Below are positions 1 through 64,000 of a DNA stretch of 64,000 nucleotides, in pieces. The notes beneath the pieces are model-generated. The model made no database searches. It was not told the DNA's origin and was given only the letters and a program-made list of their open reading frames with translations. This DNA comes from Halogeometricum limi (GTDB lineage Archaea; Halobacteriota; Halobacteria; Halobacteriales; Haloferacaceae). The first letter of the stretch is position 1. Every line of letters starts with the position of its first letter. A program made the position numbers and the translations under genes. Location: the NCBI RefSeq assembly GCF_900115785.1, contig NZ_FOYS01000001.1:610769-674768 (forward strand), read 5' to 3'.

Positions 1-585
1 TTGTCCGAGTACACCGACGTCTACAACGACGTCTCGATGGCCGTCGTCCTCGCCGGCGGATTTGCGGTCGGCACCGTCCTGATAAGCCTCACGAGCGGCG
101 GCATCGCCGTCAGTATCAACCAGTACCTCTTCGGGAGCCTCTCTACGCTGACGCGAGGTGAGGTGGAGATTCTCGTCGGACTCAGCGTGCTCGTCGTCGC
201 CGCGATAGCCGTGAGCTACCGGCAGTTGGTGTACGTGACGTTCGACGAGTCGGCCGCGCGAATCGCCGGTATAGACGTTCGCCTCCTGAACCGCCTGCTC
301 GTCGTGCTGACCGCGATGGTCGTCGTCGGCGCGATGCAGATGATGGGCGTCATCCTCGTCGCGGCGATGCTCGTCGTCCCCGTCGCGGCGGCGACCCAGT
401 TCGCGCGCAGCTTCAAACGGTCGATCGTACTCGCTATCGTCGCCGGACAGGTCGCCGTTCTCACCGGGACCACGCTCTCTTACGCCTACGGCATCGCCGC
501 CGGCGGCACGATAGTCCTCGTCGCGATAGGGGTGTATCTCGGCGCGGCGGCCGTGACTCGACTCGGCCCGGTCCGGATGCGGTAG
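1..585 (+). CDS. Metal ABC transporter permease, ZnuB/MntB family (5' truncated by window)
   Basis: This is the C-terminal part (194 residues visible) of an integral membrane permease of the zinc/manganese ABC-3 family. Hydrophobic segments fill most of the sequence. The stretch DESAARIAGIDVRLLN followed by a helix with MGVILVAAMLVVPVAAA is the conserved cytoplasmic loop and helix of this family. The gene starts before position 1, so the TTG at base 1 is probably internal. The protein should move a divalent metal across the cytoplasmic membrane with an ATPase and a binding protein encoded upstream, outside the window. It converges on the next gene. The exact metal cannot be told from this part. 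Confidence 0.88.
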   Translation: MSEYTDVYNDVSMAVVLAGGFAVGTVLISLTSGGIAVSINQYLFGSLSTLTRGEVEILVGLSVLVVAAIAVSYRQLVYVTFDESAARIAGIDVRLLNRLLVVLTAMVVVGAMQMMGVILVAAMLVVPVAAATQFARSFKRSIVLAIVAGQVAVLTGTTLSYAYGIAAGGTIVLVAIGVYLGAAAVTRLGPVRMR

Positions 586-617
586 CCGACGCTCGCCGAC
601 TCTGTCGCCGGCGTCCT

Positions 618-2411
618 TCAGTCGCTCTCGACGCCCGTAATCTCGAAGCGCGCGCCGCCCGACTCGCTCTCGGAGACGGCTATCTCCCAGCCGTGCGCGT
701 CGACGATGCGGCTGACGATGGCGAGACCGAACCCCGTGCCACTGGTGTCCGTCGAGTATCCGGGGTCGAACACTCGGTCGCGGTCTGTCGGCGGAATCCC
801 CGGTCCGTCGTCGGCGACGTAGAACCCGCCCGGCAGGTCACCGACGGTCACGGTCGACCCGCCGTGGTCGACGGCGTTTTTGAGGAGATTCTCCAAGAGC
901 TGTCGGAGCCGGCTCCGGTCTGCACGCACCGACCGCGTCGCTTCGACGACGAGCGCCGTCTCGCCCATGGCGACGGACTGCTGGCAGTCGCCGACCGCCG
1001 CCGCGAGGTCGACGGCTTCCGAGTCGCGGACCTGTTCGCCGTCGCGCGCGAGCGTCAACAGGTCGTCTATCAGCGCCTGGCACCGTTCGAGCGCGCCCGT
1101 CGCGGCGACGAGGTGGTCGCTGTCGCACTCGTCCATCGCGAGGTGGAGTCGCCCTTCGACGACGTTCAGCGGGTTTCTGAGGTCGTGGCTGACGACGCTC
1201 GCGAACTCGTCTAACTGCTTGTTCTTCTGTTCGAGTTCCCGTTCGTACCGTTCGCGTTCGGTGATGTCGACGGCGACGCCGAAGATGGCGACCGGTTCGT
1301 CCGGGTCGGCGCGCTCTCCCGTGTCGTAGATGGGGACTTTCGTCGAGAGGAACGTCCGCTGTTCCCCGCCGACGTCGATGGACTCCTCTATCTCGATGGG
1401 TCGCTTCTCTTCGAGGACGATGCGGTCGTTCTCGGTCACTTCGTCGGCCATCGCTCGGGGAAACAGTTCGTGGTCGGTTCGGCCCACGACGTCGTCGTCG
1501 TCGTGGCCGAACAGTTCGCGGTGGCCCTGATTGACGAAGACGTACCGTCCGTCGGCGTCCTTCATGAACATCGGCGTCGTCGTGTTCTCGAGGATGGCTT
1601 CGAGTCGCCGCCGCGTCGCTTCTAACTCTCGCTCGCGCCGCTTACGGTCGGTGATATCTTGAAACTGCGAGAAGATGGCGACGACGGCGCCCGTCTCGTC
1701 GGTCACGACGCGGTTGTGCCACTCGACGGTGATTATCGTCCCGTCTTTGCGCCGGTTCTCGTCGATGCTGTGGAACCCACCTCGGTCCTCCGACAGGGCG
1801 TCCGTCACCGAGTCGACGTTCTCGTAACTGTTCTCCGTCACGAGTCGCTCCCACGTCTCGCCCCGTAACTCGTCCTCGGTGTAACCGAGAATTTCTTCGC
1901 CTGCGGGATTCAGACGGACGATTACGAAGTCTTTGTCGTACTCGATGACGCCGAGCGGCGACTGTTCGATGAACAGCGAGAGCCGTTTTTGGCTCTCTAC
2001 GAGCGCGGTTCGACTCCGGTGCTGTTCGACGGCGTTGACGACGCGGTTCGCGAGAAGCGTGTACTGACTCGTCCCGCGTTCCTTCTGCAGGTAGTCGGTG
2101 ACTCCCGCCGAGATGGCGTCGCTCGCGACTTCCTCGGAGCCCTTGCCGGTGAACAGGACGAACGGGAGGTCCGGATAGTCCGCGCGGACGGCTTCGAGGA
2201 ACTCGATTCCGTTCTGCCCGGGCATGTCGTAGTCGCAGACGATACAGTCGAACGCCTCGCTTCCGAGTCGCTTCTGGCCTTCGCTGGTGCTGACGGCCGT
2301 CTCGACTTCGAACCGGTCGTCCTCGCCTTCGAGGAAAGCCGCCGTCATCTCCGCGAAGTCGGGTTCGTCGTCCACGTGGAGCACCCGGATGATATCTCTC
2401 CCCGGATACAT
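618..2411 (-). CDS. Hybrid sensor histidine kinase: receiver - PAS - PAS - HisKA - HATPase
   Basis: This soluble 597-residue kinase begins with a receiver domain (residues 8-130; acidic pair D14/D15, phospho-acceptor D60 in CIVCDYDMPG, conserved lysine in FTGKGS). Two PAS/PAC domains follow (about 145-258 and 265-385). The dimerisation/phospho-acceptor helix has H409 in SVVSHDLRNPL, and the ATPase domain has an N-box near N512 and G1 box DDGPGIP (534-540). No membrane segments are seen, so it should sense an intracellular cue. A receiver at the N-terminus is a common haloarchaeal design. No partner response regulator lies next to it. An AT-rich promoter lies directly upstream of the ATG at 2411. 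Confidence 0.93.
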   Translation of the reverse strand: MYPGRDIIRVLHVDDEPDFAEMTAAFLEGEDDRFEVETAVSTSEGQKRLGSEAFDCIVCDYDMPGQNGIEFLEAVRADYPDLPFVLFTGKGSEEVASDAISAGVTDYLQKERGTSQYTLLANRVVNAVEQHRSRTALVESQKRLSLFIEQSPLGVIEYDKDFVIVRLNPAGEEILGYTEDELRGETWERLVTENSYENVDSVTDALSEDRGGFHSIDENRRKDGTIITVEWHNRVVTDETGAVVAIFSQFQDITDRKRRERELEATRRRLEAILENTTTPMFMKDADGRYVFVNQGHRELFGHDDDDVVGRTDHELFPRAMADEVTENDRIVLEEKRPIEIEESIDVGGEQRTFLSTKVPIYDTGERADPDEPVAIFGVAVDITERERYERELEQKNKQLDEFASVVSHDLRNPLNVVEGRLHLAMDECDSDHLVAATGALERCQALIDDLLTLARDGEQVRDSEAVDLAAAVGDCQQSVAMGETALVVEATRSVRADRSRLRQLLENLLKNAVDHGGSTVTVGDLPGGFYVADDGPGIPPTDRDRVFDPGYSTDTSGTGFGLAIVSRIVDAHGWEIAVSESESGGARFEITGVESD

Positions 2412-2474
2412 GTTTCTTATCTAAAGTGAATGCGTCCGCGCGAGATATAGCTACTCCCTCTTCGGAACTCCTCA

Positions 2475-2642
2475 CACCGGTTGGTAGAGGGTCGACGGCG
2501 ATTCGGCTACGTCGCCCGTCCGACGAACCCTGGACTCGGCATCGACGTGGACGAAGACTACGTCCGCGAACGGACGCAGGCGGACGTCAACTGGTACAGC
2601 CCCGTCTGGCACCACGAAGACGGCCGAATCGCGGAGTGGTGA
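2475..2642 (+). pseudogene. C-terminal remnant of an enolase-superfamily sugar-acid dehydratase
   Basis: One frame without a usable start reads FGYVARPTNPGLGIDVDED followed by YVRERTQADVNWYSPVW and ends DGRIAEW with TGA at 2640-2642. This looks like the C-terminus of mandelate racemase/gluconate- or galactonate-dehydratase type enzymes, where a PGLG-[IV]-[DE]-[VL]-DE segment precedes the end. The catalytic barrel is absent: the sequence to the left is the histidine kinase promoter. I read it as the last 45-55 codons of a deleted gene. The assignment to the superfamily is from memory of the motif and was not searched. Confidence 0.55.
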
Positions 2643-2692
2643 GTTCCCGCCGGAGGCGACACCAGTTAGTACCCTCGGCCGAACGTCGAGAC

Positions 2693-3970
2693 GTGACGAG
2701 ACCGAACGACGCGGTGCTCTATCCGAACCGTGACTCGGCTGATTCGGCCGACTCGGACGACGACGGCGTCTCTCGCCGGCGGATGCTGGCCGGAAGCGCC
2801 ACCGCCGGTGCCGTCGCGGCGGCCGGATGCGTCGGCGGCGGTGGGGACTCCGGCGGGTCCGAACCGACCGTCTTCGTGTTCAACACCGGCGACGGGACGG
2901 TCACCCTCGTCGACCCCGAGGCGGACGAGGTGGTCGAGACCAGAGCCGTCGGTCTCTCGTCGTCGTTCCCCTCGAACCAGTACACGCCGCGACTGACCGA
3001 CAACGCCGACGACTCGCTGTGGCTCAACGTCGGCCGCGGAGTTCGCGGCCTCTCGGTGGGGTCGCTCTCGCGGACGGCGAACGTCGAGACGGGGTCGGGC
3101 GCGAACTGGCTCGAACAGACGCCCGACGGAGCGCACGTCGTCGTCAGCGCCCGCGAACCCGCGCACACGCAGTTCCGCATCGACGCCGACGCCGACTCGG
3201 AGACGTTCGGCGAGGTGACCGGCGAGTTGGACCGCAGTTCGGAGGGGTCGACGGGCGACCAGGCCGGTCCCGGCCCCTGCGACGTGACGATTCACCCCGA
3301 CGGCGAGTACGCGTACGTCCCGGACCTCTTCGGCGACACGCTCACCGTCCTCGGAATCGACCCCTTCGAGATAGTCACGCAGGTCGACGTCGAACCCGTC
3401 GGCGACGGTCCGGCCCGGCCGTGGATGGGAACGGTTTCACCCGACGGCGAGACGCTCCTCGTCGAACACAACGAGGGCGAGACGGGAACCGAGAGTCTCT
3501 GGGACCTGAGCGACCCCGCGAATCCCAGCGAGCGAGTCCGACTGACCGCCGCCGACGGCCTCGGCGAGCGACCGCTGACAAGCGAAATCGGCCCCGACTC
3601 GGAGACGGGGTACGTCTTCACCCCCGGTTCGAACGACGTCACGGTGGTCGACCTGGCGGCCGGAGAGGTGTCGGGCCGACTGGACCTCGGCGGGTCGGCG
3701 TTCGTCGGAACGTGGAACCCCTCGCACACGAAACTCTACGTTCCCGTCCAGACGGCCGACGAAGTGGCCGTCGTCGACCACGGCCGAGGAGCGATAATCG
3801 AGCGACTCTCGGTCGGTGCGAACCCCTACGGCGCGACGGCGACGCAGGTGCGACCGAACCCGGACTCGACGGCGGGACTGCTGACCGCGATGGCGAGGCT
3901 CGGCCTCTCTGCGACGCCGACGGAGACGACGTACTGTATCGGGAACTGCGCCTGCGGCCACGAGTTGTGA
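2693..3970 (+). CDS. Tat lipoprotein with YVTN-type beta-propeller
   Basis: The 425-residue protein has an acidic N-terminus, then a Tat motif SRRRMLAG, a short hydrophobic run and a lipobox ending AAAGC, so it should be exported folded and lipid-anchored. The rest consists of beta-propeller blades of the YVTN/cytochrome-cd1 type (GDGTVTLVDPEADEVVETR, then PDGEYAYVPDLFGDTLTVL, then GSNDVTVVDLAAGEVSGRL). The GTG at 2693 is chosen because upstream codons belong to a different frame's remnant and do not resemble protein. The C-terminus is odd, a short cysteine-rich tail CIGNCACGHEL. The stop codon TGA (3968-3970) touches the right end of the TnpB element, so the original C-terminus may have been longer or different. 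Its ligand is unknown. Confidence 0.85.
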   Translation: MTRPNDAVLYPNRDSADSADSDDDGVSRRRMLAGSATAGAVAAAGCVGGGGDSGGSEPTVFVFNTGDGTVTLVDPEADEVVETRAVGLSSSFPSNQYTPRLTDNADDSLWLNVGRGVRGLSVGSLSRTANVETGSGANWLEQTPDGAHVVVSAREPAHTQFRIDADADSETFGEVTGELDRSSEGSTGDQAGPGPCDVTIHPDGEYAYVPDLFGDTLTVLGIDPFEIVTQVDVEPVGDGPARPWMGTVSPDGETLLVEHNEGETGTESLWDLSDPANPSERVRLTAADGLGERPLTSEIGPDSETGYVFTPGSNDVTVVDLAAGEVSGRLDLGGSAFVGTWNPSHTKLYVPVQTADEVAVVDHGRGAIIERLSVGANPYGATATQVRPNPDSTAGLLTAMARLGLSATPTETTYCIGNCACGHEL

Positions 3971-4120
3971 ACTACCCCACCCTACCGCTCGCTTGACGGC
4001 TCGCGCTTGAGGGTGGGGCTTCCTGTTTCAACGACGCGCTTTGCAGACACGGAGGTGTCCACAGGGAGCGCAGTCTCCACAGGCGTTGATTCGGAGCGTC
4101 CCGCTCCTAACCGCTTCCTG
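3971..4120 (-). ncRNA. Predicted omega/reRNA (sotRNA-like) at the 3' end of tnpB
   Basis: TnpB nucleases use a guide RNA made from the 3' end of their own gene plus the right end of the element. In Halobacterium, transcripts overlapping the 3' end of IS1341-type tnpB genes are known. Here the last codons fold into the CCCCACCCT/AGGGTGGGG hairpin at the right end. The guide would be flanking DNA read leftward from about 3970, that is, the 3' end of the propeller lipoprotein gene. The 5' limit of the RNA is a guess. RNA sequencing of this strand would settle it. Confidence 0.45.
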
Positions 4121-5205
4121 ATACCGCGAGAAAGAATGTTCCACGCCGCGTTCGCGTCTCTATCCGCCTCGAACCCACACGCTGGACAGGAGTGCTCACG
4201 GACCCACAGCGGTTTGTCCGTCGAAACGCCGCACGACGCGCACTCTTTGGTCGTTCCACGCGGATTCACGGTGACGAAGTGCGTTCCTTCGCGTTTGCAC
4301 TTGTATTCGAGCATCCGCAGGAACGTCCCCCACGCCGCGCCCGCCCGGTTCCGAGAGTTGCTCGGAAGTTCGACCAAGCCCTTCGAATCGAGGTCTTCGA
4401 CCGCTACGAGGCCGTACTCCCGAGCGTAGTAGTTCGAGAGCTTGTGTAGGAAGTCTCGCCACTTGTTCTTCAACTCGGCGTGGCGCTCGGCCACGACGCG
4501 GCGCTGTTTCTCCCAATTCGCAGAGCCGTGTTGTTTCCGCGAGAGGTTGCGCTGTGCGCGTTCCAAGCGTTCGCGCTCGTCGGACAGGTCGGACGATTCG
4601 ACGGCGGTGCCGTCGGTGTCGTGGGCGTACTTCAGGATACCTACGTCGATACCGACGCACTTCTCGGGATTCTCGGGTTTCTCCGGCGGGTCGTCCGGGG
4701 TTTCGACGCCGAGGATAGCGTACCACTTTCCGGTGGGTTCGCGTTTGACCGTGACGGTCTTGATTTCGGCGTCGTCGGGGAGGTCGCGGTGGAAGGTGAT
4801 GGGTATTTCTCCGAGTTTCGAGAGCCACAGTCGGGTCCGACCGCTCGTGTTTTTGAGCTTGAAGCCGGATTGACTGTAGATGAAACTGCGGTACTCGCCC
4901 GGTGCTTTCCACTTGAGGGTGCCGACGCGGTAGCCGTTTTCTTTGCGACCGCGAAGCGTCGAGAGGTTGTCGTACAACCGCTGAACGACTTTCTGAAGAA
5001 CCTTCGAGTGAACGTGTTTCAGGTCGTTCCACCACTTCTTGAGACTCGGCAGGCGTTTCTGCTCGCTGTATGCCGATGTGTCGTCGGCGCGGTTGAGTCG
5101 GTGGAGGAAGTGGTTGTAGACCTGTCTACAGGTATCGACAGTCCACGCTAACTGCTCTTCGAGAGCGTCGGACGGTCGAAGTCGATACCTGTAGTTGTAG
5201 TTCAT
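3982..5205 (-). CDS. tnpB: TnpB RNA-guided endonuclease
   Basis: The full-length 407-residue TnpB appears intact. It has an N-terminal helix-turn-helix/wedge region, then a split RuvC nuclease: D187 in GIDVGILKYA, E270 in VAVEDLD, and the third acidic residue in the DRDANAAWNI motif (D348/D350). A four-cysteine zinc ribbon (C322, C325, C340, C343) lies between. TnpB uses a guide RNA from the element's right end to cut DNA next to a short target motif, which helps the element survive after excision. The start ATG is joined directly to the TAG of the small upstream ORF. The last codons lie inside the right-end hairpin, as is normal for this group. Confidence 0.95.
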   Translation of the reverse strand: MNYNYRYRLRPSDALEEQLAWTVDTCRQVYNHFLHRLNRADDTSAYSEQKRLPSLKKWWNDLKHVHSKVLQKVVQRLYDNLSTLRGRKENGYRVGTLKWKAPGEYRSFIYSQSGFKLKNTSGRTRLWLSKLGEIPITFHRDLPDDAEIKTVTVKREPTGKWYAILGVETPDDPPEKPENPEKCVGIDVGILKYAHDTDGTAVESSDLSDERERLERAQRNLSRKQHGSANWEKQRRVVAERHAELKNKWRDFLHKLSNYYAREYGLVAVEDLDSKGLVELPSNSRNRAGAAWGTFLRMLEYKCKREGTHFVTVNPRGTTKECASCGVSTDKPLWVREHSCPACGFEADRDANAAWNILSRGIRKRLGAGRSESTPVETALPVDTSVSAKRVVETGSPTLKREPSSER

Positions 5206-5328
5206 CTACGAGCGTTCTTCGATGAGTTCGTCAAGTTTCTCTTGGACGAACGAGGACAGACTCAGGTGGTTTTCCTGAATCCACTCCTCTTGGTCGTCGC
5301 GGATAGAGATGTTCTTGCGCGTGGTCAC
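5206..5328 (-). CDS. Small ribbon-helix-helix-like protein upstream of tnpB
   Basis: A 40-codon frame (GTG start) begins VTTRKNISIRDDQEEWIQEN and ends FVQEKLDELIEERS. Its TAG directly abuts the tnpB ATG. The pattern of a short beta strand (KNISIRDDQ) followed by two helices with the second starting LSLSSFVQ is that of MetJ/Arc/CopG-type DNA-binding proteins. Haloarchaeal tnpB genes often have such a small ORF in front, from general familiarity. The tandem repeat TACACAAAC x2 (5338-5355) lies directly before the start and could be its binding site or part of the left end. It may regulate tnpB; this is inference. Confidence 0.6.
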   Translation of the reverse strand: MTTRKNISIRDDQEEWIQENHLSLSSFVQEKLDELIEERS

Positions 5329-5337
5329 GCCATAATA

Positions 5338-5355
5338 TACACAAACTACACAAAC
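5338..5355. repeat. Perfect tandem 9-mer TACACAAAC x2 upstream of the small RHH ORF
   Basis: Two adjacent identical copies occupy 5338-5346 and 5347-5355, in an AT-rich patch (ATAATATA at 5332-5339) within a GC-rich genome. The position just before the GTG at 5328 suits an operator for the small ribbon-helix-helix protein or a transposon-end recognition repeat. Confidence 0.6.
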
Positions 5356-5526
5356 ATGGGTTGCGATTGCGTGGGCCTGTGGGCCGAGCGTCGGACGTGT
5401 TTGATACTCGTGCGGTACTATATCCCCTCCCTACTCGCTCCTTCGGTCGCTCGTTGAGGAAGGGGCCTTAGCGCCTCAATTCAGGTAAAACATCGCCGGG
5501 TCGGAGAAGTAGCGTCGACCGCTCGT

Positions 5527-7881
5527 TTAGTCGTCGTCGTTTTCGTCGTCTTCGTCTTCGGTCTCTTCGTTCTCGGTGTCCTCGGACTCCTCGTCGTCAT
5601 CTTCGGACTCTTGTTCGTCGTCTTCGACCTCTTCGTCAGATTCGCCGCCCGCCTCCGCGCTCGCTGCATTCGCTTGCGACGACTGCTCGGTTTGGGTCGC
5701 AGTCGGCTCGTCGGTCTGGGTCGCGGTCGGTTCCTCAGTTTGGGTCGCGGTCGGTTCCTCAGTTTGAGTCGCGGTCGGTTCCTCGGTTTGCGTCGCGGTC
5801 GGTTCCTCAGTTTGAGTCGCAGTCGGTTCGTCGGTTCGAGTCGCGGTCGGTTCGTCGGTTCGAGTCGCAGTCGGTTCGTCGGTTCGAGTCGCAGTCGGTT
5901 CGTCGGTCTGGGTCGCGGTCGGTTCCTCAGTTTGCGTCGCGGTCGACTGTTCAGTCTGGGTCGCCGTCTGCTCTTCAGTCTGCGTCTCTCGCTGTGCTGA
6001 GGGCGTACTCGTCGCGGTCGACTGCTCGGTCCGGGTTGCAGTCGGATATTCCGTCTGAGTCGCCGTCTGTTCCTCGGTCTGAGTCGTGGTCGACCGTTCG
6101 GTCTGCGTCGGTTCCTCCGTCTCGGTGTCGCTTCCGAGTGGGTCCTCCCAGAAGAACTCCCAGAGTCCGGAGTAACCCTGGTACGCGTTCTTCTCGGCGT
6201 CTTTGTAGGCTTCTTTTGTAGAGAACGACCGGTCGGACACCTGCGCGTAGCCCTCCTGAATCAACCGTTCGTTCAGGGTGTCGGTTCCGGACTCGACGTA
6301 GACGAGGAGATTCCCTTCCGAGTCACGTCGGTCGGCTTTCGAGTCGACGCGGATGGTGACTTCCTCGCCACCGACCTGCCGTTCCGTGAACGACTGTGCC
6401 TTGTTCTCCCACTCGTTCAGCCAACTCTCGCCACCGTCTTCGGAGGCCATGCCGAGGAAGTCGCCACTGCTGTAGTCGCCGTCGGGCGTGTCCGCCCCGA
6501 GGACGTTGACGATTTCGGTGTGTCCGTCGGCGAACTCTACTTTCAGGGTGTCGCCGGCGACGACGTCTACGACTTCGACGGTCCACTCTTCGCGAGTCTC
6601 GGTGTCCGTCTCGGTGCTCGTCTCGGTGCTCGTCTCGGTGTCGTCACCGAGCGGGTTCGGTTCGTAGAACTGCCAAAGACCGGTGTACCCCTGCTGGGCG
6701 TTCTTCTCGGCCCGTTCGTAGCTCGACCGCTTCGCGAACGAGTCGTCCGAGATCTGCGCGTGTCCCTGCTGGACCAGTTGGGCGTTCAGCGTGTCGTCAC
6801 CGGACTCCGCATACACGAGGAGTCGGCCCTGCGAGTCGCGGCGGTCGGCCTCGGAGTCGACGCGAATCGTGATTTCGTCGCCACCGACGTTCTGGCGGGT
6901 GAACTCCGTCGCGTTGCTCACCCACTCGTCCAACCAGGCTTCGCCGCCGTCTTCGGTCGGCATCCCCTCGAAGTCACCGTCGTCGTAGGTTCCGTCGGGG
7001 GCGTCGACGCCGACGAGACTGACCGTCTCGATACTCCCGTCGGAGAACTCGACTCTGAGCAGGTCCGCTTCGACGACTTCGACGACGTCGACGGTCCACT
7101 CGGACTGGTCCGCGCTCGGCCCGGACACGGACGCCGTCGGGGTGGTGTCCGTCGCCGTCTCTTCGTCGTTCGTACTGCTGCCCGCCTCGTTCTGAGCCGC
7201 ACCGTTCGTCTCGTCAGTCGTAGTGGTGTCGGTGGTGGTCGTATCGGTCGTAGTGGTGTCGGTGGTGGTCGTGTCGGTCGTAGTGGTGTCGGTCGTAGTG
7301 GTGTCGGTCGTAGTGGTGTCGGTGGTGGTCGTATCGGTCGTAGTGGCGTCGGTGGTGGTCGTGTCGGTCGTAGTGGTGTCGGTCGTAGTGGCGTCAGTCG
7401 TCTCGTCCGTGGAATCGTCCGACGTCGTGTCCGCGGCCGACTCGGTGTCCGTCGACGAGTCGCCGTCGGTCGCTGCCGCGTCGGCGTCCGATTCGGAGTC
7501 GGACGCGTCTGCGCCGCCGCCACCGTTCGACGAAGACGAGGACGAAGCAGAGGACGACTGACTGGACTGCGAACTCGACTTCGAGTTCGACGCCGCGTCC
7601 GCGCCATCGCTCGTGGCCGCGTCCGCGGGTTCGCTGTCCGCAGTCGCGGTCGAACTCTCGCCGTCGGTCTGCGACGGGGCCGTCTCGACGTCCTCGTCGC
7701 CCGCGACGGTCGACTGCTCCGCCGTCGCCGCACCGGACTCGTTCTGCGCCTGTTCGGTCACCGTCACGCCCATCGATTCTGCTGTCGTTACGTCACTGCT
7801 GTTGGAGGATTGTGGACCCGCAGACGTACACCCCGCCGTGACGAGGAGGAGTGCGACCACGAGTGTTGCCAGCCGGGACAT
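5527..7881 (-). CDS. Lipoprotein with two thermonuclease-like (SNase-fold) domains and Thr-rich stalks
   Basis: The 784-residue protein has a bacterial-type signal with lipobox VTAGC (C18). A long Ser/Thr/Asp-rich stalk follows, including about a dozen TTTTD repeats (residues 163-223). Two homologous SNase-like domains come next (about 261-405 and 432-575), each with WTV[DE]VV, GVDAPDG or GADTPDG, RVDS.ADRRDS and GY[TS]GLW. Then come about a dozen 8-residue repeats of type EPTATQTD and an acidic C-terminal tail. The first active-site arginine of staphylococcal nuclease appears replaced (VSLVGVD, VNVLGAD) and the TPE glutamate region is changed. An equivalent of the second arginine is kept only in domain 1 (R353, GRLLVY), with N in domain 2. 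The domains may therefore bind rather than cut nucleic acid. It is probably surface-exposed. Confidence 0.82.
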   Translation of the reverse strand: MSRLATLVVALLLVTAGCTSAGPQSSNSSDVTTAESMGVTVTEQAQNESGAATAEQSTVAGDEDVETAPSQTDGESSTATADSEPADAATSDGADAASNSKSSSQSSQSSSASSSSSSNGGGGADASDSESDADAAATDGDSSTDTESAADTTSDDSTDETTDATTTDTTTTDTTTTDATTTDTTTTDTTTTDTTTTDTTTTDTTTTDTTTTDTTTTDTTTTDETNGAAQNEAGSSTNDEETATDTTPTASVSGPSADQSEWTVDVVEVVEADLLRVEFSDGSIETVSLVGVDAPDGTYDDGDFEGMPTEDGGEAWLDEWVSNATEFTRQNVGGDEITIRVDSEADRRDSQGRLLVYAESGDDTLNAQLVQQGHAQISDDSFAKRSSYERAEKNAQQGYTGLWQFYEPNPLGDDTETSTETSTETDTETREEWTVEVVDVVAGDTLKVEFADGHTEIVNVLGADTPDGDYSSGDFLGMASEDGGESWLNEWENKAQSFTERQVGGEEVTIRVDSKADRRDSEGNLLVYVESGTDTLNERLIQEGYAQVSDRSFSTKEAYKDAEKNAYQGYSGLWEFFWEDPLGSDTETEEPTQTERSTTTQTEEQTATQTEYPTATRTEQSTATSTPSAQRETQTEEQTATQTEQSTATQTEEPTATQTDEPTATRTDEPTATRTDEPTATRTDEPTATQTEEPTATQTEEPTATQTEEPTATQTEEPTATQTDEPTATQTEQSSQANAASAEAGGESDEEVEDDEQESEDDDEESEDTENEETEDEDDENDDD
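5683..5955 (-). repeat. 24-base coding tandem repeat (8-residue units, EPTATQTD type)
   Basis: About a dozen near-identical 24-base units encode the C-terminal Thr/Glu-rich stalk of the lipoprotein at 5527-7881. Units differ by TEEP/TDEP and TQ/TR swaps, which suggests recent expansion by slippage or recombination. Copy number may vary between strains. Confidence 0.85.
7213..7405 (-). repeat. 15-base coding tandem repeat (TTTTD units)
   Basis: About 12-13 units of 15 bases encode a Thr/Asp stalk between the lipid anchor and the first SNase-like domain. Some units alternate GTGGTC/GTAGTG spelling, and two read ATTTD instead of TTTTD. Such Thr-rich stretches are common O-glycosylation sites in haloarchaeal surface proteins; glycosylation here is inference. 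Confidence 0.85.
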
Positions 7882-7949
7882 TCTGTATGCTGTGGACTCC
7901 CTCCGCAGACATATATTTCAGCATAATCTCGGCTGATATAATGTTGGAT

Positions 7950-7986
7950 AATTCTGACAGTCAGAATTTACAGAATGAATTATTCT
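7950..7986. promoter_or_regulatory. Perfect 19-base palindrome plus second inverted repeat in an AT-rich spacer
   Basis: AATTCTGAC-A-GTCAGAATT (7950-7968) has two perfect 9-base arms. A second repeat AGAAT-GAATT-ATTCT follows at 7972-7986. Both lie in the unusually AT-rich 190-base gap upstream of the SNase-like lipoprotein (start 7881) and downstream of the gene ending at 8072. A TATA-like ATATAT lies between the palindrome and the start. An operator is favoured over a terminator because there is no oligo-T run after it. Confidence 0.5.
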
Positions 7987-8071
7987 CTAGGGTGGAGTCT
8001 AATGCACCGGAAAAACAAATTAACGGACCATTTCGAGAGAGTATCTCACGACCGCTTCGCCGCCTCTCGTA

Positions 8072-9145
8072 TTACGCCAGTTCCACCGGCGGCATCTCGA
8101 GAAACGCCGTCTCGTACCCTTCGTGGCGGGCGACTTGGGGCGGCGTCTCGACGCGCACTTCGACGGACGACTCGGCCGAGAGGTCACCCACCGGCGCGCC
8201 GTAGTGGAATCCGAGTTCCGAATCTAACCCCGCCGCCAGCGGTGTCGCCGAGCGGTCGTCGACGGCCGCCGTGAGCGACATCCCGGGGACGACGAAACGG
8301 TTGTACGGCGTTCGCGGCGAGACGACGAGATAGGGGTCCGACCCGAACCGTTCGTCGTCGACGACGCTCCCGAGGAACACGGCGTCGCCGCTGGTTCCGC
8401 GTCCGAGCGGTGTTCCCGGGAGAGTCTCGGGTGCGCGTCCGACCGGCACCGACCCCATCTCCATCTGCATCTCCATCGGCCGCACCGCGGCGCGTTCGCC
8501 CTGTCGCTCTTCGAGGAGTCGGTACCCAACGTCACCCAGCGCCCGTTCGGAAAACTCGAAGGCGACCGTCCCGGACGCCGCCGAAGTGAACCGCCCCTCG
8601 AACGACCCGAACCGGTTCGCCTGGACGCCGCCGACGCTGACGGTCACGTCGTACGTCCCGTCACCCGAGAGCGGAAAGTTCGCGCCGTAGTGAAACCCCA
8701 TTCGCTGTGAGAGCATGGGGTAGACGACTTCTTGGCTCACGAGTTCGCCGTCGCGCGCGATTTCGACCGACAGCCCGGTGTTCGGGACGACGTGTCCCGT
8801 CTCGGGGTCCCACACCGTCGTCATGAGGTGGACGCCGTCGTCTCCGGTCGGACTGACTCGCTTCGTCACGAACTCCCCGCCGTCCTTCTCGACGACCCAG
8901 AATCGGTGCGGGTACGAGTACGTCACCGCCGCCTTCAGCCCCCCGACGTCGGCCGTCCCGGCCATCTCCATCCCCTCGACGTGCGTCGGGACGTAGACGG
9001 CGTCCGGTCGGTCGGCGACCAACGGCGGTTCCCGCCCCGTCGTCGTCTCCGTCTCGAACAGTCCCGCGTCGCCGAGACAGCCAGCGAGTCCCCCGACACC
9101 GACTGCCCCCGCGGCGGCGAGAAATCGTCGTCGCTCCATGGTCAC
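8072..9145 (-). CDS. Tat lipoprotein with P19/Tp34-like iron-transport-type domain(s)
   Basis: The 357-residue protein has a Tat signal (ERRRFLAAAG) and lipobox LAGC (C23). The mature part is beta-rich and contains THVEGMEMAG, a motif SQRMGFHYGANFPLSGDGTY, a Met-rich patch MEMQMEM (224-230) and a second copy of the key motif, ELGFHYGA (313-317; first copy 151-155). The HYGAN/G.Y pattern is that of periplasmic P19/Tp34 proteins, which bind Fe or Cu through Met and His and work in iron uptake. Two copies point to an internal duplication. No permease sits directly beside it, though a ZIP transporter lies at 12254-13153. The ATG at 9145 or the one two codons later (9139) could be the start. Confidence 0.72.
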   Translation of the reverse strand: MTMERRRFLAAAGAVGVGGLAGCLGDAGLFETETTTGREPPLVADRPDAVYVPTHVEGMEMAGTADVGGLKAAVTYSYPHRFWVVEKDGGEFVTKRVSPTGDDGVHLMTTVWDPETGHVVPNTGLSVEIARDGELVSQEVVYPMLSQRMGFHYGANFPLSGDGTYDVTVSVGGVQANRFGSFEGRFTSAASGTVAFEFSERALGDVGYRLLEERQGERAAVRPMEMQMEMGSVPVGRAPETLPGTPLGRGTSGDAVFLGSVVDDERFGSDPYLVVSPRTPYNRFVVPGMSLTAAVDDRSATPLAAGLDSELGFHYGAPVGDLSAESSVEVRVETPPQVARHEGYETAFLEMPPVELA

Positions 9146-9240
9146 GGGAGGTGTTCGGCCCGAATACGCGTTCTGGTGTGCGTCGCGAACGCCCTCGCTC
9201 GCGGAGAAACGTTCTTGCGTGCGACCCGCGGACGAACCGC

Positions 9241-9423
9241 ATGGACCGACCGATTCGGTCGTCGCTCGACTGGGCAGTCGCGGCGACGGGTTTCATCACG
9301 TTAGTCGTCGGCGTCGGCGTCCTGACCGAGAGCCCTCTCTCGGCGCTCGGAACCGCGTTCTTCCTCGCCGTGACGCTCGCTCTCGTCTATCCGTTCGCCC
9401 GATTCGCCGGCGCGAACGAGTGA
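9241..9423 (+). CDS. Small two-helix membrane protein
   Basis: The 60-residue protein has two hydrophobic segments (about 11-29 and 35-53) and short charged ends. It starts at the ATG at 9241, and codon use fits the genome. It lies alone on the plus strand between two minus-strand genes. I do not recognise a family; short membrane proteins of this sort are frequent in haloarchaea. Confidence 0.6.
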   Translation: MDRPIRSSLDWAVAATGFITLVVGVGVLTESPLSALGTAFFLAVTLALVYPFARFAGANE

Positions 9424-9451
9424 CGGTCGATGGCGGTTCCGCTCGATAGGG

Positions 9452-10675
9452 TCACTCTCGGTAGTCGAGTCTGACGACGTAGCCGTCGCCGTAGACGACG
9501 TACGCCTCGTCCCGGCCGTCGCCGTCGGTGTCGCCCAGCGTCGCGTGGGTGAATATCGGCGCGTCGCGCGCGTACGTGTCGATTACGCCGCCGTCCGCCG
9601 CGTCCACCAGCGTCACGCTCCCGTCGTTTCCGGGGACGACGAGTTCGCGTCCGTCGTCGCCGTCCATCTCGCCGAGACTCGGCGGCGGCATCATCTGCAC
9701 CCTGTCGGTGACGACTTCCGTCGACCACTCCTCGCTCCCAGTCGCCGCGTCGAGGGCGCGGAGCGTTCCGTCGCGCGTCGTGACGTACACCTCCGCGTCG
9801 CCGTCGGCGTCGCCGTCACCCATCGCGTGGACGGCGGCGTACTCGTCGTACCTCTCGCGCCACTCCACCTCGCCGGACGCGCCGTCGACGGCGACGACGA
9901 CGCCGTCCACCGTGCTGAACACGGCTTCGAGGGCGTCGTCGTCGTCGGCCTGTCCGGTCGTCCCCCACGTGATGGCGTCGTCGCCGACGACGTCCGTCTG
10001 CCACTCCACCCCGCCGTCGCCGGCGAATAGCACCGCGCTTCCGCTCCGCCCCGCGACGAGGAGTTCCGCCTCGCCGTCGGCGTCGACGTCTGCCACCGTC
10101 GGTTGCGCCCACACCTGTTCTTCGAACGCGTACGTCCACCGCGTCTCGCCGTCCGGGCCGAAGACGAACGTCGTCCCTCTCACGTCCACGACGACGAGTT
10201 CGTTCTCCGGGCCGCCCGTGAGGTTCGCGACGACGGGTTTCGTGTAGCCGTAGTCGGTGAGTTCGTAGCGGAACTCCTCGGTCCCCGACGTCGCGTCGAA
10301 TCCGAGGACGACACTCTCCGTCGAGGTGGCGACGACTTCCGTCGTCCCGTCGCCGTCCACGTCCGCAACCGTCGGGTCGGCGACGGAGTGGAGCGTGCAG
10401 TTCGCGGCGGGGACGCCTTGCGTCCACGTCGTCGACCCGTTCGCGGCGTCGAGAGCCACCAGCGCGCAGTTCTCACTCCGGTCCGCGCCGCTGATGGGCG
10501 CGTAGACGGTTCCGTCGCCGACGGCGACGGCGTGGTGGTTCGCGGCGATGTCTCTGCCCGTCTCGCTCGTCCACGTCGCCGTCATCGACCCGTCGTCGCC
10601 GGCGAGGCCGTACCCGACGACGCCGAGGAGGCCCGCGACAGCGAGGAGTACCACGAGGAGCGTCGCGGTTCGCAT
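9452..10675 (-). CDS. Membrane-anchored FG-GAP/PQQ-like beta-propeller protein
   Basis: The 407-residue protein has an N-terminal signal anchor (RTATLLVVLLAVAGLLGVVGYGL) and no lipobox cysteine. The rest alternates PQQ-like repeats (ALVALDAANGSTTW, RALDAATGSEEW) with FG-GAP/VCBS-type calcium-binding loops (DVDGDGTTE, DVDADGEAE, DGDADGDAE, DTDGDGRDE). This gives a 7- or 8-bladed propeller outside the membrane that likely binds Ca2+. There is no enzyme signature, so a role in surface assembly or protein interaction is likely. It is co-directional with the polytopic protein upstream (10747-12195), 71 bases away. Confidence 0.85.
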   Translation of the reverse strand: MRTATLLVVLLAVAGLLGVVGYGLAGDDGSMTATWTSETGRDIAANHHAVAVGDGTVYAPISGADRSENCALVALDAANGSTTWTQGVPAANCTLHSVADPTVADVDGDGTTEVVATSTESVVLGFDATSGTEEFRYELTDYGYTKPVVANLTGGPENELVVVDVRGTTFVFGPDGETRWTYAFEEQVWAQPTVADVDADGEAELLVAGRSGSAVLFAGDGGVEWQTDVVGDDAITWGTTGQADDDDALEAVFSTVDGVVVAVDGASGEVEWRERYDEYAAVHAMGDGDADGDAEVYVTTRDGTLRALDAATGSEEWSTEVVTDRVQMMPPPSLGEMDGDDGRELVVPGNDGSVTLVDAADGGVIDTYARDAPIFTHATLGDTDGDGRDEAYVVYGDGYVVRLDYRE

Positions 10676-10746
10676 CGTTCGTGCTTACCTCTCGGGCGAG
10701 ATAAGCCACCGGTTCTCGGCCGCCGTTCGAGGCTCACTCGGCCGAC

Positions 10747-12195
10747 TCAGTTCGCGACGGGGAGCGACACGACCCACAGCGAGAGCACGGTGTAGCCGAC
10801 CATGAGACCCACCAACGGCGCGTGCGAGCGAAGCGCCCACCGGCGCGTCGGCGTTCGCCGTCGCGTCACCGCTTCGGCGGCGACGACGGCGACGACGTGG
10901 CCGAGGAGGACGAGAGCGACTTGGAGCGACCAGAACGCGGGGACCGAGAGCCAAAAGAGCAGGTCGACGCTCTCCCCACCGAGGAACCGCGGCAGTCGAC
11001 CGAGCGTCGTCACGACGTACGTGAGGTTGTGGGCGACTTCGTAGCCCGCGGCGATGGGGAGGAGCGTCGCCGCGAACGCCAGCGTCGCCGTCTCCTCGCC
11101 GGGCGACGTTCCGCCGCCGTCGGCGTTCGGTTCACCCCCGACTCGCTCTCGCCCCCGACTCGCCACCCGTTCGACGAGAGCGACGACGCCGAGATACGCC
11201 AACAGGAAGCCGACGAGGCCGACTTCGTAGAGGACGACGCTCACCGACGCGCCGACGCCGAGCGACTCTCTGACGCCGAAGAAGAGGCTTCGGTAGAGCG
11301 GCGACTCCACGAACCCGTCGAACGTCACCGTGTACACCATCGCGACGACGAACGGCGCGGTGGTTCGGGTGGGGACGGGCGTCGCGCACGCCCGCCACGG
11401 CGCGCGAGCGGAGACGACCCACCGACCGCCGCCGGTCTCGGTGCCTCGTCCGTCTCCGTCTCGCGCCACGCGCACCGGCGCCACCCGGCCCAGCAGGTCG
11501 TAGAGGACGGCGAGGGCGTCGCCGCGTTCGAACCACTCGCGACCGAAGAGGAGGCCCCCGGCGAGCATCGACAGCGCGTATCCGGCGACGACGACGGCCG
11601 TGGCCCGCGGAAGCGCGGGCACCCGAGTCAGATTCTCGACGACGCCGACGAGGAGGACGAACCCGACGAGGGCGGGCCAGTGGCCCAGGACGCTCGGATA
11701 CGGTCGGAGCCGAACCTCCTCGCCCTCGAGTCGACAGAGCCCCTCGTACAGCGTTCGCCACGGCGAGAGCACCCGCCAGGGACTCCCGACGAGGAGACTG
11801 AGGAGTGCGACGCCTTTCAGCCAGAGCGCCCACGTGAACTGCGTCGCGAAGTTCGCGGCGGCCGCGCGCGGGCCGGTCAGTCCGTCGACGAGGACGAGGA
11901 GGAACAGGACGAAGAACCCGGCGCGAGCGACGGCGGCGACGGCGTCACCCGTCGAGGAGGCGACGGTGAACAGACGACGTTCGGGAGCCGGTATCTCGCC
12001 GACCCTCGCGAGCAGGAGCGCCGTACAGGCGACTGTCGCGCCCGCGCCGACGAGGAGCGCCGTGACCGGAATCGGCGAGTCGAACCGCGAGGAGAACTGG
12101 TGGGCCGCCACCGGTCGCGCCACGAGGCAGAAAGCGAGCACGGTAAAGAGCGCTCGGCGGAGAGCCGACGCGAAGACGTGCCGTCTGACGCGCAT
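10747..12195 (-). CDS. Conserved polytopic membrane protein
   Basis: The 482-residue protein has an N-terminal signal-like helix ending ARPVAAHQFSSRFDSPIPV and about 11-12 further membrane helices. It resembles a family of bacterial and archaeal membrane proteins that databases sometimes label fenitrothion hydrolase. That label rests on thin evidence and I would not assume hydrolase activity. Conserved-looking features are the HQFSSRFDSP start, FTWALWLKG, SPWRVLSPWRTLYEGLCRLEG and AHNLTYV. It is co-directional with the propeller gene downstream and could form a complex with it; this is inference. Confidence 0.7.
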   Translation of the reverse strand: MRVRRHVFASALRRALFTVLAFCLVARPVAAHQFSSRFDSPIPVTALLVGAGATVACTALLLARVGEIPAPERRLFTVASSTGDAVAAVARAGFFVLFLLVLVDGLTGPRAAAANFATQFTWALWLKGVALLSLLVGSPWRVLSPWRTLYEGLCRLEGEEVRLRPYPSVLGHWPALVGFVLLVGVVENLTRVPALPRATAVVVAGYALSMLAGGLLFGREWFERGDALAVLYDLLGRVAPVRVARDGDGRGTETGGGRWVVSARAPWRACATPVPTRTTAPFVVAMVYTVTFDGFVESPLYRSLFFGVRESLGVGASVSVVLYEVGLVGFLLAYLGVVALVERVASRGRERVGGEPNADGGGTSPGEETATLAFAATLLPIAAGYEVAHNLTYVVTTLGRLPRFLGGESVDLLFWLSVPAFWSLQVALVLLGHVVAVVAAEAVTRRRTPTRRWALRSHAPLVGLMVGYTVLSLWVVSLPVAN

Positions 12196-12253
12196 GACCC
12201 ACGTTGACCGTCCCGACTCAAAACGCAGTCGGAAGCGTCGTCGCGTTCGAATC

Positions 12254-13153
12254 TCAGCCGAGTAACACGTCGAGAGAGAGCATCACAACGGTGCCCGCCA
12301 TCATGCCGAGCGTGGCGATTCGCTCGTAGCCGTGTGCGTGCGTCTCCGGGATTATCTCGTGGCCGATGACGTACAGCATCCCGCCCGCGGCGAACCCCAT
12401 CGCGTACGGGAGGACGGGCGCGGCGACGACGACGGCCCACGCGCCGAAGAGTGCGAGCGGAATCTCGACGGCACCCGCACGGATGCCCGCGACGGCGGCG
12501 TAGTACGTCCGCCCCAGTCCGGCGTTGAGGGCGGCGACGGAGACGGCCAACCCCTCCGGGATGTTCTGGATACCGATGGCGAGCATGAGGCCGATGGCGT
12601 TGGCCACGTCTCCGGACCCGAAGCCGACGCCGACGGCCAACCCCTCGGGCATGTTGTGGAGCGTGATGGCGACGGTGAACAGGAGGACGCCGACGACTCG
12701 GGAGTCCGCCGTCTGCGCCATCTCCTCTGCACGCTTGATTCCGCCGTCCGTCTCGGCGCGTTCGGTCAACCGACTGCTGACGAGTGGCCCGACGTAGCGA
12801 ACCCACTTCTCGCTCTGGTCGAGGAGGACGACGCCGAGGACGAACCCGACGAGGACGGGGACGATACCGACGAGTTCGACACCGAACGCCGAGAGCGGTC
12901 GGTACGACGGGTCCGACGCGAAATCGATACCGGGGAGCAGGAGACTCGTGAAACTCGCGGACAGCATCACCCCCGCGGCGAACCCGAGTGCGCCGTCCAG
13001 TGCGCGCTCCGTCGGGTCGCGCCAGACGAGGACGAGCATCGCGCCGGCGAGATTCATCGACGCGATGACGACGCCGCCGACGAGTCCCTGAAGCACGGGG
13101 TTCGTTCCGACGACCCGGACGAACAGTTCTTCGACGGACGTCACGACCTCCAC
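12254..13153 (-). CDS. ZIP-family divalent metal transporter
   Basis: This is an integral membrane transporter of the ZIP (ZupT-like) family with about eight helices. The two metal-binding signatures are visible: HNMPEGLAVGVGFGSGD and NIPEGLAV, plus HEIIPETHAHGYE in a later helix. The family carries Zn2+, Fe2+ or Mn2+ into the cytoplasm. The first helix begins after TNPVLQGLVGGVVIASMNLAG. The start is uncertain: an ATG at 13192 lies too close to the TATA-like TTTTTACC near 13207, so GTG at 13153 or 13144 is preferred. Confidence 0.9.
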   Translation of the reverse strand: MEVVTSVEELFVRVVGTNPVLQGLVGGVVIASMNLAGAMLVLVWRDPTERALDGALGFAAGVMLSASFTSLLLPGIDFASDPSYRPLSAFGVELVGIVPVLVGFVLGVVLLDQSEKWVRYVGPLVSSRLTERAETDGGIKRAEEMAQTADSRVVGVLLFTVAITLHNMPEGLAVGVGFGSGDVANAIGLMLAIGIQNIPEGLAVSVAALNAGLGRTYYAAVAGIRAGAVEIPLALFGAWAVVVAAPVLPYAMGFAAGGMLYVIGHEIIPETHAHGYERIATLGMMAGTVVMLSLDVLLG

Positions 13154-13367
13154 CCCCTCGCGACGGACTCGCTCGGCATACCCGATACACACTCGCTACC
13201 GAGGTAAAAACCACACCCGTCGGCTCGGTCGGCGTCCGGCGTCCGGTGACCGAACGACCCGCCCGACGCTCGGCGGACCGTTCGCACGGAACGACACGGC
13301 GCGTCACGGATTCTCTCGTCGTCGAAAACAACCCAAGAGTTATCCTGACCGAACGTTCAGTCCGAAC

Positions 13368-13805
13368 ATGGAGCGGAATTCGCGGAAACGGCCCTGGCTC
13401 GCCGCCGTTCTCGCCACGCTGGCGACGGGCGCAGGCCACGTCTACCTCCGCCGGTGGAAGCGAGCGTTCGGGTGGCTTCTCGCCTCGTTCGCGACTGCCC
13501 TGGTGCTCGTCTCCCCGGCGGAGGCGCAGGCGTTCATCGACGGCGCGGGCTCGCTCGAACCGATGTACCCCGTGCTCGTCGTCGTCCTGGCGAGCGCCGT
13601 CGACGCCTACCTCGTCGCTCGCGCGCACAACGCGGCGGCGCGCCGGTCGGTCGGTTCTGACGGGAGTATCACCCACTGCCCGTACTGCGGGAACGAACTC
13701 GACGGCGACATCGACTTCTGCCCGTGGTGTACGAACGAACTCGACGGGTTCGACGTCACCTCGGCCGACCGTTTCGACACGGGCGACGAAGAGACAGAGC
13801 GGTAG
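13368..13805 (+). CDS. Membrane protein with C-terminal zinc ribbon
   Basis: The 145-residue protein has two membrane helices (about 10-25 and 33-50, with a third hydrophobic stretch at 68-80). A C-terminal double-CxxC zinc ribbon follows, CPYCGNELDGDIDFCPWCTNELDG, then an acidic tail. The N-terminal part, with AGHVYLRRWKRAFGWL, resembles TM2-type small membrane proteins. Zinc-ribbon membrane proteins of this size are common in haloarchaea, but their function is unknown. It starts at the ATG at 13368 and converges with the next gene. Confidence 0.75.
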   Translation: MERNSRKRPWLAAVLATLATGAGHVYLRRWKRAFGWLLASFATALVLVSPAEAQAFIDGAGSLEPMYPVLVVVLASAVDAYLVARAHNAAARRSVGSDGSITHCPYCGNELDGDIDFCPWCTNELDGFDVTSADRFDTGDEETER

Positions 13806-13838
13806 CGTCCGCTCCCGTTCTCCTCTCCCAAACCGCTC

Positions 13839-14669
13839 TCACTCGCCGACCGTCAGTCCCGCTTCGGCGGCGAGGGCATCGGCGTCCGGGAGTTCGTCGG
13901 CCAACGCCGCTCGCTGTTCTTCTAACGACCGGTAGGCGTCGCCGCCGGTGTCGCCGCGGAACGCCGCTAGTTTCGCGAGCGTCGATAGATACCGTCTGGC
14001 CGCGTCCGTCCGCGGCGTCGACAGACTCGCGACCGTCTCCGCGAGGTCCGTGGCCGTCACGGGCTTTCTGAGGTAGCGGTCGAACGGAACCGAGAGCACC
14101 GTCTCGTCCAACCGCGCGGACGAGAGGAGGGCGACGCGAACGTCCCGGTACTCGGCGGCGACGTGCCGCGCGACGTGTTCGCCGTCCACGTCCGGCATCT
14201 TTCGGTCGAGGAGGAGGACGTCGACGGCGTCGTCGACGGCGGCCAGTCCGCTCCGTCCGTCGTTCGCCACGCGAACGTCGCACTCACTCAGCATCGACGC
14301 GTACAGTTCCGTCAGTCGCGGGTCGTCGTCGACGACGACGACGACGGGCGCGTCGTCTCCTCGGCGTCGTTCGCTCCACCGACCGAGGTCACGGAGGACG
14401 TTCGCGAGTTCCCGGCCCGACGCGGTCGGCGTGTACTCCACTCGGAGCGGACGCTTCTGTATCTCGTGGCGGCGGACGATACCCTCGTCGGTGAGGTCCG
14501 AGAGCGTCTCCGTGAGCACTTTCGCGGAGACGTCGAGTCGGCGTTCCAGTTCGGAGAACCCCGCCGGCCCGTCGACGACGAGCGAATAGACGACCGCCGG
14601 GTGCCACTTCTTTCCCACGAGGGTCGCCCCGTCGCGAACCGCTCGGAGCGACGTATCTCGGTGGCTCAT
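13839..14669 (-). CDS. HxlR-type winged helix - receiver - HalX fusion regulator
   Basis: This 276-residue three-part protein starts at the ATG at 14669. Residues 1-100 form an HxlR/MarR-like winged helix (LVGKKWHPAVVYSL, GFSELERRLDVSAKVLTETL, GIVRR). Residues 106-215 form a receiver domain with D115/D116 and phospho-acceptor D155 in VLLLDRKMPDVDG and the lysine of RKP (K202). Residues 218-276 match the haloarchaeal HalX domain (RRYLSTLAKLAAF, EEQRAALADELPDADAL). HalX usually follows a receiver directly. The added DNA-binding head makes this a likely phosphorylation-controlled transcription factor. The neighbouring histidine kinase (14949-17168), co-directional and 279 bases away, is a plausible partner. 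Confidence 0.88.
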   Translation of the reverse strand: MSHRDTSLRAVRDGATLVGKKWHPAVVYSLVVDGPAGFSELERRLDVSAKVLTETLSDLTDEGIVRRHEIQKRPLRVEYTPTASGRELANVLRDLGRWSERRRGDDAPVVVVVDDDPRLTELYASMLSECDVRVANDGRSGLAAVDDAVDVLLLDRKMPDVDGEHVARHVAAEYRDVRVALLSSARLDETVLSVPFDRYLRKPVTATDLAETVASLSTPRTDAARRYLSTLAKLAAFRGDTGGDAYRSLEEQRAALADELPDADALAAEAGLTVGE

Positions 14670-14873
14670 CGTCTCTCTGTCTCCGTCCGCGAGGGATAAT
14701 CGTTTCTCTCGACCCGCACGCAACGCTCGAAGGAGCGTGGAACGCGGCGGAACGAGACGAGGGGGATGGATGGGACGTCTCGGTGAGGTCGTGTTCCGCC
14801 GCACCGTCTCCGGGGTGCCAGGTGACGCGGTGACGCTTCGCCTGTGGGCCCGTGCCACGGACCGACGCCGACC

Positions 14874-14894
14874 CGACAGTTCCTACTACTGTCG
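14874..14894. promoter_or_regulatory. Inverted repeat CGACAGT-N7-ACTGTCG
   Basis: The 7-base arms are perfect, with a 7-base spacer (14881-14887), in the 279-base gap between the HxlR-receiver-HalX gene and the histidine kinase. HxlR-type proteins bind such dyads, so it may be that regulator's site, although it lies about 205 bases upstream of its start. It could also be an RNA hairpin past the kinase stop. Confidence 0.45.
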
Positions 14895-14900
14895 AACTGC

Positions 14901-14907
14901 AAAAAAA
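14901..14907 (-). terminator. Oligo-T terminator after the histidine kinase gene
   Basis: On the minus strand the transcript runs into T7, about 42 bases beyond the kinase stop codon. Runs of T are the usual archaeal termination signal. The dyad at 14874-14894 follows just downstream. Confidence 0.5.
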
Positions 14908-14948
14908 CTCTTAGCTAACCTCCGCGTGTGCGAGCACTTACCTCGACG

Positions 14949-17168
14949 TTAGTCTACTCGTCGGAGTTCGACCACGAACGTCGCTCCGTCCGCCGCGTCT
15001 TCGACGCGTACGTGTCCGCCGTAGGCGTCCACGAGCGTTCCCACGAGGTAGAGGCCGATACCGGTGCCGTGGCTGTTCAACCCCTTCTCGCCCTTCCCGA
15101 AGATGGTCTCACGCTGTGTCTCGGGGATTCCGGGTCCGTCGTCGGCGACGCGAACCGAGACGGTCTCGGCGTCGTGTTCGACGGAGACCCTGACGGTCGG
15201 ACTGTCGCCGTCGTGGTGCGAGACGGCGTTGTTCAGCAGGTTTCGGAACACCGACCCGAGGAGCGGGTTCGCGGCGACGCGCACCGACGGTACCGGTCCG
15301 AGTTCGATGGTGGCGTTCGGGAACGTCTCGCGTCGGGTCGTCACCTCACGTCGGAGGACGGCCTCCAGCGCGGTCGGTTCGACGTCCGCCGTGCCGTCGC
15401 CGGCGATGGTTTCGACGGCGTCGCGGGCCACGTCGGTCAGTTCGAGCGTGTCCCGTCCGTTCGTGAGGATGCGGTCGAGAATCTCCTCGCCCTCCTCGTC
15501 GACGTGGTCTCTCAGGATGTCCGCCCATCCGACGATGACCGACATGTCGTTCCGGATGTCGTGTCTGAGGATGCGGTTGAGCGTCTCCAACTGCGTCGTC
15601 GTCGTCTCTAACTGCTGTTCGCGTGCGACCTGTTCGGTGATGTCTTGGAACGTCCCCCGAAGCGCGACGACCGACCCCGACTCTCGTATCGCTTCGCCCT
15701 GCGCACGGACCCACTGCTGGTTTCCGTTGACCGTCTCGATTCGGAAGCGCTCCTGAAAACCCTCGCCGGTCTCCAGACAGCGTTCGACCCGTTCGCGAAT
15801 CCGCTCTCTGTCCGATTCGACGTAGAACCCGAGTGCCTCCTCGACGGTCGGTTCGTACGATTCGGGCACGCCGTGGAGGCGTTTCGTCTCCTCGGTCCAC
15901 CGGAGTTCGTTCGTCGTCGCGTCGAGTTCCCACCCGCCGATGGACGCGATTCGCTGGACGCGCCGGAGGGCGTCGCGGCCCCGTTCGAGTTCCGCCTCGC
16001 GTCGCCGGTGTCCCGTGTCGTCGTGATACACCCACAGACTCCCTCGCCCCTCCGGAAGCGATAGGGGGGTGTGACTCCGGACCAGCGTCTCGTTGCACAC
16101 CGTCGTCACCGTCGTTCCCTCGTGGAGTCCGCCGTCGGCGACGATTCGTTCGGTCTCTTCGGCGAACGCCGTCGCGTCCGACACTCGTTCGTGCAGTCGC
16201 TCCGCCACCTGGTCGTACGGTCGGCCGTGGAGTTCGTCGCCGCTCGAATCGAGCCCGAACAGGTCGCAGAGACGGTCGTTCGCGGCCAGAACGGTCCGCG
16301 ACTCGTCCTCCACGAGGACGCCGACGGGGAGCGAGCCCAACAGTCGTTCGAGGAGTTCGTTGGTCCGCCGCAGTTCGCGCTCTCGCCGTCGCCGTTCGGT
16401 GACGTCCTGAAAGATGGAGATGGTTCGCGACGCGTCGAGACGCGTCACGGTCAGGTGGACCGGTCGACCTTCCAGCGTCGAGTGAGTCAGTTCCACCTCG
16501 TCGGTCCAGCGACCCGCCCGTTCGAGTGCTTCGGCGCTCTCGGATTCGATTCGGGCCGCTTCCTCGGGCGCGTGAAGGTCCGTCCACGGCCGTCCGACGA
16601 GTTCGTCGACGCCGTCGAAACCGGTGATGGCCGCCGCGGAGTCGTTCGCGTAGACGTGGACGCCGTCCTCGCTGATGACGACTCCGGCGTCGACGGCGTC
16701 TACCGCCCGTTTGAACGCGACCAACTCCCCGTCGTCCCCGCCCGTGGCGTCGTCCGCGCCGTCGCTCTCGCCGACGGCCGCGTCTGCCGCACCGGTGACC
16801 ACCGCGTCGAGGCGGCGTTCGAGTCTCGCCGCCTCGGTTTCGACCGTGGCCGTCGTGTCCGCGTCGACGTAGTCCGCCGCACCGGCGCGAAGCGCGTCGC
16901 GCGCCGTCGTCTCGTCGCCGACGGCCGTGTAGAGGACGACGGGAAGCGTCGGCGACGACGCTCGCACCGCCGCGACGAGTTCGACGCCGTCACCCTCGCT
17001 CAGCGCGTAGTTACTGACGACGCAGTCGTACTCGTCGTACCGTTCGTCGGCGGACCACGACGCCGTCTCCGTCACGTCGAACCCGTCGGTGAAAGCCGTA
17101 AACGAGTCCGAGGAGACGGCCGTCGGGTCGTCGCCCTCGACGAACAACACTCGCGCGGCTGTATCCAT
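14949..17168 (-). CDS. PAS-rich histidine kinase with a degenerate receiver domain
   Basis: This soluble kinase has 739 residues from the ATG at 17168; a longer in-frame start at 17204 is less likely. Residues 5-125 have the receiver fold, but the phospho-acceptor is N53 (CVVSNYALS), the acidic pair reads EGDD and the usual lysine is replaced (LYTAVGD), so it cannot work as a normal phospho-acceptor. Three PAS/PAC domains follow (about 148-262, 270-388, 405-518). The phospho-acceptor helix has H536 in LRHDIRNDMSV, then an HATPase domain with LLNNAVSHH and DDGPGIP (677-682). Its likely partner is the HxlR-receiver-HalX regulator downstream on the same strand. Confidence 0.92.
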   Translation of the reverse strand: MDTAARVLFVEGDDPTAVSSDSFTAFTDGFDVTETASWSADERYDEYDCVVSNYALSEGDGVELVAAVRASSPTLPVVLYTAVGDETTARDALRAGAADYVDADTTATVETEAARLERRLDAVVTGAADAAVGESDGADDATGGDDGELVAFKRAVDAVDAGVVISEDGVHVYANDSAAAITGFDGVDELVGRPWTDLHAPEEAARIESESAEALERAGRWTDEVELTHSTLEGRPVHLTVTRLDASRTISIFQDVTERRRRERELRRTNELLERLLGSLPVGVLVEDESRTVLAANDRLCDLFGLDSSGDELHGRPYDQVAERLHERVSDATAFAEETERIVADGGLHEGTTVTTVCNETLVRSHTPLSLPEGRGSLWVYHDDTGHRRREAELERGRDALRRVQRIASIGGWELDATTNELRWTEETKRLHGVPESYEPTVEEALGFYVESDRERIRERVERCLETGEGFQERFRIETVNGNQQWVRAQGEAIRESGSVVALRGTFQDITEQVAREQQLETTTTQLETLNRILRHDIRNDMSVIVGWADILRDHVDEEGEEILDRILTNGRDTLELTDVARDAVETIAGDGTADVEPTALEAVLRREVTTRRETFPNATIELGPVPSVRVAANPLLGSVFRNLLNNAVSHHDGDSPTVRVSVEHDAETVSVRVADDGPGIPETQRETIFGKGEKGLNSHGTGIGLYLVGTLVDAYGGHVRVEDAADGATFVVELRRVD

Positions 17169-17267
17169 ACGTTCCAGAAGACGATACACTACAAAAATCC
17201 TCACACCGACTCCGGTGGGAAAAATATCTGCGAGCCGAACGTACGGTCTCGAACCGCGGCGAAACTC

Positions 17268-17696
17268 TTAGCTGTCTGTTGTGAACGCGGTGAAGTCGTC
17301 GACGGGCATGACGGAGTAATCCACGCTGAGGGTGTCTTTCGTCGCGCGAATCTTCCCGACGAACGTCGAGATGTCTTCTAGCTCGCCTTCGAGGACGAAC
17401 AGTTCCATGCAGTAGTGTTCGCCGACGTGACTGTGGAAGTTCGAGGCGACGAACCCCTCGTACTCGTGCCGGAGTTTCATCATCCGCTCTTCGACGCTCG
17501 TCGTCTCGTAGTCGAAGATGACGGTGACGACGGCCATCAGTTTCCGCTCTTCGAGACGTTTGTCCTCGAACTCTCCGAGGAGGTTTCGCGCCGCCTCGCG
17601 GACGACTTCGCTCCGACCGGTGTAGCCGTGTTCGCTGGCGAACTTGTCGATACGCGCCAACAGTTCTTCGGGCATAGAGACGCTGACGACGGTCAT
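17268..17696 (-). CDS. nikR: NikR-family nickel-responsive transcription regulator
   Basis: The 142-residue protein has an N-terminal ribbon-helix-helix ([19 protein letters not shown], then [14 protein letters not shown]) and a C-terminal ACT-like metal domain. All four nickel ligands of E. coli NikR have counterparts with the same spacing: H77, H88, H90 and C96 (HEYEG, then [11 protein letters not shown]). It should bind Ni2+ and repress nickel uptake genes, but no nickel transporter lies nearby in this window. The promoter is leaderless, with a TATA element at 17716-17727. Confidence 0.92.
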
Positions 17697-17715
17697 GTAT
17701 TAACTGAGCACCGAC

Positions 17716-17727
17716 GATATAATAAAT
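17716..17727 (-). promoter_or_regulatory. TATA element of nikR (leaderless)
   Basis: ATTTATTATATC on the minus strand is centred about 26 bases before the ATG at 17696, the usual spacing for a leaderless haloarchaeal transcript. Flanking GTATT (17697-17701) and AATAC (17725-17729) could form a NikR-type dyad; this is weak. Confidence 0.6.
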
Positions 17728-17780
17728 ACTGTTATCAGAGCCCGCTCGGGGGCTGCATCGGACACGCGGTGTCCTCGGTG

Positions 17781-18467
17781 TCAGTCTCGAACGTACGTCT
17801 CACGGACGGTGTTCGCCAGCATCCCGTCGCGGTCGAAGACGATGTAGACGACGAGAAACGGTTCGTCGAGCGGACGCATCACGAACACGGCCCGCGGTTG
17901 CTCCGTCTCCGGCGGCACGTCGATTCGGTCGCTCTCGCCCACGTCGACTCGGCGAACGAGGGGTTCTAACGGCGTCACGCCGTCGCGGAACTCCTCGAAC
18001 AGGTCGCGCGCTCCCGACTGCTTCGCGAAGACGTACAGCGCGCCGTTCGGGTCGCCGTCGGTGCCGCGGGTGACGCGGGCGTTCATCCCCTCGTTCTCCG
18101 CCTCGGCGACCATCCACGCGTTCTTGGTCGCCTCGAAGACGCCCGTCACGCCGTCGGCGAAGGTGAACGTCGTCCCGGCGACGACGTCGACGCGGGTGAA
18201 CCGCGGGTCACCGTCGTGCCACGTCAGGTCCGCGTCGACGACGTTGCCCGGTTCGAGGGCGTCGATGGTCGCCGCGAGGTCCCCGTCGTAGCCGGTCGAA
18301 TCGACGTAGGTGGGTGCGAACGCCTCGTCCGCGTCGGCGTCAGTGTCGGCATCGGCGGTGGCGCCCGCCGCCGTCTCGTCCGTCTCGTCGAGTTCGACCA
18401 ACAGGAGTTCGTCGGGGTCGCGCGGTCGCCCGAGCACGCGATACCGACCGTCCGTGGTCAGATTCAT
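17781..18467 (-). CDS. Conserved haloarchaeal protein (DUF6663-like)
   Basis: The acidic, soluble 228-residue protein has no signal or membrane segment. An N-terminal beta region (GRYRVLGRPRDPDELLLVEL) is followed by an Asp/Ala-rich linker (about 33-48) and a second conserved part (LEPGNVVDADLTWHDGDPRF, ATKNAWMVAEAENEGMNARV). I recognise it as a haloarchaeal conserved protein of unknown function; the DUF number is from memory. It is co-directional with the NhaC gene upstream (49 bases). Confidence 0.7.
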   Translation of the reverse strand: MNLTTDGRYRVLGRPRDPDELLLVELDETDETAAGATADADTDADADEAFAPTYVDSTGYDGDLAATIDALEPGNVVDADLTWHDGDPRFTRVDVVAGTTFTFADGVTGVFEATKNAWMVAEAENEGMNARVTRGTDGDPNGALYVFAKQSGARDLFEEFRDGVTPLEPLVRRVDVGESDRIDVPPETEQPRAVFVMRPLDEPFLVVYIVFDRDGMLANTVRETYVRD

Positions 18468-18515
18468 ACGCTCCGTTTCGCGCGAGCGGAAAAAAGCCGG
18501 GCGGTTCGTCCGTCG

Positions 18516-19994
18516 TCAGTCGTCGGCGAGCGACTTCACCGCGTCCTTGACGCCCGCCGTCGTCTCTTCGGACTGTTTCGTGATTCGCCACCCGGTGAAG
18601 CCCATGAGGAGGAGGATTGCGGGCGAGACGAAGCCGAAGAAGTAGTACGGCGCGTACTCCAGCGTCGGGACGCCCAGCACCGTCGCCATGTAGACGCCGC
18701 CGGCGTTCCACGGGACGAGTGCGCTCGTCGTCGTCCCGGCGGCTTCGACCGCTCTGGAGAGGTTCCTGCTGTCGAGTTCGAAGTCGTCGTAGAGGCCGCG
18801 AAGGCTCATCCCGGGGACGACGATACTCATGTACTGTTCGGCCGCGAGAACGTTCATCCCGAACGCCGACACGGCCGTCCCGGCGGTGAGACTCCCGACG
18901 CTGTCGAGCGACTGGCCGATGCGGTGGGCGACGACCGCCAGCACCCCGGTCCGTTCGAGGATGCCCCCGAGTGCGAGGGCGGCGACGACGACGGTGATGG
19001 TCCACGCCGACCCCACGAGGCCGCCCGAACTGAGCAGGCCGTTCACGAGTTCGACGCCCGTCTCGGCCGTCGTCCCCGACTGGGCCACCTCCAGCGCGGC
19101 GACGACGCCCTCCACCGAGAGCGGACCCTGCACGAGAATCTGCGTCGCCACGCCCGCGAACACGCCCGAGGTGATGGCGGGCAGTGCGGGGTAGCCGCGG
19201 AGCGCGAGCGCGAACGTCAACGCGAGGGGGGCGAACGTCAGCGGCGAGACGGTGTACGCGCCCGAGATGGCCGACTGAATCTCGGCGACGCGACCCGGCG
19301 GAATCGACCCGGTCGCGGTGAGGCCGAGGTAGGTGTACAGTCCGAGCGAGAGCACCATCGCCAGCGTCGTCCCGACGCGCATCGTCCGGACGTGGGTCAT
19401 CAGGTCGGTGTTCGTCACCGCCGCCGCGAGGTTCGTCGTGTCCGAGAGCGGCGATATCTTGTCGCCGGCGTACGACCCCGTCAGAACCGCACCGGCGGTC
19501 ATCGGTTCGGGGATACCCAACCCCGCGCCGATGCCGATGAAGGCGACGCCGAGCGTTCCGGCCGTCGTCCACGACGACCCGATGGCGAACGCGACGAGAA
19601 GGGCGAGAACCACCGCGACGGGGAGGAAGATGGTCGGCGAGAGCAGTTCGAGGCCGTAGTAGATGAGCGAGGGGATGGTCCCGGCACCCGTCCACGTCGA
19701 GATGAGCATGTAGATGACGAAGATGATGAGTATCGCCTGCATACCCATCCGCAACCCGTCCACGATTCCCTCGTACATCCGCTCCCACGAGACGCCGTAC
19801 CAGTAGCGCCCAACGAGTCCGGTGAACGCGATACCGAACAACAGGGGTATCTGCGGGTCGAGGCCCAACGCGATGGCCCCGACGCTGAGGAAGACGAGCA
19901 TCCCGACGACGGGCACGAGCGCCTGCAGGAGCGACGGACGCTCCGCCTCGGGGATGTCGTCGTACGCGAGCGGTTCGAACGATAGTGTCGCCAT
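18516..19994 (-). CDS. nhaC: NhaC-family Na+/H+ antiporter
   Basis: The 492-residue polytopic membrane protein (about 11-12 helices) has clear NhaC-family signatures: AIGSSWTTAGTLGVAFIGIG, GSYAGDKISPLSDTTNLAAA, and VPWNAGGVYMATVLGVPTLEYAPY. It exchanges Na+ for H+ across the membrane and fits a salt-in halophile. Length is normal and the start at 19994 is well supported by the next helix. It is co-directional with the unknown gene downstream. Confidence 0.93.
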   Translation of the reverse strand: MATLSFEPLAYDDIPEAERPSLLQALVPVVGMLVFLSVGAIALGLDPQIPLLFGIAFTGLVGRYWYGVSWERMYEGIVDGLRMGMQAILIIFVIYMLISTWTGAGTIPSLIYYGLELLSPTIFLPVAVVLALLVAFAIGSSWTTAGTLGVAFIGIGAGLGIPEPMTAGAVLTGSYAGDKISPLSDTTNLAAAVTNTDLMTHVRTMRVGTTLAMVLSLGLYTYLGLTATGSIPPGRVAEIQSAISGAYTVSPLTFAPLALTFALALRGYPALPAITSGVFAGVATQILVQGPLSVEGVVAALEVAQSGTTAETGVELVNGLLSSGGLVGSAWTITVVVAALALGGILERTGVLAVVAHRIGQSLDSVGSLTAGTAVSAFGMNVLAAEQYMSIVVPGMSLRGLYDDFELDSRNLSRAVEAAGTTTSALVPWNAGGVYMATVLGVPTLEYAPYYFFGFVSPAILLLMGFTGWRITKQSEETTAGVKDAVKSLADD

Positions 19995-20052
19995 TGCGGC
20001 GACACGTATGCAACTGCCTCATTTGAATCCGTTGTCCTCGACCACCTTAGAC

Positions 20053-20074
20053 ACCGATTCTCGTGGGAATCGGT
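20053..20074. promoter_or_regulatory. Inverted repeat ACCGATTC-N6-GAATCGGT
   Basis: Perfect 8-base arms (20053-20060, 20067-20074) surround a 6-base loop in the 119-base gap between the NhaC gene start (19994) and the end of the flavoprotein gene (20114). It could be a terminator hairpin of the latter or an operator about 60-80 bases upstream of nhaC. Confidence 0.45.
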
Positions 20075-20113
20075 CACAAATTATCTCCGAGAGAGGTGTC
20101 CGAGACGACCGGC

Positions 20114-21523
20114 TCAGAGTTTCTCGGCCGCCGACCGCAATAGGCCGTCCAGAATCTCCGGCGTCGTCGGGTGATACGCCCTGTCGGGGACGTCTCGCAC
20201 GTCCATCTCGCGTTCGACGACCACCTGCATCGTCTTCGCCATCACGTCGGCGTGGTAGTGGAGTCCCTGATAGCCCAACACCGTCCCGTCGGTGCCGACG
20301 ACGAGCGACGCCCGACCTCTCGGCGTCAGTTTCGTCTTGAACACGCCGTCGCTGGACGCCTCCCGTTCGACGGCGACGTGGTCGATTCCGGCCGCCTCGG
20401 CGGACGCCTTCGAGTGGCCGACGCGGGCGTACGGGTAGACGGCCGCGCCCGAGAAGACGACGTGGTGGTGGACGTTCTCGTACTCCGTGAGCGAGTCGCC
20501 GCGGAGGTCCGCGAGGATGTTGTCGGCGGCGACGTAGCCCTGTTCTTTGGCGACGTGCAGGATGGGTTCTTTCCCGTTCACGTCGCCGACGACGTACACC
20601 CTCTCGTCGTCGCGCGCCTGCATGGTGTCGCGCACCCACTCGTCGCCGTCCCGCGTCTGCGGGTCGATAGCCGTCTCCGCCAGTCCGAGGCCGTCCAGCG
20701 TCGGACGCCGACCCGTGAACAGGAACAGCGACTCCGCCTCGATGGCGTGCTCGCCGTCCGGCCCGTCGACGTGCAGTCGAACGCCGTCGTCCGTCTTCTC
20801 GACGCGCTCCTCGTACGTCTCGGTGACGACGTCGACGTCGAACTCCTCGCGGTACAGCGAGAGCAGGTCGTCGCCGAACGCCGGGTCCGCCTCGTCCAGC
20901 GGTCGTTCGTCGTGTTCGATTACGGTGAGGTCGACGCCCGCCTCGGCGAGGTAGGGGACGAGTTCCAGCCCGACGTAGCCGAACCCCATCACGACGCCCG
21001 AATCCGGCAGTTCGGTCGCGTCCAACACGTCCGCGCTGGTGTCGTAGTCGACGTCGTCGATACCGTCCACGTCGGGGACGTTCGGCGACGACCCGGTGGC
21101 GACAACGACGTAGTCGGCGTCTATCTCTCGTCCGTCGACGACGAGTCGCCGGTCGTCGACGAACCGCGCGCGTTCGTGGAGGAACGTCACGCCGTCGCGT
21201 TCGGCCATGCCGTGCACCGCCGCCCGCCGGTGTGACGCGAAGTTCGAGATGTGCTCGTCCTTCGTCGCGACGACCTGTTCGAGGTCTATCTCCGGCGGGT
21301 CACCGACGAGGCGGTGGTCGTGGCGCATCTGGTATCGGTGCCCGGCGGCCGACAGCACCTCTTTCGAGGGCATACAGCCGCGGAGGATACAGAGGCCGCC
21401 GCCCGGTTCGCCGTCGTCTATCAGCGTGAGGCGAGTTATCTCTGACCCGACGGCGTCGGCGAGTCCTTCGGCGACGGCGACGCCGGCGCTTCCGTACGCG
21501 CCGACGATAGCGACGTGAGTCAT
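20114..21523 (-). CDS. FAD-dependent pyridine nucleotide-disulfide oxidoreductase (dihydrolipoamide dehydrogenase-like)
   Basis: The 469-residue class I flavin disulfide reductase has redox cysteines C45 and C50 in GGLCILRGCMPSK, a variant of GGTCLNVGCIPSK. It has the central NAD-binding segment (VVMGFGYVGLELVPYLAEAG), the FAD motif YVVGDVNG and a C-terminal H451-E456 pair (YHPTTPEIL). The N-terminal FAD fingerprint is unusual (VAIVGAYGSAG instead of GxGxxG). It is related to dihydrolipoamide dehydrogenase and mercuric reductase. No 2-oxoacid dehydrogenase genes lie nearby, so its substrate is open. A lipoate ligase is at 59674. Confidence 0.87.
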   Translation of the reverse strand: MTHVAIVGAYGSAGVAVAEGLADAVGSEITRLTLIDDGEPGGGLCILRGCMPSKEVLSAAGHRYQMRHDHRLVGDPPEIDLEQVVATKDEHISNFASHRRAAVHGMAERDGVTFLHERARFVDDRRLVVDGREIDADYVVVATGSSPNVPDVDGIDDVDYDTSADVLDATELPDSGVVMGFGYVGLELVPYLAEAGVDLTVIEHDERPLDEADPAFGDDLLSLYREEFDVDVVTETYEERVEKTDDGVRLHVDGPDGEHAIEAESLFLFTGRRPTLDGLGLAETAIDPQTRDGDEWVRDTMQARDDERVYVVGDVNGKEPILHVAKEQGYVAADNILADLRGDSLTEYENVHHHVVFSGAAVYPYARVGHSKASAEAAGIDHVAVEREASSDGVFKTKLTPRGRASLVVGTDGTVLGYQGLHYHADVMAKTMQVVVEREMDVRDVPDRAYHPTTPEILDGLLRSAAEKL

Positions 21524-21622
21524 ACCGAAACGGGGGTGCGGGAGAAAATAGTCGTTCGGGTGACTGTGCGCGAGCGACGACCAGCCGTGGGCGTCGCGGG
21601 AGCCTGTGGTCAGATGCGGTGA

Positions 21623-22882
21623 CTACCGGCGGCGCACGGCGACGAGTGCCGCCCCGGCGAGTGCGGCGAGGGCGGCCGTCACGCCGAATCCGGGTGCCGA
21701 CGTACTCGTCTGCGTTCCGGACGTCTCGGACGACGCGTCGGTCTCAGTATCTGTCTCTTCGTCCGTCGCGCTCTCGGCCGTCTCGGCGGAGTCGTCTCCG
21801 TCCGCCGTTTCGGTCGTACCGGTGGTCTCCGCGGACCCGTCCGACTCGGAGGTCATCGTCACGGTCCGCTCGGAGAAGTGGTTGAGGGCGACGTAGACGT
21901 CCGTCGCGGCGTCGGCCTCAGCACTGCTCTCCGTGACCATGTAGGCGGACTGCTCGCCGCCGTTCGCGGCGGTCCGCAGTTCGCTCGCGGACTCGACGTG
22001 GGCGGCCGCCTCGCCGTCGACGCTGACCGCGAGCGAGTCGCCCGCGGCGACGGCCTCGTCGGAGACGCTCGTGAGGACGACGGCACCCTCGCTGACCGAG
22101 CGTTCGACGGTCACCGTGACCGTCTCGTTCGTCCGTTCGGCCACCTCGACGGTTGTGTTTCCGCCGTACTGAACGATTTCGGTCGTCGCATTCGCGCCGC
22201 CCATCACGTACAGTTCGGCCGTCGCGGTTCCGTCGGCGATCAGCTGTTCGGCCTGCTCGTCGCTCTCGGTCCGTTCGTCGCTCTCGCCGTAGGTTCGGAG
22301 GACGAGGCGGCCGTCGTCGCCGACGTGCGCGGACACGTCGCCGTCGTCGTTCCGCGCGACGGAGGCGTTGCCGACGGCGACGAACACGCTCGTCGTGTCG
22401 CCGTTCTCGACGACGACGCGGGCCTCGCCGTCTTCGGAGACGCTCGCGCCGTCGCTGACGTTCGCGCGGAGAGCCTGCGCGCCGTCGTCGCTCGCGAGCA
22501 CGAGGTTGCCGTTCGGCGTGTCGTGCACGCGCATCTCGGCGCCGCTCTCGGTGGTGACCGTCGCACGCGTCTCCGCCGTCGCGGAGACGGAGACGGCGGA
22601 CCCGGCGACGTCCGTCACGGCGGACGCGTCGGCGTCGAGGTCGGCGTCCGCACCGGCGCTCGCTTCGCTCTGGGCCGACCCGGCCGACTCGACGCGGAGC
22701 GAGTCGAACACCGTCGCGCCGCCGACGGTGTAGTTCGTCACGGCGTTCGTCTCGGCGTCGAACGTGACGTGCGTTCCGGCGTACGCGGAGGACTGTGCTG
22801 TCGCGGCCGCGGCGGCACCCGACGCGGGGACTGCCGCGAGCGTGACGAGTATCGCTGCGAACACTGCGGCTGTGCGTTCCAT
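21623..22882 (-). CDS. Surface protein with PGF-CTERM anchor
   Basis: The 419-residue protein (ATG at 22882) has a Sec-type signal peptide (MERTAAVFAAILVTLAAVPASGAAAA), an acidic beta-rich body and a Thr/Glu/Asp-rich stalk (about 365-395). It ends with the sorting signal APGFGVTAALAALAGAALVAVRRR positions (PGF, hydrophobic helix, Arg tail). Archaeosortase A removes such tails and attaches the protein to a lipid. Several N-x-S/T sites suggest glycosylation. The body is not from a family I know; related haloarchaeal proteins are of unknown function. Confidence 0.83.
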   Translation of the reverse strand: MERTAAVFAAILVTLAAVPASGAAAAATAQSSAYAGTHVTFDAETNAVTNYTVGGATVFDSLRVESAGSAQSEASAGADADLDADASAVTDVAGSAVSVSATAETRATVTTESGAEMRVHDTPNGNLVLASDDGAQALRANVSDGASVSEDGEARVVVENGDTTSVFVAVGNASVARNDDGDVSAHVGDDGRLVLRTYGESDERTESDEQAEQLIADGTATAELYVMGGANATTEIVQYGGNTTVEVAERTNETVTVTVERSVSEGAVVLTSVSDEAVAAGDSLAVSVDGEAAAHVESASELRTAANGGEQSAYMVTESSAEADAATDVYVALNHFSERTVTMTSESDGSAETTGTTETADGDDSAETAESATDEETDTETDASSETSGTQTSTSAPGFGVTAALAALAGAALVAVRRR

Positions 22883-22987
22883 CGCGTTCTGTCTCTGAAG
22901 ACAGTCCGGGTAGTGTATCTTTTGGCCGAACGGTACGTTCACTGACGGATATCTATCAAAACGTGACCGTCCCGTCAGCCCACCCGT

Positions 22988-23947
22988 CTACCGCGATATA
23001 CCGCCGGCGTCGTCGCCGACGACGGACGCGACTTCCTCGGGCGTGACGACGGCCAAGTCGCCGTCGATGGTCCGCTTGAGCGACGCCGTCGCGGCACCGT
23101 ACGCCAGCGACTCCGGGACGTTCCCGCCGTCGACTCGCTTCGCGAGGAACCCGCCGACGAACGCGTCGCCCGTGCCGATGGCGTCGTAGGTGTCGGCCGC
23201 GTAGACGCCCTGTTCGTACACCTGCCCGTCCGAGACGGCGAGCGACCCCCTCTCGCTTCGGGTGACGACAACCGTCTCGAAGTCGAAGTCGTCGGCGAGT
23301 CCGCGCGCCACCGTCTCGGGGTCGCCGGTCCGCCCCAGACACGTCGCCGCGTCGCGTTCGGCGGCGACGAGGACGTCGATGTGGGGGAACAGCGCTTCGT
23401 ACCCCGCCTTCGCCTCCTCGGGCGTCCACAGTTTCGAGCGGTAGTTCAGGTCGAACGCCGTCGTCGTGCCGTTCTCTCGTGCGGTCTGCAACAGCGTCGC
23501 CGTCGTCTCCGCCAGCGTCTCCGAGAGCGCGGGGGTGATTCCGCTGGTGTAGAACACCTCGGCGTCGCGGACGGCCGCCTTCGGGAGTTCCTCGGGCGTC
23601 GCCGTCGTAATCGCGGCGTCCGCGCGGTCGTAGATGACGTTGGTCCCGCGCGGGCGGCCGCCGTGTTCGAGGTAGTACGTCCCCAGTCGCGTCTCGTCGG
23701 CGTCGTCCCACGCGATTCCCGTCCGCACCCCGTGGCTCCGGAGTTCGGAGACGAGACGGCGACCCAGCGGCGACTCGGGGAGTTTCGAGAGCCACACCGA
23801 GTTCGCGCCCAGTCGCGCCGCGGCGACGGCGACGTTGCTCTCGGCCCCGCCGGCCTGCACGTCGAGTTCGCGCGTTCGTTCCAGTCGCTCCCCGCGCGGC
23901 GGCGAGAGGCGTAGCATCGTCTCTCCGAAACTCACGATGTCCGTCAT
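22988..23947 (-). CDS. kdgK: 2-keto-3-deoxygluconate kinase (PfkB family)
   Basis: The 319-residue cytosolic sugar kinase starts at the ATG at 23947 ([17 protein letters not shown]). It has the PfkB N-terminal motif [15 protein letters not shown] and the C-terminal signature [15 protein letters not shown] with catalytic D261. It matches archaeal KDG kinases, which phosphorylate 2-keto-3-deoxygluconate in the semi-phosphorylative Entner-Doudoroff pathway used by haloarchaea for glucose. Other PfkB substrates (fructose, ribose) cannot be excluded without alignment. No other pathway gene is adjacent. The only related trace is the dehydratase remnant near 2500. Confidence 0.82.
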
Positions 23948-24066
23948 AATCTCCCGTTCAGCGACGCGGTACATAAGTCCGTCCGGTCCGGTAGTACTGG
24001 CCTCTCCGCCGACGCGCGGCCGACGGGACGAACCGAGTGCCCACCGACCGACTCCGCGTGCCGTCC

Positions 24067-24109
24067 GCCGACTTACTCCGCGCGTAGTCTGCCGACTTAC
24101 TCCACGCGT
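24067..24109. repeat. 24-base tandem duplication spanning the mutL stop codon
   Basis: GCCGACTTACTCCGCGCGT (24067-24085) and GCCGACTTACTCCACGCGT (24091-24109) differ by one base and lie 24 bases apart. The second copy holds the mutL stop (TTA, 24097-24099, minus strand). A third decayed copy (24046-24060) lacks the TTA. The mutL C-terminal codons and stop have thus been copied downstream. Confidence 0.7.
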
Positions 24110-26370
24110 CGCCCGCCGTGGCCGGGGTAGTCGCGTTCGAACCGGTCCGCTATCTCGTCGCGACCGAGTTCGATGACGACCGGACGGCCGTGCGGGCAGG
24201 CGTAGGGGTTCTCGCAGTCGTCCAGCGCCGACAGGAGGTCGACGACGGACCCCTCCGTCAGTGACGTGTTGCCCGTCACCGAGGGGTAGCACGCCAGGTC
24301 CGCGAGGAGTTCGTCGGCGACGGCGTCGACCGTCTCGCGGCCGCCCGTCTCGCCCTCGCCGACGAACGCGGTCAGCACGTCGCGGAGGAGTTCCGGACGA
24401 AGCGCCTCGGCGAAGACGGCCGGAACGCTCCGCACCTCGACGGTTCGCTCGCCGGTCCGTCCGGCGTGAAAGCCCGTCTGCGCGAGGGCGTCGCGGTACT
24501 CCTCGAACAGGGCCGCTTCGCGCGCCGTGAGTTCGAGTTCGACGGCGTCGGCGAGTGCCTGCGTGGTCACGTCGCCCGCGAGTTCTCGCTGGAGGCGTTC
24601 GTAGTTCACCCGTTCGTCCGCGGCGTGTTGGTCGACGAGGACCAACCCCGCGTCCGTCTCGGCGACGATGTACGTGTCGTGCAGTTGCCCGAGGACGCGC
24701 ATCGACGGGAGGGTGTCGAGCGACGGTTCGAGCGTCGCGTCGTCGCCCGCGAGGTCACGCTGGACCGTCGGCGACCCGAGTCGGTTCGGCGTCGACCGCT
24801 CCCGGGAGGCGGGTTCGGGCGTCGCTCTCGTCTCGGCTGTCCCCGTCGTTCCGTCCGCCGGTTCGGTCGCTCCCGCCGTCTCTGCCGCCCTCTCAGCCGT
24901 CTCGGCTGTCTCGTCCAACGACGCCTGCACCTCCGTCGCGTCCGACCGCGCCTCCGTCGACGCCGGTTCGGTCGCCGTCGCTCTCGACTCCGTTACCGAT
25001 GCCGAGACGTCGTCCGAGGGGACGGCGCTGTCGTTGCTGTCGTCGCCGCGTGTACCGCCACCGGTGTCGTCTTCGCCGTCGTCGGTGCCGACGCTCGCAC
25101 TCGGTGTCCGCTCTGACCGTTCGGGACGCGAACGGGTCCGCCCCGCGGAGACGGCCCACGACTCGTCGCTCGTCGCGGTGGTCCCTCCTTCGGCCGTCTC
25201 GCCGGTCGTCGTGTCGGTCTCTCTCGTCGTGTCCGCGGTCGGCGGTTGCGGACTGTGTCCCTTCCCGCCGCGGGCCTCGGTCGTCGGCGACTCGGGGGCG
25301 ACGTTCGCTTCGTCGGGCGCGGACCGACCCCGCGGGGCCGAGGAGCGAATCAGTCCCTCCTCCAAGAGCGCCGACTCGACGGCGGACTGGACGGCGGTTT
25401 TCACGCCCGACTCGTCGTCGAACCGCACCTCCATCTTCCGCGGGTGGACGTTCACGTCCACCGTCTCCGGGGGGACGTCGACGAACAGGACGGCGAACGG
25501 GTAGCGGTCGGTGGCGAGTTGCCCGCCGTAGGCGTCCAAGACGGCCTCCCGGAGAACGCGAGCGGTCACGTACCGGTCGTTGACGAACGTCGAGAGGTAG
25601 TCGCGACCGCTCCGCGTCGTCTCCGGGTGACTCGCGAGTCCGGTGACGGCGGCGACCGGTTCCGAGTCGGGTTCGTGGTCGACGCGAATCATCGACTCTG
25701 CGACCTCTCTGCCGTAGACGGAGAGAACGGTCGATTCGAGACTGCCGCGGCCCTCGGTGGCGAACACCTCTCTGTCGTCGTGTTCCAAGGAGATGGCCAC
25801 GTCCGGGTTCGCGAGCGCGTACTGCGTGACGACGGTGTTCACGTGGTCGAACTCCGTCGCCGTCGTCTTCAGGAACTTCCGGCGGGCGGGCGTGTTGAAG
25901 AACAGGTCGTCGACTTCGACGACGGTCCCCTCGGGACAGCCCGCGGGACTCACGCCCGTCACCTCGCCGCCTTCGACGCGCAACTCGGTTCCCGCGTCGC
26001 CGCCGCGGGGTTTCGACCGAACGGTGAGACGCGAGACGGCCCCGATGGTGTGGAGTGCCTCGCCGCGGAAGCCGAGGGTTCCGACGCCCGCCTCCAGGTC
26101 CTCGATGTCGGCTATCTTGCTCGTCGTGTGCTCTTCGACGGCGACCTGGACGTCGTCGCGGTCCATCCCCACGCCGTCGTCGCGGACGCGGACGCCCTCG
26201 GTACCGCCGGACTCGACGGCGACGGAGATGCGGTTCGCGTCGGCGTCGAGGCTGTTCTCGACGAGTTCCTTGACGACCGATGCGGGTCGTTCGACGACCT
26301 CACCGGCGGCTATCTGGTGGACTGTCCGGTCGTCGAGCGCGCGGATGGTCGGTCGGTCGTCGTCGGTCAC
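24097..26370 (-). CDS. mutL: DNA mismatch repair protein MutL (endonuclease type)
   Basis: The 757-residue protein starts at a GTG (26370) that shares GTGA with the stop of the Nudix gene upstream. The N-terminal GHKL ATPase has motifs [33 protein letters not shown] and [10 protein letters not shown] long acidic low-complexity linker spans about 360-560. The C-terminal dimerisation domain carries the metal-dependent nicking motif DQHA(x)2E(x)4E ([12 protein letters not shown]) and a CPHGRP motif near the end. This is therefore the nicking type found in organisms without MutH. It acts with MutS, encoded at 29695-32364. Confidence 0.96.
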
Positions 26371-26771
26371 TCCTCGCGCACCTCGGTGGCGTTGCTCACC
26401 GCCTCGCCCTGCGGGCCGCTGAGACGCGTCTCGGCCGTCGACGGTGCGAGCCACTCGTACTCGATGTGCTCGTCGCTCAACGAGACCGCTCGCTCGGTCA
26501 CCGTACAGTAGTAGTAGACGCCGAACCGGCCGTTGTCGTCGTCGTTCCGCCACGCGACGGCGTGGACCGGTTGGCCGAGTTCGACGTCCAGACCGGTCTC
26601 TTCGGCTATCTCCCGCGCGACTCCTTCGTCGGCGTCCTCCTCGGCCCCTAGTCGTCCGCCGGGCAGTTCCCAGCCTTCGTCCGTGGTTCGGCGGACGACG
26701 AGTACCTCGCCGCCGGGACCGAACAGCACTCCTCGAAGACTCACCGTCGCCCGGAGTGGTCTCTCAGTCAT
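26367..26771 (-). CDS. Nudix hydrolase, MutT-like, translationally coupled to mutL
   Basis: The 134-residue protein has a complete Nudix box GGRLGAEEDADEGVAREIAEETGL (G-x5-E-x7-REIAEETGL). It should hydrolyse a nucleoside diphosphate derivative; the substrate is not evident. Its TGA overlaps the GTG of mutL by 4 bases, so the two are likely co-translated. This suggests a role linked to mutation avoidance, such as cleaning oxidised nucleotides, but that is inference. It starts at the ATG at 26771. Confidence 0.88.
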   Translation of the reverse strand: MTERPLRATVSLRGVLFGPGGEVLVVRRTTDEGWELPGGRLGAEEDADEGVAREIAEETGLDVELGQPVHAVAWRNDDDNGRFGVYYYCTVTERAVSLSDEHIEYEWLAPSTAETRLSGPQGEAVSNATEVREE

Positions 26772-26887
26772 CGTCTGACAGTGGGCGTTCGCTCCCTTGT
26801 ACTTTCGCCATACTGTCGGGTCGTGAAGACGAGTTCGCGCCCGTGTCGGCCGATGCAAACGCTATGTTCTGACCCCGGCGAGACGAC

Positions 26888-26938
26888 CTATATAGCGACT
26901 CGGTAGCAAATATATACTCTAGCCCGAATGTTTATATC
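26888..26938 (+). promoter_or_regulatory. Three successive TATA-like elements upstream of the phosphoesterase gene
   Basis: CTATATAG (26888-26895), AATATATACT (26908-26917) and TTTATATC (26931-26938) lie about 20 bases apart. The last is about 30 bases before the ATG at 26965 and is the best promoter. The outer ones may serve alternative starts or the divergent Nudix-mutL genes. Confidence 0.5.
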
Positions 26939-26964
26939 CTACACGGCTGCTAGACTATCCATCG

Positions 26965-27975
26965 ATGGGAGTCGAAGAGTTCGCCGACCGACCGCTCTAC
27001 ACCGGAGACGACTCCGCTTCCGAAACGACCTACCGAACACTCACCGCCGGAGACGCGCCGTTCGCGCGGTTCGAGCGTCCGCGGGCCGCCTCGCCGACGA
27101 CGGTGGCCGTCGTCTCCGACCCGCACGTCTCGGTGGACGAACGCGGGTCGTGGAAGCTGTACCACCGGACCCAACGACGACTCCGGGAGGCCGTCTCGGA
27201 CGTTGAGGCGCAGGGTGCCGACGCTCTCGTCGTCGCGGGTGACCTCTCGAAAGACGGCGAGCGACGGAACCTCCGGTGGGTGCAGTCCGTCCTCGACTCC
27301 GCCGGCGTCCCCGTCCTCTGTATCCCCGGTAACCACGACGTGAAGGAGCGTAGCGTCGCCCACTTCGAACGCCGCTTCACCGACGACGGATTCCCGGTTC
27401 ACCTCTCGCTGGACGGCCCCGACGTCGTCGGTCTGAACAGTGCGATGGCGCTCGACGCCGACGGGGAACGGGAGGCCGTCGTCTCCGCGGACCAACTCGC
27501 GTGGTTAGAGGAGACGCTCCCGGAGACGACGGACCCCATCGTCGTCTCCCATCACAACCTCCCGGGCCTCGCCGACCACATCGGCGGCGACGGCTGGGCA
27601 CCGCACCCGCCACTCGCGAACGCCGACGAACTCACCGACGTGCTCTCGCGACACGACGTGCCGCTTCACCTCTCGGGGCACGTCCACCTCGCCGCTCTCG
27701 TCCGCTACCGCGGGGTCCGCGGCCTCGTCGCTCCGGCGCTCTCGTCGTTCCCGCAGTCGTACCTCCTCCTCGAGATAGACGAGATGGGCACGACGGTCCA
27801 CTGCCGGACCACCGCCACCGAGTCGGGTCTCGAAGAGGCGTACGACCACTCGCTGTCACACTCCGCCCGCAGCGAGACCATCGCCGGACTCACGGCAGAA
27901 CAACTCACTCGGCTCCCCCTCGTGGACGAACGGACGGACGAGACGGGAGAGATTCCCCCGATTCACCGTCCGTAG
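26965..27975 (+). CDS. Calcineurin-like metallophosphoesterase
   Basis: The cytosolic 336-residue phosphoesterase has the five metal motifs in order: SDPHV (D-x-H), GDLSKDGERRN (GD), GNHDVKE (GNHD), SHHN and SGHVHLA (GHxH). Such enzymes use two metal ions to cleave phosphomonoesters or diesters such as cyclic nucleotides. The substrate is unknown. It is divergent from the Nudix-mutL pair and convergent with the ATP-grasp gene. Confidence 0.92.
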   Translation: MGVEEFADRPLYTGDDSASETTYRTLTAGDAPFARFERPRAASPTTVAVVSDPHVSVDERGSWKLYHRTQRRLREAVSDVEAQGADALVVAGDLSKDGERRNLRWVQSVLDSAGVPVLCIPGNHDVKERSVAHFERRFTDDGFPVHLSLDGPDVVGLNSAMALDADGEREAVVSADQLAWLEETLPETTDPIVVSHHNLPGLADHIGGDGWAPHPPLANADELTDVLSRHDVPLHLSGHVHLAALVRYRGVRGLVAPALSSFPQSYLLLEIDEMGTTVHCRTTATESGLEEAYDHSLSHSARSETIAGLTAEQLTRLPLVDERTDETGEIPPIHRP

Positions 27976-28000
27976 CGCCGGTTACGGTCCGTAACGTCGG

Positions 28001-28780
28001 TTACCGCCCGTAGCGGTGGCGACGGCGCGCGTCCTCGCAGGCCCGCCGGAGGACCGTCTCGTACACCTCGACGGCGTCTTCGACGCCGTCCAGACTCACG
28101 ACCGGATTCACGTCGATGACGTAGTACGACTTGTGAACCACGACGTCGAGTTCGAAGACGGAGAGGTCGAACAGCGTCGACACCTCCGCGGCTAACTCGA
28201 CGAAGCGCCCGGGGACGCGGACTTCCTCCCACGCGTCGGTCCGCGAGTGGCGTTCGCTCGCTCGAATCTCGCTACCGACGCCGAACACCTTGAAACTCCG
28301 CGCGGGGACGACGTACCGTTCGACCAACCGCTCTCCCTCGAACCGCAACGCCCCCGAGAACACGACGTCGAGACGGTGCCCGCCGGGTTCGAGTTCGTGC
28401 CGCGGCTTGACCACCACGGGCGGTTTCAGCGTAATCTCGTCGGCCCGCCCGTACTCGAACGGGACGAACGGGAGTCCGGCGTCGACGCACGCGCGGGCCG
28501 CGAGGAGTCTGTCTTCGGTCTGCACCGCGCCGGCGTAGGAGTTCACCGTCGGGATGCCCGCCTCGCGGGCGACTTCGAAGTCCGCGAACGCCGCCGGCGA
28601 CCACCCGGCCATGTGGTAGAGGTCGAGTTCCATCTCGGGGAGGTCCGGGTGTCGCCGCCGGTGGTCCAAGACGACGACGTCGGCCCACGAGCGGAGTCGC
28701 TCGAAGAGGCGGTATTTCACCGGGTTGCCGTGACGCTTCTTGTAGGTGATTCCGATTCGCGGGCGGGGTGCGGTGCTCAT
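28001..28780 (-). CDS. ATP-grasp-fold protein (RimK/ITPK-like)
   Basis: The 259-residue protein starts GITYKKRHGNPVKYRLFERLRS. It has ATP-grasp features: an N-terminal Rossmann-like part, PTVNSYAGAVQTEDRLLAAR, a lysine in the ATP pocket (PPVVVKPRHE), and metal ligands in FELDVVVHKSYYVIDVNPVVS (D-x-N). This superfamily joins a carboxylate to an amine or phosphorylates inositol phosphates. The closest types are RimK-like ligases and inositol trisphosphate 5/6-kinases. The substrate cannot be inferred. It is co-directional with the Nudix gene upstream. Confidence 0.75.
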   Translation of the reverse strand: MSTAPRPRIGITYKKRHGNPVKYRLFERLRSWADVVVLDHRRRHPDLPEMELDLYHMAGWSPAAFADFEVAREAGIPTVNSYAGAVQTEDRLLAARACVDAGLPFVPFEYGRADEITLKPPVVVKPRHELEPGGHRLDVVFSGALRFEGERLVERYVVPARSFKVFGVGSEIRASERHSRTDAWEEVRVPGRFVELAAEVSTLFDLSVFELDVVVHKSYYVIDVNPVVSLDGVEDAVEVYETVLRRACEDARRRHRYGR

Positions 28781-28915
28781 CGTCGGGACGTTCGAGTGGC
28801 GTCGCGCGGCCGTCGACGACGCTCCTCGTACCGCCTACGACTTCGCCGCTGAGGCCCGTAATCGTTTGCTACCGTCGCCGACACGCACTGTCAGCCCCGG
28901 CGACTGGTGTCTCGG

Positions 28916-29437
28916 TCACCGTTCCGTTTCTTCGCCTGCGGTCCCCGTCCCGTTGGTCAACGTCTCTGTGTCACCGTCGAGTCCGCTGACGTGGACGCCC
29001 GACCGTTCCCACCGCGGCTCGTGGTTCGTCTCCGCGAGCGCCCGTCGGAGGCTCCGGTACTCGTCGACCTGTTTGAGGTTCGTCTCGGCTATCGCCTGCG
29101 CCCCCCGCCACGCGAACCCGACGTGTTCGTCACTGAGTTCGACGGCGTCCCCCTCGAAGGCGCACCGGTAGACGACGGCGAACTTGCCGCGCTTCTTGTT
29201 CTTCTTCAGTTTGCGCACCGTCGTCTCGACGGGTTCGGCCGCGGTGACGGCGAGTCCGGTCTCCTCGCGTATCTCGCGGTCGAGACTCTCCCGGGCCGTC
29301 TCGCCGTACTCTATCTTTCCGCCGGGGAGTTCCCACGTCCCGTCGGGATTTTTGAGGACGAGCGCTTCCGTCTGCTCGTCGCCGTCTCGAAGGAGGATGC
29401 CGCGCTGGACCACCTTCGCCCACACGTTCTTACCCAT
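28916..29437 (-). CDS. Nudix hydrolase (second)
   Basis: The 173-residue protein has Nudix box GGKIEYGETARESLDREIREETGL, which is complete. The N-terminus AKVVQRGILLRDGD and the basic loop KLKKNKKRGKF are notable for so acidic a proteome and could touch nucleic acid or a nucleotide. It lies between mutS and the ATP-grasp gene, all on the minus strand. Its ATG (29437) overlaps the end of a possible 45-codon ORF. Substrate unknown. Confidence 0.88.
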   Translation of the reverse strand: MGKNVWAKVVQRGILLRDGDEQTEALVLKNPDGTWELPGGKIEYGETARESLDREIREETGLAVTAAEPVETTVRKLKKNKKRGKFAVVYRCAFEGDAVELSDEHVGFAWRGAQAIAETNLKQVDEYRSLRRALAETNHEPRWERSGVHVSGLDGDTETLTNGTGTAGEETER

Positions 29438-29567
29438 CCTGTGCCTCCGTCTCGCGCCGTGCGGCGGGCGGTACCGCCGAGAGGGACGCGCTTCGCACGA
29501 CGGCGTTCAGCACCGAACGGTAGCGGGCGGACACGGCCGACGCGGAGCGCCGACGAACAGCGTTCAT
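29430..29567 (-). CDS. Possible 45-residue protein overlapping the Nudix start
   Basis: An ATG-started frame reads MNAVRRRSASAVSARYRSVL and ends ETEAQDG, with its TAA inside the ATGGGTAA that begins the Nudix gene. The overlap suits translational coupling. The protein is basic (many Arg), unlike typical haloarchaeal proteins, and the frame may be fortuitous in GC-rich DNA. The 257-base gap between mutS and this Nudix gene otherwise holds no recognisable gene. Confidence 0.25.
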   Translation of the reverse strand: MNAVRRRSASAVSARYRSVLNAVVRSASLSAVPPAARRETEAQDG

Positions 29568-29694
29568 TGGTCACTCGAAGCGAGTGCGGCGTATCAATCC
29601 CGTGTTTGTTCGACGAGACGTTCGACGTCGGCGATTTCTCGACGTTCGGGACGACGAGCGACCGGAACGACCCGTCTTCGTCGGCGTTCTGGCG

Positions 29695-32364
29695 CTACTC
29701 CTCTCGCTCCAGTCGTCGCTGCCACTCTTGGACTTTCGACAGCAACTCCACGGGCGACGTCTGGTTCACGTCGGTCCCGACCAACTCGTCGACGACCGAC
29801 TGCATTTCGGGGTCGACCGCTCCACCGCTCTCGTCCCCCTCGCTCTGTCCGTTCTCGGACGCGGTGTCGTAGCCGCCGCTCTGCAGGTCGAACACGACCT
29901 GTTTCGTCCCACCGCTTCCCGACGCCGACCCGCCGCGCACGTCCACCGCGCGGTCCGCGCGGAGTTTCGCCAGCACGTCCCGCGCTCTGTCGGTGACGGG
30001 GTCGGGAACGCCCGCCAACTCGGCGACGTAGACGCCGTAGGACCGGTCGGCCGGTCCCTCCTCGACGTTTCTGAGGAACGTCACGTCGCCGTCGTGTTCG
30101 TCGGCCGCGACGTGGACGTTCGCCGCCCGCGGCAACTGCGCTGCCAACTCGGTCAGTTCGTGGTAGTGCGTCGCAAAGAGCGTTTTCGGACCGCCCGTCC
30201 CCGCCGAGTCGATGCCGTCGGCGTGGTGGAGATACTCCGTCGCCGCCCACGCGATGGAGATGCCGTCATACGTCGCCGTCCCGCGACCGACTTCGTCCAG
30301 GATGACGAGCGAGTCTTCCGTCGCGGAGTGGAGGATGTTCGACAACTCCTGCATCTCGACCATGAACGTCGAGCGACCCTGCGCGAGTTCGTCGAGTGCG
30401 CCGACGCGGGTGTAGATGCCGTCGACGACGCCGATTTCGGCCGAGCGCGCGGGGACGAAGCTCCCGACTTGCGCGAGGAGGACGATGAGCGCCGCCTGTC
30501 GCATGTAGGTGGACTTCCCGCTCATGTTCGGCCCGGTGACGACGAGGAAGCGCCGGTCGTCGTCCATGTACAGGTCGTTCGGGACGAACTCCGTCGTCGA
30601 CTCCACGACGGGGTGTCGCCCCGCCTCGATGCGGAGCGGACCGGGTTCGGTGAGCGTCGGGCGCGTCCAGTCGTTGCCGGCGGCGTGCGTGGCCAAGGAG
30701 ACGAGGACGTCCACCTCGGCGAGGGCGCGCCCGACGTCCTGCAGGAGTTCTGCGTGGTCGGCCACGCGTTCGCGCAGTTCGCAGAACAGGTCGTACTCCA
30801 ACTCGCCGCGGGACTCTTCGAGGCGGAGGATGTCGCGCTCTCGTTCCTCCAGTTCGTCGGTGACGAACCGTTTTGAGTTCTTCAGCGTCTTTATCTCGCG
30901 GTAGTGTTCCGGCACCTGGTCGGCGACGGACTTGCCCACTTGGATGTAGTAGCCGTCGGTCTTGTTCCGGTCGACGGTGACGTGCGAGAGGCCGTACTGC
31001 CGTTTCTCCCGGTCCGCGAGCGTCTCTATCCAGCGTGCGGCCTCCTCGTGGCTCTCGATGAGTCCGTCGAGTTCGTCGTCGTACCCCGTCCGGAACAGTC
31101 CGCCCTGCCGAACCGTCTTCGGCGGGTCGTCGGCGAGTGCGTCCGCCAGTTCGTCGTGGAGGGCGGCCGCCGCGTCTCTGTCGGGCCGCCGAACGACGTC
31201 CGCGAGCGGCGAGTCCGCGAGCGGTCCGTCCTCTATCGCGTCGGCGACGGCCGGCAGGACGGCGAGCGTGTCGCGAACCGAGAGAAGCGCGTTCGCGTCC
31301 GCGCTCCCCGATGCGGTGCGCGCCGCGAGGCGTTCGAGGTCGTACACGCCGTCCAGCGTGTCGCGGACGCGTTCGCGGGCGAGCGCCTCCGTCGCCAACG
31401 CGGAGACGGCGTCGAGGCGGCGTTCGAGTTCCGCGGTGTCGCGACGGGGTCGGATGACCCACTCGCGGAGGAGTCGCCCGCCCGGACTCGTCACCGTGTG
31501 GTCGATGGCGTCGACGAGCGACCCGCTTCGGTCGCCGTGCATCGTCTCGGTCAGTTCGAGGTTTCGCTGCGTCGTCGCGTCGAGTTCGAGGTGGTCGCGC
31601 GTCTCGTACGTCTGCAGGCGCGTCATCGACTGCCGGACGCCCGTTCCCGTCTCCTCGACGTACCGCAGGAGACCACCGGCCGCGCGGACGGCGAGCGTCG
31701 AGTCGAGTCCGACGCTCTCCAGCGTCTCTCGGCCGAACTGTTTGCCGACGACGTGTTTGGCCCGCCCGGGAGCGAAGGCGTCCACCTCGAACAGCGACAG
31801 CGAGGCGTCCGTCTCCTCGCGGAGGCGACGCAGAAAGTCGTCGTCGCCCCGGACGGTCGGTCCGGGAAGCACCTCGACGGGGGCGAAGCGATACAGTTCG
31901 GCGTACGCGGCGTCGGCGTCGGCCGCCTCGGTGACGAAGAACTGCCCGGTGGTCACGTCCGCGAACGCCAGTCCGACGCGTTCTCCCCCCTCGTCGGCGA
32001 CGACGGCGGCGATGTACCGCGCGTCGGCGTCCGACGTCTCCAGCAGAGTTCCGGGCGTCACGACGCGCGTAATCTCGCGGTAGTGGCCGTCGTCGTCTTC
32101 GAACTGGTCGGCGACGGCGACGCGGTAGCCGCGTTCGACGAGCACTTTCAGATACGGCGTGAGGTCGGCTATCGGCACGCCGGCCATCGGGTACGACGAC
32201 CCGTGCGAGGACTTCTGCGACACTTTCAGGTCCAACTCCTCGGCGACGAACTCCGCGTCGTCGCCGAAGAACTCGTAGAAATCACCGCACTGCATCGTCA
32301 GCACGTCCGCGTCCGTCTCGGCCTTCAAAGAGAGAAACTGGTCGACGATTCCCTGCGAGGTCAT
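29695..32364 (-). CDS. mutS: DNA mismatch repair protein MutS
   Basis: The 889-residue MutS1-type protein has the N-terminal mismatch-reading motif GDFYEFFGDDA (Phe-x-Glu), then connector, lever and clamp domains. The C-terminal ABC-type ATPase has Walker A GPNMSGKSTYMRQ, Walker B DEVGRGTATYDG and FATHYHELT. It scans DNA for mismatches and recruits MutL (24097-26370). Length is normal. A short disordered acidic insert lies near 820-850, and the end, ELLSKVQEWQRRLEREE, resembles a tetramerisation helix. Confidence 0.97.
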   Translation of the reverse strand: MTSQGIVDQFLSLKAETDADVLTMQCGDFYEFFGDDAEFVAEELDLKVSQKSSHGSSYPMAGVPIADLTPYLKVLVERGYRVAVADQFEDDDGHYREITRVVTPGTLLETSDADARYIAAVVADEGGERVGLAFADVTTGQFFVTEAADADAAYAELYRFAPVEVLPGPTVRGDDDFLRRLREETDASLSLFEVDAFAPGRAKHVVGKQFGRETLESVGLDSTLAVRAAGGLLRYVEETGTGVRQSMTRLQTYETRDHLELDATTQRNLELTETMHGDRSGSLVDAIDHTVTSPGGRLLREWVIRPRRDTAELERRLDAVSALATEALARERVRDTLDGVYDLERLAARTASGSADANALLSVRDTLAVLPAVADAIEDGPLADSPLADVVRRPDRDAAAALHDELADALADDPPKTVRQGGLFRTGYDDELDGLIESHEEAARWIETLADREKRQYGLSHVTVDRNKTDGYYIQVGKSVADQVPEHYREIKTLKNSKRFVTDELEERERDILRLEESRGELEYDLFCELRERVADHAELLQDVGRALAEVDVLVSLATHAAGNDWTRPTLTEPGPLRIEAGRHPVVESTTEFVPNDLYMDDDRRFLVVTGPNMSGKSTYMRQAALIVLLAQVGSFVPARSAEIGVVDGIYTRVGALDELAQGRSTFMVEMQELSNILHSATEDSLVILDEVGRGTATYDGISIAWAATEYLHHADGIDSAGTGGPKTLFATHYHELTELAAQLPRAANVHVAADEHDGDVTFLRNVEEGPADRSYGVYVAELAGVPDPVTDRARDVLAKLRADRAVDVRGGSASGSGGTKQVVFDLQSGGYDTASENGQSEGDESGGAVDPEMQSVVDELVGTDVNQTSPVELLSKVQEWQRRLEREE

Positions 32365-32444
32365 GTCTCAACGGTCGCCGTCTGGCCGATAAAACACTGC
32401 GGTCTGCGGGGCGGCGCATTCGAGACGTCACGACCGTGCGAGCG

Positions 32445-32570
32445 TTTAAGCGCGAACACGAGGCCAGGCCCGCCGTGACCTGAGTTCGGCCACGGGCGGT
32501 TACGCGGAGTACGGCACGCCCGCCCGTGGAGACGTCCGTGCTGTCAGTTCGCTATCCGGTGTCGCGCTCG
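32445..32570 (+). ncRNA. Candidate small RNA: TTTAAG promoter followed by a strong hairpin
   Basis: In the 274-base space between divergently placed mutS and the end of nuoCD there is no convincing ORF. A TATA-like TTTAAG sits at 32445-32450, and about 25 bases after it a transcript would start near 32472. From there a 10-base perfect stem CCACGGGCGG (32490-32499) / CCGCCCGTGG (32520-32529) encloses a 20-base loop. I could not match it to tRNA, RNase P or SRP RNA. The 3' end is a guess. Confidence 0.3.
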
Positions 32571-32638
32571 CCCCGTACGAGGCGGTCGTACGCCCGGTGT
32601 TCGTCCGACTGTCGAGAGAACCTTCGAGGCGACGTGAC

Positions 32639-34297
32639 TCATCGGTCCACCTCGCCCATGATGGTGTCCAGACTGCCGAGCGTCGCTATCAGGTCGGGGA
32701 CGTACTCCCCCTCGGACATCTCCGGGAGGGCTTGGAGATTCGAGAACGACGGCCCACGAATCTTGAAGCGACCGGGCTTGTCGGTGCCGTCCGCGCGGAT
32801 GTAGATGCCGAGTTCACCCTTGGCGGCCTCGACGGCGCGGTACACCTCGCTGTCGTCTTCGGGACGGAGCGTCCGCGGCACGTTCGACTGGACGGTCCGG
32901 TCGTCTTCGGGCCAGTCTTCGAGGACGTCGGCGCACTGTTCGACGATGCGCGCCGACTCCTCTATCTCCCGCAGACGGACGAGTAGACGGCTGAAGTTGT
33001 CGCCGTCGTCCTCCGTGACGACCGACCAGTCGAGTTCGTCGTAGTAGCCGTACGGGTCGTCGCGGCGCAGGTCGTAGTCGATGCCCGACCCGCGCGCGAC
33101 GGGGCCGGTACAGCCGTACGACTTCGCGACGTCGGCGGGGAGGACGCCCGTATCGACGGTTCGGAGCTGAATTATCTCGTTCGAGGTCAGCATATCGTGA
33201 TACTCCGCCAACTTCTGCGGGAGGCCGTCGACGAAGTCGTACACCTTCTCGAAAAACTCGTCGCGTGGTTCCGGGAGGTCCCAGACGACGCCGCCGAGAC
33301 GGAAGTAGTTGAACATCAGGCGCTGTCCGGTCACGTCCTCTAAGAGGTTCTGTATCGCCTCTCTGTCGCGCGTCGCGTACATGAACGTCGCCGTGAAGTC
33401 GCCGCACACGTCGAGTGCGTACGCGCCCACGGCGAGAAAGTGCGAGAGCATCCGCGACAGTTCGGCCATCATCGTTCGCACTACCTGCGCGTACTCCGGC
33501 ACGTCGACGTCCGCCAGCGTCTCGGCGGTTCGAGCGTACGCCCACTCGTTCAGCAACCCCGCACCGCCCCAGTCCCAGCGGTCCGGATAGGGCATGATCT
33601 GGTGGCGGTACGTCTTCGTCTGGCACATCTGCTCCTCGCAGCGGTGGATGTAGCCCAAGTCGGGGTCGACGTCGACGACCTGTTCGCCGTCCAACGTCAC
33701 CCGCAGGTGGAGGACGCCGTGCGTCGCGGGGTGGTGCGGTCCGATGTTGAGAAACAGCGTGTCGCCGTCTCGGCTGTCCGTCTCGACGGGATTCGCGTGC
33801 TCGCGGAGCGTGACGACCTGCGGGCGGTCCTGGTCGTAATCGCGCGAGAGCGGATGCCCTTGCCACGTCTCCGGGAGGAGGATGCGCCGCAAGTCCGGGT
33901 GGTCGTCGTACTCGATGCCGACGAGGTCGTACGCCTCGCGTTCGTGCCAGTCGGCCGTCCGAAAGACGGGGGCCGCGGACTCGCTCACCGGCGCGTTCGA
34001 GGGAACCGGAACGACGACGCTCACTTCCTCGGTCGGGTCGTCGTAGGACTTCAGGTGGTACACCGTCTCGTAGCGGTCTTCGTACTCCTGTGCGGTCACG
34101 CAGGAGAGGTGGTCGAAGCCCGCTTCGTCGCGGAGGCGACGGAGCGTCTCCTGAACGGCGTCCGCCCTGACGACGTAGCCCGGCGCGTGGCGGTGGTCGT
34201 CGCGAGAGAGCGTCAGGTCCGCGAGGAGGCCGTCGAGACTCCGATGCTCGGATGCGGGCCGTGGTGGCCGGCCGCGAGTCCGTTCGTCCAAGCTCAT
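32639..34297 (-). CDS. nuoCD: NADH dehydrogenase-like complex I subunit CD (fused), orphan copy
   Basis: The 552-residue fusion starts at the ATG at 34297. Residues about 20-165 are the NuoC part (GFDHLSCVTAQEYEDRYETVYHL, ADWHEREAYDLVGIEYDDHPD). Residues about 185-552 are the NuoD part (GPHHPATHGVLHLRVTLDGE, LGYIHRCEE, GCTGPVARGSG, RIKGPSF-like RFKIRGPSFSN). In complex I this module couples the peripheral arm to quinone reduction. Haloarchaea normally have nuoCD inside a nuo operon (nuoA-B-CD-H-I-J-K-L-M-N). No other nuo gene is within tens of kb here, so this is either a relocated gene or a paralogue. Confidence 0.93.
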   Translation of the reverse strand: MSLDERTRGRPPRPASEHRSLDGLLADLTLSRDDHRHAPGYVVRADAVQETLRRLRDEAGFDHLSCVTAQEYEDRYETVYHLKSYDDPTEEVSVVVPVPSNAPVSESAAPVFRTADWHEREAYDLVGIEYDDHPDLRRILLPETWQGHPLSRDYDQDRPQVVTLREHANPVETDSRDGDTLFLNIGPHHPATHGVLHLRVTLDGEQVVDVDPDLGYIHRCEEQMCQTKTYRHQIMPYPDRWDWGGAGLLNEWAYARTAETLADVDVPEYAQVVRTMMAELSRMLSHFLAVGAYALDVCGDFTATFMYATRDREAIQNLLEDVTGQRLMFNYFRLGGVVWDLPEPRDEFFEKVYDFVDGLPQKLAEYHDMLTSNEIIQLRTVDTGVLPADVAKSYGCTGPVARGSGIDYDLRRDDPYGYYDELDWSVVTEDDGDNFSRLLVRLREIEESARIVEQCADVLEDWPEDDRTVQSNVPRTLRPEDDSEVYRAVEAAKGELGIYIRADGTDKPGRFKIRGPSFSNLQALPEMSEGEYVPDLIATLGSLDTIMGEVDR

Positions 34298-34352
34298 ATC
34301 GGTACGTCTCGTTCGCAGTCCGGTCGTCGTTCTGCCGCAGCCGTGAGGGACG

Positions 34353-34360
34353 TTTATATG
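34353..34360 (+). promoter_or_regulatory. TATA element of the bat-type regulator (leaderless)
   Basis: TTTATATG is centred about 27 bases before the GTG at 34383, in the 85-base divergent spacer shared with nuoCD. Confidence 0.6.
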
Positions 34361-34382
34361 ATGTCGGCGAACAGTCACGTCC

Positions 34383-35060
34383 GTGAAGTCGCTCCGCGTC
34401 CGCCTCGCACTGCCCGAAGCGTACGTCCACCCGATGCACGCGTTCGTCGCCGACACGCCCGGGTTCAGACGGACGAGTCTCCTCCTGTGGAACCCCGACG
34501 TCGGCGCGGAGAACACGCTCGTCTTCCACGTCGACGGCGACGACGTGGAGACGTACACCGACGCCGTCGCACGCGCGCCGTCGATTCTGGACTACGAAGT
34601 CGCGACGGTGGCGAACCGGCCGGGGTTCTACCTCGCCGTCCACGAGGGACAACGCGACGCCGACGCGACGCTTGTGGGGGCGTTCGTCGAGAACGGCGTC
34701 GTCGTCGTCCCGCCCGTCGTCTACCACACGGACCGCAGCGTCGAACTCTCACTCGTCGGCGCGGCGGACGCCGTCGAACGAACGCTGGACGGTCTCCCGT
34801 CGGACGTCTTCGTGGACGTCCGGTCGATACACGACTACGACGGCCGGGTCGTCGACCCGGTGGCGGCGCTCTCGCCGCGCCAGCGTGACGCACTCGTGGC
34901 CGCCGTCGAACTCGGGTACTACGGCGACCCGCGGGCGGCGTCCGTCGGTGACGTCGCCGACAGAATCGACTGCTCGTCGGGAACGGCGGCCGAACACCTC
35001 CGAAAGGCGGAAGCGACGGTTCTCCGGCGTGCCGTCCGCGACGCCCCCGCGCGCTGGTGA
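34383..35060 (+). CDS. Bacterio-opsin-activator (Bat) type HTH regulator
   Basis: The 225-residue protein (GTG start) has an N-terminal beta-rich sensor-like domain seen in haloarchaeal Bat-family regulators (about 1-155). The C-terminal HTH_10 domain is typical: [48 protein letters not shown]. It has no PAS or GAF domain, so it is the short form. It is divergent from nuoCD across 85 bases and may control it. The ligand is unknown. Confidence 0.88.
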
Positions 35061-35199
35061 CCGTCGTTTCGAGTGTCGAGAACCGACTCGGGGGGAATCC
35101 GTCGTTCTACGGCCGGATACACTGACTGGACCGACAGCTAGTATCACGCGTGAGAACCAGCGGGATACAGTTATTGTGGATGTTGCGAAAGGGGGGACG

Positions 35200-36957
35200 A
35201 TGTCCGAATCGTTGCTCACCCGACTCGTAGACGTCTTACCGGTGGGCGGCGACGGTCGCCCCCGGGCCGACGGTGGGGTCGGTTCCGGTGACTCGGAGAT
35301 AGTCACCGGCGTCGCACGCTCGTTGAACAGCACGCAACTACTCTGTGGTATCGGCGCGCCGACGTTCGTCCTCGACGCCGACGGCGTCGTCGTCGCGTGG
35401 AACCAGCAGATAGCCGACCTCACCGCCGTCTCGTCCTCGGAGGCGCTGGGTTCCGAACACGCCAGCGAGGCGTTCTACCCCGACGGCCGGCGGGCGAAGA
35501 CGCTGGCGGACAAGGTGCTCGAAGCGCCGACGGACGCAGACGAGGTGTTCGGCCTCTGTTCGACGGGCGACGGCGGATTCGAAGACTCGAGTACCATGGT
35601 GACCGGCGACGGCGTCGAACGACACATCCGCTTCGTCGCACGGCCGGTGTTCGAGGGCGACGAACTCGTCGCCGTCGTCGAGACCATCTACGACCGGACC
35701 GACGTCGTCGCGAGCGACCGCAAGTCGCACGAACTCGTCGAGGAACTCTTAGACACCGTCGACGACCTCGCCGAGGGCGACCTCTCGGCGCGCATCGAGT
35801 TCGAAGACGACACCGGCCTCCTCTCGGATGCGGCGCTGTCGGTCGTCCCCGAGTTCAACGCGATGGCCGACCGCTTCGAGCGACTGGCCGACGAGGTGGA
35901 CGAGAAGGCGGTTCACCTCGGCGAAGCCATCGAACGCGCCGCCGACGCGGCGGCGCGCATCGAGTCGCAGGTCACAGAGCAGAGCGAACTGCTCGACGAG
36001 GGCGCCGACGAGATGCAGAACCTCTCGGCGAGCATGGAGGAGATAGCCGCCACGTCCGACCAGGTGGCCAGTTCCGCCGCGCAGGCGCAGACGGCCGCCG
36101 AGAGCGCTCGCGGGGCGGGCGAGTCGGTCCGCTCTGCGACGGACAACGTCATCGACATCTCCGACGACCTGCTCGACAGCGTCATCGAACTGCAAGAGCG
36201 GATGGGTGCCATCGAAGAGGTCGTCGAAGTCATCGCGGAAGTCGCCGACCGGACGAACCTGCTCGCACTCAACGCGAACATCGAGGCGGCGCGGGCGGGC
36301 GAGGCGGGCGAGGGGTTCTCCGTCGTCGCCGACGAGGTGAAGCAACTCGCCAACCAGACGCACGAGCACACAGAAGAGATCGCACACAGCATCGGCCAGA
36401 TTCAAGAACAGGCCGACGAGACGGTGATGGCGTCCGAGCAGTCACACGAGCAGATTCAGGTCGCCTCCGGCGAGATAGAGGACGTCTTACGCTCACTCGA
36501 AGAGATAGCCGAAGCGACGAGTGCGGGCGCGGACGGTATCGCCGAAGTCGCGCGGGCGACCGACAGTCAGGCGACCAACATCGAGGAGGTCACGACGACC
36601 ATCCAGACGGCCCAGACGCACGCGTTCGACGCGCGCGACGCCTCCACCGAGATTACGGACGCGACGGCCGACCAGACGATGGCGCTCGACGAACTCACCG
36701 ACCGGGTCGCCCGCCTCTGCGGCGACGCCGAGGGGTCGTTCGACGCCGAACAGGTCGACACGTTCGACTTCGGCGACCACTCGGACGGTTCCGACCGAGA
36801 CGACGCGGACGACGGCACCGCCGAAGTCGCTCCCGACGCCGAACTGGCCGACGTCGGGTCCGACGACGCGAGGACGAGCGACACGACGGCGGACGAACCC
36901 ACCGACCCGGAACCCCTGGCGGTCGAACAGACCGACGGCGGCGTCGACACGCAGTAA
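35200..36957 (+). CDS. Soluble methyl-accepting (Htr-type) transducer with PAS domain
   Basis: The 585-residue protein starts at an ATG (35200) preceded by a purine-rich GGGGGG ribosome site. There is no membrane segment. A PAS domain spans about 43-168 ([22 protein letters not shown]), a HAMP-like piece follows (about 185-232), then a long coiled coil with the signalling hairpin [27 protein letters not shown] (348-373). An acidic disordered tail starts at about 490. It should signal to CheA/CheW from the cytoplasm, perhaps sensing redox or an internal metabolite. Four in-frame CAGTAA repeats follow the last codon. Confidence 0.93.
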
Positions 36958-36975
36958 CAGTAACAGTAACAGTAA
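36952..36975 (+). repeat. CAGTAA x4 microsatellite giving four in-frame stops
   Basis: Four perfect 6-base units start with the last Gln codon and stop (CAG TAA) of the transducer gene. Each unit adds another in-frame TAA. The array lies in the 46-base convergent gap before ubaA. Confidence 0.9.
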
Positions 36976-37003
36976 CCGGCCGGTCTTCGCTTCTCTCGCC
37001 CGT

Positions 37004-37813
37004 CTAGTCCGACGACACCGTGCAGGCGTCGGTGTACTCCACGTCGGCGACGGAGTCTATCGGGTCGTCGCCGCAGACCAGACAGTCGGGGTTCTGCCGG
37101 TACGGCACCGTCTCGAACGTCATGTCCATCGCGTCGTAGAACAGGAGGCGACCGACGAGGGGGTCGCCCGCGTCGAGAGCGAGTTTGACCGCTTCCGTGG
37201 CCTGGATACAACCGAGCGTTCCCGGGAGGACGCCGAGGACCCCCGTCGTCGCGCAGTCGGGGACCGTCCCGGGTTCCGGCGCCTCCGGGAACAGACACCG
37301 GTAGCAGGGGCCGTCGGGGACGAGCGTGGTCGCCTGTCCCTCGAACTTGTAGATGGCCCCATGCGCCACCGGGATGTCGTGGATGCGGCAGAAGTCGTTG
37401 ACGAGATAGCGCGTCGGGAAGTTGTCCGAGGCGTCCACCACGACGTCGTAGTCGGCGACGAGTTCGACGTTCTCCTTCGTCAGTCGAGTCTCGTAGCCGT
37501 CGACGTCGACGTCCGGGTTGAGTCGGCGGACGAACGCCGCGGCGCTCTCGACTTTCGGCGTCCCGACGTCGTCGTCGCCGTGGACCACCTGTCGCTGGAG
37601 GTTGCTCCGTTCGACCACATCGTCGTCGACGATACCGAGGTGGCCGACGCCCGCCGCGGCGAGGTACTGGATGACCGGCGACCCGAGACCGCCCGCGCCG
37701 ACGACGAGAACGGACGCGTCGAGGAGGCGGGCCTGCCCGTCGGGGCCGACTTCGTCCATGATGATGTGTCTGGAGTACCGGTCCAGTTGCGTCGCGTCGA
37801 GTGAGAGTGACAT
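37004..37813 (-). CDS. ubaA: E1-like ubiquitin-activating/adenylyltransferase UbaA
   Basis: The 269-residue MoeB/ThiF/E1-like enzyme has the ATP site VVGAGGLGSPVIQYLAAAGVG, the Mg-binding VDDDVVERSNLQRQ, VVDASDNFPTRY, zinc cysteines (C170, C173 and the CLVC pair) and catalytic C187 in VPDCATTGV. The pattern closely follows Haloferax UbaA as I remember it. UbaA adenylates the C-termini of SAMP proteins for protein sampylation and for sulfur transfer to molybdopterin and tRNA. It is divergent from a rhodanese (37979-38299), a natural sulfur donor. Start ATG 37813, with TATA element at 37836-37843. Confidence 0.93.
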   Translation of the reverse strand: MSLSLDATQLDRYSRHIIMDEVGPDGQARLLDASVLVVGAGGLGSPVIQYLAAAGVGHLGIVDDDVVERSNLQRQVVHGDDDVGTPKVESAAAFVRRLNPDVDVDGYETRLTKENVELVADYDVVVDASDNFPTRYLVNDFCRIHDIPVAHGAIYKFEGQATTLVPDGPCYRCLFPEAPEPGTVPDCATTGVLGVLPGTLGCIQATEAVKLALDAGDPLVGRLLFYDAMDMTFETVPYRQNPDCLVCGDDPIDSVADVEYTDACTVSSD

Positions 37814-37835
37814 GGTCGGAGTTGGTCGTTCGCGC

Positions 37836-37843
37836 GAATAAAT
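37836..37843 (-). promoter_or_regulatory. TATA element of ubaA (leaderless)
   Basis: GATTTATT on the minus strand is centred about 27 bases before the ATG at 37813. Confidence 0.55.
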
Positions 37844-37978
37844 CCGCGCCCGTCGGCAGGACGAACGCCGTGGTCTTCGACACCGTCTCTCGCCGCCCGC
37901 AGACTCGTTCTTCACGGGCGTTCGTGAGAGAGAGGCTCGAATCGAAGACGGTTTTTGACGCCGCACGAACACTCGCGT

Positions 37979-38299
37979 ATGGTGATGGAGACGACACCGG
38001 AGGAGTTGGAGACGAGACTCGACGCGACCGACTCGGAGACGACTGTCGTCGACATCCGCGACCCGTCGTCGTACGCCGCCGGCCACATCGAGGGGTCGGT
38101 GAACCTCCCCGCCTCCCGCCTCTCGCTCTCGACGGTCGACGGTAACTGGAGCGACGACGTCGTCGTCACCTGCTACGTCGGCCAGAGTTCTCGCCGCGTC
38201 GCGTCTATGTTGGACTCGCACTTAGACGCCACCGTCTCCAGTCTCCGCGGTGGCTTCGACGCGTGGGACGGCCCCACCGAATCCGGTCCCGACACCTGA
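37979..38299 (+). CDS. Rhodanese-domain sulfurtransferase
   Basis: The 106-residue single-domain protein has VVDIRDPSSYAAGHIEGSVN, the active-site loop C65-YVGQSSR and a GGFDAW end. Rhodaneses carry a persulfide on that cysteine. The divergent neighbour ubaA makes a sulfur relay role likely (thiocarboxylation of SAMPs for tRNA thiolation or molybdopterin). An upstream in-frame ATG (37955) exists, but the ATG at 37979 fits the fold and the promoter spacing better. Confidence 0.92.
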   Translation: MVMETTPEELETRLDATDSETTVVDIRDPSSYAAGHIEGSVNLPASRLSLSTVDGNWSDDVVVTCYVGQSSRRVASMLDSHLDATVSSLRGGFDAWDGPTESGPDT

Positions 38300-38349
38300 C
38301 GCCGGAGCGAACGCCGGGCTTATCCCGTCACCACGTGAGTAGGTGACAG

Positions 38350-39165
38350 ATGACACGGCGTCTCACTGCCAGCGACGGCCGTCCGAACCGCCGACAGCGG
38401 TACGTTCGTCGCGTCGGGGCACTGTTCGGCGTCGGACTCCTCGGCGTCGCCGCCCTCGGCGTCACCCTCGCGGTGTCCGGACTCCTCCCCGCCGTCCCCG
38501 AGACGTCTCCGCTCGTCGTCCTCGCCCTCTCGCTTCTCACGCCGACGGTGTTGCTCGGTGTGGCGGTTCTCGTCGGCACGCGCGCCGCCGACCCGGTCGG
38601 TCTCCGTTCGCTCGTCGCCGAACGCGTCGACGGCGGCGGCCCGGTCTGGCCCGAACTCGCCGCGGCCGCACCGCGCGCACTCGGCGCGGGTGTCGTCGTC
38701 GGGTTCCTCCTCGCCGCACTCGACGTGACGTTCTCGCCGTTGGGCGCGGTTCCCGCGGCGGCGACGCCGCGGCCGACGCTCGTGGACGTTCTCTCTTCGG
38801 CACCCGTCCGCTTTCTGTACGGCGGACTGACCGAGGAACTCCTGCTCCGTTGGGGGTTGATGTCGGCGCTCGTCTGGGTCGGGTGGCGCGCCGCCGGCGG
38901 CGTCAGTCGTCCCGGCCGCGACGTCGTGTGGCCCGCAATCGTCCTCACGGCCCTCGTGTTCGGCATCGGCCACCTCCCGGCGCTCGCCGGACTCGGTCCG
39001 CTCACGTTCGCGACGGTGATTCGAACGGTCCTGTTGAACGCCCTCGGCGGCGTCGTCTACGGGTGGTTCTTCTGGCGGTACCACCTCGAAGCGGCGATGC
39101 TCGCGCACGCGGGCACGCACGTCGCCTTCCTGTTCCTGTCGGTGCTCGTCGTCGTCCTCGCGTGA
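38350..39165 (+). CDS. CPBP-family intramembrane glutamic protease
   Basis: The 271-residue membrane protein (about eight helices) has the CAAX/ABI motifs: YGGLTEELLLRWGLM (EExxxR), GIGHLPAL (first His) and a late AHAGTHVAF (second His). The family includes prenyl-protein CAAX proteases and bacteriocin-immunity proteins. In archaea their substrates are mostly unknown. The start ATG lies just after the rhodanese gene (50-base gap), and it may be read with it. Confidence 0.9.
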   Translation: MTRRLTASDGRPNRRQRYVRRVGALFGVGLLGVAALGVTLAVSGLLPAVPETSPLVVLALSLLTPTVLLGVAVLVGTRAADPVGLRSLVAERVDGGGPVWPELAAAAPRALGAGVVVGFLLAALDVTFSPLGAVPAAATPRPTLVDVLSSAPVRFLYGGLTEELLLRWGLMSALVWVGWRAAGGVSRPGRDVVWPAIVLTALVFGIGHLPALAGLGPLTFATVIRTVLLNALGGVVYGWFFWRYHLEAAMLAHAGTHVAFLFLSVLVVVLA

Positions 39166-39242
39166 ACGGACGCCCCACGAGCGTTTGACGGCGCGTTCGC
39201 TCTGCGGTCGGCGTCGAAAGAAATCAAGACCGTGTGGTACCG

Positions 39243-39833
39243 TTACTTGCCGCGGCGACGGTCGCTCCCGATGCTCGGGCGCGTGTGCTCGGAGCCCTTC
39301 CCGCGCGTGCGGAGACCGCGGTTGGACTTCCCGGCGTTCGTCAGACCGCGGAACGCGCGGCCCTTGTGGTCGTCGCTGCAGATCCAGTTGAGGTCGTCGT
39401 CGTTCTGAATCGCGGCGTGTTCGGGGTCCACGAGGATCACTTCGTGCCACTTCTGCGACCCGTCTTCGCCGACCCAGTAGGAGGCGAGGGTCCGCATGTT
39501 GGGGTGCTTGCGCGAGGCGCGCTCCTCGGCGATGCGCTGGATGCTCGTCCGGCGACCGAGGCGGTTGACACCCTGCCGCTTCGAACGGCGGCCGGCCTTG
39601 TGACGCTGTTTGCGCGCCCCGCCCTTGCGGACGGAGACGCGGACCACGACGATGCCCTGCTTGGCTTTGTAGCCGAGTTCGCGGGCCTTGTCGAGGCGCG
39701 TCGGTCGGTCGACGCGGACGATGGCGCCCTGGTCGCGCCACTCCTGTTTTCGCTGCCACTGCAGTTCGGCGAGTTTGCCGTCGCCGGGGTTCTTCCACGC
39801 GTCTTTGATGTGGGAATAGAAGCTTCGTGCCAT
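39243..39833 (-). CDS. rpl15e: 50S ribosomal protein eL15
   Basis: The 196-residue basic ribosomal protein begins MARSFYSHIKDAWKNP and contains RVSVRKGGARKQRHKAGRRS and HPNMRTLASYWVG, all typical of archaeal/eukaryotic L15e. It is a structural part of the large subunit. Length and ends are normal. The 176-base upstream spacer has an inverted repeat (CCCGAG/CTCGGG, 39903-39916) and no close TATA element, so a leader is possible. Confidence 0.97.
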   Translation of the reverse strand: MARSFYSHIKDAWKNPGDGKLAELQWQRKQEWRDQGAIVRVDRPTRLDKARELGYKAKQGIVVVRVSVRKGGARKQRHKAGRRSKRQGVNRLGRRTSIQRIAEERASRKHPNMRTLASYWVGEDGSQKWHEVILVDPEHAAIQNDDDLNWICSDDHKGRAFRGLTNAGKSNRGLRTRGKGSEHTRPSIGSDRRRGK

Positions 39834-39902
39834 AGTTTCACCACGGGCGCTTGCGATTCGGAGCGCGTTCGTTTCGGCCGTGAACGCGACTCCACATGTC
39901 GT

Positions 39903-39916
39903 CCCGAGTGCTCGGG
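39903..39916. promoter_or_regulatory. Short dyad in the eL15 leader region
   Basis: CCCGAG-TG-CTCGGG lies 70-84 bases before the eL15 start codon. With a weak TATA-like TTAAAG near 39977, it would be inside a 5' leader of over 100 bases. Ribosomal-protein leaders often carry autoregulatory structures, but nothing proves it here. Confidence 0.25.
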
Positions 39917-40009
39917 TGCCCGCTGGCGTCCCGTCTGACCAGCGAGTTACCGTGACTACCTCCGGTTCGCCTTTAACGACTTCGAATCTTCGAGGTGCGT
40001 GCGGTTCGG

Positions 40010-40516
40010 TCACAGGGCAGCGTCGTCGAACGGGGGCGGTCCGAGAATCTCGATGCCGTACTTGTCGACGACGGCTTCGACGCGGGCCCACTCGGCGTCC
40101 GTCGGTTCGGGGGCCGGACCCGACGGGTCCGCCACGCTCGTGCCGACGTCTTCGAAGAACGTCTCGTTTCCCGGCGACCGACAGATGAGGTACCGAGTTC
40201 CGTCGGCCGCGATTCGAAACGCGTGCGGGACGCCGTGCGGGGTGAAGGCGGTGTCTCCGGCCGTCGCCGAGACGATGGACCCGTCGACGTACAGTTCTAT
40301 CTCTCCGTCGAGGACGTACCACAGTTCGTCTTCCGAGCGATGGACGTGCAACGGCGTCACCACCGACCCCTCGTCACCCCGTCTCTCGACCAGACTGAAC
40401 GACCCGCCCGTCTCTTCGGCCGTCGCCTTCAGTATCGCCACCGCGCCGAGGGCGTGGTAGGCGGGTCCCTCGTCTCGTCGCTTCACGAACGGTTCTCCCG
40501 GCGCGTCGTTGTGCAC
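40010..40516 (-). CDS. Cupin-domain protein
   Basis: The 168-residue soluble protein (GTG start at 40516) is a single cupin barrel: TPLHVHRSEDELWYVLDGEIELYVDG (His/Glu metal motif 1) and GDTAFTPHGVPHAFRI (motif 2). Such proteins are dioxygenases, isomerases or binding proteins. There is no clue to the substrate. It is co-directional with the malG-type gene upstream only in a loose sense (117-base gap on the other side of its start). Confidence 0.85.
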   Translation of the reverse strand: MHNDAPGEPFVKRRDEGPAYHALGAVAILKATAEETGGSFSLVERRGDEGSVVTPLHVHRSEDELWYVLDGEIELYVDGSIVSATAGDTAFTPHGVPHAFRIAADGTRYLICRSPGNETFFEDVGTSVADPSGPAPEPTDAEWARVEAVVDKYGIEILGPPPFDDAAL

Positions 40517-40633
40517 ACTGCTCACCAGTCGCTCAGAGGTGCCGAGCGGAGATGAATCGACGGACGTCCGCGACGATGACACTCGCGGCGTCGCCGTCCC
40601 GCGCACGCGCGAAGAAGAAATTTTAGCCGCCGT

Positions 40634-41716
40634 TCAGCCTTCCATCCCGCTGAACGACAGGCCGCCCTCGATGTACCGTTGTGCGAACAGGTACACGAGC
40701 ATGAGCGGCGAGGCGAACACGAGCGCGAACGCCGAGAACCGCGCCCACGGGATGGAGTACTCGTCGACGAGCGAGTACAGACCCACGGGCAGGGTGTAGT
40801 TCTCCGTGCCGAGCAACGTCTGCGCGACGACGAACTCCGTCCACCCCGTGAGGAACGTGAAGATGAACACCGTCGCCAACCCGGCCGCGGACAACGGGAG
40901 GATGACTTCGGTGACGACGCGCCACGGCGGCGCGCCGTCGACGACGGCCGCCTCCTCGTAGGAGGTCGGAATCCCGTCCATGTACGTCTTCAGAAGCCAC
41001 GTGTTGAACGGCACCGCCGTCGCCGCGTAGTAGACGGCCAGCGCGAGTTTGCTGTTGTTCAGACCCACCTGCACGTAGACGGCGTACAGGCCGATGAGAA
41101 GCGCGATACCGAGGCCGCCGCCCACCTGCGTCAAGAGGACGTACGTGAAGAGCACTTTGCGCCGGAAGATGAACTCGCGGCGCGAGAGCGCGTACGACGC
41201 CGGGATGATGAGACACATCGCGATGATGACCGTCGGAATCGACACCGTGAGGCTGTTCCAGAAGAACGACTTGAACTCCGAGGGGTTGTCGACGCCGTAG
41301 GCCGAGGCGTCGAGGAAGACGAGTTCGGGCGTGTTGAACACCACCGCGAGGTTGGTGAACGGGACGTTCACCGTGATGGCGTACGCCGGGACGATGAGGT
41401 CACCGACCACCCACAGGAACGGCTTCAGCGACGGGTCCTGCGGGAGGAGGTGGAGTCCGCCCGACGAGTAGATAGAACCGCCCGTCCCCGACAGCGCGGA
41501 CATCAGTATCCAGTACACCGGGAACAACAGAAGCGTCACGACGACGAGCGCGCCGAGCGTCGCGCCGACGGACTTCAGCGGTTCGGTCGGTGACGTCTCC
41601 CCGCGTGCGACGCTCCGCGCGGTGTACACCGCGTCGCGGCCGACTTCGACCGGGGTGTACGCGACGGTGCGCGCGTCCTCCGCGAGTTTGTCGACAACGC
41701 CGCGAACGAGGCTCAC
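40634..41716 (-). CDS. Maltodextrin-type ABC transporter permease (MalG-like)
   Basis: The 360-residue inner-membrane permease starts at a GTG (41716) that shares GTGA with the stop of the MalF-like gene, so translation is coupled. The first hydrophobic helix is preceded by a cytoplasmic head of about 55 residues. The EAA loop EEAAVVDGAPPWRVVTEVILP contacts the ATPase. A long outside segment lies between helix 1 and 2 (about 85-165). The C-terminus RYIEGGLSFSGMEG is typical of MalG proteins. It forms the channel with the gene at 41713-42678. Confidence 0.92.
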   Translation of the reverse strand: MSLVRGVVDKLAEDARTVAYTPVEVGRDAVYTARSVARGETSPTEPLKSVGATLGALVVVTLLLFPVYWILMSALSGTGGSIYSSGGLHLLPQDPSLKPFLWVVGDLIVPAYAITVNVPFTNLAVVFNTPELVFLDASAYGVDNPSEFKSFFWNSLTVSIPTVIIAMCLIIPASYALSRREFIFRRKVLFTYVLLTQVGGGLGIALLIGLYAVYVQVGLNNSKLALAVYYAATAVPFNTWLLKTYMDGIPTSYEEAAVVDGAPPWRVVTEVILPLSAAGLATVFIFTFLTGWTEFVVAQTLLGTENYTLPVGLYSLVDEYSIPWARFSAFALVFASPLMLVYLFAQRYIEGGLSFSGMEG

Positions 41717-42678
41717 GAGTCGCTCACCCCGTCCGCGAGCTTTCCTTTCTTCACGTTCAGCCACATGAACGCGCCGATGAACAGGACGGCGAGGAGGCTG
41801 ATGGCCGCACCCTCACCGTACTGCGAGAAGGTGAACGCCTCGCGGTAGCCGTAGACGACGAGCAGTTCGTTCGAGCGCGCCGGCCCGCCCTGATTGAAGA
41901 CGAACGGGATGAGGAACGCCTGGAACGACGCCGCGGCGGTCAGAATCGAGGCGAACAGCACCGGCCGCTTTATCGAGGGGAGCGTGACGTGCAGGAAGCG
42001 CGAGAAGTAGCCCGCGCCGTCGACCATCGCCGCCTCGTGGAGTTCCTTCGGTACGTCCTGAAGCGCGCTCACCGTGATGATAACCATGAACGGGTACGCC
42101 AGCCACATCTCGGTGACGTTGTACGAGAGAAACGACATCCAGCGCTGCGAGAGCCACGCGACCGAATCGAAGCCGAGTTCGCGCAGTATCTGGTTCGCGA
42201 GTCCGAACTCCGCGGAACTGAAGATGCCGCGCCAGACGGTCACGGTGAAGATGGCCGGAAGCCCCATCGGGAGGATGATGAGAGAGCGCATGAAGCGCTT
42301 CCCGCGGACTCGTTCGTTCGTGACGACGAGTGCGACGCCGATGCTGAACGTTATCTTCGCCGTGACGCTCGTCGCGACGAACAGCCACGTCACGCCGAAG
42401 GAGTTCCAGAACGCCGGGTCCGAGAGCGTCGAGACGTAGTTCTGTAAGCCGACGAACTCCGCTTGACCGAACGTCAGCACGTCGAGCGCCGTCTCTCCGG
42501 CGAACAGGTTCGCGGGCCTCGCGTTGGTGAACGAGATGCCGACGAGGTACAGCACCGGGAACAGCATGAACGCGGCGAAGACGAACAGTCCCGGTAGGAC
42601 GAGCAGCAGCGATGCGTCGTCCTTGTCGAGGAACGGCACCTCTCCCACCTTGGTTGCGACGCGCGATGCGGTGCTCAT
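41713..42678 (-). CDS. Maltodextrin-type ABC transporter permease (MalF-like)
   Basis: The 321-residue permease has six membrane helices. It starts with a short cytoplasmic head and helix DASLLLVLPGLFVFAAFML. The EAA motif is HEAAMVDGAGYFSRFLHVTLP. It pairs with the MalG-like protein and the ATPase at 44233-45357. It overlaps the downstream permease gene by 4 bases and follows the binding protein gene after 7 bases, so the three form a tight malEFG-like operon. Confidence 0.93.
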   Translation of the reverse strand: MSTASRVATKVGEVPFLDKDDASLLLVLPGLFVFAAFMLFPVLYLVGISFTNARPANLFAGETALDVLTFGQAEFVGLQNYVSTLSDPAFWNSFGVTWLFVATSVTAKITFSIGVALVVTNERVRGKRFMRSLIILPMGLPAIFTVTVWRGIFSSAEFGLANQILRELGFDSVAWLSQRWMSFLSYNVTEMWLAYPFMVIITVSALQDVPKELHEAAMVDGAGYFSRFLHVTLPSIKRPVLFASILTAAASFQAFLIPFVFNQGGPARSNELLVVYGYREAFTFSQYGEGAAISLLAVLFIGAFMWLNVKKGKLADGVSDS

Positions 42679-42685
42679 GGCGCGG

Positions 42686-43984
42686 TCACTCCCAGTTGCT
42701 ACGGATGGTCTTCGCCGCTTCGTCGAGCGCGGGCTTGACGTCCATGTCGCCGTTGAACAGTTTGGTCAGCGCGTCGCCGTACGGCGTCCAGACGGCGTTC
42801 ATCTTCGGATGCGTCGGCATCGGGACGCCCTGTTGGACGGCCTCGGAGAAGCCCTGGACGTTCTCGGGCAGGTCGTCGCTCGTGGCGATGCTGTCTAAGA
42901 CGGGAATCGCGCCCTGCTCTTTCGCGTTGCGGAGGGCGATGTCTTCGTTCGTCGCGTACCACTCGATGAAGTCCATCGCCGCCTGCGTGCCGGGGCCGTC
43001 TTCGCTCATGGCCTTCGAGAAGTACCACATCGTGATGCCCGTGAACGGGTTGGGTTCGCCGCCCTCGGGCGTGGGGAGTTTGGCGACGCCGTAGTCGACG
43101 CCTTTCTCGTTCAGCGTGCTCAGATACCACGGGCCGTTGATGGCGAACGGCGCGTTACCCTCCGCGAACGCGGCCGCCTGCGGGCCGTACGTCGGGTCGT
43201 TCGGCATGTACGGGGCGAAGTTATCGAGCGCGAACTTCACGCCCTTCGCCGTCGCGTCCGTGTTGACGCCGAGTTGGGGGTCCTCTTCGGGGTCGAAGAT
43301 GTAGCCGCCGAACGCCTGTGCCCACGCACTCGTGAAGTAGGGGTCGAACGGGTAGCCGAGACCGTACGTTCCGTTCTGCGGGTCGTGGTACTCCTCCATG
43401 ACGGTCTTCATCTCCGACACCGTCGAGGGTGCGGAGTCGACCATCTCCGTGTTGTAGACGAGCGCCACCGTCTCCGCGGAGTGCGGGAGGCCCACCGTCG
43501 CGCCGTCGAACTGAACGGCGCCCTGTGCGGCGTCGGTGAACTGGTCCATCTCGACGGAGATGGAGTCGCTCTTGTCGACGATGAAGCCGCGCTGGTAGTA
43601 GTCGCCGACGAAGTCGTGCGCCCACTCGAACGTCTTCGGACCCTGGTTCGCCGGGATGGCGGAGGTGGTCTTCTTCCGGAGGTCGGAGATGTCCGCGCCC
43701 TCGATGGTGTGCTTGGACGCCTCGTTGTACATGCCGAGAGCCTCCTTGCGGAGCGGAATCTCCGTGTCGGGGAGCGAGTACCACGCCTTCGCCGTACCGG
43801 CCGGGCCGGACGACTCCGTCGTCGAGTCGGCGTCACCGCTCGCGGTGGAGTCGCCGGACCCGTCGCCCGACTGCGACGCCTCCGTCCCTTCGCCCTGTTC
43901 TTGTACGCCGGCACAGCCAGCGAGCGCGCCGACGACGCCCGCGGTTCCGAGGTGCTTGAGCACCGTTCTGCGGTCCATTGTCAT
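42686..43984 (-). CDS. Sugar-binding lipoprotein of the maltodextrin ABC transporter (MalE-like)
   Basis: The 432-residue protein has Tat signal MDRRTVLKHLG and lipobox LAGC, so it is anchored outside by lipid. A Ser/Asp/Thr-rich linker follows, and then a family 1 solute-binding fold (GLPHSAETVALVYNTEMVD, FAEGNAPFAINGPWYL, AMDFIEWYAT). The operon mates, two amylolytic enzymes and a TrmB regulator point to maltodextrin as the ligand; this is inferred from context. The candidate operator at 43998-44014 lies between its TATA-like TTTAAG (44017-44022, minus strand) and the start. Confidence 0.92.
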   Translation of the reverse strand: MTMDRRTVLKHLGTAGVVGALAGCAGVQEQGEGTEASQSGDGSGDSTASGDADSTTESSGPAGTAKAWYSLPDTEIPLRKEALGMYNEASKHTIEGADISDLRKKTTSAIPANQGPKTFEWAHDFVGDYYQRGFIVDKSDSISVEMDQFTDAAQGAVQFDGATVGLPHSAETVALVYNTEMVDSAPSTVSEMKTVMEEYHDPQNGTYGLGYPFDPYFTSAWAQAFGGYIFDPEEDPQLGVNTDATAKGVKFALDNFAPYMPNDPTYGPQAAAFAEGNAPFAINGPWYLSTLNEKGVDYGVAKLPTPEGGEPNPFTGITMWYFSKAMSEDGPGTQAAMDFIEWYATNEDIALRNAKEQGAIPVLDSIATSDDLPENVQGFSEAVQQGVPMPTHPKMNAVWTPYGDALTKLFNGDMDVKPALDEAAKTIRSNWE

Positions 43985-43997
43985 GGGTGAATATGGG

Positions 43998-44014
43998 ATG
44001 AATTATTCGTTCAC
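43998..44014. promoter_or_regulatory. Candidate locus operator, copy 1 (malE-like promoter)
   Basis: The minus strand reads GTGAACGAATAATTCAT, a GTGAA-N7-TTCA(C/T) dyad. It matches 14 of 17 bases of the site at 47471-47487. It is placed downstream of the malE-like TATA box, a position that would block transcription when bound. I propose the TrmB-type protein (49755-50807) as the binder. Confidence 0.6.
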
Positions 44015-44036
44015 AACTTAAATCATTCGGATAGGA

Positions 44037-44173
44037 CACGATTTTTCGTACGATAGTCCCCGTTCGGCGTGGATACGATTCCTCTCCACTGCGGGTCGAA
44101 ACCGCCGAATTCGGCCGTTTACTTCACTCACGTCGGTCTCTCCACAGTCGGTCAAAAGTAATACGAAATCGTA
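44037..44173. promoter_or_regulatory. Second dyad pair TACGA-N(2/4)-TCGT(A/G) in the malE-malK spacer
   Basis: TACGA-AA-TCGTA is at 44162-44173. A related minus-strand TACGA-AAAA-TCGTG is at 44037-44050. Both sit in the 248-base divergent spacer and differ from the 17-base operator, so a second regulator may act here. Confidence 0.4.
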
Positions 44174-44202
44174 CCTCACAAATTCCTCTCGGAGGGCAAG
44201 AA

Positions 44203-44210
44203 CTATATCT
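44203..44210 (+). promoter_or_regulatory. TATA element of the MalK-type ATPase gene (leaderless)
   Basis: CTATATCT is centred about 27 bases before the ATG at 44233. Confidence 0.6.
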
Positions 44211-44232
44211 CGCCGTCACAAGCATCGGTCAA

Positions 44233-45357
44233 ATGGCAACCGTAACGCTCGATAATCTACGAAAAGAGTTCGACAACGGTCGCATCGTCGCGGTGGACGA
44301 CGTCTCCTTCGAGGTGGAGGACGGGGAGTTCGTCACCGTCGTCGGACCGTCAGGCTGTGGGAAGTCGACGACGCTGCGGATGATAGCGGGACTCGAAAGC
44401 CCGACGTCGGGGTCGATTCGCATCGGCGAGGCGGACGTGACGGACGTCCACGCGCGGCACCGCGACGTTGCGATGGTGTTTCAGAACTACGCGCTGTACC
44501 CGCACAAGACCGTCCGGCAGAACATGGCGTTCGGTCTGCGGATGAGCACGGACTTCTCGAAGGACGAGCGCAACCGCCGCGTCGAGGAGACGGCGGAGAT
44601 GATGGGCATCGAAGACCTGTTGGACGACAAGCCGAACGAACTCTCCGGCGGGCAGAAACAGCGCGTCGCCCTCGGGCGCGCTATCGTCCGCGAACCCGAC
44701 CTGTTCCTGTTCGACGAACCGCTGTCGAACCTCGACGCGAAACTCCGGACGACGATGCGCACGGAGATTCAACGCCTCCAGAACGAACTCGGAATCACCT
44801 CCATCTACGTCACGCACGACCAAGAGGAGGCGATGACGATGGGCGACCGACTCGCCATCCTGAAAGACGGCATCCTCCAGCAGGTGGGGAAACCGAAGGA
44901 CGTCTACGAGAACCCGAAGAACGCGTTCGTCGGCGGGTTCGTCGGGTCGCCGTCGATGAACTTCGTCGAGGTCGAAGCCACAGGCGACGGCGGGACGGTG
45001 ACGCTCTCGAAGGACGGCGGCTTCGACTACACGCTCACGGGCGACGTCGCGCGCCGCGTCTCCGAGAGCGGACTGCAGACGCTCCGTCTCGGCGTCCGAC
45101 CCGAGGACGTGACCGTCGCCGATACCGGGGCGGGTATCCCGACGACGGTGGACGTCGTCGAACCCGTCGGCTCGGACAACTACCTCCACCTCGACGTGGA
45201 CGTGGACTTCATCGCCCGTGTCGACTCCGACGTCGAACCCGAGGTGGACGACACCATCGAGATAACGTTCGACCAGTCGGACGTCCACCTGTTCGACGCG
45301 ACGACGGGCGAGGCGTTGCTGTACGAGTCACAGGAGACGGAACTCGCCGCGCAGTAG
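44233..45357 (+). CDS. Sugar ABC transporter ATP-binding protein (MalK/MsmX/UgpC type)
   Basis: The 374-residue cytosolic ATPase has Walker A GPSGCGKST, Q-loop QNYALYPHKTV, signature LSGGQKQRVALGRA and Walker B LFLFDEPLSNLDAKLR. The H-loop is followed by a C-terminal TOBE/OB regulatory domain (about 240-365, GVRPEDVTVAD). Such ATPases energise sugar uptake through MalF/MalG-like pairs. It is divergent from the malE-like operon and convergent with the glucoamylase gene. It could serve several sugar permeases, as MsmX does in bacteria. Confidence 0.94.
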   Translation: MATVTLDNLRKEFDNGRIVAVDDVSFEVEDGEFVTVVGPSGCGKSTTLRMIAGLESPTSGSIRIGEADVTDVHARHRDVAMVFQNYALYPHKTVRQNMAFGLRMSTDFSKDERNRRVEETAEMMGIEDLLDDKPNELSGGQKQRVALGRAIVREPDLFLFDEPLSNLDAKLRTTMRTEIQRLQNELGITSIYVTHDQEEAMTMGDRLAILKDGILQQVGKPKDVYENPKNAFVGGFVGSPSMNFVEVEATGDGGTVTLSKDGGFDYTLTGDVARRVSESGLQTLRLGVRPEDVTVADTGAGIPTTVDVVEPVGSDNYLHLDVDVDFIARVDSDVEPEVDDTIEITFDQSDVHLFDATTGEALLYESQETELAAQ

Positions 45358-45400
45358 GCGTCGTCCGACTCCGTTCGAGAAGTTCGTCGAGACGGCGTCG

Positions 45401-47434
45401 TCAGTCGTCCGCGACGACCGAGCGTTCCTCGCCTTCGAGCAGTTCGTACTCGTCCATGAGCGCCACCGTCGCCAGTCGGAGCGCGTGCGGCCATCCGAGC
45501 GGCGTCGCGCTGTCGGGCGTGCCGTCGTCGAACACCTGTTCCGGTAAGTAGCCGCTGTCCATACAGAGCGGACCGTCCGGGAGGACGAGAGCGAGAAGGT
45601 CACGCGCCGTCGCCGCGAACGTCTCGCTTCGGTCGTCGCCTCGGTCGGCGAGAAGCGCGCTCAGACTCGCGGCGGCGTGCGCTCCCCACCCGGTCGAGAC
45701 GGTCCAAATCTTCTCGTGGTCCTGTTCGCGCGTCCGCCAGCCGTCGCCCTCGTAGCGAACCAGGCCCTCCACGTCGCTCTCCGAGGGGTCGTAGTACAGT
45801 TCGTCGACGACGCGTTCGACGTGCGAGACGAGCCTGTCCGCGCGTTCGTCGTCCACCTCGCCCACGCGGGCGTACGTCCGATGGGCGTCCGCGAGAGCGA
45901 GCGTCGCGGAGTCGGCGCGTTCGTCCAGTCCGTCCGCCTCGTGGTCGTCGGTGAACTCGCGGAGCGCGTAGATGCCGCGCGAGGGGACCCACAAGTCGTC
46001 GATAGCGTCGTACACCTCGTCGGCGCGCGCTTTCGCCTCCGAGGCGAGGGCGGTGTCCGTCGCCGCCAGCGCCGAGTACGCCTCCAAGAACGTCGCCGTG
46101 GTGTGCGCGAAGCGACCCGACATGTCCTCCCACGCGTTCTGACAGGCGATTGGTCGGCCGTCGTCGGCCAGCGTCTCGTTCAGGCCGGTCAGGGCGCGCT
46201 CGACCGTCTCCGAGACGTCTCCGTCGGACTCCTCGAGATACGTCGCGAGGAAGGCGACGACGCTGCCCGTCTGGTCGGCCTGGTAGTCCACGTCCGACCC
46301 GGCCTCGATGCGGCCGTTCGCCCATCCGGGGGCGAGTTCGCCGCTGAACGGCCAGACGCGGTGCGGCCACGACCCGTCGTCCAGTTGCGTCTCGCGGTAC
46401 GCGCGGGCGCTCCGGTCGTGCCACTCCGAGAGGTCCAGTCCGAACTGCCGGTCGCTCTCCAAGAGGAAACGAGATATCTCGGCGTCGTCGCGGAACCAGG
46501 TGTAGCCGTACCCGCCGGAGTAGGCGTAGTAGGGGTCGAAGTCCGGCCCGGCGATGCGGAGGCCGAGGCGACCGGAGAGAAGCGAGAGAACCCGGAGGTC
46601 CGTCGAAACGGCGTCCGCGTGCGGGAGGTCAGCGGACGCCGTCTCCTCGGCGGCGACGCGCGCCAGTTCGTCGGCGTCGTAGTCGGCGGCGGCGGTGCGA
46701 ACCGCGTCGAGAGCCTCCGCGCGGGTGTGTTCCGAACGGGACGTGAGAAGCGTCGTGACCGTCGCCGTCCCCTCCTGCGTGGGGACGACACCGACCACGT
46801 CGCCGCTCAGGTGACCCTCCTCGTACCGGTCGTCGGACACCGGTCGGGGGTAGGCCGTCGGTTCGTCTTCCACGAGCGACTCGAAGTCGCCGAACGCTTC
46901 CCCGCGGAGTTCGACGAAACCCGTCTCGCTCGCGAGGTAGTCCGTCTCCTCGGCGTGATACACTTCCACGGCGTCGTCGTGGCGGAGTTGTCCGATGCGG
47001 GTGTCTCGCCCGTCCGGGGCGAACCCGACGCAGACGACGACGTCCAGTTCCTCGTCGGCGTCGCCCGTATCGAAGTGCGTCACGTGCGTCTCGCCGACCG
47101 TCGCGTCGTACTGCGTGACCGGGCCGTACGGCGTCTCGTGTTCGGTGACGACGAGCGCCGTCCCCGTCTCGTGCCGTTGGGTCGCGGCCTCGGCTTCGAA
47201 CCACGCCGTGGTCCCCGACTCACCGGCCGGTCGGACGCCGAGTCGCGAACGGACGATACCCGTCAGTCCGACGAGCGGATAGCTGAAGTCGCGGAGTTGT
47301 CCGTTCTCGGCGACGTGGACGAGTCGCCCGGCCTGCCCGGAGAACCGGCCGAACGTCGTCCGGCACTCGCCGGGAAAACGCGTCCGGTGGTCGCGGTTGT
47401 GTTTGTAGTCGTTCAGCGCGTCGCGAAGTTGCAT
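45401..47434 (-). CDS. Glycoside hydrolase family 15 (glucoamylase/glucodextranase-like)
   Basis: The 677-residue protein without a signal peptide is probably cytosolic. The N-terminal beta-sandwich spans about 1-265 (VENGQLRDFSYPLVGLTG region). The (alpha/alpha)6 barrel spans about 290-660 with GYGYTWFRDDA, DYQADQTGSV, the general-acid motif CQNAWEDMSGRFAHTTATFLEA and the general-base motif YLPEQVFDDG. It should release glucose from maltodextrins brought in by the adjacent ABC transporter. It starts at ATG 47434, with TATA element GTTATAAC centred 28 bases upstream. A longer ATG (47449) would lie between that box and the likely transcript start. Confidence 0.9.
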   Translation of the reverse strand: MQLRDALNDYKHNRDHRTRFPGECRTTFGRFSGQAGRLVHVAENGQLRDFSYPLVGLTGIVRSRLGVRPAGESGTTAWFEAEAATQRHETGTALVVTEHETPYGPVTQYDATVGETHVTHFDTGDADEELDVVVCVGFAPDGRDTRIGQLRHDDAVEVYHAEETDYLASETGFVELRGEAFGDFESLVEDEPTAYPRPVSDDRYEEGHLSGDVVGVVPTQEGTATVTTLLTSRSEHTRAEALDAVRTAAADYDADELARVAAEETASADLPHADAVSTDLRVLSLLSGRLGLRIAGPDFDPYYAYSGGYGYTWFRDDAEISRFLLESDRQFGLDLSEWHDRSARAYRETQLDDGSWPHRVWPFSGELAPGWANGRIEAGSDVDYQADQTGSVVAFLATYLEESDGDVSETVERALTGLNETLADDGRPIACQNAWEDMSGRFAHTTATFLEAYSALAATDTALASEAKARADEVYDAIDDLWVPSRGIYALREFTDDHEADGLDERADSATLALADAHRTYARVGEVDDERADRLVSHVERVVDELYYDPSESDVEGLVRYEGDGWRTREQDHEKIWTVSTGWGAHAAASLSALLADRGDDRSETFAATARDLLALVLPDGPLCMDSGYLPEQVFDDGTPDSATPLGWPHALRLATVALMDEYELLEGEERSVVADD

Positions 47435-47457
47435 TGTCGGCCAGTCCACCGCCGAAC

Positions 47458-47465
47458 GTTATAAC
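47458..47465 (-). promoter_or_regulatory. TATA element of the GH15 gene (leaderless)
   Basis: GTTATAAC is centred about 27-28 bases before the ATG at 47434. The dyad at 47471-47487 lies directly upstream, where an archaeal activator would bind. Confidence 0.6.
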
Positions 47466-47470
47466 TTTTG

Positions 47471-47487
47471 GTGAAATAGTCGTTCAC
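47471..47487. promoter_or_regulatory. Candidate locus operator, copy 2 (GH15/GH13 spacer)
   Basis: GTGAAATAGTCGTTCAC is a GTGAA-N7-TTCAC dyad with perfect 5-base arms. It lies between the divergent GH15 and GH13 genes, just upstream of the GH15 TATA box and 52 bases before the GH13 start. It is 14/17 identical to the site in the malE-like promoter. Confidence 0.6.
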
Positions 47488-47538
47488 GATTTCTCGTCGC
47501 TCCGAAACAGTGAAACGACTCGGCCTGCCTCTGTGCGT

Positions 47539-49656
47539 ATGCACCATCCCGGACCCCCGCGCTTCACGGCGGTGGGCGACGCCGTCGAACTCGCGCCCCG
47601 AGACCCCTCGCCCGAAGAGACGTATCGGTGGCGAGTCACCGACAGACCGGACGGGAGCGAGGCGACGGTCGGAGACGCTCCCGTCGTCCACCTCGCGCCC
47701 GACGTCCCCGGTATCTACCGCGTCGAACTCGACGCCCCCGACGGAACGCACCGACAGACCGTCCGCGCGTTCCCCGACGTACGCACCGAGACCGAGTTTC
47801 GCGTCGGGGCGGACGAGGTGGACGTCGACTCCGACGACGTGGACTCCGTCTCCGTCATCGGTCCGTTCAACGACTTCACGATGGGACTCACGCGGCCGAC
47901 GTTCGACGGGGAGGCGTGGACCGTGCCCGTCTCGCTCCCGCCCGGCGACCACGACGCCATCTTCGCGTTCGACGACGGCTTCGACTCCTACGCGAACACG
48001 TCGGTCACGGTGGACGGCCCCGGCCGTCCGCGACTCCGACTCGACGGAACCCGCGAGGGCGAGGAGGTGGTCGTGACGGCGACGGCCGACGCGGCCCCCG
48101 ACGGCGACGACCCGGCCGTGGAGTTCTTCCTCGACGGCCGCGACGGACTCCGAGAGGAGGACGCCGCCGTCGACGGCGACGAACTTCGTCTCCCTCTGTC
48201 CGCCCTCTCGGAGTCCGAGACGACTCGTCTCCACGCCGTCCCCGTCGCCGAACGCCACGGTCTCTCGGACACGCTGGAACTCTCTCGCGACGGCGACGCC
48301 GTGACGTTCTCGCGCCCCGCCGACGCGCCGGCGTGGGTCGAAGACGCCACCGTCTATCAGATATTCGTCCGCGAGTTCGCGGGCGAGACGGTGGACACCA
48401 CGTTCGAGGAGATTTCGCGGCGTATCCCGTACCTCGAACACCTCGGCGTCGATACCCTCTGGCTCACCCCCGTCTGCGCGAGTCCGACGCACCACGGCTA
48501 CCACGTCACCGACCTGTTCGACACCGCGGACGACCTCGGGACGAGAGCGGAGTTCGAGTCGCTCGTCTCGGACCTCCACGACGCCGGCATCCGCGTCCTG
48601 TTCGACCTCGTCATCAATCACACCTCGCGGGACCACCCGGCGTACCAGCTCCACGAGGCGGGCGTTCCGGGCTACGAAGACCTGTACGAACGCGTCCCCG
48701 ACTCGCACGACACCTCTGATATCGACTGGTCCGCCGACGGCACGCCCGGCGTCTACTTCAACTGGTGGATGATTCCGAATCTGAACTACGACTCACTGCG
48801 CGTCCGCGAGTGGATGCTGGACGTGGTGGACGAGTGGGCACCCCTCGTCGACGGCTTTCGGTGTGACGTGGCGTGGGGCGTCCCCCACGGGTTCTGGAAG
48901 GAGGTCAGAGAACGCGTCAAGGCCGACGACTCCGAGTTCCTCTTGTTGGACGAGACGGTCCCCCGCCGACCGGAGTTCCGTGAGAACGAGTTCGACCTGC
49001 ACTACGACACGGACCTCTACTTCGCCCTCCGAGACGTCGGCACCGGCGAGAAGTCGGCGGCGGCCGTCTTCGACGCCCTCGACGCGTCCGAACGACTGGG
49101 CTACCCCGACGACGCCGTCCACATGCGCTACGTCGAGAACCACGACGAGGACCGCTACCTCGACGAGTGCGGCGCGGACGCCCTCCGGGCCGCCGTCGCG
49201 ACGACGTTCACGCTTCCCGGGACGCCCCTGATATACTACGGGCAGGAACGCGGGGTGACCGAGCAACGCGGGACGATGCGGTGGCACGACGGCGACGCCG
49301 ACCTGACCGACTTCCACCGCCGCCTCGTCTCGCTTCGGCGGGCCGAACCCGCTCTCCGTCGTGGGACGGTCGAACGGGTGGACTGTTCGGTCGGCGGTGA
49401 CGACGACGGCGACCGCGACCGCGATGATGACGACGGCGACGCCGCCGACGAGTCTCGGGTCGCGGCCTACGAGCGAACGACGGCGGAAGACCGCCTCCTC
49501 GTCGTCGTCAACTTCGGTTCGGAGGCGGCGACGGTGTCGTTCGACGACGGGGAGACGGCCGCTCTCGCCGACGCCACCGACCTGCTCTCGGGGACCGACG
49601 TCGGAACCGACGAGGGCGTCCGCGTCGCCGACGCCGTCGTCCTCCGTCTCGACTGA
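47539..49656 (+). CDS. Glycoside hydrolase family 13 (alpha-amylase/neopullulanase-like)
   Basis: The 705-residue protein starts at ATG 47539. There is no signal peptide, so it is likely cytosolic. Beta-sandwich domains come first (about 1-255), followed by the GH13 barrel: DTLWLTPVCASPTHHGYHVTD, the nucleophile D443 in GFRCDVAW, the acid/base E472 in LLDETVPR and D536 in YVENHDEDR. A C-terminal beta domain carries an acidic insert (about 620-640, Asp-rich). The multi-domain layout fits cyclomaltodextrinase/neopullulanase enzymes that cut maltodextrins. It forms a pathway with GH15 and the ABC transporter. Confidence 0.92.
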   Translation: MHHPGPPRFTAVGDAVELAPRDPSPEETYRWRVTDRPDGSEATVGDAPVVHLAPDVPGIYRVELDAPDGTHRQTVRAFPDVRTETEFRVGADEVDVDSDDVDSVSVIGPFNDFTMGLTRPTFDGEAWTVPVSLPPGDHDAIFAFDDGFDSYANTSVTVDGPGRPRLRLDGTREGEEVVVTATADAAPDGDDPAVEFFLDGRDGLREEDAAVDGDELRLPLSALSESETTRLHAVPVAERHGLSDTLELSRDGDAVTFSRPADAPAWVEDATVYQIFVREFAGETVDTTFEEISRRIPYLEHLGVDTLWLTPVCASPTHHGYHVTDLFDTADDLGTRAEFESLVSDLHDAGIRVLFDLVINHTSRDHPAYQLHEAGVPGYEDLYERVPDSHDTSDIDWSADGTPGVYFNWWMIPNLNYDSLRVREWMLDVVDEWAPLVDGFRCDVAWGVPHGFWKEVRERVKADDSEFLLLDETVPRRPEFRENEFDLHYDTDLYFALRDVGTGEKSAAAVFDALDASERLGYPDDAVHMRYVENHDEDRYLDECGADALRAAVATTFTLPGTPLIYYGQERGVTEQRGTMRWHDGDADLTDFHRRLVSLRRAEPALRRGTVERVDCSVGGDDDGDRDRDDDDGDAADESRVAAYERTTAEDRLLVVVNFGSEAATVSFDDGETAALADATDLLSGTDVGTDEGVRVADAVVLRLD

Positions 49657-49724
49657 CCCCGGAGCGACGCGCCGTCTCGAACCGTCCCGAGCCGTCGCGT
49701 CCGACTCGCGGGGACAGGGGGACG

Positions 49725-49730
49725 TATAAG
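49725..49730 (+). promoter_or_regulatory. TATA element of the TrmB-type regulator (leaderless)
   Basis: TATAAG is centred about 27 bases before the ATG at 49755. Confidence 0.6.
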
Positions 49731-49754
49731 TGACCCTGTTCTGCATGTATCTTC

Positions 49755-50807
49755 ATGGACGACGCGGCTCTCATCGACTTGCTCCAGCGATTCGGGTTCT
49801 CCGACAAGGAGATAGACACGTATCTCACTATCCTCGAACTCGGCGAGGCGAAGGCGAGTACCATCGCCGACGAGGCGGACGTGTCGAAACGCTACGTCTA
49901 CAGCATCGCCGAGAAACTCGACGACCGCGGGTTCGTCGAGGTGAACGACCACGCCGTGCCGACGACCATCCGCGCCAAGCCGCCGTCGGACGTGGTGGAC
50001 TCGCTCTCTTCGGACTTAGAGCAGATGCGTCCCGCCTTGGACGCGCGATTCTCCCGGGCGGCCCCGCGCTCCGAACGTTTCGAGGTGGTGAAGTCCCGCG
50101 TCACCGTCGTCAAACGCCTCGCTGAACTCGTCGCCCGCGCGGAGACGGAAGTGACGCTCAGCGTCCCGTACACGCTCGTCGACGACGTGGCCGACGAACT
50201 CCGCGACGCGGTCGATAGGGGCGTTCTCGTCCTCCTCATCGTCACCGGCGTCGGCCCCACCGACCCGCTGGAACTGTCGGGACTCGCGTCGGTGGTGCGA
50301 GCGTGGGAGCAACCGATGCCGACGATGCTCACCGTCGACCAAGCGGCGGGGCTGGTCGCGCCGACGGAGATGGTGACGCGGTCGAACAGCGAGGCGCAGG
50401 CCATCGTCTTCGCGCAGGAACAACTGGGTCCGGTCCTCGTCGGGTCGTTCCTCGGCAACTACTGGCCGATGGCCACCGAGACGTACACCTGCGAACCGGA
50501 CGAACTCCCGACGGCGTACGGCGACTTCCGCCACGCCGCCCTGCAGGCGACGCTCCACGTCCGGATGGGCCACGAAGTGCGGGCGCGGGCCACCGGGCGG
50601 TCGGTTCACCTCGAAGACGGCCGCACGGAGTTGAACGGCCGAATCGTCGACGTCCGGCAGGGGCTGCTCGAACCGGCGACGAACTCCTTCCCCGTCGAGA
50701 ACACGCTCGTCGTCGAAACCGAGGACGGGACGTTCAGCGTCGGCGGTCAGGGGGCGTTCATCGAGGACTTCGAGGCCGAGTCGGTCGAACTCTCGCTCGT
50801 CGAGTGA
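49755..50807 (+). CDS. TrmB-family sugar-sensing transcription regulator
   Basis: The 350-residue protein begins with a TrmB winged helix (LLQRFGFSDKEIDTYLTILE, KASTIADEADVSKRYVYSIAEKL, GFVEV). A helical linker follows, then a phospholipase D-like sugar-sensing domain (about 110-245) and a C-terminal beta domain. TrmB proteins bind a sugar such as maltose and repress or activate sugar uptake genes depending on site position. Its place at the end of the maltodextrin locus and the two matching dyads (43998-44014, 47471-47487) make it the likely local regulator. Confidence 0.9.
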   Translation: MDDAALIDLLQRFGFSDKEIDTYLTILELGEAKASTIADEADVSKRYVYSIAEKLDDRGFVEVNDHAVPTTIRAKPPSDVVDSLSSDLEQMRPALDARFSRAAPRSERFEVVKSRVTVVKRLAELVARAETEVTLSVPYTLVDDVADELRDAVDRGVLVLLIVTGVGPTDPLELSGLASVVRAWEQPMPTMLTVDQAAGLVAPTEMVTRSNSEAQAIVFAQEQLGPVLVGSFLGNYWPMATETYTCEPDELPTAYGDFRHAALQATLHVRMGHEVRARATGRSVHLEDGRTELNGRIVDVRQGLLEPATNSFPVENTLVVETEDGTFSVGGQGAFIEDFEAESVELSLVE

Positions 50808-50873
50808 GAGAACCCCGCCGCGAGCCACGTCGCCGAAACCGCGCCTCGCGCCTCGCGAACCGCGCCAGCGTCG

Positions 50874-52373
50874 TCAACGCACGCCGTTCTTCACCGTCTG
50901 AACGAGTCGGTCGAGTCCGACGTCGAACTGCCGGTCCGCCAGCAACACGACGACCGGATAGACGACGGCGCCGGTGAGAATCGAGAGGACGAGCGTGACG
51001 AGGGCGCCGTACTCGGCGGTGGCGTTCTGGACGGCGACGACGGCGGCGAGCATGAGTGCGCTCGCCGCGGCGGGGTAGAACACCCGCGAGAGCAGGTCGA
51101 ACGCGCCGCCCTCGAGGATTCGGACGACGAAGAGACCGGCCACCGGCGTCGCGATGGCGGCACCGACGACGGTCGCGCCCACGGTCCCCGCGAGTCCGTA
51201 CGCGGCGCTCAGGGGGTAGAGCGCGAGGAACATGACGCCGACGTTCAGCGTCCGCGTCACCGTCTCGTAGTTCGGTTTGCCGACCGCGCGGAACAGCGGA
51301 ATCGCGGTCGAGCGAACCGACCGGAGGAGCCCGTACACCGCGAGCAGTTGCAGGGGAACCACCATCGGCAACCAGTCGGTGCCGAGGACGACCCGCGTGA
51401 ACGGTTCGGCGACCACCGCGATACCCGCCGCCATCGGGAAGCTGACGAGCGTCGTCACCTGCAGGGTGTTGGCGTAGCCCGTCTTGAGACTCTCCAGTTC
51501 GTCTTGTAACTTCGCGTACGCGGGGAAGACGGTCTGGGAGATTGTGTGGGTCACCTCGGTCGCCGGCGCGTTCGAGAGTCTGAACGCGAGCGTGTAGTAG
51601 CCGAGCGCGGTGCTGCCGAGGAACCAGCCGACGAAGGCGTCGTCACCTTCGTTCGACAGGTACGACAGCGCGCCGGAGACGAATATCCACCGCCCGTAGT
51701 CGAGCATCTCGCTCGCGCGGCCGACGTCGAGCGCCACCCTCGGGCGGTAGTCGTGAAGCAGGTACGAGACCACGACCCGCGCCGCCTTGTTCGCCAGCAA
51801 GCCGCCGACGAGCGCCCAGATGGTTGGGTCGTACAAGGCGATGCCGAGCGAGACGGCCGTCTCGAACAGGCGCGCGCCCATCTGTAGCCCGAACTGCTTG
51901 TGGAACGCCATGTCCTTCGAGAAGTAGACGATACCGGGGTTCTGAATGCCGCCGAGGAGGGGGACGATACCGAGCACCCGAATGACGGGCACGACGTTCG
52001 GCGCGTCGAACACGGACCCGATGAAGGGGGCGCTGAAGTAGACGACTGCGGCGAGTGTGAGTCCGCGAATCAGCCGAAGCGTCCACGCCGTGTCGAGATA
52101 CGCGTTCACGTCGTCCTCGCGGTTGCTCACGAGGGCCTCGTCGAGACCCATCTGGGTCAGTCGCTGGAAGGCGTGAATGGCCAGCGTCGCGATACCGAAG
52201 ACGCCGAACGCCGTCGGCCCGAGGAGACGAGCCAACACGAGGATGGTCGCCAGTTGGAGGACGCGGCCGAGGACGTTCATCGACCCCACCCACGCGCCGC
52301 CTTTGATGGCCCGCTGGGCGACGGTTCCACCCGGTGAGAGTCGCTTCACCGCGCGCCGAAGCCTATCGATCAT
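50874..52373 (-). CDS. Polysaccharide/oligosaccharide flippase (Wzx-like, MATE superfamily)
   Basis: The 499-residue protein has about 12-14 membrane helices and the N-terminal pattern of the family (GGAWVGSMNVLGRVLQLATILVLARLLGPTAFGVFGIA). It should flip lipid-linked oligosaccharides across the membrane for glycan or S-layer glycosylation. No glycosyltransferases are adjacent. It is the sort of gene usually found in a glycosylation cluster, so this copy is isolated. Confidence 0.9.
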   Translation of the reverse strand: MIDRLRRAVKRLSPGGTVAQRAIKGGAWVGSMNVLGRVLQLATILVLARLLGPTAFGVFGIATLAIHAFQRLTQMGLDEALVSNREDDVNAYLDTAWTLRLIRGLTLAAVVYFSAPFIGSVFDAPNVVPVIRVLGIVPLLGGIQNPGIVYFSKDMAFHKQFGLQMGARLFETAVSLGIALYDPTIWALVGGLLANKAARVVVSYLLHDYRPRVALDVGRASEMLDYGRWIFVSGALSYLSNEGDDAFVGWFLGSTALGYYTLAFRLSNAPATEVTHTISQTVFPAYAKLQDELESLKTGYANTLQVTTLVSFPMAAGIAVVAEPFTRVVLGTDWLPMVVPLQLLAVYGLLRSVRSTAIPLFRAVGKPNYETVTRTLNVGVMFLALYPLSAAYGLAGTVGATVVGAAIATPVAGLFVVRILEGGAFDLLSRVFYPAAASALMLAAVVAVQNATAEYGALVTLVLSILTGAVVYPVVVLLADRQFDVGLDRLVQTVKNGVR

Positions 52374-52903
52374 CGCTCAGTCACGCTCCGTCCCCGGACG
52401 GTCGTCCGAGGTGACTCGCGCGCCGACAGTTCCGCTCCGCGCGGACCGCAGTGGAGATACTCCCATGTATACGACCATCTCACGAACTACAGGCCGTTAG
52501 TTACGGGCTCGACACCCGAGACTTATCGTCTCGTTTCGAGCGCTCCGTACCGCTCTGTATGTCTCCTTCTGTCATTCGCACCTCTCTTCGGAATCCTTCG
52601 GTAGGGTGTTGCTCCCACCGGTACTCGCGTCTCACGACGCCCTAACCCTGCGGAGAACGACCTTAACGACTCGTTTCGCACCGCTCGCGCCCGCGCTCAC
52701 CGTTCCGAGTCGACGACCCAAGTGGGAACGAGACGAGCGAGTCGAACCTCGCAATCACGACCGTACCGCTGTCGGTCTCTGACTTCGACACCCTCTATTT
52801 AGTATCGCGATATCGAGTTTATCGACGCAGTTCGCTCGCTGGCTCTCGTCGTCACTCACGGGCGTTGCAGGGTCTCTCTGCCGGAGAATCGTCTCGGCGC
52901 GTC
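52374..52903. other. 530-base gene-poor region between flippase and rio2
   Basis: I see no convincing ORF, tRNA or known RNA here. The longest frames lack normal haloarchaeal composition. It holds the flippase promoter area (AT-rich ATGTATACGACC near 52466) and a more AT-rich stretch at 52790-52830 with the palindrome TATCGCGATA (52806-52815). On the minus strand near 52745 there is a GGTTCGACTC motif resembling a tRNA T-arm, but the stem-loop does not fit. It may be a decayed gene or contain an unannotated RNA. Confidence 0.5.
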
Positions 52904-53815
52904 TTACGGAGCGAACGCGCGGACCGTCTCGAACTCGTTCGCCGCCACCGCGTCGCACAACGCCGACTGGTCGACGTCCTCGGGCATCGCCGCGGGATAT
53001 TTTCGTCTGAAGTAGCCGAGGAGGTTCTTCACGTCGCGTTCGAGGAGTTCGCGCGCGTTGTCGTGTTCGGTCGCGACGGCCTGCGGCCAGTCGAAGATGG
53101 TGACGCCCGCCTCGCCGACGGCGACGTTGTACTCGCTCATGTCGGCGTGGACGTACCCGGCGTCGTAGGCGCGCGCGACTTCCGCGACGACCAGGTCGAA
53201 GACGCCGACGACCTGTTCGTCGGCTAGTTTCGCCCGGTCGAGTTCGACCCCCGGGAGTTTGTCCATCACGATGGCGTGGCGGTTCTGGTCGATGGGCCGC
53301 GGAACGGAGACGTCGGGGTAGAGGTCCTCTAACACCTCGTACTCGCGTTCGGCCGCCTTGCGCGCGGTGTAGAGCCACGAGACGTGCTGGTTGTCGGAGG
53401 TGTACTCGCGTTCGCGCATCACCTCGCGGAAGTTGGTGTAGCCCTCGCGGTGGAACTTCAGCGCGAGGGGTTTGTACGACTGCACCTCGAACACGTCGCT
53501 CTCTTTGCCGACACCGAGTGGCGCGCCGACGCCCTGGATGGTGTCTCGCTTCGAAAACGTGCGGAGGGCGAGTGCGTCGTACCCTTCGACGGCGAGTTTG
53601 TACCCCTCGTACTGAATCGTCTTCCGTTCGACGAGGTCACGCCGCATACAGCGGTTCAGTCGGTACTCGACGTTCTCCGCGGTCAATCCGGTGAGTTCGG
53701 GGAGTTTGCCGCGGTTGACCCACTCGCTGAAGCGCATCCCCTGCTCGACGCCAGAGAGGAGGTAGAAGTCCTCAGTTTCGAGTTCCGCCATCACTCCCGC
53801 GACGTTCCGCACCAT
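52904..53815 (-). CDS. rio2: Rio2-type atypical serine/threonine protein kinase
   Basis: The 303-residue kinase starts at the ATG at 53815. The N-terminal winged helix (about 1-90, GVEQGMRFSEWVNRGKLPELTG) marks the Rio2 subfamily. The kinase part has a nucleotide loop LGVGKESDVF, the ATP lysine in LALKFHREG, a catalytic loop HADMSEYNV (D-x-N) and the metal-binding IFDWPQ. Rio2 acts in maturation of the small ribosomal subunit in archaea and eukaryotes. Length is normal. Confidence 0.95.
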   Translation of the reverse strand: MVRNVAGVMAELETEDFYLLSGVEQGMRFSEWVNRGKLPELTGLTAENVEYRLNRCMRRDLVERKTIQYEGYKLAVEGYDALALRTFSKRDTIQGVGAPLGVGKESDVFEVQSYKPLALKFHREGYTNFREVMREREYTSDNQHVSWLYTARKAAEREYEVLEDLYPDVSVPRPIDQNRHAIVMDKLPGVELDRAKLADEQVVGVFDLVVAEVARAYDAGYVHADMSEYNVAVGEAGVTIFDWPQAVATEHDNARELLERDVKNLLGYFRRKYPAAMPEDVDQSALCDAVAANEFETVRAFAP

Positions 53816-53946
53816 ACCCGAACGACGCCCGCGACGCCTAAAAGGGCCGCGAGTCGTCCGTGATAAACCAATGTATGCGATACAGAACTCCCGACGACAC
53901 GGCACGACTCCCAGCACTTTAGGAATGTCACTCGAATAGCACTCGC

Positions 53947-54639
53947 ATGGTCCCCTTCACGCGGAGACGACTCCTCCACGGAACCGTCGCGCTCGTGGCC
54001 GGACTGGCCGGGTGCGGTGGCTCGAACAGTCGTTCGAGTACGGCGACTGTCGCCGCACCCGCGCGACGAGACGACACCGGTTCGGTCCCCGCCCATCAGA
54101 TGGTTCGCAACCCGGAGAACCGCGTCCCGGTATGGCTCGTGAACGAGTCAGACCGCACGGACGACGGGACGACTCGAACGCCACCGCCCCACGGGCGGTC
54201 ACGCGCCTTCGTCGCGACGGCGGAGACGGCTGAGTGGCTTCGGTTCGCCGACGTCGAGGGCGCGGGCGCGGCCCGGCAGTTCGTCGCCGACACCGACTTC
54301 GAGACGGAGACGGTGTTCCTCGAATCGCGGACCGTCCGCGCGTGCCACACGCTCACGCTCTGTCACGTCTCGTGGACGAACTCGTCCGTCGAGACGGACT
54401 ACGGCGGTGGCTATCGCGACGCCGACGTTCCCTGCGAGGTGGACGACGAGGACTCGGTCACGACGCTGATTCGCATCCCCGAAGCGCTCGACCCCGAGAG
54501 CGTCCGGAGTTACGGGTCGGGGTGGAGCAGTAGCGGGTGTCGGCGGCCCCGCCCTCGCGACGACGAAGCGACGGACGTGCCCGACTTCGGTCCGAAGACC
54601 GAGAACGGAACCGTCCGGACGACGACGGAGGGGCGATGA
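53947..54639 (+). CDS. Tat lipoprotein of unknown function
   Basis: The 230-residue protein has signal TRRRLLHGTVALVAGLAGC with the lipobox cysteine at about residue 18-19. The mature part contains conserved-looking pairs of Cys (ACHTLTLCHVSW) and a C-terminal Arg/Thr-rich tail. No family is recognised. Its stop overlaps the next gene by 4 bases (ATGA), so the two lipoproteins are likely co-translated. Confidence 0.75.
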   Translation: MVPFTRRRLLHGTVALVAGLAGCGGSNSRSSTATVAAPARRDDTGSVPAHQMVRNPENRVPVWLVNESDRTDDGTTRTPPPHGRSRAFVATAETAEWLRFADVEGAGAARQFVADTDFETETVFLESRTVRACHTLTLCHVSWTNSSVETDYGGGYRDADVPCEVDDEDSVTTLIRIPEALDPESVRSYGSGWSSSGCRRPRPRDDEATDVPDFGPKTENGTVRTTTEGR

Positions 54640-55958
54640 CTCGCTCGCACGCGAGTCGCCGCGGATTCCTCGCGCTCCTCGGGAGCACCGCGCTCGCCGG
54701 GTGTAGCGGCTTCGACCCGCTCTCCGAGGACGAACAGACGCGCGTCGAGGTGTCCGCCCTCCGTGAAGCGCTCTCCGAGGAGGCACCCGCGGTTCCCGAG
54801 ACGGTTCCCGTCGACATCGAACGGTCGCATCTCGAACGGACGGCCGCCGACCTGCGAGAGACGCTCTCTGCGGTTCCGGCACCGTTCGGCGAGCGCGACG
54901 TTCCGAACGGCGCGATTCGGACCGAACTCCAGCGACGGTACGACCGCGCGGAGACCAGACTCGACGAGTGGACGGAGACGGAGTCCCCGCTGGAGGCGCT
55001 GGACCGTCTCCGCTACGCTCGCCGGTCGGTGTACTCGGTCGTGGGCGCGTGGGAGGCCATCGAGTCGGACCTCACTTTCGCCGACGTCCGCGAGCGAATC
55101 CCCGAGGTTCGCGCGTCGTTCGACTCGTTTCGCGAACGCTGGGGGTACGTCGGCGACGACCGAATTCGCGCGGTGTTGGTCCACGCGACGATAGAGGAAC
55201 TGGTCGCGAGGGCGGGCGGATTTCTCGCCCGCGTTCCCGACGCCGAACGGTTCCACTCGGACGACGTGGTCTCGGTCGGCGAGTTCGCGGGGCGAGTCGA
55301 GTCCGCGCGGGCCGCCGTCGCGGACGCCGCGTACCTCTACCACCGGTTCGTCGCGTCGCTGTCGACCACGCGTTCGCTCGGGTCGGTGTTCCGCGATATC
55401 GGCGAGTCGCTGACCGCGACGCTCGAATCCCGACGCGAGTCGCTGCCCCCGGAGTCTCGCGACGCGTCGTCGTTCGTCGACCGCGACGTCGAAGACACAC
55501 CGGTCGGGGGTGCGCTCTCGGACCTCCGGCGCGCTATCGACTACGCCGACAACGTGGACGACGAACGGGAACGCGGCCAGCGCGCGAGCGTCGTCCTCTC
55601 CGCACACTGGACGCTGGCGCGAATCCGGGCGTTCGAGTTCCTCCGAGAACGCGTCTCGAACGACGAGTACGTCACCGTCGAGACGGTGGACGACGCTCGA
55701 CTGATTCGAGGGCGGACGGTGTCTGCCGTCGAGGACGCACTCGCGAGCGACGAGCACCCGCGACTCACCAGACACCTGCTCCGCGTCGCGGAGGGACTCG
55801 ACTACTTTCCGAGGCGACTCGACGAGTACGACGCCGACGACACGATTTCACTCGAGTGGCTCGCCGACGACTTGGGCGAGTACGTCCACATCGAGGCGAC
55901 GGCGCGGGCGAGCGTCGAGACGAATGCGGACGTCGCCGACGCGATTCGCCGCGCCTGA
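54636..55958 (+). CDS. Large helical Tat lipoprotein of unknown function
   Basis: The 440-residue protein has signal MTRSHASRRGFLALLGSTALAGC (Tat motif and lipobox). The mature part is predominantly alpha-helical and charged (ERTAADLRETLSAVPAPF, RRYDRAETRLDEWTETE) with coiled-coil character. I recognise no enzyme motif. It is coupled by ATGA to the lipoprotein before it. The pair may form an extracytoplasmic complex; this is inference. Confidence 0.78.
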   Translation: MTRSHASRRGFLALLGSTALAGCSGFDPLSEDEQTRVEVSALREALSEEAPAVPETVPVDIERSHLERTAADLRETLSAVPAPFGERDVPNGAIRTELQRRYDRAETRLDEWTETESPLEALDRLRYARRSVYSVVGAWEAIESDLTFADVRERIPEVRASFDSFRERWGYVGDDRIRAVLVHATIEELVARAGGFLARVPDAERFHSDDVVSVGEFAGRVESARAAVADAAYLYHRFVASLSTTRSLGSVFRDIGESLTATLESRRESLPPESRDASSFVDRDVEDTPVGGALSDLRRAIDYADNVDDERERGQRASVVLSAHWTLARIRAFEFLRERVSNDEYVTVETVDDARLIRGRTVSAVEDALASDEHPRLTRHLLRVAEGLDYFPRRLDEYDADDTISLEWLADDLGEYVHIEATARASVETNADVADAIRRA

Positions 55959-56013
55959 GTCCGGCCGGCGTTCGTCACGTTTACCGGGAGACCCCACCGA
56001 CTTCCGACGACAG

Positions 56014-56427
56014 ATGTTGCGACGACGCCTCCTCTCCAGTCTCGCCGGTCTCACGAGCGTTGCCGGTCTCTCGGCGCTCTCCGGTTGCTCGGCCCTCGCG
56101 CCCGGTGCTTCGACCCCCAGACCGACCGCCTCGTTCTCGCTCCGATGGGTTCCCGACGAGTCGGTCTACCGCGTTCGATTCGAGGAGGGCGAGACGCTCA
56201 CGGCGGCGAACACCGGCGAACTCCACGTCGCCTCGCCGGGCACGGACACGCTCTGGGCCGGCGGCGAGGACGCGGTGGCGTCGTTTCCGCTCGAACCGGG
56301 CGCGACGGTCCGCCACGCCGTCTCCGACCGGTCGGTCGTCCGCGTCGTCTGGGTGTCTCCGAGCGGGAACGACTCGGCGACGCTGGCGCAGTGGCGCCCC
56401 GATTCCCAGCGGACTGCGACTCCGTGA
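56014..56427 (+). CDS. Lipoprotein with a type IV pilin-like (DUF1628-type) beta domain
   Basis: The 137-residue protein has signal MLRRRLLSSLAGLTSVAGLSALSGC with lipobox SGC. The mature part matches the beta domain seen at the C-terminus of haloarchaeal type IV pilins: FSLRWVPDESVYRVRFEEGETLTA, then ASPGTDTLWAGG, TVRHAVSDRSVVRVVWVSP and SATLAQW at the end. The usual class III pilin signal and hydrophobic helix are replaced by a lipid anchor, so it is not a normal pilus subunit. Confidence 0.65.
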   Translation: MLRRRLLSSLAGLTSVAGLSALSGCSALAPGASTPRPTASFSLRWVPDESVYRVRFEEGETLTAANTGELHVASPGTDTLWAGGEDAVASFPLEPGATVRHAVSDRSVVRVVWVSPSGNDSATLAQWRPDSQRTATP

Positions 56428-56487
56428 CGCGACGACCCGTCGGCGTGGTCACCAACTTTCTTGTCTCTCCCCTGCGACGTACGCGCG

Positions 56488-57195
56488 ATGCCCTCCAGAC
56501 ACAGACTCGGCTTCGTTCTCGCCGCCCTCGTCCTGTTCGGCACCGTCGGCGTCTCGTTCGCCGCCGTCCCGGTCACCGCACAACAGTCCGACCGGATGGC
56601 CTGCGCCGTCTGTTCGAGCGCGCTCGACACCACCGCCGCCCACGACGGCTACACGCTGACGCGAGGTCACTCGAAAATGGTCGTCGACGTCGCCGAGAAC
56701 GGGTCGACGACGTGGACGGCGCACGTGACCATCGTCGACGGCGTCGAGCGATTAGAGAACGATTCGTACCGGGCGGAACTCGTCGCGTCCACCATCGCGC
56801 GGGGGCAGGCCGTCGCCGACCCGACCGACGTGTCGTCACGCCTCGAAGGGGACACGCTCGTCGTCACGTACCGCGGACAGGACGCGGTGACGGAGACGCA
56901 CGGCGTGCTGTTCTTCACGCCGCTTCACGCCGATGAACCGATTCAACCGTTCGCCGCCGGCGGCGAGGGAACGGTGTACGTCGGCGCCGACGAGTTCGTC
57001 GTCCGCGCGCCACCGGGCTACGCCGTCCGAGGGAACTACGGGAACGCGACGACGACGGACGACACCGTTCGGTGGACCGGCGACGCCGCCGGTGACTCGC
57101 CCGTCAAGCGGTCGACGACGCTCGCGTTCGCCCGCGAAAATGACTCTCTCTGGTGGCCCAGAGTGACGGTCGCTCGCGCACTGCTGGACGCCTGA
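56488..57195 (+). CDS. Secreted protein with CxxC motif
   Basis: The 235-residue protein has a Sec signal peptide (HRLGFVLAALVLFGTVGVSFAAVPVTA). Close after the cleavage site is CAVC, then a beta-rich body (MVVDVAENGSTTWTAHVTIVDGVERLEND, GVLFFTPLHADEPIQPFAAGGEGTVYV). The CAVC pair could bind metal or form a disulfide. There is no transmembrane C-terminus. Family not recognised; haloarchaeal proteins of this kind are of unknown role. Confidence 0.72.
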   Translation: MPSRHRLGFVLAALVLFGTVGVSFAAVPVTAQQSDRMACAVCSSALDTTAAHDGYTLTRGHSKMVVDVAENGSTTWTAHVTIVDGVERLENDSYRAELVASTIARGQAVADPTDVSSRLEGDTLVVTYRGQDAVTETHGVLFFTPLHADEPIQPFAAGGEGTVYVGADEFVVRAPPGYAVRGNYGNATTTDDTVRWTGDAAGDSPVKRSTTLAFARENDSLWWPRVTVARALLDA

Positions 57196-57220
57196 GTCGC
57201 TTCCTCGGCGTCCCTCGACT

Positions 57221-57709
57221 TTACTCGACGTCGATGACGACGGGGCCGTCGTCGTCGCTCTCGTCGACTCCGCTCTCGTCGAATCCGCCGCCGAAGTCGC
57301 CCTCGTCGAACTCCACGTCGTCGGTCAACTCCGAGAGGGCCATCTCGATGTTCCACTTGTTCGACTTCCACACCGCGTCGAACAGCGTCCCGACGTACGG
57401 AATCGCGCCCCCGGCGGTGTCGATAGCGACGTTCGCCAGCATCGCGAGGAGCGTCTTGTAAGAGACGCCGAGACGCGCCGATTCGAGGACGATGTACAGC
57501 GAGAACGCGGCACCGACCACGTCGCCGACGACCGGAATCGAGCCGAGGAGCGGGTCGATACCGACGCGTTTGTTCGTCCCCGGAATGCCGACCAGGTCGT
57601 CGAAGACGTACGCGACGGTTCGCATCCGCTCGACGGCCGCTTCGTCTACTCCCTCGGGAATCTCTCCGCCGTAGCCGTCGAGTTCGTCAACGATGTCGTG
57701 TCGGTCCAT
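57221..57709 (-). CDS. DUF4112 membrane protein
   Basis: The 162-residue protein has DUF4112 signatures IGIDPLLGSIPVVGDVVGAAFSLY (here VGIDPLLG) and AIPYVGTLFDAVWKSNKWN. Two hydrophobic segments (about 55-75 and 80-105) place it in the membrane. The C-terminus is acidic. The family is widespread with no known function. Convergent with the secreted protein gene. Confidence 0.9.
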   Translation of the reverse strand: MDRHDIVDELDGYGGEIPEGVDEAAVERMRTVAYVFDDLVGIPGTNKRVGIDPLLGSIPVVGDVVGAAFSLYIVLESARLGVSYKTLLAMLANVAIDTAGGAIPYVGTLFDAVWKSNKWNIEMALSELTDDVEFDEGDFGGGFDESGVDESDDDGPVVIDVE

Positions 57710-57879
57710 ACCCCTGGATACTCACTCAGTGCTCAAAAGCCCGATGGCGGACGTTCTCGGCGCTGTGTCTCTCTTTTCGGTCGGACAGTACGAACATCCG
57801 ACTGGCGGCGTCACGGCGGTCGCGGTGCGCCCGCGTGAGGACGAACGCCGGTTCGAGCGCGACGCGTCGGTGAGCTACG

Positions 57880-57887
57880 TTTATACG
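57880..57887 (+). promoter_or_regulatory. TATA element (leaderless) of the gene at 57911
   Basis: TTTATACG is centred about 27 bases before the ATG at 57911. Confidence 0.6.
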
Positions 57888-57910
57888 GTCACTCGAAAAT
57901 CAGAGAGACG

Positions 57911-58270
57911 ATGGTTGACCGAATCATGGTCGGCGACGACCAGTTGCGCGCCAAGGTCAAAGGCGAACGCGCCGGCGCGGACGTCGCGGGGATGCAGTAC
58001 ATCGGCTACGAAGTCGGCCTGACGAAACACAGCGTCCACGTCCTCGGAAAGCAGTGCAACGCGGACATCGCCGACGAGGACTTCCGCTACATGGTCGTCC
58101 CGATAGACAGCATCCGCGCGGTCAAACTCTCGGACGTGAAAGACCGCGGCCGGACGATAGAGGTTCACCTCGGCGAAGACGACGACATCGTCCTCCACAG
58201 CGAGGGCCAACGGACGCTCGGCGAGAACCTCAAGCGCCTCTTCTTGCTCCTCTCGCGTCTGCTCTCGTGA
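57911..58270 (+). CDS. Small conserved haloarchaeal protein
   Basis: The 119-residue soluble protein begins MVDRIMVGDDQLRAKVKGER and has a beta-rich core (GMQYIGYEVGLTKHSVHVLG, YMVVPIDSIRAVKLSDVKD, RTIEVHLGEDDDIVLHSE), ending in a hydrophobic helix NLKRLFLLLSRLLS. The fold may be PH-like or Sm-like; I do not recognise the family. Leaderless promoter. Confidence 0.75.
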   Translation: MVDRIMVGDDQLRAKVKGERAGADVAGMQYIGYEVGLTKHSVHVLGKQCNADIADEDFRYMVVPIDSIRAVKLSDVKDRGRTIEVHLGEDDDIVLHSEGQRTLGENLKRLFLLLSRLLS

Positions 58271-58323
58271 GTTAACCCGACTCAACCGCGCCGTTCAGGT
58301 ACGTGGCGCTCCTCGTCGCACGC

Positions 58324-59046
58324 GTGACACGAACTGCCGTCGTCGTCGGCGCGTCCTCCGGTATCGGCCGCGCCCTCGCGCACGAACTCGCCGCGGACGG
58401 TTACGAAGTCGGCCTCGCGGCCCGCCGTCTCTCGAGACTCGAATCGCTCGGCGCGGACCTCCCGACGACGTCGTACGTCGCGCGGATGGACCTCTCCGAC
58501 CCCGACGACGCCAGAGAGCGGATGGACCGCCTCGCCGACGCGATGGGCGGCGTCGACCTGGTCGTCGTCTCGGCCGGCGTCGGGTTCGAGAACCGCGCGC
58601 TGGAGTGGGAGGCCGAACGCGACACCGTCGACGTGAACGTCCGCGGGTTCGTCGCCCTCGCCACGTGGTCGATGGCGCACTTCGAGGCGCGCGGACACGG
58701 CCACCTCGTCGGCATCTCGTCGGTCGCCGAGTTCTTCGGGAACCCCGTCGCTCCCGCGTACAACGCCTCGAAGGCGTTCGTCTCGCGGTATCTCGACGGC
58801 CTCCGCTCTCGCGCGTCGGCCGGCGACGCCGAGGTGACCGTCACGGACGTGATTCCGGGGTTCGTCGACACCGAGATGGCGATGGGGAAGACGTTCTGGA
58901 TGGCGTCGCCGGAGGCGGCGGCCGCGCAGATTCGCGACGCCATTCGCGCCGAACGGAGTCGCGTCTACGTCACGCGTCGGTGGCGACTCGTCGCCCTCCT
59001 CCTTCGCCTCCTGCCCGAGTCGGTGACGCGCCGCGCGTTCGACTGA
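58324..59046 (+). CDS. Short-chain dehydrogenase/reductase (SDR)
   Basis: The 240-residue classical SDR has cofactor motif GASSGIGRAL, VVSAGVGFENRAL, catalytic SISSV-like GISSVAEFFG and the Y-x3-K in YNASKAFVSRY. It ends in a basic, hydrophobic tail (RRWRLVALLLRLLPESV) that could touch the membrane, as in SDR family 12/acyl-reductase-like members. The GTG at 58324 fits the family better than the GTG at 58303 (7 extra residues). NAD(P)H-dependent oxidoreduction, substrate unknown. Confidence 0.88.
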   Translation: MTRTAVVVGASSGIGRALAHELAADGYEVGLAARRLSRLESLGADLPTTSYVARMDLSDPDDARERMDRLADAMGGVDLVVVSAGVGFENRALEWEAERDTVDVNVRGFVALATWSMAHFEARGHGHLVGISSVAEFFGNPVAPAYNASKAFVSRYLDGLRSRASAGDAEVTVTDVIPGFVDTEMAMGKTFWMASPEAAAAQIRDAIRAERSRVYVTRRWRLVALLLRLLPESVTRRAFD

Positions 59047-59111
59047 CCGCGTTTCGACGGCGTCACGCGACGAAACGGGTCTATCGAAGCTCTCGCCACC
59101 TGTCGGGTGTG

Positions 59112-59593
59112 CGTGCTGAATACGGAGGGTGAGCCGCTCGAAAGCCGCCCGCGCTATCCACCCTCTCGGGCGTCAATTCACATCCTCTCGGAGTCAAGAG
59201 CTGACTTTCTTGCTTATCTCCGTCTTCAGACGAGTCGTACTCCTCTCCGGGCTATCCAAACAAGAGCGACGGCAAACAGATAGGTGAAGATGAAGAATCC
59301 TACCGTGCCGAGTGACTGGTTCACCGGAGCGATGGCCCCGAAGAGCGTTGAGTAGAGAATCAACATCGGGAGGGCGAACAAGAACAGTCCCCCGAGGAAA
59401 ATCCGAACAATCCCAGTCGGCTCACCGAGCAGAAACTGGGAGAGAAACCCGAGATAACCGAGTGCAGGTAGGGCAAACAGGACAAGGACCGCACGATTCC
59501 ACAGGTGGCTTCGGAGGGCACTGTCCATACAAATGCATACGTAGTGACACGATATAACTGATACTGACCGACTCGCGCCCTGTATTCAGCACG
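59112..59593. mobile_element. Possible small mobile unit: inverted repeats flanking a low-GC membrane gene
   Basis: CGTGCTGAATAC (59112-59123) and its exact complement GTATTCAGCACG (59582-59593) flank a 482-base segment that is visibly less GC-rich than its surroundings. It contains one small membrane gene and no transposase. I see no clear target-site duplication next to the repeats. It could be a MITE-like or cargo element, or simply foreign DNA. Confidence 0.4.
59226..59528 (-). CDS. Small three-helix membrane protein, probably acquired
   Basis: The 100-residue protein has three hydrophobic segments (about 11-30, 38-60, 68-95) and starts MDSALRSHLWNRAVLVLFAL. Codon use is much less GC-biased than in neighbours (many A/T third positions), which indicates recent transfer. 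It lies between inverted repeats (59112-59123, 59582-59593). No family recognised. Confidence 0.7.
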   Translation of the reverse strand: MDSALRSHLWNRAVLVLFALPALGYLGFLSQFLLGEPTGIVRIFLGGLFLFALPMLILYSTLFGAIAPVNQSLGTVGFFIFTYLFAVALVWIARRGVRLV

Positions 59594-59673
59594 GTCGCTG
59601 AGACCGCTCATCAACTGAGGGTTTCGACGAGGCCGACGAAACCGCTTTCCGAGACTCCCCCGTAGCCCGCGGC

Positions 59674-60501
59674 ATGGACGAGGGACGCGGACGCGGCCCG
59701 TTGGCCGACAGAGAGTGGCGACTGATACGCGAAGAGCAGAGAGGCGGGGCGATGCAGATGGCGTTGGACGAAATCGCGGCCGAGACGGCGGCGGCGGGTG
59801 GGCCTCGGACCGTCCGGGTCTACCGCTGGGACCCGAGCACGCTCTCTCTGGGCTACCATCAGGACCCGGCGACGGTCGACTGGGAGTTCTGCGAACGCGA
59901 GGGTGTCACGGTCACCCGCCGTCAGACCGGCGGCGGCGGCATCTACCACGACTACGACGGCGACATCTCCTACTCCATCGTCGCGCCGAAAGCCGAACTC
60001 CCGGGCGACCTGATGGAGAGCTACCACCTCCTCTGTGAACCGGTCTTAGACGCCTTCTCCAGACTCGGCGTCGACGCGGACTTCGTCGCCGAGTCGGTTC
60101 CCGAGATATGGTTCCCGGCGTGCTATCTGCGCGAACTCCACCCCGCACACGACGTCGTCGCCGACGGGAAGAAGGTGAGCGGGAACGCGCAGTACCGCCG
60201 AAACGACGCCGTCGTCCAACACGGCTCTCTCACCTACGCGGTGAAGGCCGCCGACCACCTCGGCGTGTTCGACGGCCACGACGTCGCTCCCGAGCGGTTC
60301 GAAGAACGCGTCGGCGGCATCGCCGAGTTCGCGGACGTGACGCGAGAAGAGGCCGTCTCGGCCGTCGAATCCGCGCTGGCGACGTGGGCCGACGCCGCCG
60401 AAGGCTCGTGGACGGACGAGGAACTGGACCGCGCCCGCGAACGCGCAGACGAGAAGTACGCCGCCGACGAGTGGGTCCGACGCGACCCCAGAGACCGCTG
60501 A
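59674..60501 (+). CDS. Lipoate-protein ligase A family protein
   Basis: The 275-residue protein of the BPL/LplA fold has MALDEIAA, RVYRWDPSTLSLGYHQD, RRQTGGGGIYHDYDGDISYS and the catalytic-lysine segment VVADGKKVSGNAQYRR. It should attach lipoate or a lipoyl/octanoyl group to carrier proteins. The acidic C-terminal domain (about 235-275) is short. No lipoyl carrier is near, though a dihydrolipoamide-dehydrogenase-like gene is at 20114. It is convergent with the peroxiredoxin (one base between the stop codons). Confidence 0.87.
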   Translation: MDEGRGRGPLADREWRLIREEQRGGAMQMALDEIAAETAAAGGPRTVRVYRWDPSTLSLGYHQDPATVDWEFCEREGVTVTRRQTGGGGIYHDYDGDISYSIVAPKAELPGDLMESYHLLCEPVLDAFSRLGVDADFVAESVPEIWFPACYLRELHPAHDVVADGKKVSGNAQYRRNDAVVQHGSLTYAVKAADHLGVFDGHDVAPERFEERVGGIAEFADVTREEAVSAVESALATWADAAEGSWTDEELDRARERADEKYAADEWVRRDPRDR

Positions 60502-60502
60502 G

Positions 60503-61033
60503 TCAGAAGCCGAACGTCTCCGTCTCTCCGGGACCGAACTCCTCGACGATGGCGTCGTGAATCTCCCCGACCGAGGGCGTGTCGCGCGTGGGGTCCAACC
60601 AGTGTTCGCCGACCCACTTGTACCGAACCGTCATCTCCTCGTCGACGAGGAAACACGACCGACGTGAGCGGTCCGAGATGCCGAACGCCTTGTACCGGAC
60701 GCCGAACGCCTCCGCGAGTCGGAGGTCGGCGTCGGCGAACAGCGGAAAGCCGAGGTCGAACCGACTGATGAACTTGCGGTGCATCCGCTCGCCGGACTTG
60801 CTCGCGCCGACCACCTGCACGGTGTCGCCGCTCGCGAACCAGTCGAAGTCCCGAAACTCACACCACTCCGACACGCAGTCGGGGCTGAAGTCCATCGTGT
60901 AGAAGTTCAGGAGTACGGGCCGTTCCGCGACCAACTCCGACAGTCGCGTCTCTTCTGTCTGGCCGTCTTCGCGGACGAGCGATTCGCGAACGTCCGGAAC
61001 CGTCTCCCCAATCGAGAGTCCCACCTCTGACAT
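60503..61033 (-). CDS. Thiol peroxidase, AhpC/TSA (BCP-like) family
   Basis: The 176-residue thioredoxin-fold protein has the peroxidatic cysteine C53 and a second cysteine C58 in SPDCVSEWCEFRDFDW, the C-x4-C pattern of BCP-type peroxiredoxins. The usual Thr of TxxC is Ser here. It should reduce peroxides with thioredoxin-like donors. The N-terminus SIGETVPDV matches family starts. Confidence 0.82.
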   Translation of the reverse strand: MSEVGLSIGETVPDVRESLVREDGQTEETRLSELVAERPVLLNFYTMDFSPDCVSEWCEFRDFDWFASGDTVQVVGASKSGERMHRKFISRFDLGFPLFADADLRLAEAFGVRYKAFGISDRSRRSCFLVDEEMTVRYKWVGEHWLDPTRDTPSVGEIHDAIVEEFGPGETETFGF

Positions 61034-61144
61034 CGTCGTGTCACAAGGAGTCGGAGAAAATAGCTGTTCGCCATCGTGTCATCGAGGATTCGGTTTTTCG
61101 CGGACAGTTCCGCGTCTCGCGCGCGCCGCCGTCGTCCGAAGTCA

Positions 61145-61151
61145 CTATACC
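61145..61151 (+). promoter_or_regulatory. TATA element of nfo (leaderless)
   Basis: CTATACC is centred about 26 bases before the ATG at 61174. Confidence 0.55.
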
Positions 61152-61173
61152 CTCCTACCACTTGCCGTAGTCC

Positions 61174-62043
61174 ATGCGAGTCGGTGCACACGTCTCGATG
61201 TCTAGCTCGAAAGTCTCCTCGGACGAGGAGACGCCACCGCACGGGAACGTCGCGAACGCCGTCCACAGACAGGTCGCCTTCGGCGGCAACTGTGGACAGA
61301 TATTCACCACCTCTCCGCAGGTGTGGCGCGACCCCGAGATAACCGACGAAGAGGCCGAACTCTTCCGCCGAGAGACGGCGGAGAAACTCGACGGGCCGTG
61401 GGTCATCCACTCGTCGTACCTCGTGAACCTCTGCACGCCGAAAGACGGCCTTCGGCAGAAGTCGCTCGACTCCATGCAGACGGAGGTCGACATGGCTGAG
61501 AAACTGGGAATTCCGTACGTCAACGTTCACCTCGGCGCGCACACGGGTGCGGGCGAGGAACAGGGGTTGAAAAACGCCGTTTCGGTCTTAGACGACCTCG
61601 ACGTCCCCGAGGACGTCACGATTCTCATCGAGTCCGACGCGGGGAGTGGCACGAAGATGGGCGACGACTTCGAACACCTCGCGTACGTCGTAGAGCACTC
61701 CGAACAGGACCTCGACATCTGTCTCGACACCGCCCACGCGTTCGCCGCGGGCTACGACCTCTCGACGGCCGAAGGCGTCGAGGAGACGGTCGCGGAACTC
61801 GACGAGGTGGTCGGTCTCGAACACCTGCAGTGCGTTCACCTGAACGACTCGAAGCACGAGTGCGGGACGAACAAGGACGAACACGCACTCATCGGCGAGG
61901 GTCTCATCGGCGAGGAGGGGATGCGCGCGTTCGTCAATCACCCGGACCTCGCGGACGTCCCCCTCGTCTTGGAGACGCCCACCGAGGACGGCAAGGGCTT
62001 CGCGTGGAACATCGCTCGCGTGCGAGAACTCCGCGAAGACTGA
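61174..62043 (+). CDS. nfo: Endonuclease IV (AP endonuclease)
   Basis: The 289-residue TIM-barrel enzyme starts [14 protein letters not shown]. It has metal-ligand motifs [51 protein letters not shown] and the C-terminal [11 protein letters not shown]. It cuts DNA at abasic sites in base-excision repair using zinc ions. Length is normal. Confidence 0.95.
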
Positions 62044-62133
62044 GTCCGACGGCGATTGAGCGAGGTACTCACCGACGACTATCCGACCTCCTCGGTACGA
62101 ACGTTCATCAGTGGGAAGGCGTAATCCGGCGGT

Positions 62134-63582
62134 ATGGCCCCCGATACACCCGCGCTCTCCCGCCGGTCGGTGCTTCGCGGCGGTCTCACCGCCGGCGCCG
62201 TGGTCGGTACCGGCGTCACGCTTCCGTCCGTCGTCCGCGCCGTCACGTCCGCGGATTCGACTCCCGCTGACGACGCCGACGCTACCGAACTCCGCGTCGC
62301 GACGTGGAACCTCGGCCTCGGCGCGAACCTGTTTTCGCTGTTCTCCGTCGAGGACCGCGCGGACCTCGCCCGGACCGTCGGCGACCTGTACGAGTCCATC
62401 GGGCGAAGCGCCGTCGAGGCGCGGATGGGCGCCGTCGCGGACGAACTCGCGCGGACGCGACCCGACGTGGTGGGCGTCCAGGAGGCGGCACTCGTCCGAA
62501 CCGGCCCGCCGACCGAGAGCGAGGCGACGGACGAACGCGACGCCGAGACGGTCGCGTTCGACTTTCTCTCCGCGCTCACCGACGCTCTCGACGAACGCGA
62601 GACGCCGTACGACGTCGCGCAGGTGACGACCAACGCCGACGCGGAGTTTCCGGGGCGCGTCGACGGCCGCCGCGTGGACGTGCGACTCACCGACCGCGAC
62701 GCGATTCTGGTCCGGTCGGACGCCGACGTCTCCGTGACCGAGCGTTCCGCGGCGACGTTCGCGGAGGCACTCGTCTTCCCCACCGGCGAGAGTCGAACCC
62801 TCCGCGTCGACAGGGGGTACGGCGTCGTCTCCGCGACCATCGACGGCGGGCGCGTCACCGTCGTCAACACCCACTTAGAGTCGGCCTCCGAACGCGTCCG
62901 CGGCGCGCAGGCCGACGAACTCGCGTCGGTCCTCGACGGACTCGGCGGTTCCGTCGTCCTCCTCGGCGACCTGAACGACGGCCCGGCGTTCGGCGGCGGC
63001 GCGTACGAGACGTTGTCGTCGAACCTGACGGACGCGTGGGACGCCGCCCGCCCGGACGCCGACGGCGACACCTGCTGTCGGGCGGCGACGCTCGACGGAC
63101 CGGGCGCACTCGACGAACGGGTCGACCACGTCCTCGTCGGATCCGGTCTCGCCGCGACGGACGCGCAGTTGGTCGGCGTGAGCGAGGCGAGTCGCGTGCG
63201 AACCACCGTCGACGGCGCCTCGCGGACGCTCTGGCCCTCGGACCACGCGGGCGTGGGCGCGACGCTTCGAGCGACGGCGACGGCGGAAGGGTCCGCGGAC
63301 GCGGCGGACACCACGCCGGTGCCGACGGCGGAGAACGGTACTGGGACGGGAGACGACGCGACCGGAACCGAGACGTCGCCCGCCGAACCGACGACCGACG
63401 CGGCGAATCGGACCGCGAGGCAGTCGAACGGGACGGCGGACGCCACGACGGGCGACGGCGGACGAACCGGGGATTCGGAGACGGCCACGGAGTCGCCGGG
63501 GTTCGGCCCCCTCGCCGGCGTCGTCGGCGTCGTCGGCGCGGCGGCCGGTCTCCTGCGACGGCGGCGCGACGGAGCGGAGTAG
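62134..63582 (+). CDS. Secreted endonuclease/exonuclease/phosphatase-family hydrolase with PGF-CTERM anchor
   Basis: The 482-residue protein has a Tat signal (SRRSVLRGGLTAGAVVGTG, no lipobox). The EEP domain spans about 50-385 with VATWNLGLG, VVGVQEAALV, VTVVNTHLES, VLLGDLNDGPAF and WPSDHAGVGATL. A Thr/Glu-rich stalk follows (about 395-450), then a PGF-CTERM sorting end (SPGFGPLAGVVGVVGAAAGLLRRRR). It should be attached to the cell surface by archaeosortase A. EEP enzymes cleave phosphoesters in DNA, sugars or lipids. A surface nuclease is the likeliest role, by analogy. Confidence 0.87.
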   Translation: MAPDTPALSRRSVLRGGLTAGAVVGTGVTLPSVVRAVTSADSTPADDADATELRVATWNLGLGANLFSLFSVEDRADLARTVGDLYESIGRSAVEARMGAVADELARTRPDVVGVQEAALVRTGPPTESEATDERDAETVAFDFLSALTDALDERETPYDVAQVTTNADAEFPGRVDGRRVDVRLTDRDAILVRSDADVSVTERSAATFAEALVFPTGESRTLRVDRGYGVVSATIDGGRVTVVNTHLESASERVRGAQADELASVLDGLGGSVVLLGDLNDGPAFGGGAYETLSSNLTDAWDAARPDADGDTCCRAATLDGPGALDERVDHVLVGSGLAATDAQLVGVSEASRVRTTVDGASRTLWPSDHAGVGATLRATATAEGSADAADTTPVPTAENGTGTGDDATGTETSPAEPTTDAANRTARQSNGTADATTGDGGRTGDSETATESPGFGPLAGVVGVVGAAAGLLRRRRDGAE

Positions 63583-63627
63583 TCGGCGACCCGCGCCGTT
63601 TTTGTCTCTCTGCGGCGAACGCCGACC

Positions 63628-64000
63628 GTGCGGAAGTTCTCGCCCGAGTATCTCCGACGGACGCGCGACGGCATGTGGACGGGGTCACGCGACGCCCTGC
63701 GAGACCTGTCGCTGTCGGACCGGAATCGAGTGCTGGACGTGGGGTGCGGCACCGGCGAACTCTCCCGCGTCCTCGACGCGGAGTCGCCCGGAGACGTTGT
63801 CGGCGTCGACGCCGATACGGAACTGCTCGCGGTCGCGCGGAGGGAGACCGGACTCGGGGCCGTCGCGGGCGACGCGACGCGTCTCCCGTTCGTCGACGAC
63901 GCGTTCGACCTCGTGGTGTGTCAGGCGCTTCTGGTCAACCTCCCGCGACCGACCGACGCCCTCGCGTCGTTCTCGCGCGTCTCCTCGGACCTCGTCGCCG
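63628..64000 (+). CDS. Class I SAM-dependent methyltransferase (3' truncated by window)
   Basis: The first 124 codons are visible from a GTG at 63628. The Rossmann motif I is VLDVGCGTGELSRVL, the acidic loop is VGVDADTELL, and motif II/IV read GDATRLPFVDDAFDLVVCQALL. The pattern is that of ubiE/MerR-type small-molecule methyltransferases. The substrate cannot be told from this part. It lies 45 bases after the EEP gene. Confidence 0.85.
   Translation, partial: MRKFSPEYLRRTRDGMWTGSRDALRDLSLSDRNRVLDVGCGTGELSRVLDAESPGDVVGVDADTELLAVARRETGLGAVAGDATRLPFVDDAFDLVVCQALLVNLPRPTDALASFSRVSSDLVA

Follow-up and report, generated by a model that had tools for sequence, protein, structure and literature searches.

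The Maltodextrin Gene Cluster

The window analyzed here is a 64,000-nucleotide stretch of the Halogeometricum limi genome, and it carries a cluster of sugar transport and hydrolysis genes in the order malG, malF, malE (minus strand), malK (plus strand), GH15 (minus strand), GH13 (plus strand), and a trmB-type regulator gene (plus strand). The genes are as follows.

40634 to 41764, minus strand: malG-like permease (PF00528; nearest NCBIfam model MalG, below its cut-off)
41713 to 42678, minus strand: malF-like permease (PF00528; nearest NCBIfam model MalF, below its cut-off)
42686 to 43984, minus strand: malE-like substrate-binding protein (PF13416; nearest NCBIfam model MalE, below its cut-off)
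44233 to 45357, plus strand: malK-like ATPase (TOBE_2/OB_MalK domains)
45401 to 47434, minus strand: GH15 glucoamylase-like enzyme (PF00723)
47539 to 49656, plus strand: GH13 enzyme (nearest the haloarchaeal MalA model, below its cut-off)
49755 to 50807, plus strand: TrmB-type regulator, candidate binder of the dyads described below (PF01978 and PF11495)

The start of the GH15 gene is best placed at the ATG at 47434, because orthologues align there. The same arrangement, with variations, was found in Haloferax, Halorubrum, Halonotius, Haloarcula, Haladaptatus, and other genera; some loci of Halorubrum (GH15-GH13-trmB only) and Halonotius retain only GH15, GH13, and trmB. The only genuine genes present at all 23 loci compared were those for GH15 and the TrmB-type protein, and GH13 was present at 22. 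Elsewhere in the window, the protein encoded at 5527 to 7881 (minus strand) is long and contains a pair of similar internal repeats as well as extended low-complexity stretches rich in threonine (TDTTTT, TEEPTATQ).

Candidate Operators in Three Promoters

An initial annotation of this DNA had described two similar 17-base dyads, and both were located: GTGAACGAATAATTCAT upstream of malE (minus strand, 43998 to 44014) and GTGAAATAGTCGTTCAC upstream of GH15 (plus strand, 47471 to 47487). As claimed, the two are identical at 14 of 17 positions. An imperfect dyad upstream of malK had been overlooked. The candidate operators and the promoter elements next to them are as follows.

43998 to 44014, minus strand: candidate malE operator, dyad GTGAACGAATAATTCAT; position fixed in 39 of 40 loci
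44018 to 44030, minus strand: malE BRE/TATA-like elements CCGAATGATTTAA, kept upstream of the dyad across loci
44163 to 44179, minus strand: candidate malK operator, imperfect dyad, ACGAAATCGTACCTCAC on the plus strand and GTGAGGTACGATTTCGT in motif orientation
44197 to 44208, plus strand: malK BRE/TATA-like elements CAAGAACTATAT (sequence and conservation)
47459 to 47470, minus strand: GH15 BRE/TATA-like elements CAAAAGTTATAA (sequence and conservation)
47471 to 47487, minus strand: candidate GH15 operator, dyad GTGAACGACTATTTCAC in gene orientation; position fixed in 53 of 54 loci

The malE dyad begins 30 bp before the ATG of malE and lies between the TATA-like box and the predicted transcription start. 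The GH15 dyad begins 53 bp before the ATG at 47434 and directly abuts a BRE-like CAAAAG. Upstream of malK, the dyad starts 70 bp from the ATG; in the window this site is a poor match to the weight matrix described below, scoring 4.7 bits versus about 24 for the malE and GH15 sites. The GH15 transcript is probably leaderless, because its ATG lies about 25 bp downstream of the BRE/TATA-like elements. A reading of the dyads as RNA elements was rejected, since the malE transcript is predicted to begin downstream of its dyad and that of GH15 appears leaderless.

The strict pattern GTGAA-N7-TTCAY occurred at three places in the 64-kb window (0.04 expected in shuffles). The third place (41355 to 41371) was set aside as a coding coincidence: it falls in coding sequence of malG, its center is rich in G+C, and malG of 36 relatives lacks it.

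Conservation of the Dyads Across Haloarchaea

The dyads recur at fixed positions in the orthologous loci of many genera, including Haloferax, Halorubrum, and Haloarcula; a lack of such conservation had been named in the initial annotation as a refuting outcome. By weight matrix, a malE dyad starts 24 to 31 bp (mostly 29 to 31 bp) before the ATG in 39 of 40 syntenic loci and a GH15 dyad 51 to 54 bp before the ATG in 53 of 54, the sole GH15 exception being a promoter with a run of N. The matrix was trained on these same malE and GH15 promoters, so that counts of the strict pattern are the less biased figure: strict dyads were present in 29 of 40 malE promoters (0.085 expected from shuffles) and in 33 of 54 GH15 promoters (0.035 expected). 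In dereplicated loci, the columns of the GH15 dyad averaged 1.28 bits, versus 0.11 for the flanks. Most loci also carry a weaker, inverted dyad at positions -69 to -71 of malK, which reaches the full consensus in one relative.

The consensus of the dyads is RTGAA-NNANNWW-TWCAY, with a right half-site that varies by promoter (TTCAT in 32 of 39 malE sites, TACAC in 41 of 53 GH15 sites). The malE and malK sites are separated by 49 to 220 bp, or by about 2 to 2.8 kb where genes intervene. Looping between them at a fixed helical phase was considered and rejected, as no phasing was seen (resultant of 0.26 over 15 spacings).

Two further observations concern GH13 genes. In Halobiforma nitratireducens, the promoter of a stand-alone GH13 gene contains a strong match to the mal dyad (22.2 bits), which suggests that the site moves with regulon membership. 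In the promoters of GH13 genes that are separated from GH15, the TATA-like box is closely preceded by a different dyad, CAGAAG-N4-CTTCWG (seven loci, with a variant at another); this dyad is a candidate second operator.

Confinement of the Motif to the Cluster

Whether the motif has many random matches in the genome had been named beforehand as a check on the operators. The loose pattern RTGAA-N7-TTCAY, found at 14 genomic places versus 6 for the control, was by itself not convincing. The refined pattern RTGAANNANNWWTWCAY, derived from relatives, gave no scattered matches: it occurred at two places in the 3.6-Mb genome, namely, the malE and GH15 sites, and the control gave none. One congener that has the cluster (G003) yielded a single match to the refined pattern, its malE site missing by one base; a sequence-profile search agreed with the refined pattern and detected both G003 sites. 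The refined motif was not found in three congeners lacking the cluster (G001, G002, and G004). These three keep the TrmB-type gene (85% identical), with no adjoining mal cluster and no GH15 orthologue, and the regulator may have another role in them. One of the Halogeometricum congeners is H. pallidum.

Across 148 genomes of the family, 43 of 73 matches, among those listed, in genomes with an orthologue of the regulator were within 15 kb of that orthologue. Background matches in some family genomes without the orthologue exceeded the control. A recurrent Halorubrum match (ATGAACGAGCATTACAT) proved to be the beginning of a long reading frame; the distant Haloferax matches examined were either within coding sequence or not conserved.

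These results bear on whether the dyads are palindromes that arose by chance or simply what remains of a general conservation of promoters. The motif is short and the pattern was picked after looking, which would favor chance; against this, the positions are fixed in divergent genera while the flanks are near random, and the motif is confined to one cluster. Together, the promoter counts, fixed positions, genome confinement, and column information refute this reading, and we give it practically no weight.

A TrmB-Type Regulator Distinct from Canonical Haloarchaeal TrmB

The protein encoded at 49755 to 50807 has an N-terminal winged-helix domain (PF01978, 57.4 bits; cut-off, 25.6) and a C-terminal sugar-binding domain (PF11495, 202.4 bits; cut-off, 22.2). 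The residues corresponding to Thermococcus G320 and E326, which are key to the sugar site, are kept (VGG and IED in the alignment to 3qph). It scored 145.7 bits against the canonical haloarchaeal TrmB equivalog NF047392, below the cut-off of 500, whereas a paralogue on contig 5 of the same genome passed it with 585.5. In a tree built by a quick method and containing several long branches, the regulator fell in a clade apart from HAH_1548-type proteins, a type assigned here by Pfam scores and a tandem pair. In Haloarcula genomes, the HAH_1548/HAH_1557-type tandem pair and the mal-linked gene lie at different places. Among 82 orthologues of the mal-linked regulator, the recognition helix VSKRYVYS and the wing VEVNDH..PTTIRA are near-invariant and unlike their counterparts in gluconeogenic TrmB (IPQPRVYDTVRSL).

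The canonical gluconeogenic TrmB (HAH_1548/VNG_1451C type) is also encoded in this genome and might itself bind the dyads. We consider this very improbable: its motif, TACT-N7-8-GAGTA, was not found in the malE, malK, or GH15 promoter, the published Haloarcula hispanica ChIP peaks list no mal cluster, and it is the copy on the other contig, not the protein in the window, that passes the equivalog. The motif differs from known TrmB sites, as the initial annotation had noted for that of Halobacterium, and so a different specificity is plausible. A perfect TACT-N8-GAGTA match does occur at 4415 to 4431 of the window, within a transposase-like coding sequence (3982 to 5205; TnpB-type by eye), probably by chance.

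Palindromic operators at sugar-gene promoters are a trait of the TrmB family, and the dyads would fit it by their sequence. The neighboring TrmB-type protein, already proposed as the binder, is the best candidate: it belongs to its own clade, and no other regulator is retained throughout the 23 loci compared, which include the GH15-GH13-trmB loci of Halorubrum and Halonotius. That constancy also argues against the operators belonging to some other transcription factor whose gene lies elsewhere. Many regulators do work in trans from distant genes, and the three congeners that have the TrmB-type gene without the cluster or any site are a counterpoint to our preferred reading; however, a global factor is unlikely because no further genomic site matches the motif, and overall we regard another factor as unlikely. 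Autoregulation found little in its favor: in most loci the promoter of the regulator gene has no dyad, and only 3 of 57 trmB promoters scored 10 or more. The designation of a maltodextrin regulon stood as to conserved regulatory elements of the cluster and was overstated in extent, the system being local, with three dyad-bearing promoters.

Maltose Response in Haloferax volcanii

In H. volcanii, RNA-seq showed HVO_0562 to HVO_0566 to be specifically upregulated by maltose, with HVO_0562 to HVO_0564 above five-fold (PMC10448506). The discussion of that study states that no maltose promoter passed the cut-off, which is at odds with its own induction result. HVO_0567 (GH13) was absent from the maltose-induced list (PMC10448506); it is described as an alpha-amylase, flanked by a glucan 1,4-alpha-glucosidase and the TrmB-type gene HVO_0568 (PMC5198076). 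By gene order and annotation, HVO_0562 to HVO_0568 would correspond to malGFE, malK, GH15, GH13, and the regulator. In close relatives of H. volcanii, the malE and GH15 sites are present, as is the malK element. The induced gene set matches the dyad-bearing gene set, which supports one control circuit. The induction also lends indirect support to sugar-modulated DNA binding, a TrmB-family trait that the regulator may share. We found no report of the operator or of the function of HVO_0568 in the literature searched, which lay mostly outside subscription journals.

The response also bears on the sign of regulation. The GH15 site had been assigned an activation position from its place upstream of the TATA box, an assignment that site position alone does not support, as GH15 and malK are induced along with malEFG. 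A simple release by sugar, with repression at malE and activation at GH15 and malK, is undercut because malGFE, malK, and GH15 all rise with maltose.

Proposed Mechanism

We consider it likely that the dyads are operators of a dedicated maltose- or maltodextrin-responsive regulator, the TrmB-type protein at 49755 to 50807. How this protein binds DNA, dimerizes, senses its ligand, and acts is inferred as follows. Without sugar, a dimer of the regulator would probably sit on the RTGAA-N7-TWCAY sites. Seated between the TATA box and the transcription start, it would repress malEFG, and maltodextrin at the C-terminal sugar domain would lift this repression. GH15 and malK would come under the same protein by way of the sites that precede their TATA boxes, so that transporter and hydrolase would be induced together. 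For GH15, we slightly favor repression through crowding of the abutting BRE over activation by the sugar-bound form; for malK, we make no commitment. Release by sugar does not explain the upstream sites if these are activator sites.

A variant of this explanation, not exclusive of it, is that the GH15 and malK sites serve activation by the sugar-bound regulator while the malE site serves repression by the sugar-free form. It accords with the maltose induction of all three genes in H. volcanii, with the right half-sites that differ consistently by promoter (TTCAT at malE, TACAC at GH15), and with other TrmB-type regulators that activate from upstream sites. Nevertheless, a protein bound to the GH15 dyad, directly next to the BRE, could just as well block TFB, and TrmB-repressed targets in Haloarcula have BRE-overlapping motifs; we hold the variant as a tentative possibility. 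In its specific form, one ligand-dependent TrmB-type protein with promoter-specific operator variants would repress malEFG when sugar-free and activate malK and GH15 when sugar-bound, so that all would respond to maltose in the same direction; we regard this form as rather doubtful.

Comparison with Known TrmB Systems

The TrmB family and palindromic operators at mal genes are already known (PMC4158304). As with TrmB of Pyrococcus furiosus and Thermococcus litoralis, the regulator lies beside a mal transporter, a palindromic operator lies at the malE promoter, and maltose (here by inference) would be the inducer (PMC4158304). Their operator is TACT-N3-AGTA overlapping the BRE/TATA elements (PMC4158304), whereas here it would be RTGAA-N7-TWCAY downstream of the malE TATA box, with additional upstream sites at GH15 and malK. 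Halobacterium and Haloarcula TrmB (VNG_1451C, HAH_1548) share the domain architecture and a palindromic site but have the TACT-N7-8-GAGTA motif, a global gluconeogenic regulon, and a glucose signal; they are dual regulators by position, while dual action is only a candidate here, and the Haloarcula protein of this type shares about 30% identity with the window protein. Thermococcales TrmBL1/Tgr, likewise of the TrmB family, responds to maltotriose or maltose and acts as both repressor and activator on a palindromic TGM site, TATCAC-N5-GTGATA, unlike the window dyads in half-site orientation and sequence; its regulon is glycolytic and genome-wide, whereas the window motif is confined to one cluster. 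HVO_0562 to HVO_0568 of H. volcanii are the same cluster by annotation and position, and HVO_0562 to HVO_0566 are maltose induced (PMC10448506). Against this background, the window protein would be a local mal regulator that differs from its relatives in DNA specificity.

The analysis provides a concrete operator and regulator candidate for maltose control across haloarchaea and a possible explanation for the published maltose response of H. volcanii. It also suggests a compact promoter, inducible by maltose, for use in archaeal genetics. The TrmB family gains a candidate further DNA specificity, together with a recognition helix that should account for it.
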